Of a stretch of 21,614 bases of DNA, positions 1-21,614 are shown in pieces. A program made the translations under genes and the position numbers. The DNA is taken from positions 1 to 21,614 of IMG/VR virus record IMGVR_UViG_3300008448_005397; one strand, written 5' to 3'. The first letter of the stretch is position 1; the number at the start of each line of letters is the position of its first letter. The stretch comes from a virus. Below the pieces are notes generated by a model. It worked only from the letters and a program-made list of their open reading frames with translations, searched no databases and was not told where the DNA came from.

Positions 1-76
1 CCCGCGCGATCACCTGCGTATTAGACACAGGCGGGAGCCTCCTAACGTAATTGCAATACTCGATGCGATTAGGCAT
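1..76 (-). CDS. Start of a cut-off gene, unknown product
   Basis: An ATG at 74-76 opens a frame that stays open through 25 codons to the window edge, beginning MPNRIEYC. It lies 43 bases downstream of the stop of the preceding gene on the same strand, which fits the gene spacing elsewhere. The visible residues are too few to assign a family. It could be a chance open frame, but position and strand favour a real gene. The rest lies outside the window. Confidence 0.45.
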   Translation of the reverse strand, partial: MPNRIEYCNYVRRLPPVSNTQVIAR

Positions 77-83
77 TACATTA

Positions 84-99
84 TCACTACACTTAGTGA
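84..99. promoter_or_regulatory. Short dyad between two genes
   Basis: TCACTA (84-89) and TAGTGA (94-99) form a perfect 6-base inverted repeat with a 4-base spacer. It sits in the 43-base gap between the stop of the HTH gene (120) and the start of the partial gene (76). It could be an operator half-site pair or a weak RNA hairpin. No T-run follows it, so it is a poor intrinsic terminator. Function is a guess. Confidence 0.25.
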
Positions 100-119
100 C
101 ACAAGAACACGCGAAAACA

Positions 120-554
120 TTAGGATTTTGCACGATTTGTCCTCTTGGTTAGTGTCGTATGCTTACGCACAGTTGCTTTGCTTGGCAGATCAATAGGCTT
201 TATGTCTAGCTCTTTGAGCTTACGTTGTAGCACAATTTCTTCGCCTCTATGTAAGATATGAGTGATGCGAGCAATGCCCACCTTCATCAGCTTTGCGATG
301 GCGCGATACGTCATGCCTTCCTGCCGCCGTTGATACGCAAGCTCGCAGTCGTACTTCTTGAGCCACTCGCTCAGGTCTTCTTCCTTCTCGACGTAAGCGT
401 TGGCGGGGTACGATATCCAACCCTTAGCGACCGCATCATTTACGATCTTCGGAGCTTGATTGAGAAGAGTGATGCGAGCTTGTGTCTCCAAGATGTCAGC
501 CTTAGTGATCTCTCCATCTTGCACCTTCCTACATAGATAATGCTTTGATGCCAT
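120..554 (-). CDS. Helix-turn-helix protein, putative DNA-binding regulator
   Basis: A 144-residue basic protein. Near residues 74-100 the segment with GMTYRAIAKLMKVGIARITHIL has the spacing of a resolvase/Trp-repressor-like helix-turn-helix: one helix, a short turn at KV-G, then a recognition helix ending in HIL. The N-terminal half contains a predicted helix (LETQARITLLNQAPKIVNDAV) and an acidic stretch (KEEDLSEW). The C-terminal tail is rich in K, R and T and is probably disordered. The ATG at 554 lies one base from the stop of the upstream gene (556), indicating co-transcription. It may regulate phage genes; a target cannot be named. The family was not identified beyond the HTH. Confidence 0.6.
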   Translation of the reverse strand: MASKHYLCRKVQDGEITKADILETQARITLLNQAPKIVNDAVAKGWISYPANAYVEKEEDLSEWLKKYDCELAYQRRQEGMTYRAIAKLMKVGIARITHILHRGEEIVLQRKLKELDIKPIDLPSKATVRKHTTLTKRTNRAKS

Positions 555-555
555 A

Positions 556-762
556 TTAGCAGCCAGTGAGACGTTCTAGTTCTTCCTCAAGCTCATAGAT
601 ACGACGACGCTGGACATTGGTCTCGCGCTCCAGCTTGCGAGCAAAGTGCATTGCCAAGAACACGAGCGACTCGGGGTATTGTTTTTCAATACGTCGAAGC
701 TCTTGATCGCAGCGTGGAGTGTCTGTCTCTGGGTCTTCCCAGAACGTCTCAGTGTTAGTCAT
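556..762 (-). CDS. Small coiled-coil protein of the TPRTD-type group
   Basis: A 68-residue protein with a diverged signature, DTPRCDQ near residues 14-20, followed by FLAMHFARKLERETN and a charged helix (RRRIYELEEELERL) likely to form a coiled coil. The same order, TPRxD then FARQLERE then a heptad-rich helix, occurs in the proteins at 5416-5610 and 6138-6539, so the three look related. The Thr after TPR is replaced by Cys here. The start is ATG without an obvious Shine-Dalgarno; the upstream bases are AACACC. No biochemical role is known to me. It ends one base before the HTH gene and is probably in one transcript with it. Confidence 0.6.
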   Translation of the reverse strand: MTNTETFWEDPETDTPRCDQELRRIEKQYPESLVFLAMHFARKLERETNVQRRRIYELEEELERLTGC

Positions 763-784
763 GGTGTTAAATGGTTATTGTATA

Positions 785-1072
785 TCAGAACGGAATGTCA
801 TCTTCGGGACCAATAGGATCTCTAGCACTAACTGTCTTCTGCTTTGGTTCGTTGTGTCGTTGGTCCATATCAACATAATTACCAAGGATCGGACCTTTCT
901 TACCTTCTTGTCTGGCTTGTTTGCTCACTGATTGAACGATCATTCCATCATTGCCGTATTGATCGCGGCCAGACTTGTTTGGGATAAGCGCAACGTCGAG
1001 ATAAGTTCCAGACTTGCCTTTGAACAGAAACGACTTGTCGATCTTCGTAACGTCAATCTTGCCGATATGCAT
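785..1072 (-). CDS. Small conserved phage protein with SSB-like acidic tip
   Basis: A 95-residue protein starting MHIGKIDVTKIDKSFLFKGKSGTY. The last residues, EDDIPF, match the acidic C-terminal tip that bacterial SSB uses to recruit partner proteins (consensus DDDIPF). The body has alternating hydrophobic strands (KIDVTKI, TYLDVALI, GMIVQSVS) compatible with a small beta fold, but it is too short and diverged for me to call a full OB-fold. It follows the helicase gene and is the first gene after a promoter-like site at 1106-1133. Inference: a single-strand-binding or replisome accessory protein. A second OB-like candidate lies at 8783-9103. Confidence 0.6.
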   Translation of the reverse strand: MHIGKIDVTKIDKSFLFKGKSGTYLDVALIPNKSGRDQYGNDGMIVQSVSKQARQEGKKGPILGNYVDMDQRHNEPKQKTVSARDPIGPEDDIPF

Positions 1073-1105
1073 GGTGTTTGTGGGTGATTTGTACCGTCGC
1101 GGGTC

Positions 1106-1133
1106 AGTTTACAGACTTGGTTTAGACTGTCAA
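1106..1133 (-). promoter_or_regulatory. Candidate sigma70-type promoter for the 785-1072 gene
   Basis: On the minus strand a perfect TTGACA (1128-1133) is followed after 16 bases by TAAACT (1106-1111), a 4/6 match to TATAAT. A start near 1099 would leave a leader of about 28 bases before the ATG at 1072. It lies in one of the few true gaps of the window (1073-1147) and overlaps a 16-base dyad at 1132-1147. It would drive 1072 leftward to the window edge. Confidence 0.45.
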
Positions 1134-1147
1134 CCCATCGTTGGGTT
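1132..1147. promoter_or_regulatory. Operator-like dyad, copy 1
   Basis: AACCCA (1132-1137) and TGGGTT (1142-1147) are a perfect inverted repeat around TCGT. It overlaps the -35 element of the candidate promoter by two bases and abuts the helicase stop codon (1148). Related sequences lie at 8218-8234 and 11445-11458, also in gaps. It may be a repressor operator; it could alternatively form a small hairpin after the helicase gene. Confidence 0.4.
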
Positions 1148-2443
1148 TTAGGTATCTGGAGCAATCTCTCCAAAGCGGCAATACTGTCCGTCGTACCAGA
1201 GCTTAACGGCTCCGCATTCACCGTCGCGCTGCTTGGCAATGGCGATGATTGCCTCACCGCACTTCTCTGATCTGTCTCGATTGAGAAGCATTACGAGGTC
1301 AGCGTCGCGTTCAATCTGTCCAGAGTCCGCAAGATCGGTGAGCTTGGGTGATCTTCCCTTCTCCTTCTCGTTCTCTCTGTTCAGTTGCGCTAGTGATACC
1401 ACCGCAACCTTACACTCGGTGGCAATGCTCTTGAGTCGTCCGCTGACCTCTGCGATCTCGTAGGTTCGCTTCTCGGCAGACTTTGAGCCGTGGATCTTTT
1501 GCAAATAGTCGATCAACACCAGCTTCACGCCCCACTTACGAACCGCTCGACGAACGGTGGCGGTGATTGCCGCAATGTTGCTTACAGATGAACCAGACAC
1601 AAAATGGAGAGGACTGGATGCGATCCGTGAGCAAGCGTTGCTCATAGCCTTCATGCCACCTTCAGTCATGTTTCCGGTGCGGATATCCCCCATCGGGACT
1701 GAACCGATAGTGGAGACCATGCGACGGACGATTGATTCGTCTGACATCTCCAGCGAGACGAACAGTGTTGGAACTTTCCCAACGACAGCCGCTGCTTGAG
1801 CAAAGGCAATCGCCATGGCCGTCTTACCAATGGACGGACGAGCAGCTAGGATCGCCAGTTCTCCAAGCTGGAAACCATCAGTCATTTGGTCCAGCCGATA
1901 GAGTCCAGAAGTGATTCCAGACAACTGGCCTTTCCGCTGGAATCTCTCTTGGGTTGCGTCAATGAATCGTCCAACGACTGACTTTGCAGGTTGCAGTGTC
2001 TCCTTGGAGGCATCAATGGCGAGTCCCTGTTCGGCATTAGAGACGATTTGATCGACGCTGAGGGTGGAGACAGCGGACTCGCGCAAAAGGCGGTCTCCAG
2101 CGATTCGTAGTTGGCGACGGTGAGCGGCTTCAAGAACACCTTTGGCAAACATCGGATAGCTTGCTGGTGATGGAGAAGCTTCCATCGCTTTGTTCCAGAC
2201 CTCGAAAGGGACAGGCGTTGACGCGAAGACCCGCTTCCACTCCCGCATGACTTCGGTCAGTGCGATTGGCTTAGACTCAGCGACCAGCGACTTCAGCACG
2301 TCATAGGTCATTGCCAGAGTCTCGGTTTGGAACGCTGAGGTCTGGATCTCAGCGAACGCATCGGAGCAGGTATCAACCCCGCCGTTGAGGCAACAGCCGA
2401 TCACGGCGTGTTCGTCGTCGATAGCGTAAAACGGATCGTTCAT
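1148..2443 (-). CDS. dnaB: Replicative DNA helicase, DnaB family
   Basis: A 431-residue protein of full DnaB length. The N-terminal helical domain occupies about residues 8-140 (DEHAVIGCCL at its start), and the RecA-like ATPase domain runs from about 170 to the end. The Walker A motif RPSIGKT is near 202-208, the Walker B region LVLIDYLQ near 308-315, and SLAQLNRE marks a sensor region. It would unwind DNA ahead of the phage fork as a hexameric ring, 5'-to-3' in known members. Its ATG overlaps the stop of the DUF1376-type initiator by 4 bases (ATGA), the usual initiator-helicase pairing of phages. No inactivating change is visible. Confidence 0.96.
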   Translation of the reverse strand: MNDPFYAIDDEHAVIGCCLNGGVDTCSDAFAEIQTSAFQTETLAMTYDVLKSLVAESKPIALTEVMREWKRVFASTPVPFEVWNKAMEASPSPASYPMFAKGVLEAAHRRQLRIAGDRLLRESAVSTLSVDQIVSNAEQGLAIDASKETLQPAKSVVGRFIDATQERFQRKGQLSGITSGLYRLDQMTDGFQLGELAILAARPSIGKTAMAIAFAQAAAVVGKVPTLFVSLEMSDESIVRRMVSTIGSVPMGDIRTGNMTEGGMKAMSNACSRIASSPLHFVSGSSVSNIAAITATVRRAVRKWGVKLVLIDYLQKIHGSKSAEKRTYEIAEVSGRLKSIATECKVAVVSLAQLNRENEKEKGRSPKLTDLADSGQIERDADLVMLLNRDRSEKCGEAIIAIAKQRDGECGAVKLWYDGQYCRFGEIAPDT

Positions 2444-3222
2444 TGGTAGTCCTCAATGTTAAGGCTGAGGGTCTTGGACTTGGGCTGTGGCTGCTGTTGA
2501 TTCTTGGGTCTAAAAATCCCCGCCCAATTAGATGCTATGGCATGATCAACGATTGATGGGAACTCATCTGGCGTGAACTCGTCAGACCACTTTTTCAAAG
2601 CTCCTTTGAGTCCCGTCTTCTTGTATGACTCACGCCTTTCGGATTTATGCTGCATCCAGAGCTTAACGGCTTCTAGACAGTTCTCGGTCTGATAGGCTTC
2701 AGGAAGCTCGACTCCAAAAGCAACCTCCCATGGCGACTTCGGAGCCTTTACATTTAGAGTATTATTAGGAGTAGGAGAAGGAGAGCTATCTTGTGGCCAT
2801 GCTGTGGCCATTGGGGTCGCCATTGGGGTCGCTATAGCAACCCCATTAGGGTTGCCATTAGGGTCGCCATCCTTTTGCCATTTTGACCACCGCTTTTGCG
2901 CCCCATTGCGACCGGATGAAGCTTGTCGGAGCTTGTAAGCCTCCTGTTCAGCCCTTACTTGCTCCAATCTTTCGTTCCTAAGCATCCCGTCATCGCATAG
3001 CGAGAACTTAGCGAGAACATAGCCAAGTGATGGCGACCCCAATAGGGTTGCCATACGTCCAGCGCGGTCTGGATCGTTTGGAATTCCCCCTTTGGTCCAT
3101 TGATGGCAGAGTAATCGGATGTATCCACCAACTTCTTCCGCGCTCATGTCTGACGTTCCAGCTAGGAAGTCGTCAGCGTAGAATTGAAAAGCAGGAGCTT
3201 TGCGCTTCTGTTCTTCGCTCAT
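2440..3222 (-). CDS. DUF1376/YdaU-type replication initiator
   Basis: A 260-residue protein. The N-terminal part (about 10-95: APAFQFYADDFLAGTSDMSAEEVGGYIRLLCHQW in two pieces) is the DUF1376 pattern found in phage and prophage replication proteins, probably a winged-helix DNA-binding domain. A low-complexity linker (about 115-157) with NG/NP and ATPM repeats follows, and then a C-terminal domain (about 163-245) ending in FRPKNQQQPQPKSK. In known systems such proteins bind the origin and hand DNA to the helicase, which fits the 4-base overlap with the downstream dnaB. The linker is encoded by a repeat array described separately as a possible origin. It also overlaps the upstream 70-residue gene by 4 bases. 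Confidence 0.85.
   Translation of the reverse strand: MSEEQKRKAPAFQFYADDFLAGTSDMSAEEVGGYIRLLCHQWTKGGIPNDPDRAGRMATLLGSPSLGYVLAKFSLCDDGMLRNERLEQVRAEQEAYKLRQASSGRNGAQKRWSKWQKDGDPNGNPNGVAIATPMATPMATAWPQDSSPSPTPNNTLNVKAPKSPWEVAFGVELPEAYQTENCLEAVKLWMQHKSERRESYKKTGLKGALKKWSDEFTPDEFPSIVDHAIASNWAGIFRPKNQQQPQPKSKTLSLNIEDYQ
2747..3052. repeat. Iteron-like array inside the initiator gene, possible origin
   Basis: On the plus strand the octamer GGGTYGCY occurs at 2814-2821, 2826-2833, 2849-2856, 2861-2868 and 3045-3052, and its complement at 2836-2843 and 3032-3039. GCCATTGGGGTC is repeated exactly at 2807-2818 and 2819-2830, and the variants CCCATTAGGGTT and GCCATTAGGGTC follow at 2842-2853 and 2854-2865. 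A near-perfect 20-base palindrome, GGGGTCGCTATAGCAACCCC, sits at 2825-2844. A second dyad with arms 3032-3039 and 3045-3052 lies upstream. An AT-rich stretch (2747-2767) flanks the array. This is the layout of lambda's origin inside gene O. The origin role is inference. Confidence 0.5.
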
Positions 3223-3431
3223 TGATCTCCCTCCGGTTGAACGTGGGACTTTTCGTTCTCAATGGCTTGTCTCTTTGCCTCTTTAAGCAACCTGCATAAC
3301 GCATCAATGTTTTGATGCGAAAACATCACGATTGGATCGTCTCCATGGGGGCATCGTTGCGTTATGCAAACATACCCAGCATCGGATGCGTAGACTTCAG
3401 TTTGATCTTGGCTTTGGATTACTGCTTTCAT
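3219..3431 (-). CDS. Small hypothetical protein
   Basis: A 70-residue protein beginning MKAVIQSQDQTEVYASDAG. It has a beta-rich N-terminus (YVCITQRCPHGDDPIVMFS) and a C-terminal helix (NIDALCRLLKEAKRQAIENE). It contains three Cys, but not in a CxxC pair, so zinc binding is not supported. It overlaps the initiator gene by 4 bases (ATGA). Its ATG directly follows a long palindromic element (3446-3508), with only a T/G-rich spacer between. I recognise no family; context says replication-module accessory protein. Confidence 0.6.
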   Translation of the reverse strand: MKAVIQSQDQTEVYASDAGYVCITQRCPHGDDPIVMFSHQNIDALCRLLKEAKRQAIENEKSHVQPEGDQ

Positions 3432-3445
3432 GTAACAAACAGAAA

Positions 3446-3508
3446 CCCCACCCAGTCCGTGGTAGGAACTCCCGCTGAAGCGACGGGACGTACACGAAAA
3501 GGGTGGGG
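3446..3508. repeat. Nested-hairpin (REP-like) intergenic element 1
   Basis: The 150-base gap 3432-3581 is not coding in any convincing way and holds this palindrome. Outer arms are CCCCACCC (3446-3453) and GGGTGGGG (3501-3508). Inside, CGTG (3458-3461) can pair with CACG (3493-3496), and TCCCG (3470-3474) with CGGGA (3484-3488). A GTAG tetranucleotide at 3462-3465 precedes the innermost stem, as in many bacterial REP sequences that bear GTAG/GTGG next to an imperfect hairpin. On the minus strand it would fold in the leader of the gene at 3431, followed by a T/G-rich stretch. It may be a REP-type repeat, a structured RNA, or a terminator/attenuator. Confidence 0.5.
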
Positions 3509-3581
3509 ATAAATTGGTTGAACATGGCTTCAGTTAGATTGTCGGCACTCGCTTCCTACGGCTCGCGCTGACTCCTTACTG

Positions 3582-3764
3582 CTAACTCGGCTTCGGTCCT
3601 TCGTCCAGTGAAAACTTGTCGTAGAACTCGGCTTTCGGTCGAACGTAGAAGTAACCACCACGCTCGTAGACGACGCATAGCCGCTTGGTCTCACCGATGC
3701 GGAGTTGGGCCTCGGAGATGAACTCCACGATGACGTTTTGGTTGGCTTTAGATCTGAATCTCAT
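3582..3764 (-). CDS. Small conserved phage-type protein, unknown role
   Basis: A 60-residue protein. I chose the ATG at 3762-3764 because it overlaps the upstream stop by 4 bases and the sequence from MRFRSKANQNVIVEF onward reads as a compact fold. The open frame continues further upstream, but that part overlaps the neighbouring gene wholly. The pattern is strand-rich: VIVEFISEAQLRI, RLCVVYERGGYFYVRP, then AEFYDKF. 'Y-x-V-R-P-x-x-E-F' is reminiscent of small phage proteins with an SH3-like or cupin-like strand pattern, but I cannot name a family. It precedes the non-coding gap with the palindrome. Confidence 0.6.
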   Translation of the reverse strand: MRFRSKANQNVIVEFISEAQLRIGETKRLCVVYERGGYFYVRPKAEFYDKFSLDEGPKPS

Positions 3765-4021
3765 TGGGTTTGTCGGTAATGTGTTGTCGGGTAAGCTCCA
3801 CGGCTTCCGCAAAGTATGCGGAACTTCTTGGACTCCATCTCTCCGATGCGAACGGATCGCGAGAGAACGATTCCAGCAGCATTCGGAGTGATTTTCCAAA
3901 TCTCGGCCCACTGGTTGGCTGTGTGCCAGCCTTTTGGGACTTCTTCTGGTTGGTTCGCTATGGCGAGCCTAAGCCGCTTCAAAAGCTCGGCAGGTGCCAA
4001 TTCTGTTCGTTCTGAGGCCAT
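3761..4021 (-). CDS. Winged-helix-like DNA-binding protein
   Basis: An 86-residue protein. After a helical N-terminus, the segment PKGWHTANQWAEIWKITPNA, followed by AGIVLSRSVRIGEMESKKFRI, has the layout of a winged helix: helix-turn-helix with W and A at buried positions, then a basic wing (MESKKFRI). Similar small 'GWxTxxQWAxxW' proteins occur in phages and are unassigned functionally. It overlaps the end of the metallophosphoesterase gene by 43 bases, which is longer than its neighbours' overlaps, so a later start is possible, though no later ATG keeps the domain whole. It is coupled to the 60-residue gene downstream by ATGA. Confidence 0.6.
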   Translation of the reverse strand: MASERTELAPAELLKRLRLAIANQPEEVPKGWHTANQWAEIWKITPNAAGIVLSRSVRIGEMESKKFRILCGSRGAYPTTHYRQTQ

Positions 4022-4728
4022 TGGTGGAGGTAGAGTTGAGCGTCGTCTTCGGTGTATTCACCAAACACGATGCCATGAGACCATGCTAGTGTTGATCGTC
4101 GTTTTCCTGCGTAATCCATTGCAGGTATGTCTGCCAAAGTCCCGACACAAAAGCCCATCGGATTTCCCATTGTTCGACCAGTCGCTTGACCTGCTCGGTG
4201 AGCATGAGCCACAACGCAATTGCCAAAAGTCTCGGCGGAGTCACGCAAGAAGTTCTCACTGAATAGGACTCCATGTCCCCATCGAAATCCTCCAAGCTGG
4301 TAAAACGATCTGTCGAGACAGTCATTGTGTTTGATGAATGTGTGGCAGTGTTTCTCAATAGGTTTTAGCATTCGTTCCCATACAGCCTCTGCGAATCCAC
4401 GGACCACAGCGTTGTGATGGTTCAGATACTTCTTGGCTCGCTCGTCATGGTTTCCAATCGTGAACACCGTGGGTCGAAGCTCGTCTAAGAACTTGGCCCC
4501 CTCTTGGATGTCGTCTAGATAGTCATCGGCTTGGTCCGAGTCTTGAGGGTCGCGGAGTGAACCGGACCGCAACGATGCAAGATCGTAGGCGTCTCCTAGA
4601 TGGATTACTTCGTCGGGCTGGAATCTCTCGCGGAAGAGCAAGACCGCAGCGAGTGCATCTTGATTGGCTCGGTTCCCATGGCTGCAACCAACCGCCATGA
4701 CTCGGCGGCGGTGCTGTGTGATGTTCAC
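3979..4728 (-). CDS. Calcineurin-like metallophosphoesterase
   Basis: A 249-residue protein with the ordered metal-binding motifs of the superfamily: VGCSHGN (13-19), HLGDAYD (43-49, GDxxD), IGNHD (91-95), WGHG (150-153) and VVAHAHRAG (172-180, HxH). The usual first motif is DxH; here Cys15 replaces the Asp, a substitution I recall in a subset of phage phosphoesterases. Metal binding at site 1 may therefore differ. Substrate is unknown; relatives act on nucleic acid ends, cyclic nucleotides or phosphoproteins. The start shown is GTG (4726-4728); an ATG ten codons in (4696-4698) is an alternative. A 56-base gap lies upstream. Confidence 0.87.
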   Translation of the reverse strand: MNITQHRRRVMAVGCSHGNRANQDALAAVLLFRERFQPDEVIHLGDAYDLASLRSGSLRDPQDSDQADDYLDDIQEGAKFLDELRPTVFTIGNHDERAKKYLNHHNAVVRGFAEAVWERMLKPIEKHCHTFIKHNDCLDRSFYQLGGFRWGHGVLFSENFLRDSAETFGNCVVAHAHRAGQATGRTMGNPMGFCVGTLADIPAMDYAGKRRSTLAWSHGIVFGEYTEDDAQLYLHQWPQNEQNWHLPSF

Positions 4729-4784
4729 AATGGTTAATAAGCATAAGCTTAACGCTCAATCAAGACACACTCGCTCGGAACTAG

Positions 4785-5075
4785 TTATTTAACACGGATC
4801 TTACCCTTACGGACAGACCATACCCAGCAGATCGACACTTTGTATTTCCAAGCGATCTCCTCCAAAGTCTTGGTTGCTGGCTCGGCCCTTACAGCGTCCA
4901 CAATAGCTTTGGAGATATGCCACTTCTCTCGGCCTTTGAATGTCTTCTTAGCCTTCCGAATTCTAATCTTAGCTTGTCTATTTGCGACAGATGGTTGCGT
5001 TTCGACGGTCTTGTGGACTCCCAAGAGTCTTGAGATGGCGTCTTTAGTGAGACCGAGTGTTTTCAGTATGCTCAT
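4785..5075 (-). CDS. Small basic HTH-like protein
   Basis: A 96-residue basic protein starting MSILKTLGLTKDAISRLLGVHKT. The N-terminal helix-turn-like stretch (LTKDAISRLLGVHKT) and the C-terminal segment KTLEEIAWKYKVSICWVWSVRKGKIRVK both resemble HTH elements: 'leEIAwkYkVSicWVWsvrkGk' fits the homeodomain-like recognition pattern of phage regulators. A Lys/Arg-rich linker (IRIRKAKKTFKGREKW) joins them. It overlaps the upstream RHH-like gene by 32 bases. It could be a transcriptional regulator; the target is unknown. Confidence 0.6.
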   Translation of the reverse strand: MSILKTLGLTKDAISRLLGVHKTVETQPSVANRQAKIRIRKAKKTFKGREKWHISKAIVDAVRAEPATKTLEEIAWKYKVSICWVWSVRKGKIRVK

Positions 5076-5229
5076 TGAATATTTCTGGATGGAATGTTAG
5101 GACGTGGAAATCTAGGACGTGGCGGAGATATGCTCCCCAAGATTTGAAGCCGAGTTTCTCTGCTTCTTTCTGCAATAATGTCAGTGTTTTGTAATCTAAC
5201 TCAAATGATGTATTAACTTTGTGGTTCAT
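5044..5229 (-). CDS. Ribbon-helix-helix-like small protein
   Basis: A 61-residue protein with the size and pattern of Arc/MetJ/CopG-type repressors: a short strand (KVNTSFELD), helix 1 (YKTLTLLQKEAEKLGF), a turn, and helix 2 (SWGAYLRHVLDFHVLTF). 'SWGAYLRHVL' matches the usual 'SxsayiRxaL' of the second helix. The tail HTENTRSH is probably disordered. It overlaps both neighbours (17 bases upstream, 32 bases downstream), so it is translationally linked to them. Likely role: dimeric DNA binding and autoregulation, inferred from fold only. Confidence 0.6.
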   Translation of the reverse strand: MNHKVNTSFELDYKTLTLLQKEAEKLGFKSWGAYLRHVLDFHVLTFHPEIFNEHTENTRSH

Positions 5230-5419
5230 AATTCACGACGAAATCAAAGTTGGTTTGCCAACTGTCGTTTAACTGGTTGTAGCTGTTGTTCTTGATCTTC
5301 CACGTTCGCGGGTCGCGGGTGCTCTTGGTATGTCGGCACCTGATGCGAACGTCGATGGTTTGGAGTGCTGAGTTTCGGAGGTGGTGATGGTGCGGTAGTT
5401 CGTGGAGCAGAAGGGTCAT
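5213..5419 (-). CDS. Small hypothetical protein
   Basis: A 68-residue protein. The ATG at 5417-5419 is chosen because it overlaps the upstream stop by 4 bases (ATGA). It has a His-rich N-terminus (LLLHELPHHHHLRN), then a basic middle (DVRIRCRHTKSTRDPRTWKIKNN) and an aromatic C-terminus (SWQTNFDFVVNYEP). The His cluster could bind metal, but no other metal site is visible. No family recognised. It belongs to the tightly coupled small-gene cluster 7187-4785. Confidence 0.5.
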   Translation of the reverse strand: MTLLLHELPHHHHLRNSALQTIDVRIRCRHTKSTRDPRTWKIKNNSYNQLNDSWQTNFDFVVNYEPQS

Positions 5420-5610
5420 CGTCCCTCCAGCCATTTCACCAGATCACCAAGCTCGTCGATCTGTAGTTCCAGTCTCTTTATCTTCTCGTTCGCGCCAGCC
5501 AGTTGCCGCTCTAGCTGACGGGCGAAGCCAGCCTTCACGAACTGCTGGAAAGCCACGGTGACAACCGGCTGCCGGTCTGTGCGCGGGGTTTTGGAGATGG
5601 GCTTTTTCAC
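5416..5610 (-). CDS. TPRTD-type coiled-coil protein
   Basis: A 64-residue protein with a GTG start (5608-5610) that overlaps the upstream stop (GTGA) and has AAGGAG eight bases before it. SKTPRTDRQPVV near the start is followed by GFARQLERQLAGANEKIKRLELQIDELGDLV in two helical runs, which look like a two-heptad-plus coiled coil. It is the cleanest of three related proteins here (others at 556-762 and 6138-6539). The conserved N-terminal TPRTD and the FARQLERE helix suggest a family; function unknown. Confidence 0.6.
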   Translation of the reverse strand: MKKPISKTPRTDRQPVVTVAFQQFVKAGFARQLERQLAGANEKIKRLELQIDELGDLVKWLEGR

Positions 5611-5735
5611 CGATTCAACTCCTTGAATATGAAATAAGTCGAACCTGCAATCACAAGTGCAAGCCACAGTTCTGGATGTCGCTTGTGGAACTCCAGTTCT
5701 TCTTTCATGTACCCCAACCATTCCTTGAAGCTCAC
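5607..5735 (-). CDS. Small single-span membrane protein
   Basis: A 42-residue protein with a GTG start (5733-5735) supported by GAAGGAGG just upstream and a GTGA overlap with the previous gene. An amphipathic charged N-terminus (EWLGYMKEELEFHKRHPE) precedes one hydrophobic span (LWLALVIAGSTYFIF, about residues 23-37) and a short KELNR tail. With the positive tail the likely topology is N-out or peripheral, but this is uncertain. It might be a membrane accessory of lysis or superinfection control; nothing in the sequence decides. Confidence 0.55.
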   Translation of the reverse strand: MSFKEWLGYMKEELEFHKRHPELWLALVIAGSTYFIFKELNR

Positions 5736-5842
5736 GGCTTCACCTCCTTCTTTCTGCACTTGTGGAAAAACGGAAACATGAATCTCCCGATCCAACCGAT
5801 CAGTTCTCCGCACTTCTGGCAGCAGTAACTTGGATACTTCAT
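5732..5842 (-). CDS. Mini zinc-finger-like protein, 36 residues
   Basis: A 36-residue gene that is easy to miss. Starting MKYPSYCCQKCGELIGW, it has CCxxC (C7, C8, C11) in the first third and an HKCRKK near the end, compatible with a zinc knuckle using three Cys and a His plus the last Cys. An aromatic, hydrophobic middle (IGRFMFPFF) separates the two halves. It overlaps both neighbours by 4 bases (ATGA upstream, GTGA downstream), which supports translation. Function unknown. Confidence 0.55.
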   Translation of the reverse strand: MKYPSYCCQKCGELIGWIGRFMFPFFHKCRKKEVKP

Positions 5843-6141
5843 GGCAACGGCCCTCCATTCTCCCACAGCAGCAGATCGGCTCGGAGAGCGTCGTTCTCTC
5901 GCTCTAGTTGGGTGATGCGCTCACGGGCTTCATCCAGCCGCTTGGTCAGCAGTTGAACCTCACGCTTGCGACATCCATCAGATTGACCAGCGCGTTTCCA
6001 TTCGTCTTCGGACAATTCAATATCTTTAACGGTCTTGCATTCGTAGCTTGCAAACCCTCCATCCGACGACCTCAGCAGGTTTCCGCCATGAACCATGACC
6101 GGCGACTCGCAGAATGGGCATTTATCTGGTACGGTATTCAC
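5839..6141 (-). CDS. Zinc-ribbon plus coiled-coil protein
   Basis: A 100-residue protein with a GTG start (6139-6141) preceded by AAGGAGG and overlapping the upstream stop (GTGA). The N-terminus VPDKCPFCESPVMVHGG has a CxxC, and a further Cys (YECKTV) lies about 27 residues later, with C-R near residue 60, giving a partial Lar-type zinc ribbon. The C-terminal half (REVQLLTKRLDEARERITQLE... to LLLWENG) is a clear heptad coiled coil. Lar-like ribbons in phages are linked to restriction alleviation, but similarity here is only to the general CPFC pattern. Confidence 0.6.
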   Translation of the reverse strand: MNTVPDKCPFCESPVMVHGGNLLRSSDGGFASYECKTVKDIELSEDEWKRAGQSDGCRKREVQLLTKRLDEARERITQLERENDALRADLLLWENGGPLP

Positions 6142-6539
6142 GGCTTGGCCTCCTTGGCTTCGAGCCATTTACGCGCTAATCTTGTATCGCAATAAATCTC
6201 CATCTTATCCCCCACCTCCTCCAGCCGCTTGATGCGCTCGTTCATCTCACGCACCACAGCCACTCCTTTCTCGACATCATCGGTTCCTAGCAGTTCGCGG
6301 AACTCCTCGCGGAGATTGTATTGCTGATCAGCCTGTCGTCGCGCTGTGTCGCGCTCTGCGATGAGTAGGCGGATGCGTTCATTGGCCGCGTTGAGTTCGC
6401 GTTCGAGTTGGCGGCACAAATCAGATGCTTGTTCAAACGCAGAGTTCCTGCGGATACCAACAGGAGCGTGTTGCTCCATCATGTCCGTCCTCGGTGTCTC
6501 ACCGATCATTTTCGTGACGTCAGGAATATGATCGCTCAT
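6138..6539 (-). CDS. Larger TPRTD-type coiled-coil protein
   Basis: A 133-residue protein with a strong ribosome-binding site (GAAGGAGG, 5 bases before ATG). It carries GETPRTDMMEQ at about residues 13-23, then ASDLCRQLERELNAANERIRLL and a long charged helix to about 115, and a C-terminal REMNERIKRLEEVGDKM segment. This is the same TPRTD plus (Q)LEREL organisation as the proteins at 5416-5610 and 556-762, but longer. Mostly helical and probably an elongated dimer. It overlaps both neighbours by 4 bases. Unknown role. Confidence 0.6.
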   Translation of the reverse strand: MSDHIPDVTKMIGETPRTDMMEQHAPVGIRRNSAFEQASDLCRQLERELNAANERIRLLIAERDTARRQADQQYNLREEFRELLGTDDVEKGVAVVREMNERIKRLEEVGDKMEIYCDTRLARKWLEAKEAKP

Positions 6540-6673
6540 TTCGCCTCCTTCTTATCCATCCACTCACGGATTATCCGGTCAATTTGGTGGTTCATTTTGA
6601 GTCCCTCTCGTTTGCACAGTTCTTTCAATCGAACGTGCGTTGTCTCGGTGATAAATACAGTTTTCGATTTCAC
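6536..6673 (-). CDS. Arc-like ribbon-helix-helix protein
   Basis: A 45-residue protein with a GTG start (6671-6673) overlapping the stop of the lysozyme-like gene (GTGA). The open frame extends upstream, but only this start avoids a long overlap. It shows a strand (KTVFIT), helix 1 (THVRLKELCKREGLK) and helix 2 (NHQIDRIIREWMDKK), the minimal RHH fold of Arc and ParG-type DNA binders. Expected to be a dimer contacting DNA through the KTVFIT ribbon. It could repress this small-gene operon; no operator was tied to it. Confidence 0.6.
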   Translation of the reverse strand: MKSKTVFITETTHVRLKELCKREGLKMNHQIDRIIREWMDKKEAK

Positions 6674-6996
6674 AGGTGCTTTTTGACTTTGTTCCAGTAA
6701 TTGACGGTCACTGACTTCCGGTGACCAGTCGGGCCACCGTTCCAAATTCTCGCTGCTTCTTCGTTGGTCTTACCGGCAGCGTATCGGCTCAGATAGATCT
6801 CACAAACTCGACGAGCCGCGATCCGGTTGGTCATCTGCTGGTGGGTGTAGCTGGTGCCAGCGATGCGGTTAGCGTCGATTACAACGCTCTTGTGGATCTG
6901 CAATGCGCCGATGGCTCGTCCACCGTCACCGATTGCCATATCGTTTCCGTTGGACTCCACAGTGATCAGAGCCGCAATAAGTGGCCCAAGATTCAT
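6670..6996 (-). CDS. Lysozyme-like muralytic protein (SLT/transglycosylase fold)
   Basis: A 108-residue protein that is essentially a bare lysozyme-like domain. ITVESNGND places a likely catalytic Glu at residue 14. AIGALQIHKS (28-37) matches the conserved G-x-x-Q-I motif that follows it, and AARIWNGGP (81-89) matches the third block of the family. No signal peptide or cell-wall-binding domain is visible, so it would need a holin to reach the murein, as a canonical endolysin does. A role as virion-associated hydrolase is less likely given its position among non-structural genes. It overlaps the upstream gene by ATGA and the downstream one by GTGA. The holin-like genes lie about 14 kb upstream. 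Confidence 0.75.
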   Translation of the reverse strand: MNLGPLIAALITVESNGNDMAIGDGGRAIGALQIHKSVVIDANRIAGTSYTHQQMTNRIAARRVCEIYLSRYAAGKTNEEAARIWNGGPTGHRKSVTVNYWNKVKKHL

Positions 6997-7187
6997 CGGA
7001 GACCTTTCAGCCAGACAGCGGCTTTGTGTTGGATAATCTCTTCGGCTTCCAGCAACCGTCCGCTCTCGTCGGAAATTCCGATTAGCTCAATGGTATGGTT
7101 CCAGACGTCTCTAGCGCGGAGAGCCTCTTCAATGCTGCGGTGAATGCTTAGGACTTTGTTGTCCTTATTTCGGCAATGGTACTTCAT
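6993..7187 (-). CDS. Small hypothetical protein
   Basis: A 64-residue protein: a short strand pair (KYHCRNKDNKVLSIH), a long helix (SIEEALRARDVWNHTIELIGI) and a second helix (RLLEAEEIIQHKAAVWLKGL). Its start lacks a Shine-Dalgarno and instead carries the leader CCATCAAATACCATG, shared exactly with the gene at 7711. It overlaps the lysozyme-like gene by 4 bases and may head its translational chain. Family not recognised. Confidence 0.5.
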   Translation of the reverse strand: MKYHCRNKDNKVLSIHRSIEEALRARDVWNHTIELIGISDESGRLLEAEEIIQHKAAVWLKGLR

Positions 7188-7213
7188 GGTATTTGATGGG
7201 TGTTGATGGTTTT

Positions 7214-7234
7214 GAGCGTTTAACGTATGCGCTC
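7214..7234. repeat. Short inverted repeat in the 7188-7247 gap
   Basis: GAGCG (7214-7218) and CGCTC (7230-7234) form a 5-base inverted repeat with an 11-base loop in a 60-base gap between two small genes. No T-run follows on the minus strand, so it is a weak terminator candidate. It contains GAGCGTT, a half-match to the operator-like motif described for 8218-8234. Low confidence. Confidence 0.2.
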
Positions 7235-7247
7235 CCCACGATTTGAA

Positions 7248-7496
7248 CTACGACAACCAATGCTTCTCTTGAATTGGTTGGTCTTGATCCAGTTGGAAAT
7301 GATGGGCAGATCCACCGTCAATGAAGCTGAACTTCAACGATGGGCCACCATACCACCCCATGATCGGGCAGAAGGTGTTGGTGGTGCGAGTGATTCCAGA
7401 AACAATCTGGGTGCTTGATTCAAGCGGTCCACGCTGGACCCTGACGAGATCTCCAACCTCAATGTCAGAGAACGATTCGGCGTCTTTGAATTGCAT
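7248..7496 (-). CDS. Small beta-rich hypothetical protein
   Basis: An 82-residue protein starting MQFKDAESFSDIEVGDLVRVQRGP. The 'sdIevGDlVrV' opening with later strands (STQIVSGITRTTNTF, SLKFSFIDGG) suggests a small SH3-like or beta-barrel fold. The C-terminus is polar (QLDQDQPIQEKHW). The ATG at 7494-7496 lies 11 bases from the upstream stop. No family identified; it sits in the accessory small-gene stretch. Confidence 0.5.
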   Translation of the reverse strand: MQFKDAESFSDIEVGDLVRVQRGPLESSTQIVSGITRTTNTFCPIMGWYGGPSLKFSFIDGGSAHHFQLDQDQPIQEKHWLS

Positions 7497-7507
7497 ACGC
7501 TATTGGA

Positions 7508-7711
7508 TTACTTGTTGCGGCTGGCGTTGAGCATCTTCGCTTTGTAAGAAGCTTCGCTGAGGCTGTTATTCCCAGCAATGTAGTCGCAGACAAAACCAAG
7601 CTTCTCTTGATCCGTCAGATTTTCAGATCGAACGATGCGGAGCATCCAAAACTGACCAACTTTGCACAGCTTGTTGAGGTGAGGTTGAATTACGGATTCT
7701 ACAGTGTTCAT
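7508..7711 (-). CDS. Small helical hypothetical protein
   Basis: A 67-residue, mostly helical protein (ESVIQPHLNKLCKVGQFWML, then LTDQEKLGFVCDYIAGNNSLSEAS). Translation starts at an ATG with no Shine-Dalgarno but with the leader CCATCAAATACCATG, which is repeated before the gene at 7187. I recognise no domain. It is separated from the upstream gene by a 61-base gap with a short GC-rich inverted repeat. Confidence 0.5.
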   Translation of the reverse strand: MNTVESVIQPHLNKLCKVGQFWMLRIVRSENLTDQEKLGFVCDYIAGNNSLSEASYKAKMLNASRNK

Positions 7712-7737
7712 GGTATTTGATGGTATGAGTTAGAGTT

Positions 7738-7756
7738 GCGCGTTGGAGAGTCGCGC
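7738..7756. terminator. GC-rich hairpin after the 7773-8168 gene
   Basis: GCGCG (7738-7742) and CGCGC (7752-7756) can pair around a 9-base loop, 17 bases past the stop of the 7773-8168 gene on the minus strand. No clear T-run follows, so it would be a weak or factor-assisted terminator, or only a pause site. It occupies most of the 7712-7772 gap. Confidence 0.25.
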
Positions 7757-7772
7757 CCCTCTTTGTGAATGT

Positions 7773-8168
7773 TTATCCAGCGATCATTCCAGCGTTGGCG
7801 ATCACTCGGCGGGACTTGTTTTCCTTCTTGGCCAACCCGATCTGCTTGAGGTTGTCGGCTTGGTCGAGATCCGAAACCTCACCATCCTTCATGGGAACAA
7901 GAACCTTAAACGGAGAATCGCTCATCATGGAGCCGAACGGGTAGAACTTGTGCAGAAGGTTAAGGTTCTCGCTGACGCTGTTGATGACGTACCAGATCTG
8001 GTTGGTCTCGTCGGAGAAGATCGCCACCAGCTTCAACCGCTGATCGAGTTCCATGATGCGGATGGTCTGGCGAGCGTCGGCCTCGTTGTAGCTCAGGTCC
8101 ATTCCAGTCGCTGCGACGGCTTCGGTCAGGTTGGAGTAGCGGTTGCTGATCTTGATCGTGTTGTTCAT
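7773..8168 (-). CDS. Hypothetical protein, own promoter likely
   Basis: A 131-residue protein. The ATG at 8166-8168 is chosen because GGAA lies 8 bases upstream and the residues further upstream look non-coding. The sequence is mixed alpha/beta (RLKLVAIFSDETNQIWYVINS, NLNLLHKFYPFGSMM, FKVLVPMKDGEVSDL) with a basic C-terminus (KKENKSRRVIANAG). No motif is recognised. Unlike most genes here it is not coupled to its neighbour: a 202-base gap with a hairpin element and a promoter-like site precedes it, so it may be separately regulated and strongly expressed. Confidence 0.55.
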   Translation of the reverse strand: MNNTIKISNRYSNLTEAVAATGMDLSYNEADARQTIRIMELDQRLKLVAIFSDETNQIWYVINSVSENLNLLHKFYPFGSMMSDSPFKVLVPMKDGEVSDLDQADNLKQIGLAKKENKSRRVIANAGMIAG

Positions 8169-8213
8169 TTTATTCGTTCCGTTTCTCGCGGCTTGATTGC
8201 CGTCGATGGAGAG

Positions 8214-8242
8214 AGTTAAACCCAACGCTCGGTTCTCCGCAA
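8214..8242 (-). promoter_or_regulatory. Promoter-like site with operator-like dyad, copy 2
   Basis: On the minus strand TTGCGG (8237-8242), 17 bases, then TTAACT (8214-8219) resembles a weak sigma70 promoter, about 45 bases before the ATG at 8168. The spacer carries CCCAACGCTCGG (plus strand 8221-8232), which differs by one base from the dyad CCCAACGCTGGG at 11445-11456. Aligned over 29 bases, this region and the site before the gene at 11440 agree at 20 positions, including the spacing. The shared layout is the main evidence. Confidence 0.4.
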
Positions 8243-8294
8243 CAGAAAACTGCAACTTTTTTCACTTCTTCCAAAAAAGCCCGTAAACATTGGG

Positions 8295-8364
8295 GAAAAT
8301 GCGGTGTTTCTTGAGGTGAACCCAACCCGTCATGGGATCTCCCCATGCACCATGCCGCATTTTC
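8295..8364. repeat. Nested-hairpin intergenic element 2
   Basis: The gap 8169-8370 holds a 70-base palindromic element. Outer arms GAAAATGCGG (8295-8304) and CCGCATTTTC (8355-8364) pair perfectly over 10 bases. Inside, CATGGG (8331-8336) pairs with CCCATG (8342-8347) around ATCTC, and GGTG (8315-8318) can extend this by pairing with CACC (8348-8351). With A-runs on the left and T-runs on the right of GC-rich arms, it could stop transcription in both directions, but the interior is long for a simple terminator. A 32-codon frame crosses it (8262-8360) and is not convincing as a gene. Confidence 0.5.
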
Positions 8365-8370
8365 TGAAGG

Positions 8371-8793
8371 TCATTCAGCGTTGATTCTCACGCTGCATCC
8401 AGAGTGCTGCAGAGCGTAAGTCTTCGTCGCTGTGATCTGGTAGACCTGCGAGTCGTCGAGCCAGACCCGCTGAGTGTCGGTGATCGCATCGGTCACCGCT
8501 TTAATGAGGTTGTCCAAGTCTGGCTTTTTTGGGTGCCAGACCGGACTTTTGGGCTTCGGCCATCCATGCTTGTCCAAATGCGCTTTAGGTCGCGGTAGGA
8601 AGAAGTCTAGCTGGAGCCGAATCGGACCCGTCATAAGCGATTCTGGAGCGTTTGCGATGGCTTCCTGACGCACCGCTTGCTTCCAGACGTCTGCGGAATC
8701 TGGAGTGTAGACTCCAGCGTGATTCCCACGGCGGAACGCTTTGACTCGCGGTTGAGCCTTCGGAATTCCTGAGACATGGAAGTCAAGATGCAT
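8371..8793 (-). CDS. rusA: Holliday junction resolvase, RusA family
   Basis: A 140-residue protein of usual RusA length. The N-terminus has a strand (LDFHVSGIPKAQPR), a typical 'G-x-P-x-x-x-x-R' opening. The acidic catalytic block KKPDLDNLIKAVTDAI (residues 89-104) is followed by VWLDDSQV (110-117), which supplies the remaining acidic residues of the metal site. RusA dimers cut Holliday junctions and branched replication intermediates; in phages this supports recombination and packaging-ready DNA. It overlaps the OB-like gene upstream by 11 bases, and ends 7 bases from element 2. Confidence 0.93.
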   Translation of the reverse strand: MHLDFHVSGIPKAQPRVKAFRRGNHAGVYTPDSADVWKQAVRQEAIANAPESLMTGPIRLQLDFFLPRPKAHLDKHGWPKPKSPVWHPKKPDLDNLIKAVTDAITDTQRVWLDDSQVYQITATKTYALQHSGCSVRINAE

Positions 8794-9103
8794 GGCTGAT
8801 CTCGTGGATGCGGCCAGTCACGCGAGGGTTGGCATACCACCAGCCGGTCTGACTCTTATCGGCGGTCGCATCGCAATCACCGTCGAACATGATGTATGTG
8901 CCAGCGACTAGCTGGTCCACGATCTCCATGTCGTCGCGATCGAACGATCGGAACTGGACCCTTTGAGAGTACGGCTTGCCGTTCCCCAACGTGCGCTGCT
9001 CAAACTCAATGACAGCCAGCAGGAAGGTCTTGCCGTCGTCTGTGGTGATGATCTCTGCGTCTCGGTACAACTTGCCGAAACCCCTAGCCCATAAGTGTCT
9101 CAC
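8783..9103 (-). CDS. OB-fold-like single-strand DNA-binding protein
   Basis: A 106-residue protein with a GTG start (9101-9103) overlapping the upstream stop (GTGA). RHLWARGFGKLYRDAEI at the start and the strand series FLLAVIEFEQRT, SQRVQFRSFDRDD, GTYIMFDGDCDAT, WYANPRVTGRI follow the SSB order of a first strand, a beta-hairpin, 'V-x-F-(x)-x-F' and a 'v-x-G' strand. There is no acidic C-terminal tip, unlike host-type SSB; that tip is instead present on the protein at 785-1072. Its place between MazG-like/recombination genes and rusA supports a DNA-metabolism role. Confidence 0.65.
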   Translation of the reverse strand: MRHLWARGFGKLYRDAEIITTDDGKTFLLAVIEFEQRTLGNGKPYSQRVQFRSFDRDDMEIVDQLVAGTYIMFDGDCDATADKSQTGWWYANPRVTGRIHEISHAS

Positions 9104-9534
9104 AGCGTGTACCCTCCCAAGCGAGCCGGTGAGTAGGACGGAGACTTCACGATCTTACCGTCACTTCGACGGACAATGTGCCGGTTGTCTCCAACGCGAG
9201 TGGACCGGCAGTCAGCAGGGATGGAGTCGATCTCGTCGTCAGACCAGCACTTGCTCATGTTGGAGCGGTGGATCTCGCAGAAGGCAGCATCGACTTGATG
9301 CGGAGAGAATCCAGCAGCGAGCGCGGCTCCATAGACGACGTAAAGCAGATCCCCAACTGCGTCGAGGTACTCGGTTTTATCGGTAGCCTCATTGAGTTCT
9401 TGGGCTTCTTCGTCGATCAGTCGATACCGGAGATTTTGCGTCACGGGATCTGGCATGACTGGAGTGGCTGGAACATACTGCTGGAATGTTCGCATAAATT
9501 CGCGGACCAATTCCATTGGGTGGGTCTGGTTCAT
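9100..9534 (-). CDS. MazG-like nucleotide pyrophosphohydrolase
   Basis: A 144-residue protein. The ATG at 9532-9534 overlaps the nuclease stop by 4 bases (ATGA), so it is preferred to the longer frame. LIDEEAQELNEA (39-50) supplies the EExxE metal motif and YLDAVGDLLYVVYG (56-69) the second acidic motif, as in all-alpha NTP-PPases of the MazG/PRA-PH group. The C-terminal SDGKIVKSPSYSPARL is typical of phage members. These enzymes release pyrophosphate from (d)NTPs. In phage the role could be nucleotide-pool or (p)ppGpp-related; the substrate cannot be told from sequence. Confidence 0.85.
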   Translation of the reverse strand: MNQTHPMELVREFMRTFQQYVPATPVMPDPVTQNLRYRLIDEEAQELNEATDKTEYLDAVGDLLYVVYGAALAAGFSPHQVDAAFCEIHRSNMSKCWSDDEIDSIPADCRSTRVGDNRHIVRRSDGKIVKSPSYSPARLGGYTL

Positions 9535-10634
9535 TTGATTCTGGTCAGTGTGGGTTGAGAGGCTTTCGATTCGATACATCCGTCGAGCAGAACCGTAAGC
9601 TTTGCGTCGAGTTCTTTTCCTTTGGTTTCGGTTGCCACTTTCAACGCATCTTTGAGCTTCGTTTTGTTGATCGTTATGGCTGGCATGATGTCCTCGTAAG
9701 TCCCGCCACTTTCGATAAATCGAAGGTAAACGGTCTCGGTGTCTTTGATGGTCTCACGCACTGCACCTTCCTTCAGCGTCCACCCTTCGATTGCATCTCC
9801 TTCGGAGAGCCTCCGTCGGGCCTCAGTTCGGCAAGCCTCAATGACAGCTTCCGCTTGCGCTGCACGGTCCAAGAACGCTGCAAGAGTCTGGTTGGTCAGT
9901 GTGGCGGCTATAGCGTCTGGCGTTATGCCTTCTGGCGCATTGGTGAGCGGACCAGCAACGGCCAACTCTCGCGCTTCGGGACAGAACGGTTTCCCTTTGC
10001 AGTACCGGCAAGCGGACTCGGATGGAGTGCGCGGATGCCCAATCTTCTGGATCTGCTCCATCAGATCAGCAGACTCAGCAATTGCGTTGCGGATATCTTG
10101 CGACTCATAGACTGCGACACTCGGCAGTCCTGCAAGAGGCTGCACAATTGCCACAGTGATCCGGTCAAACGTGAACCCAAAGTTCTCGTCGAGCAGAGCG
10201 ACAAGACAGCGCAACTGGAGGTTCTCGGCAGCGTTCTCAACGGCACCGCGACCAGACTTGTAGTCGATGATCAGGCCAGCAGAGCCGACAACGTAGATGA
10301 CATCCGGTTTTCCGCTCCACAGTTTGACTCCACGGTCGTCGATGGACCACAGACGCTTCTCGCGCCACACATTCGGCTCTTCGGTGGCTTCTGGGAACGT
10401 CGCTTTGACCAACTCCAGCTCCTGCTCTCTGCAACGGTCAATCGTCCACGTCTCGTCTGAGGTCAGATTCTCAACTGGCTCCAGCGCAAGAGCGGCGTGG
10501 ATGCGGTTTCCAACGGTCGCGTCATTCGTTGCTGCTCCTTCTGCAATCTGCTTTTCAAGCTGCCAGCTACCGAGACAAGCAGCATATCGGCTCGCAGACG
10601 ATGCAGACGGCAAACCTAAGCGTTCGTCACTCAT
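9531..10634 (-). CDS. PD-(D/E)XK nuclease, RecB/Cas4-like
   Basis: A 367-residue protein. The ATG at 10632-10634 is chosen because the domain begins there; residues upstream are an Arg/Ser-rich readthrough of the recT frame. Visible active-site elements: GNRIH (His46), GKPDVIYV (Asp111), IIDYKSG (Asp124, Lys126) and LQL (Gln140), the RecB-type order. Cys20, Cys209, Cys212 and Cys218 fit the four-cysteine iron-sulphur cluster of AddB/Cas4-type nucleases. Likely a DNA exonuclease that makes 3' single strands for the RecT protein just upstream in the same operon. It overlaps recT by 8 bases. Confidence 0.88.
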   Translation of the reverse strand: MSDERLGLPSASSASRYAACLGSWQLEKQIAEGAATNDATVGNRIHAALALEPVENLTSDETWTIDRCREQELELVKATFPEATEEPNVWREKRLWSIDDRGVKLWSGKPDVIYVVGSAGLIIDYKSGRGAVENAAENLQLRCLVALLDENFGFTFDRITVAIVQPLAGLPSVAVYESQDIRNAIAESADLMEQIQKIGHPRTPSESACRYCKGKPFCPEARELAVAGPLTNAPEGITPDAIAATLTNQTLAAFLDRAAQAEAVIEACRTEARRRLSEGDAIEGWTLKEGAVRETIKDTETVYLRFIESGGTYEDIMPAITINKTKLKDALKVATETKGKELDAKLTVLLDGCIESKASQPTLTRIK

Positions 10635-11286
10635 TGGTCGTCTCCTCGGTCGCGGGTTGAGCGTTGGTCTCGACACTGACGCTCGGTATGACAATCGGAG
10701 GCTCGACAGTCGGCTCCAACTTAGAGCGGAAGATGGGCCGAGACGGAGTGACGTTGAGCGCGACTTGCGGGACAGCTTCTTCGTCGTCAGCAATGCCAGA
10801 GAACCCAAACGCAACGCGAGCGCACTGGATCAACGCTTTGTGTCGCAGCATTCGACGAGGGTTGACCTTCCACGGTTCGGTGTTGCGTGAACACTCCGAG
10901 AAGTACTCGGTGACCTCCACCGGATGGGCGCGATTTTTGAGATAGATGGTCGCGGTGACCGAGTGGGTCTTTCCGTCTTTCTCGTCGGTGGTGAACAGAA
11001 TTCCGTCAAACTGCGGATGCCGGTTCATTAGCTTTATCCAGCCATCGACAGAGACGACCGGAGTGATTCCGCCAGAGCGACCGGGGAATGCGTAAATCTC
11101 TTTTGTGAACGGGTTGAGATCGTACTGGTTAGCGACTACCACAAACGCCAAAAGCTCCTCGTTGGTAGCCTTCGGCATCAGTGTCGTGCGGAGTGTATCA
11201 AGCAGACGTGTCGGCTCCACCGAGAACTTGGACGCCATTATCGCGAGCGCGGACTGCTTCTGACTTGGGATCAACTCTTGTTTCAT
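10627..11286 (-). CDS. RecT/Bet-family single-strand annealing protein
   Basis: A 219-residue protein. The Bet-like core is clear: MASKFSVEPTRLLDTL, then NEELLAFVVVANQYDLNPF and TKEIYAFPGRSGGITPVVSVDGW, followed by IKLMNRHPQFDGI. It anneals complementary strands and would work with the nuclease encoded next. The ATG at 11284-11286 is preferred because AAAGAAG lies just before it; an internal ATG (11236-11238) is an alternative. The C-terminal 60 residues are Pro/Thr/Glu-rich and probably disordered. It overlaps the zinc-ribbon frame by up to 89 bases. Confidence 0.93.
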   Translation of the reverse strand: MKQELIPSQKQSALAIMASKFSVEPTRLLDTLRTTLMPKATNEELLAFVVVANQYDLNPFTKEIYAFPGRSGGITPVVSVDGWIKLMNRHPQFDGILFTTDEKDGKTHSVTATIYLKNRAHPVEVTEYFSECSRNTEPWKVNPRRMLRHKALIQCARVAFGFSGIADDEEAVPQVALNVTPSRPIFRSKLEPTVEPPIVIPSVSVETNAQPATEETTNE

Positions 11287-11440
11287 AGGTCTTCTTTGGC
11301 CTTCCACCGCGCTTTCCATTCGCACGGGCAGTTTTGGCCTTTGCCGGTGAAGATTTCCGCCCCATCTCCTGCGCGATCTCGCGAAGGCTAACGGCAAAGA
11401 TATGCTGACAGGACGGACATTTCATCGGCTGGACAGACAT
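11198..11440 (-). CDS. Small zinc-ribbon and basic-motif protein
   Basis: An 80-residue frame. MKCPSCQHIF gives one CxxC near the start, and KTARANGKRGGRPKK (about 36-50) is a common Lys/Arg/Gly motif of phage and bacterial DNA-associated proteins. With only one CxxC, zinc binding would need a partner or dimer. The last part overlaps recT by 89 bases, which is unusual here, so the 3' end may be an artefact or the proteins may be coupled. It is the first gene after the tail module and its ATG abuts an operator-like dyad. Confidence 0.5.
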   Translation of the reverse strand: MSVQPMKCPSCQHIFAVSLREIAQEMGRKSSPAKAKTARANGKRGGRPKKTYETRVDPKSEAVRARDNGVQVLGGADTSA

Positions 11441-11466
11441 TTATCCCAACGCTGGGTTTCCGTCAA
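11438..11466 (-). promoter_or_regulatory. Promoter-like site with operator-like dyad, copy 3
   Basis: On the minus strand TTGACG (11461-11466), 17 bases, then TAAATG (11438-11443). The spacer contains CCCA and TGGG arms (11445-11448, 11453-11456) around ACGC. The dyad and spacing match the site at 8214-8242. The -10-like hexamer overlaps the ATG of the 80-residue gene, so a transcript from here would be leaderless for it, or would mainly serve recT. It marks the switch from structural to recombination genes, a natural place for control. Confidence 0.4.
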
Positions 11467-14207
11467 GCGGAGAGTTCGTTGGGAAGGCGAAGGCTGACAT
11501 ACCGAACCGCTCGGTAATACTCCTGACCTAGAATATCGTCGTAATAGCTGGCAATCTCGACGGTCTCGCCAACGCCATACGCTCTCAGCGGAATCCATTC
11601 GGTCGCGGCAATCGGCGTGACTAGGTTGGGTTGAGCGTTGGTGGCGTCAAAATTGTAGGCGTTGAAGCCCTTAGATCCACAGTAACCAGCAAGCGCGGAC
11701 TGGCTGACGTACCAGTAGGGATTCCCAGACGGATCGTCTGCGGTCTGAGATACGATGCCATTTGCCAAGCAGACGTTGTGCTGCTCTTCGCTCAGGTAGA
11801 AAACCGCTTGCCCACCTTCGATGCCGGTGGTCGTCAGGTCTTTCGGGATCTGGATTCCGAGTCTCGAAGGTGCAGGATTACCACTCAAATCGAATCCGTT
11901 TATCGGGCAAGCGACTTCTCCCAAGCACAACGGAATCGCTCGCGTCCACGCTCTGACGGTCCATTCCAGCAAGTTCCACAGATAGGCAGTCTTCGGGATC
12001 TTGTGGTAGAAAGCTCCGTTGAGCGTGTAGTTGATAGCGTCAGACTGGACGACGTATGGAAGGTCGAAATACTGATCGGTATCCCGCCAGCGGATCTCGG
12101 CTAGATGCGACTGGTTGAACCCAGTGTTTGCCGTGATTGATCCGGTCCACGGTGCAAGACCGGCCATCGTTGGCGCATTCAGATCTTTGAAGATGTCATC
12201 AGCGACCAGATCTGGCGTTGCTGTCGTCGTCTGAACCGGCAATTGAAGCGTCTGGTTCGGTTGACCCAAGATCCTCACCGTAGCGTCAACACCACCTGCA
12301 CCACCCCACTTGTTGACCCAGAAATCTGACCCGTGGACGTTCTCAATCACCGGATCATTCGGGTCCGTAGAATAGACCCGAGAAAGGTTTGCATCGTAGA
12401 CGCTCGACGAGAACCCCCACGGTCCACCCACCGGAACATACCCACAATCGACGGCGGGGAAGTAATCGGAAGCAGGAACCGACAAGTTAGGGAAGACGTG
12501 CTTGTACCAGCCATTGGAACTCGCTGGAGTCTGGAGGTAATAGACTTTTACTCCTGACGTGTAGCGTGTTCCGGTCCAGCCAATCGCAGGTGAGAAACCG
12601 GCGGCTTGCGATTCAGTCCAAAGCTCAAACTTGTTTGCCGTTCGCTCGTAGCTTGGCAGATCGCTCATGGCGTTGGCATCGAATGATAGGATACCAACAG
12701 CAGTCGCAGCGCGGACCATCAAGCCAAGCGGAGTCAAAGCGACCCGCGAGACCTTCTCTTCTGAGATGTCCACTTCGTCGTCGTAGGCGTTAAGAAAGCC
12801 TTCTTCGACGGCAACACGGCGGCGCAACGTCCGCATTGTCTCAAACCAATCTGGCTCGTTTCCAGCGGTCCACGATGTCGCGGAAAGCGGATTCAATAGG
12901 TTCTGAGTCCACACTTGCTTCGGATAGACAGTCGAAAAGTAAGCTAGCGTTGGACTAATCTCCCAATATGGAAGCGTGTCAGTGAAGAACACGTTGCAAT
13001 CCACCGGATAAATCCGAATGGAGGTGTTTCCTTCGACCGTTCGCAGCCCCAACGCACCGCCGATTTGAGTCACTTCAACGCCAATCGACCGCAGTGTCTC
13101 GACGAAGAGATTGGTGTCGCGGAATACCTTCATGTAGTCCGCAATGACCGCATTGGTCAGCGTGTTGTAGACCTGAACCCTAGCACGTCCCCAACTGAAA
13201 ATGAGGTCTCCAATCGGCGTGTTGGCGTTCTCTGGGTCTCCGTAAACGTCTGGGTACGTCTGGCGAATGTCGAACGGGATGAACGGGTCATGCCAGCCTC
13301 CCAACGCTCGAAACCATTGAGTCAGAACAAACGGATTTGCGACGTTGTTGGCTCGCTCTGATCGCTCATGGGCGACAAATGGAGTGACCGGCCAATCGTA
13401 CATCGGCGGACCACCGGCAAAGTACGGAACATCGCCCATGAAGAACGGGAAAAAGTACTGACATTCAGATCCACTCGGCCAAGTCGTAGCCCACGTCCCA
13501 TCGGCTTTGCGCCTAAATGAGCGGCAACCATACTGACCAACTGACTCACGCTGGCTGGAGCCGTCTGGATTCTGCAAGAAGACTGTCGCGGTGTTCTCGC
13601 TCAGATTGTGGACACGCCAGCAATCAAACCGCTGGTAGGTGTTGAAGATTCGGAATTCTCTCGGACCTTTGAGTTCGATCTCAGCAACAGCGACTTTGTG
13701 TTTGTGAATGCGACCGGGAGGCAGTGTTGGAGCATCAGCACCAAGACTTCCTCGGACGTATGAGTTCAACGCCCCGTTCTCGTCCCATCCTAAGTGGACA
13801 TCGTAGAGAACCCCGTCAACTTCTCGTCGGAGCAGTTCAAACGAGAAGTGAATCTGTTTTACGTCGCAGCTAAACGACTCTCCTGCAATGGGGTATTTAT
13901 CGACGTAAATCTGACCACCAGCAGCGTCGAGATATGCATTCTCTAGCTTTGAAAGCTCAACATAGGCTTGCGCTTGGTCGTAGTTCTCAAGATACGCACC
14001 CTCAGTCGTCAGCGTGTAGGTGTAAGTCACGCCATACGGGACATCTAACCCGAACTCAAACTGATTCGGTTCGTCGTATGGTTTCTTCGCTACCTTCGGA
14101 CTTTTGCCGTCTAAAACTCTAGCGCACTTCTGATCGAAACGAGCATACAGCCCATTTAGATTGCGAGCGTTGAACATCCGATCCCGCTTATCCAACGCAA
14201 ACGCCAT
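11463..14207 (-). CDS. Large virion-type protein of unknown fold, 914 residues
   Basis: By far the longest gene. It follows the tape measure and four smaller tail genes, so a role in the tail tip, baseplate or receptor binding is likely from position. The sequence is rich in Tyr, Trp, Asn and Gly with many short strands, no coiled coil, no transmembrane helix and no enzyme motif I recognise. Segments such as YFFPFFMGDVPYFAGGPPMYDWP and WGRARVQVYNTLTNAVIADYMK stand out. I could not match it to lambda gpJ, Dit/Tal or other named tail proteins by eye. The start ATG (14205-14207) is 4 bases after the upstream stop. Confidence 0.75.
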   Translation of the reverse strand: MAFALDKRDRMFNARNLNGLYARFDQKCARVLDGKSPKVAKKPYDEPNQFEFGLDVPYGVTYTYTLTTEGAYLENYDQAQAYVELSKLENAYLDAAGGQIYVDKYPIAGESFSCDVKQIHFSFELLRREVDGVLYDVHLGWDENGALNSYVRGSLGADAPTLPPGRIHKHKVAVAEIELKGPREFRIFNTYQRFDCWRVHNLSENTATVFLQNPDGSSQRESVGQYGCRSFRRKADGTWATTWPSGSECQYFFPFFMGDVPYFAGGPPMYDWPVTPFVAHERSERANNVANPFVLTQWFRALGGWHDPFIPFDIRQTYPDVYGDPENANTPIGDLIFSWGRARVQVYNTLTNAVIADYMKVFRDTNLFVETLRSIGVEVTQIGGALGLRTVEGNTSIRIYPVDCNVFFTDTLPYWEISPTLAYFSTVYPKQVWTQNLLNPLSATSWTAGNEPDWFETMRTLRRRVAVEEGFLNAYDDEVDISEEKVSRVALTPLGLMVRAATAVGILSFDANAMSDLPSYERTANKFELWTESQAAGFSPAIGWTGTRYTSGVKVYYLQTPASSNGWYKHVFPNLSVPASDYFPAVDCGYVPVGGPWGFSSSVYDANLSRVYSTDPNDPVIENVHGSDFWVNKWGGAGGVDATVRILGQPNQTLQLPVQTTTATPDLVADDIFKDLNAPTMAGLAPWTGSITANTGFNQSHLAEIRWRDTDQYFDLPYVVQSDAINYTLNGAFYHKIPKTAYLWNLLEWTVRAWTRAIPLCLGEVACPINGFDLSGNPAPSRLGIQIPKDLTTTGIEGGQAVFYLSEEQHNVCLANGIVSQTADDPSGNPYWYVSQSALAGYCGSKGFNAYNFDATNAQPNLVTPIAATEWIPLRAYGVGETVEIASYYDDILGQEYYRAVRYVSLRLPNELSA

Positions 14208-14210
14208 AAA

Positions 14211-14426
14211 TCAATAGAACCAAGAATCCTCTGAAGTCTGCACCACCGTCGTTCCAACTGGCTGCTTGATTTTCAAAACGGTGCCATTTGGCGTCTGCTC
14301 AATCGCTTGATCAGGTCCAGCCACAAGCTGGATCTTGCGGACAACATCAATCAACTGATTGATGGCGCGAGCGTGTTCTGTCTTGAGTCCACGCTCTGCA
14401 ACCTTAGCTGGAAGAGAGACAGCCAT
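14211..14426 (-). CDS. Small tail-module protein
   Basis: A 71-residue protein starting MAVSLPAKVAERGLKTEHARAIN. It has one helix (HARAINQLIDVVRKIQL) followed by strands (EQTPNGTVLKIKQPV, TTVVQTSEDSWF). The ATG shares one base with the upstream stop (TAATG). Such short helix-plus-strand proteins near tail genes are common in phages, but I cannot name the family. Probably a minor virion component or assembly factor. Confidence 0.55.
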   Translation of the reverse strand: MAVSLPAKVAERGLKTEHARAINQLIDVVRKIQLVAGPDQAIEQTPNGTVLKIKQPVGTTVVQTSEDSWFY

Positions 14427-14803
14427 TAGATCTCGCAGAATTGAGCGAAGATTTTCAGACTAGATCCAGCAGTCATGCATTTGACGTACATGGTCGTATT
14501 GACGTACGGCAACACAATGAACTGTTGCGGAGGCACTTGAAGCCACCAAACACCGCTGACATTGGAACCAACATCGCCAACCCCCAAATACGCAGTCAAG
14601 TCCATGTTATAGATCAAGACTTTGTATGGAAGCGACAGGTCAGCGGTGATGTCCAACGTCTCAGAAGCTGAACCAACTTCTTGAGTCTGCTGGCCCATGT
14701 CGGTGCCAGTCATGTTCGCAACCGCAGTATACGTTTGCGGGTTGATTGATGCGCCATTTTTGGACGCATACAATCTCGCTGACATCTGGATTTCGTCGGC
14801 CAT
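14426..14803 (-). CDS. Tail-module protein, tandem paralogue 2
   Basis: A 125-residue protein, MADEIQMSARLYASKNGA..., ending FAQFCEI. It is a clear relative of the gene just upstream (14815-15189): both begin MADEIQM(S/T)ARLYA(S/A)KNGA, share 'M-x-GTDMG-x-QTQ', 'SETLD', 'PYK(V/L)LI', a 'PY(V/I)NT' near the end and the closing FCE(I/V). The pattern is all-beta with a likely jelly-roll or Ig-like fold. Role unknown; candidates are tail decoration or tip subunits, suggested only by position. Confidence 0.65.
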   Translation of the reverse strand: MADEIQMSARLYASKNGASINPQTYTAVANMTGTDMGQQTQEVGSASETLDITADLSLPYKVLIYNMDLTAYLGVGDVGSNVSGVWWLQVPPQQFIVLPYVNTTMYVKCMTAGSSLKIFAQFCEI

Positions 14804-14814
14804 AGGTCAGAAGG

Positions 14815-15189
14815 TTAGACTTCGCAGAACGTCGCTTGAATCGTAACGGCAGAGGTGTTGGCGATCAGATAGAGATTCGTGTTGATGTACGGAATCAACA
14901 TCGTCTCACCAGCAGGAAGGCGCATCGTTCCAGCACCGGCAAGAAAACCACTCGTGAACGAAAGCTCGACATAGTTGGTGTTGTCCAGATTGGAGATCAG
15001 CAGCTTGTATGGGCTGGTGACATCAACTGGAACGTCAAGCGTCTCGGACGAACTGGTGCCGATGGATTGGGTCTGAGAACCCATATCGGTCCCCACCATC
15101 GTCGCGCTCTTGGTGTAGGTAACGCTCGGGAGATACGCTCCGTTCTTCGCAGCGTACAAGCGAGCCGTCATTTGAATTTCGTCAGCCAT
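14815..15189 (-). CDS. Tail-module protein, tandem paralogue 1
   Basis: A 124-residue all-beta protein related to the one at 14426-14803 along its whole length (see shared motifs there); the middle thirds differ most (YVELSFTSGFLAGAGTMRLPAGE here against a VGSNVSGVWWLQVPPQ stretch in the other). The start is ATG after AACACAAC, with no Shine-Dalgarno. The 11-base spacing between the pair and the similarity indicate a local gene duplication followed by divergence. Confidence 0.65.
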   Translation of the reverse strand: MADEIQMTARLYAAKNGAYLPSVTYTKSATMVGTDMGSQTQSIGTSSSETLDVPVDVTSPYKLLISNLDNTNYVELSFTSGFLAGAGTMRLPAGETMLIPYINTNLYLIANTSAVTIQATFCEV

Positions 15190-15197
15190 GTTGTGTT

Positions 15198-16031
15198 TTA
15201 GGTTAGAAGTCTAGGGTCTACGTTGTAAGGGTAAGCAAAGAGGTCCCACGCTGCAAAGGTCCAAGTCTCGTTCCTTTCAACTTGGTTGGTCTTTATGATA
15301 AGTGAGGTTGAGTCGTTTGTCTTCAACCAAGCCCACGCCGTTCCAGATGGAGTAAGGTTAGGATTAGATGGTGCTTTCGGCATCATGTTTCTGACCGATG
15401 TCGGAAACTGATTGATGTTTGCGAGAGTGGTTCCGTCGTAAACCGCAGAGATAATTGGCGGAGTTGCTGGAAGTCCATTTCTCGACGAATAGGAAGAAAT
15501 GCGACTCAGCGAGCATCGTGATGTTTGGAAACTTGTCTGACCTCTAGACAACTTTTTCACTAACTGATAAGCCAGCGGAAACTGGCTTTCAGGCATCGGA
15601 AGCTTCACGTTCTTAGGATCATCTGCAGATGCTTTGATTGCTGAATAATACTCTTCCTCTGAGATGTATGTTCTTGCCTCCGCTCTTACTTGCGGTAACT
15701 CAAACAATGAAGCGTCAACATATTCGGTTCGAAACTCGTATCGTTGCGCTGGCTCGTCTTCATCTATTGGAGCCTGAGTGGTTGGGCTGTTGGGATCAAA
15801 ATTCGTTCCAGAAAACGTGACAGTTGCCGTGGAATATGGCCCGTCTTCGTTAATCTGATATTTGCCTCCAGCAGCAACCCAATCAGCAGAAGCAAGACGC
15901 AAAGCATCTTTGCTGCCACGGTATGTGTAAGTAATATAACGGCCAGTACCGTCTCCGTTGTTGTACTGGCGAGAGACTTCGATGTAACCAGTGGCAACAG
16001 GTAAGATTGTGTTGGTTTTGATTGTTGCCAT
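15198..16031 (-). CDS. Tail protein of unknown family
   Basis: A 277-residue protein between the tape measure and the tandem paralogues. An N-terminal beta-rich part (TGYIEVSRQYNNGDGTGRYI, TYRGSKDALRLA) is followed by a helical middle (RAEARTYISEEEYYSAIKAS) and a Trp-rich C-terminus (TWTFAAWDLFAYPYNV). Order suggests the distal-tail or tip-associated position, but no Dit-like signature is evident. The gene is noticeably more AT-rich than the neck genes, like the tape measure before it (see findings). Confidence 0.65.
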   Translation of the reverse strand: MATIKTNTILPVATGYIEVSRQYNNGDGTGRYITYTYRGSKDALRLASADWVAAGGKYQINEDGPYSTATVTFSGTNFDPNSPTTQAPIDEDEPAQRYEFRTEYVDASLFELPQVRAEARTYISEEEYYSAIKASADDPKNVKLPMPESQFPLAYQLVKKLSRGQTSFQTSRCSLSRISSYSSRNGLPATPPIISAVYDGTTLANINQFPTSVRNMMPKAPSNPNLTPSGTAWAWLKTNDSTSLIIKTNQVERNETWTFAAWDLFAYPYNVDPRLLT

Positions 16032-16032
16032 A

Positions 16033-17073
16033 TTAGTCTCTTGATATTACTTGAGCCGTCTTCTCTGTTGACTTGGCAATCTGCTTCAGTTGCAGCGTCT
16101 GTTCAATTGCTTGCTTGATAGCTGTGTCTTGAGCAGATTGAAAACCAGTAAAACCGCCAATTCGAGCAAGCGAGTCTTGTGCTCCACCGAGAGAAAATCT
16201 TAAACCCTGAATCTTTTGAAATTGGGTTTGATCATCAGACGGTGGCGGTTCTGGAACTGGCTCTGAAGGCTTTGGCTTAGTTCCAAAAATCATTTCTGAC
16301 AAGAAAGATGGAACTGTCGCTGCAACAGACATTGCCGCTGGAAGAAATCCAGCTTTGTCTTTCATTGCCTCAAATATCCTGATTCTTCGCTCAATTGGAC
16401 CCGTGGCTTGAACGAGAGCAGGTGCGGCAGCAATTTTGAGAGTTCTGTCTAACCTCTTAACAGCATCATCATATTTGCCGATCGCTTCAATGTCTTCCTT
16501 TTTGAAGAGAGATATCGGTCCAAGATCTTTGATCTTACCAGCAGCCATTGCCGCTTTAGTAAGCTTGAGGCCAAGCAGATCAGCCGCAGCGGCCATCATG
16601 TCCGCATTGCTTCTGTTTGCATTGAGACGCTCTCCAAGAAGAATAAGAGCAGACGCGCCGTCAGTTGACTTGTTTGTGATTTCCTCAATTGAGAAACCCG
16701 CTCTTAGCATTGCGTCTCGTTGCGGACCTTCTCCTTTTGCTGCTGCTGTTCTTGCATCATTGATTCTGGTTATAGCAGCGGCTATTGATTCAAACTTGAC
16801 CCCAGATTCAGAAGCTAAAACTTGAAACCTTTGAACATCATCTGTCGATATGTTCAACTGCTCTGCCAAGTCATCTATATTGTCAGCTAATTCAATTATT
16901 GAATTTGCATAAGCAGTAACAGATGCAACAGAAAATGCATTTGAAAGCCTACTTGTGACAGCGTTCTTGAAGCTGCTCCCAAACTTTTCACCAATGCTCT
17001 GAGCGCGTTTAACGCCCATCTCAAAGGCAACGGAGTCGATGCCAAGCTTAACAAGTAGAGAGAGAACGCCCAT
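16033..17073 (-). CDS. Tail tape measure protein (short)
   Basis: A 346-residue, Ala-rich, helical protein. The start LVKLGIDSVAFEMGVKRAQ and the motif ADNIDDLAEQLNISTDDVQRFQ (about 63-85) are the typical N-terminal core of siphophage tape measures ('iadlAeqtGvstdxvQ'). A hydrophobic stretch (AGFLPAAMSVAATVPSFLSEMIFG, about 242-265) is the expected membrane-active segment, split here to stay short. Tape measures set tail length at roughly 0.15 nm per residue, so about 50 nm would be expected, a rather short tail. It directly follows the chaperone gene, the canonical order. SD-like AGAGG precedes the ATG. Confidence 0.8.
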   Translation of the reverse strand: MGVLSLLVKLGIDSVAFEMGVKRAQSIGEKFGSSFKNAVTSRLSNAFSVASVTAYANSIIELADNIDDLAEQLNISTDDVQRFQVLASESGVKFESIAAAITRINDARTAAAKGEGPQRDAMLRAGFSIEEITNKSTDGASALILLGERLNANRSNADMMAAAADLLGLKLTKAAMAAGKIKDLGPISLFKKEDIEAIGKYDDAVKRLDRTLKIAAAPALVQATGPIERRIRIFEAMKDKAGFLPAAMSVAATVPSFLSEMIFGTKPKPSEPVPEPPPSDDQTQFQKIQGLRFSLGGAQDSLARIGGFTGFQSAQDTAIKQAIEQTLQLKQIAKSTEKTAQVISRD

Positions 17074-17074
17074 T

Positions 17075-17626
17075 TTATACCTCTTGCTGGCTCTGCCAGA
17101 TTGATTCGCTTCTATCGTCCCACAGTTGGACCTGTCCCATCATCTCAGCGTGAGCTAGAATCAGCCTTTCCGCATCACCAAGAGGCATCTGGATTGCGTC
17201 GTCAGGAGCAATGCCAATGTTGAGACATCCAACTAAGACTCTCTCGGGCCATGGCATGGCAGGAGTCTTTGACTTGCTTCCGCTCTCCATCAGCACTTCG
17301 GGAGCGGTCGATTGCTCTTTCAACCAAAGCTGAAACTTGTCTGACTCAGCCAGCAAGTTGAGCTTGGCAATGCGTTTCCCCCAAAGCCATAGAACAAGAC
17401 CGCTCCACCGAGACTTAATGGAGCGGATGGACTCCAGCGGAGACTGTGAGCAAACGGTCACAGCCTCCACTAGATCGGTTGGTGCGATCTCTCCGCCCAT
17501 GACAAACGGAGAGCGCAACCTTTGCAGCACGATTGCGTGTCCTACGGTGTAGGGAACAAGTCGAACCCCAAGCACAACAGGTGCTTGAGGTCCAGTCTCT
17601 GACAGGATCTTTGCAAGATCGGCCAC
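17075..17626 (-). CDS. Tail assembly chaperone-like protein
   Basis: A 183-residue protein with a GTG start (17624-17626). It sits between the tail tube and tape measure genes, where the G/GT-type chaperones always lie. A C-terminal 'MPLGDAERLILAHAEMMGQ' helix with acidic residues resembles known chaperones that bind the tape measure. I see only one frame here and no slippery heptamer leading into a second, so the frameshifted G/GT pair of lambda is apparently absent; the longer single protein may serve alone. The assignment rests mainly on order. Confidence 0.6.
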   Translation of the reverse strand: MADLAKILSETGPQAPVVLGVRLVPYTVGHAIVLQRLRSPFVMGGEIAPTDLVEAVTVCSQSPLESIRSIKSRWSGLVLWLWGKRIAKLNLLAESDKFQLWLKEQSTAPEVLMESGSKSKTPAMPWPERVLVGCLNIGIAPDDAIQMPLGDAERLILAHAEMMGQVQLWDDRSESIWQSQQEV

Positions 17627-17629
17627 AGA

Positions 17630-18103
17630 TTACAGCGTGAACGTCGAAGCACTACCAGTCAACGCGCTCGCGTCCAAATACTTGGTAACCGTGACGGTAA
17701 CCATCACCTTACCGCTGCTGGTAAATTTGACGCTGCCACCACCGGCATAAACGTAATTTCCATCCAGAGAATTTGAAGCTCCGCTGCCAATAGTCACGCC
17801 ATCGCTCGCAGCGATAGTAGCGTAACCATTTACCGCAGGGAGGCCAGCGGCAAGCTTGGCTTGAGCGAAGCTCGCAGCGGACGGAATGAACGTCACGTTC
17901 AGCGAAATTCGCTCATTGGCGGACACCTGAGCCACAACCTCACCGGCAGAGTTTTTGATCTGCTCGACATCAGCCTCATGGGTCGCGTCGTAGCTCTCAA
18001 TGGTGCTAATCGCTCCAGTCGTCAGAGCGACGCCAGCAGGAGTGTAAAGCGTTATGGTTCCCTTTGCGCCATAGACTAGCGCGAGTCCTTTTGAAACTGC
18101 CAT
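17630..18103 (-). CDS. Major tail (tube) protein
   Basis: A 157-residue protein, Gly/Ala/Ser/Thr/Val-rich and beta-dominated, as expected for a siphophage tail tube subunit. The middle ISTIESYDATHEADVEQIKNS and the following strands (RISLNVTFIPSAASFAQAKLA, KVMVTVTVTKYLDA) match the beta-sandwich tube fold shared with gpV and Hcp. The start ATG follows AACACAAC with no Shine-Dalgarno, which is odd for a highly expressed gene. It follows the terminator-like gene and precedes the chaperone. Confidence 0.75.
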   Translation of the reverse strand: MAVSKGLALVYGAKGTITLYTPAGVALTTGAISTIESYDATHEADVEQIKNSAGEVVAQVSANERISLNVTFIPSAASFAQAKLAAGLPAVNGYATIAASDGVTIGSGASNSLDGNYVYAGGGSVKFTSSGKVMVTVTVTKYLDASALTGSASTFTL

Positions 18104-18116
18104 GTTGTGTTAGGTG

Positions 18117-18605
18117 TTAAGTGTTTGCGTTTGCTGCTGCAAAGATTGTCATCGACCGCGAGAAAGTTCTAGCCCTTTCACTGGTGTCGTTCACTCCAAA
18201 ATCAGTCGGAGTTGCGAAGAACGCTGTGAACCCACCAGACGGGTCATCATCTCCGGTGTTCAGATCCGAGATGTTGTCATCGACGAACAGTGGTTGGAGA
18301 ATGTTCTCAAACGCTGCAACGATCAGCAGAGCGTCAGATTCCGAGGTGTCGTCAGCGGATAACTGAAGCGTCGCGGTGACATCAAGCTCACAAGTCCGAT
18401 CAATCGGATGGACCGGAACGGCAGTTGAAGAACGGATCACGATGCGCGGGAAGTCTGGCATTCGATCTTCCAAGTCTGGATCGTTGAACGCTCCGTGTCC
18501 GTAGCTAGTCAGACAAGCAGGAGTCCCAAGCGGAGACGCTGACCAGTCTTGAGCAGCCAGCCAATCGGCCAACGCTCGCTCGGTACGCATTGCAACGCCA
18601 TTCAT
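18117..18605 (-). CDS. Tail terminator-like protein
   Basis: A 162-residue protein located just before the tail tube gene, where the terminator (lambda gpU-type) is encoded. It has an alternating alpha/beta pattern: helix ERALADWLAAQ, strands FPRIVIRSS and CELDVTATLQLS, helix SDALLIVAAFENILQP, strands GGFTAFFATPTDF and RSMTIFAAAN. That order fits the terminator fold. It overlaps the upstream gene by 4 bases (ATGA). An earlier in-frame start is not available; an internal ATG at residue 6 is an alternative. Confidence 0.6.
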   Translation of the reverse strand: MNGVAMRTERALADWLAAQDWSASPLGTPACLTSYGHGAFNDPDLEDRMPDFPRIVIRSSTAVPVHPIDRTCELDVTATLQLSADDTSESDALLIVAAFENILQPLFVDDNISDLNTGDDDPSGGFTAFFATPTDFGVNDTSERARTFSRSMTIFAAANANT

Positions 18606-19384
18606 TGGACGACAATTCCTTTCGACTCGGACCCGTCAAACGCTTCGGCCAGCTTGGCGGCAATGTGGATTTCAAGCTCACGCGCTTCATCGTCGTAAGC
18701 TTGCTGCATCGCTTTCGAGTAAATGCTCTCCACCTTACCGATCTGATCGTCAGCAAGACCGATGTTCATTCGGACGTGCGAATGCGGGTTGAAGCCAGCC
18801 TTCGCGTTGTAAGCGTAGGCTGAAGACCCACGATGCATTGAGACGTTCTCGTAAGGCAAACCGTACTGGTTGGCAAGATTGACCAATGCTTGATTGGCGG
18901 CAACGGAGCGAACTTGAGCGGAACCCTTCTTGGCTCGTCGAGTTCCGCCGAATTGCTGGAACGACGGAGAGAGCTTCTTGATTCCCTTAGTCACGCATGA
19001 CTTGAGGTAACCAACGGAACCGGCAGCGCGACGACGAAGCTTTGCAGCAGCATCTTTCATCTTCTGACCGTAAAGCCCCTCATTTCCAGCCTTCGCATTC
19101 TTCGCTTGGGCGATCAGGTGAACCAAACGCAACTGACGAGAGCGGCCCACCTTTTTTCCGGTCTTCTTGTCGAATGCAGGAGAACCAACGGGCCGGTTGT
19201 AGTAGTCGAGAATCTTATTTCGCGCTGCTTGTGGAGACTTCGGAGGCAACAAGCAGTACAGCCGCAGCATCAAGAAGAACGTGCGAGCATTGACCGCATC
19301 AGCCAGCGACCGCTTGGTCTTCGGAAGATACTCGCGCCAAGCCGCATCGAACCGAGACGTATCGACTGTGACCGTGGGCGTCAT
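18602..19384 (-). CDS. HK97 gp10-like tail completion protein
   Basis: A 260-residue basic protein. Its N-terminus (VTVDTSRFDAAWREYLPKTKRSLADAVN) resembles the 'D-x-s-x-f...-l...-...r.l..a.n.ra' opening of gp10-like/tail completion proteins, and the order (closure, completion, terminator, tube) agrees. The middle is very Lys/Arg-rich (KDAAAKLRRRAAGSVGYLK, RRAKKGSAQVRS), suggesting contact with DNA or an acidic partner in the neck. The C-terminal helix (YSKAMQQAYDDEARELEIHI) closes the protein. It is longer than typical gp10-like proteins. Four-base overlaps on both sides. Confidence 0.55.
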   Translation of the reverse strand: MTPTVTVDTSRFDAAWREYLPKTKRSLADAVNARTFFLMLRLYCLLPPKSPQAARNKILDYYNRPVGSPAFDKKTGKKVGRSRQLRLVHLIAQAKNAKAGNEGLYGQKMKDAAAKLRRRAAGSVGYLKSCVTKGIKKLSPSFQQFGGTRRAKKGSAQVRSVAANQALVNLANQYGLPYENVSMHRGSSAYAYNAKAGFNPHSHVRMNIGLADDQIGKVESIYSKAMQQAYDDEARELEIHIAAKLAEAFDGSESKGIVVQ

Positions 19385-19836
19385 TTGGTCTTGGCCCCCA
19401 GTTCAAGAACGTAATACGCACCAGTACCGTCACGCTTGGCGGAGATGATCCGAAGCGTTCGACCATCGTAGGTCAAAGTGCGACCCACCACCGGAATCAT
19501 CTTTCCAAACGTCAGTTGGAGAGCGTCGGTGTTCTCTTGCAGGATCAAGCTTCCGCTCTCTTGCAAGAGCCGGTCAGCAGTCGATCCAACGTCAGCACTC
19601 CAGACGGTCGCGTCTACGGTCACCAGCGTCGAGTCTGCCAGCCTCCAGTCAGCCAATTTGACCAGCAGACGGACCTGCACGTTGTCCTGAAACCCACCGT
19701 TGATGACGTTGTTGGCGTCAGTGATCGCAGCAGGAATGCAGCGGACAAGCGATCCCTGCCAGATAAACGACGGATTTCCCATCGCTCCCTGAAGGACCGT
19801 CATTCCGAGCTGCAGACTTGTGGCGATCAGGTTCAC
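19381..19836 (-). CDS. Head-closure/neck-like protein
   Basis: A 151-residue protein with a GTG start (19834-19836), overlapping the upstream stop (GTGA). The C-terminal half (FGKMIPVVGRTLTYDGRTLRIISAKRDGTGAYYVLEL in two parts) is a beta-barrel pattern with 'dG-r-t-L-r-I' like stopper/head-closure proteins. It lies before the gp10-like gene, which is the usual place. The N-terminal part is diverged and includes a repeated 'LLQESGSLILQEN' feature, a short internal duplication. Assigned by order and pattern only. Confidence 0.5.
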   Translation of the reverse strand: MNLIATSLQLGMTVLQGAMGNPSFIWQGSLVRCIPAAITDANNVINGGFQDNVQVRLLVKLADWRLADSTLVTVDATVWSADVGSTADRLLQESGSLILQENTDALQLTFGKMIPVVGRTLTYDGRTLRIISAKRDGTGAYYVLELGAKTK

Positions 19837-20333
19837 GCCGTGAAGTAGACGCCAGAAACCAAGATTCGGGAAGTGGCTTGAAGTTGACCAGCCAAGCTGG
19901 AGATGTCTCCGGTTTCGTAATGGCTCAACTCGCAGTAAGAAGTCCCGCCGACAACCTTACCAATCACAGCGGTCTTGGCTTGAGTTGTCGCGTTGTCCAA
20001 CCAAATCGACACAGCAGCGTCGTAAGTCGCAGGATCTGGAAGGCTCAATCGAAGGTTTCCGGTCGCTGCACCACTCACCGAGTTGATGGTGATGTCAGCG
20101 GTGAACGTGGAGACAAAGCCAATGGACGTATGGCGAGCCGTGTTGACCGTCGTCGAGAACGTGCGGCCACCACCAGAGTCAGTCAGCGTAGGGGTCCACG
20201 TTGACGGAGCCAACATCGGCAGCTCGGCATAGATCTCAGAAAAGTTGTCGTTGGCCTTCTGCCAAGACGCACGGAGCGTGTCTCCGGTGTTGTCGTTGGC
20301 TGTCGTACCCGTGTTGATGACTTGTTGAGCCAT
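19833..20333 (-). CDS. Fibre- or appendage-like virion protein
   Basis: A 166-residue protein. MAQQVINTGTTANDNTGDTLRASWQKANDNFSEIYAEL is an N-terminal module (given in pieces: NTGTTANDNTGDTLR, then WQKANDNFSEIY) shared by many phage tail-fibre and appendage proteins. The remainder is Thr/Ser/Gly-rich beta (STTVNTARHTSIGFV, SGAATGNLRLSLP, ISSLAGQLQATSRILVSGV), compatible with a small trimeric appendage. The ATG at 20331-20333 is chosen over a longer frame because the motif begins there. It is unusual to see it between the lysis-like genes and the neck genes. Confidence 0.65.
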   Translation of the reverse strand: MAQQVINTGTTANDNTGDTLRASWQKANDNFSEIYAELPMLAPSTWTPTLTDSGGGRTFSTTVNTARHTSIGFVSTFTADITINSVSGAATGNLRLSLPDPATYDAAVSIWLDNATTQAKTAVIGKVVGGTSYCELSHYETGDISSLAGQLQATSRILVSGVYFTA

Positions 20334-20335
20334 GG

Positions 20336-20566
20336 TTAATCTTTCGGCAATGCGTACCAACCCTCGGACAACGTTATTCGGTTGCTGGAGCGCACAGAAA
20401 TCCCGTCCGCTCCTTTGACCCAGACTCGCGCTTTGACGGTCTCAGCGAGCCTTACCGGCTCACCGTGAGGCACCATGACAACGCGAGTACCACAGCCACA
20501 GCTACTCACCAGCGCGGTCAATGCGATCCAGAAGCTTTTTTTTAAGCTCTGGGTCTTGTTTTGCAT
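20336..20566 (-). CDS. Predicted lipoprotein, spanin-like partner
   Basis: A 76-residue protein. The N-terminus has basic residues, a hydrophobic run (FWIALTALV) and a lipobox V-S-S-C with the modifiable Cys at residue 23, so it should be anchored in the outer or inner membrane by lipid. The mature part contains VVMVPHGEPVRLAETVKARVWV and ends EGWYALPKD, a pattern I recall from lysis-region lipoproteins of environmental phages. A TTG two codons upstream (20570-20572) is an alternative start. Its first 65 bases overlap another gene in a different frame, as Rz1 overlaps Rz. Outer-membrane spanin subunit is the best guess. Confidence 0.65.
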   Translation of the reverse strand: MQNKTQSLKKSFWIALTALVSSCGCGTRVVMVPHGEPVRLAETVKARVWVKGADGISVRSSNRITLSEGWYALPKD

Positions 20567-20645
20567 CTTCAACGGTGGGAGGTGTTTTCGCCAGACCAGT
20601 CAGCCACTTCAATAGAGCAGTGACGATCTGTTCGATGATGTTCAC
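20502..20645 (-). CDS. Short protein overlapping the lipoprotein gene
   Basis: A 47-residue protein with a GTG start (20643-20645) overlapping the upstream stop (GTGA). It has a hydrophobic/amphipathic N-terminal helix (IIEQIVTALLKWLTGLA) and a charged C-terminal half (EDAKQDPELKKKLLDRIDRAG). The last 65 bases lie within the lipoprotein gene in another frame. This layout mimics the Rz/Rz1 spanin pair, but the anchor is short and weakly hydrophobic, so an inner-membrane spanin role is unproven. The small size has probably hidden it from annotation in relatives. Confidence 0.55.
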   Translation of the reverse strand: MNIIEQIVTALLKWLTGLAKTPPTVEDAKQDPELKKKLLDRIDRAGE

Positions 20646-20824
20646 TCGGTCTTCTTCTTGTCCGCATCCTTTGCGGCGATCAGACCGAAACCAACCGTAA
20701 CAGCAGCAATGGTCGCGGTCAGATCAAGATTCGTCGCGGGATCTCCGTCAAAGAGAGCCTTCAAAGCTCCACCCACGGCAACCATGATTGCACCAACACC
20801 AGCGAGAGTCGTTTTCCAGTTCAT
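20642..20824 (-). CDS. Holin-like two-span membrane protein
   Basis: A 60-residue protein starting MNWKTTLAGVGAIMVAVGG. Two hydrophobic segments (about 7-24 and 37-53: TATIAAVTVGFGLIAAK) flank a polar loop with FDGDPATN, and the C-terminus is charged (DADKKKTE). That size and topology match many small phage holins. It overlaps the neighbouring gene on each side (ATGA upstream, GTGA downstream). It would form or regulate membrane lesions that let the muralytic enzyme out. A two-gene holin/antiholin pair with the next protein is possible. Confidence 0.65.
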   Translation of the reverse strand: MNWKTTLAGVGAIMVAVGGALKALFDGDPATNLDLTATIAAVTVGFGLIAAKDADKKKTE

Positions 20825-20994
20825 TTCTTAATGGATTTGTAGAGTCCAATTGCAGCAGCGATGAAAGCCAACACAGCGGCCCCAAGCTGGAACCACTGTG
20901 TTAGCTGCGGGATAAACGAGACCGCACCAGCAGCGGCAGCAGTTGCGAGTGAGATTCCAACTCCACTTCCGTTGTTGGTGCTGTCTGTTTGCAT
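20821..20994 (-). CDS. Small membrane protein, second holin candidate
   Basis: A 57-residue protein. The ATG at 20992-20994 is chosen because the frame upstream reads as unrelated residues overlapping the 48-residue gene. It has a polar N-terminus (QTDSTNNGSGVG), then an Ala-rich hydrophobic helix (SLATAAAAGAVSFI) and a second (GAAVLAFIAAAIGLY), ending KSIKK. Two short spans and a basic tail are holin-like. It is directly followed by another holin-like gene with a 4-base overlap. Confidence 0.6.
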   Translation of the reverse strand: MQTDSTNNGSGVGISLATAAAAGAVSFIPQLTQWFQLGAAVLAFIAAAIGLYKSIKK

Positions 20995-20998
20995 TGGT

Positions 20999-21145
20999 TT
21001 ACTGAGGCTTGGCGGCTTCTTTGATCTTCTCGACCAGCGGCAGAGCGACGGCAGCGTTAGCAAGACCACCGGCTTTGACCGCGATGTCGATCAGAGCAAT
21101 CAGGTTATTGGCTTCGGTTTCGTTGAGCTTGATATTGATTTCCAT
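20999..21145 (-). CDS. Small conserved phage protein, 48 residues
   Basis: A 48-residue gene starting MEINIKLNETEANNLIALID and ending EKIKEAAKPQ. One amphipathic strand (EINIKLN) and a helix (EANNLIALIDIAVKAGGLANAA) are visible. Similar 'M-x-i-x-v-x-L-t-x-x-E...l...i...-l-p...v..li..l' miniproteins are widespread near tail and lysis genes of phages, function unknown. The gene lies one base from the stop of the upstream gene and four bases before the next. Confidence 0.6.
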   Translation of the reverse strand: MEINIKLNETEANNLIALIDIAVKAGGLANAAVALPLVEKIKEAAKPQ

Positions 21146-21146
21146 A

Positions 21147-21536
21147 TTAGGCGACGGGAGCTTCGATCACCGGAGCAGGAGGCGCAACAACAACCGGAGG
21201 CAACCACGGCAGCGGCGGAGCGATGACCGGAGGGTTGATCTGGTCAGCGATCTGCGCGGAGACGTTCGCTTCGATGGCGGTCTTATCGACGCCATTGGCG
21301 AAGCACCAGCCAAGCACTTGATCCTGCGTGAGGTCAGGATACGGCGTGAAGGCCTCCGTAGGAGGCGCGAACGACGCGCTGCCGTAGCAGGTGCCGGTGT
21401 AGGTCTTTGCGTCGTCTCCGCTGCCGGTGGTTTCGGTGCCGTTGCAACGCCAGTCGGCGGTGATTACGACATCGGTGAGAGTGCCTTCAACGGGTTTGCA
21501 GAGAAGGCGTTCGATGAGCCAAGAGATAGTAATCAT
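21147..21536 (-). CDS. Conserved phage structural-module protein (DUF7936-like)
   Basis: A 129-residue protein. The N-terminal strands (TLTDVVITADWRCNGTET, KTYTGTCYGSASF) and then PYPDLTQDQVLGWCFANGVDKTAIEANVS with a Pro-rich tail (INPPVIAPPLPWLPP) match a protein type frequently found among phage tail-region genes ('l-t-x-x-x-v-x-G-W-x-...-v-D-k-x-a-i-E-a-x-v'). I recall it as DUF7936, unchecked. It probably belongs to the virion or its assembly. The ATG has no strong Shine-Dalgarno. The gene before it is cut by the window edge. Confidence 0.65.
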   Translation of the reverse strand: MITISWLIERLLCKPVEGTLTDVVITADWRCNGTETTGSGDDAKTYTGTCYGSASFAPPTEAFTPYPDLTQDQVLGWCFANGVDKTAIEANVSAQIADQINPPVIAPPLPWLPPVVVAPPAPVIEAPVA

Positions 21537-21543
21537 GGGGTGA

Positions 21544-21614
21544 TTAGAAAAGGTCGTTCCAAGTAGATCCGTTGTAGCACTTTAGCTTATTGCTGCTGCT
21601 GTTGTAGTAAACAT
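21544..21614 (-). CDS. C-terminal end of a cut-off gene, virion-fibre-like
   Basis: An open frame enters from the window edge and stops at 21544-21546. The last residues read YYNSSSNKLKCYNGSTWNDLF. 'k-l-k-c/f-Y-n-G-s-t-W' closings are typical of phage tail-fibre and appendage proteins that end in a head-domain-like strand pair. Only 22 codons are visible, so identity is open. The gene is 7 bases upstream of the next start. Confidence 0.55.
   Translation of the reverse strand, partial: VYYNSSSNKLKCYNGSTWNDLF

Follow-up and report, generated by a model that had tools for sequence, protein, structure and literature searches.

In phage lambda, the O protein binds repeated sites through its N-terminal domain and recruits the helicase machinery through its C-terminal domain, and origin-type-specific variants exist among lambdoid phages. 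The lambda origin, ori-lambda, lies within gene O, and its repeated sites sit beside a weak stretch that is also intragenic (PMC6022878). Origins are likewise located inside the initiator genes of pSK41 and pT181 (PMC5703833). The pSK41 initiator, Rep, is a RepA_N protein with a winged-helix N-domain and a separate C-domain, and its origin is in the rep coding region (PMC5703833).

We analysed a linear 21.6-kb IMG/VR record (21,614 bp, hereafter the window). Like lambda gene O, a DUF1376 gene in this record contains repeated sites and an adjoining weak stretch within an initiator-type gene. While origins inside initiator genes are already known, we found none described for DUF1376: the literature that we found (mostly freely accessible papers), including on DUF1376 or YdaU together with iterons, reports no origin in a DUF1376 gene. 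The sequence comparisons below suggest that the DUF1376 gene likely encodes a phage initiator and contains its own lambda-type origin, bound by the DUF1376 protein.

Repeated sites in a DUF1376 gene

The DUF1376 gene of the window (positions 2440-3222, minus strand) encodes a proposed replication initiator of 260 amino acids, assigned from Pfam, PHROG and an AF2 model. The protein meets the curated Pfam cut-off for PF07120 (33.5 bits versus 30.1, E=5.6e-8) and matches phrog_9327 and phrog_3992, annotated as 'primosomal protein' (E=4e-16 and E=2e-15). Next to the DUF1376 gene is a helicase or helicase-loader gene; in the window, this neighbour is a DnaB-like replicative helicase (positions 1148-2443, minus strand; PF03796, E=2e-73; phrog_19, E=3e-77), whose start overlaps the DUF1376 stop. 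Recombination genes for a RecT-like annealing protein, a PD-(D/E)XK exonuclease and a RusA resolvase are encoded at positions 8371-11397 and share their strand with the replication genes. A host scan of genomes returned a single match, to a Pedosphaera MAG contig from Lake Baikal, which is too thin a basis for a host assignment.

A sequence-only reading of this DNA had proposed that the octamer GGGTYGCY occurs seven times within about 240 bases of the DUF1376 gene. All seven copies are present, within 239 bp, at positions 2814, 2826, 2836 (minus strand), 2849, 2861, 3032 (minus strand) and 3045. The octamer is also rare beyond this gene, as that reading required, with two copies (12738 and 15873) in the remaining ~20.8 kb. 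The total of nine in the record compares with a mean of 2.16 and a maximum of 6 in shuffled sequences, and 0 of 100 shuffles reached nine. In eight records of 21-41 kb, the class-specific motif (see below) is present in 5-10 copies in the DUF1376 gene and in three or fewer copies in any other 800-nt stretch. Cumulative GC skew in eight incomplete records with gene-strand bias gave scattered minima and no consistent signal, and carries no weight for or against an origin; in the window, the minimum is at 20.9 kb.

The sites form two clusters. Cluster 1 (positions 3030-3054) is a 25-bp hyphenated palindrome, ATGGCgACCCCAATAGGGTtGCCAT, in the winged-helix code (codons 57-65), with 10-bp arms and one mismatched pair. 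It contains the dyad previously noted at 3032-3052, which inspection by eye bore out and extended. Cluster 1 is defined by its sequence, by synonymous constraint and by a class-specific match to the linker array. Cluster 2 (positions 2814-2869) is an array of five sites in the linker code, defined by sequence and synonymous constraint. Its sites are at 2861-2869, 2849-2857, 2837-2843 (inverted), 2826-2833 and 2814-2822; read along the gene strand, two direct sites precede the inverted one and two follow it, mostly in 12-bp steps. The previously described pair of exact 12-mers (2807-2818 and 2819-2830) was found as claimed, each reading GCCATTGGGGTC, and the variant repeats (2842-2865) and near-palindrome (2825-2844) were likewise recognized by eye. 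Directly after the array is an SPSPTP-coding tract, TCTCCTTCTCCTACTCCT (positions 2767-2784, minus strand), that is kept in all motif classes.

The AF2 model of the protein has an N-domain winged helix (helices at residues 28-44, 51-58 and 66-70, plus a wing), with mean pLDDT mostly 77-89 over residues 20-100. Beyond it, a long helix spans residues 84-118, residues 122-160 form a disordered linker, and the C-domain is helical; the overall pTM is 0.36. Fold comparison retrieved generic winged helices only, of which the best was ORC2 (Z 5.4). A Foldseek search returned nothing below E=0.001 and again generic winged helices only, and a family-profile sequence search of solved structures gave no meaningful match. 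In the model, helix 66-70 is probably the recognition helix. Cluster 1 encodes the segment just before this helix, and the coding DNA of the putative reader thus doubles as its proposed target.

Upstream of the replication genes (window 3432-3600, minus strand), we also observed a non-coding element of ~150 nt. In at least 40 of 80 relatives, representing all motif classes, the element aligns with 80-99% identity. It is predicted to form a long hairpin with compensatory changes (for example, at two pairs CG is replaced by UA in 7-8 of 26 sequences, and GC replaces CG in 6), the outer helix of which would pair the ACAUG start codon. A comparison of the element with Rfam gave no match. The replication operon may have a new leader RNA here.

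DNA-level constraint and exchange of a cassette

The linker octamer is read as GDPN (GGC GAC CCT), as MATP (ATG GCG ACC CCA) and, inverted, as NGVA, and the octamer in the winged-helix code is read as MATLLGSP. A motif that occurs in two frames and on both strands cannot have a peptide repeat as its source. The octamer also recurs in DNA that encodes a folded domain, at the dyad that had been argued to escape a codon-repeat explanation.

We compared the window with 80 relatives, which together provide 60 unique DUF1376 genes. For each gene, we counted the 8-mers that the linker has in common with the winged-helix region (nt 120-225) and compared the count to 500 synonymous shuffles (p<0.05). 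Shared 8-mers exceed the shuffles in 59 of the 60 genes; the window has 20, versus a shuffle mean of 2.0 and maximum of 10. Synonymous divergence (the proportion of codon pairs for the same residue that are not identical) has a median of 0.41 among class A genes but falls to 0.04-0.05 at codons 61-68 and 117-127, to 0.07 at codons 141-147 and to 0.15 over the SPSPTP tract. Gene conversion could depress divergence locally, yet these dips coincide with the sites. The repeats are DNA sites under DNA-level selection inside an initiator-type coding sequence. A second zone of low synonymous change (0.12-0.15) is found just downstream of the palindrome in the window (2977-3015, codons ~70-82) and in relatives; it surrounds a conserved AAGTTC and has no obvious repeat.

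Close relatives keep 5-7 octamers in the DUF1376 gene and have almost none outside it. In other relatives the repeat sequence differs while the layout is the same, with sites in the winged-helix code (gene nt ~125-200) and the linker code (nt ~330-430). Among the 60 unique genes, we distinguished motif classes A (GGGTYGC, 31 genes), B (CGGTTGA/CAACCG, 11 genes), D (CCACCGCAT, 7 genes) and E (CCAACGCA/GCATATGCC, 11 genes). The Baikal contig, a diverged relative (L165), has a fifth motif, ATGGCCGG, with one copy in the domain and three in the linker. Within classes, the mean numbers of 8-mers shared between winged helix and linker are 13.9, 19.2, 10.7 and 18.3 for the four classes; across classes, A and B share fewer than one with any other class and D and E are partly alike (~9), a matrix that is not fully independent because the classes were defined from whole-gene motif counts. 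The per-gene shuffle test is independent of the class definition. Thus the repeats do persist in relatives, as an origin had been expected to show, under synonymous constraint, in several reading phases and with the two clusters co-varying, and the class changes with the winged-helix domain.

The class changes map to a discrete block. L012 of class A and L077 of class D, for example, are 97% identical in codons 1-24 and in 200 nt of upstream DNA; identity drops to 43% in the winged helix and 26% in the linker array and returns to 94-95% in the SPSP tract, C-domain and downstream DNA. Across 21 cross-class pairs, identity is 88-99% in the C-domain and only 33-49% in the cassette, and in several such pairs the SPSPTP tract is 94-100% identical. 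Two records of ~31-34 kb place the break points at gene nt ~72 and ~428; these two phages have little in common outside the replication region. When break points mapped in relatives are placed on the window by gene position, the exchanged block, comprising the winged-helix domain and both clusters (gene nt ~72-427), corresponds to positions 2796-3151 (minus strand). Judged from these alignments, the exchange between phages with ~95% identity on either side was confined to nt ~72-427, a putative reader domain together with its sites. The winged helix encoded in this block would be the simplest reader of the sites.

Other DUF1376 genes and E. coli K-12 ydaU

We examined a diverse set of 28 DUF1376 genes that are mutually less than 60% identical and span E. 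coli, Pseudomonas, Bordetella, Rhizobium, Azospirillum, Moraxella, Acinetobacter, Vibrio and others, with 150 neighbouring ORFs as controls. Excess linker repeats were detected in 25 of the 28 genes (12 of 150 controls) and excess inverted or out-of-phase repeats in 19 (8 of 150 controls). Only 14 of the 28 genes show a significant match between winged helix and linker (9 of 150 controls; 13 in a run with fewer shuffles), and elsewhere only the linker array is evident. For example, CGTTGAAC occurs at nt 182, 193, 364 and 385 in the gene of Pseudomonas phage UFJF_PfDIW6, and AACCCATT at nt 215, 226, 374 and 439 in that of Acinetobacter phage ZC3 (0-based, either strand).

In the window, the least stable 40 nt of the gene in a nearest-neighbour profile (positions 2750-2789) adjoin the array and represent a proposed unwinding region. 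The AT-rich flank that had been remarked upon (2747-2767) does fall in this least stable part. The stretch is less stable than synonymous recodings (p=0.002). Among 27 of the diverse DUF1376 genes, the least stable 40 nt lie at nt 330-500 in 22 (~21% expected), and the stretch at nt 370-480 is weaker than synonymous recodings in 19. Directly after the array, the unrelated DUF1376 genes L175, L176, L177 and L178 have tandem 5-6 bp units (GAAGA, GATACA, CCAGAA and TCTCCT) that encode dipeptide-like repeats, comparable to positions 2767-2784 of the window. Such short tandem tracts are perhaps part of the unwinding region.

YdaU, encoded by the Rac prophage of E. coli K-12, matches DUF1376 (E=2.7e-26). 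The ydaU linker code (L084:10500-10620) contains direct and inverted TGTTCAAACA repeats followed by the weakest DNA of the gene. Significance is reached for the ydaU linker array (p=0.003) and not for a match to the winged-helix region (p=0.11); compared with recodings, the weak stretch at nt 434 is a borderline case (p=0.065). Rac has been reported to have an active origin, oriJ (PMC3945230), the position of which was not found in the literature searched. The ydaU segment of repeats and weak DNA is, from its sequence, a candidate position for oriJ. If DUF1376 is an initiator class with an intragenic origin, oriJ should lie within ydaU. An alignment of the C-domains of YdaU-like proteins was too diverse to serve as a profile.

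Origin reading, rivals and known systems

An origin fits the combination of sites inside an initiator-type gene, an adjacent stretch that is in many cases less stable than the protein sequence demands, and a neighbouring gene for a helicase or loader. In such an origin, the winged helix would bind the palindromic site in the DNA that encodes that same winged helix, as well as the five-site array in linker-coding DNA. The array would be loaded with bound copies, and a loop may bring the two clusters together. The loaded protein could then melt the weak stretch at 2750-2789, after which its C-terminal domain would recruit the neighbouring DnaB-like helicase.

The main rival is autoregulation, which could act instead of or alongside replication. 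In its strict form, the sites are an intragenic operator from which the DUF1376 protein represses or road-blocks its own operon, and the true origin is elsewhere. Autoregulated iteron plasmids, too, combine a palindrome with direct repeats, and an operator accounts equally well for the constraint, the co-variation and the cassette exchange. An operator does not, however, predict a weak stretch across diverse DUF1376 genes that often goes beyond the amino-acid requirement, nor a multi-site array well inside the gene, and the protein is filed as primosomal and encoded beside a helicase; we regard this explanation as unlikely.

Sites read by another phage or host protein, for instance in partition, packaging or recombination, are a distinctly more remote prospect. 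Assignment of the DUF1376 protein as reader rests on co-variation in sequence, and phages with different cassettes differ in most other genes too, such that a distant reader is conceivable. Against this, motif class and winged helix change inside one ~355-bp block in genes whose 5' end, C-domain and helicase are 90-97% alike. Least probable is that the repeats simply reflect a low-complexity linker, arising through codon repeats or tandem duplication, with no function as DNA. The linker is predicted to be disordered and several DUF1376 linkers have dipeptide-like tracts, but the same octamer occurs in two frames, inverted and again in a folded domain, and the shared 8-mers above synonymous shuffles, the synonymous freeze and the excess of inverted or out-of-phase repeats also speak against it. 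The frame, inversion, synonymous-constraint and shuffle tests rule out a peptide-repeat explanation.

Returning to the origin reading, we see an even chance that it extends to DUF1376 as a broad class of phage and prophage initiators, including K-12 YdaU, whose origin lies in the gene that encodes them. For at least one large clade with sites in linker and winged-helix code, reader and origin would form a ~355-bp cassette that is exchanged as a unit and switches origin specificity. A widespread domain of unknown function would thereby gain a specific, testable role, and the Rac origin of E. coli K-12 a candidate position. Natural phage pairs are available whose replication genes differ mainly by the swapped cassette of putative reader plus origin. 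A coding segment that is also the proposed target of its own encoded domain would let one study directly how the specificities of initiator and origin shift together.

Beyond the shared arrangement described at the outset, the window differs from lambda in several respects. Its DNA-binding domain is DUF1376. Where lambda has four 18-bp inverted repeats, the window has ~9-bp half-sites, direct and inverted, in ~12-bp steps, and a further matching cluster in the DNA-binding-domain code. The neighbouring gene encodes a DnaB-like helicase rather than P. A Pfam search of the window protein identified only DUF1376, with no match to the replication protein O N-domain or to RepA_N. Gifsy phages and mEpX1 have lambda-O-like proteins that match the C-terminal part of YdaU, and the window C-domain aligns to YdaU by hhalign with a probability of only 26% (E=7e-4). 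YdaU resembles the window protein in being DUF1376 and in having linker-code repeats followed by its weakest DNA. Unlike the window gene, ydaU neighbours the gene for ATP-binding YdaV instead of a DnaB-like helicase, and lacks a significant winged-helix match. Like pSK41 Rep, the window protein has a winged-helix N-domain, a separate C-domain and sites inside its coding region. It differs from RepA_N in Pfam assignment, and its fold match to the RepA_N structures 5kbj, 4pt7 and 4pta is weak (Z 4.0-4.3, within the winged-helix background range). By sequence neither lambda O nor RepA_N, the window protein would thus work like these initiators while belonging to neither family.
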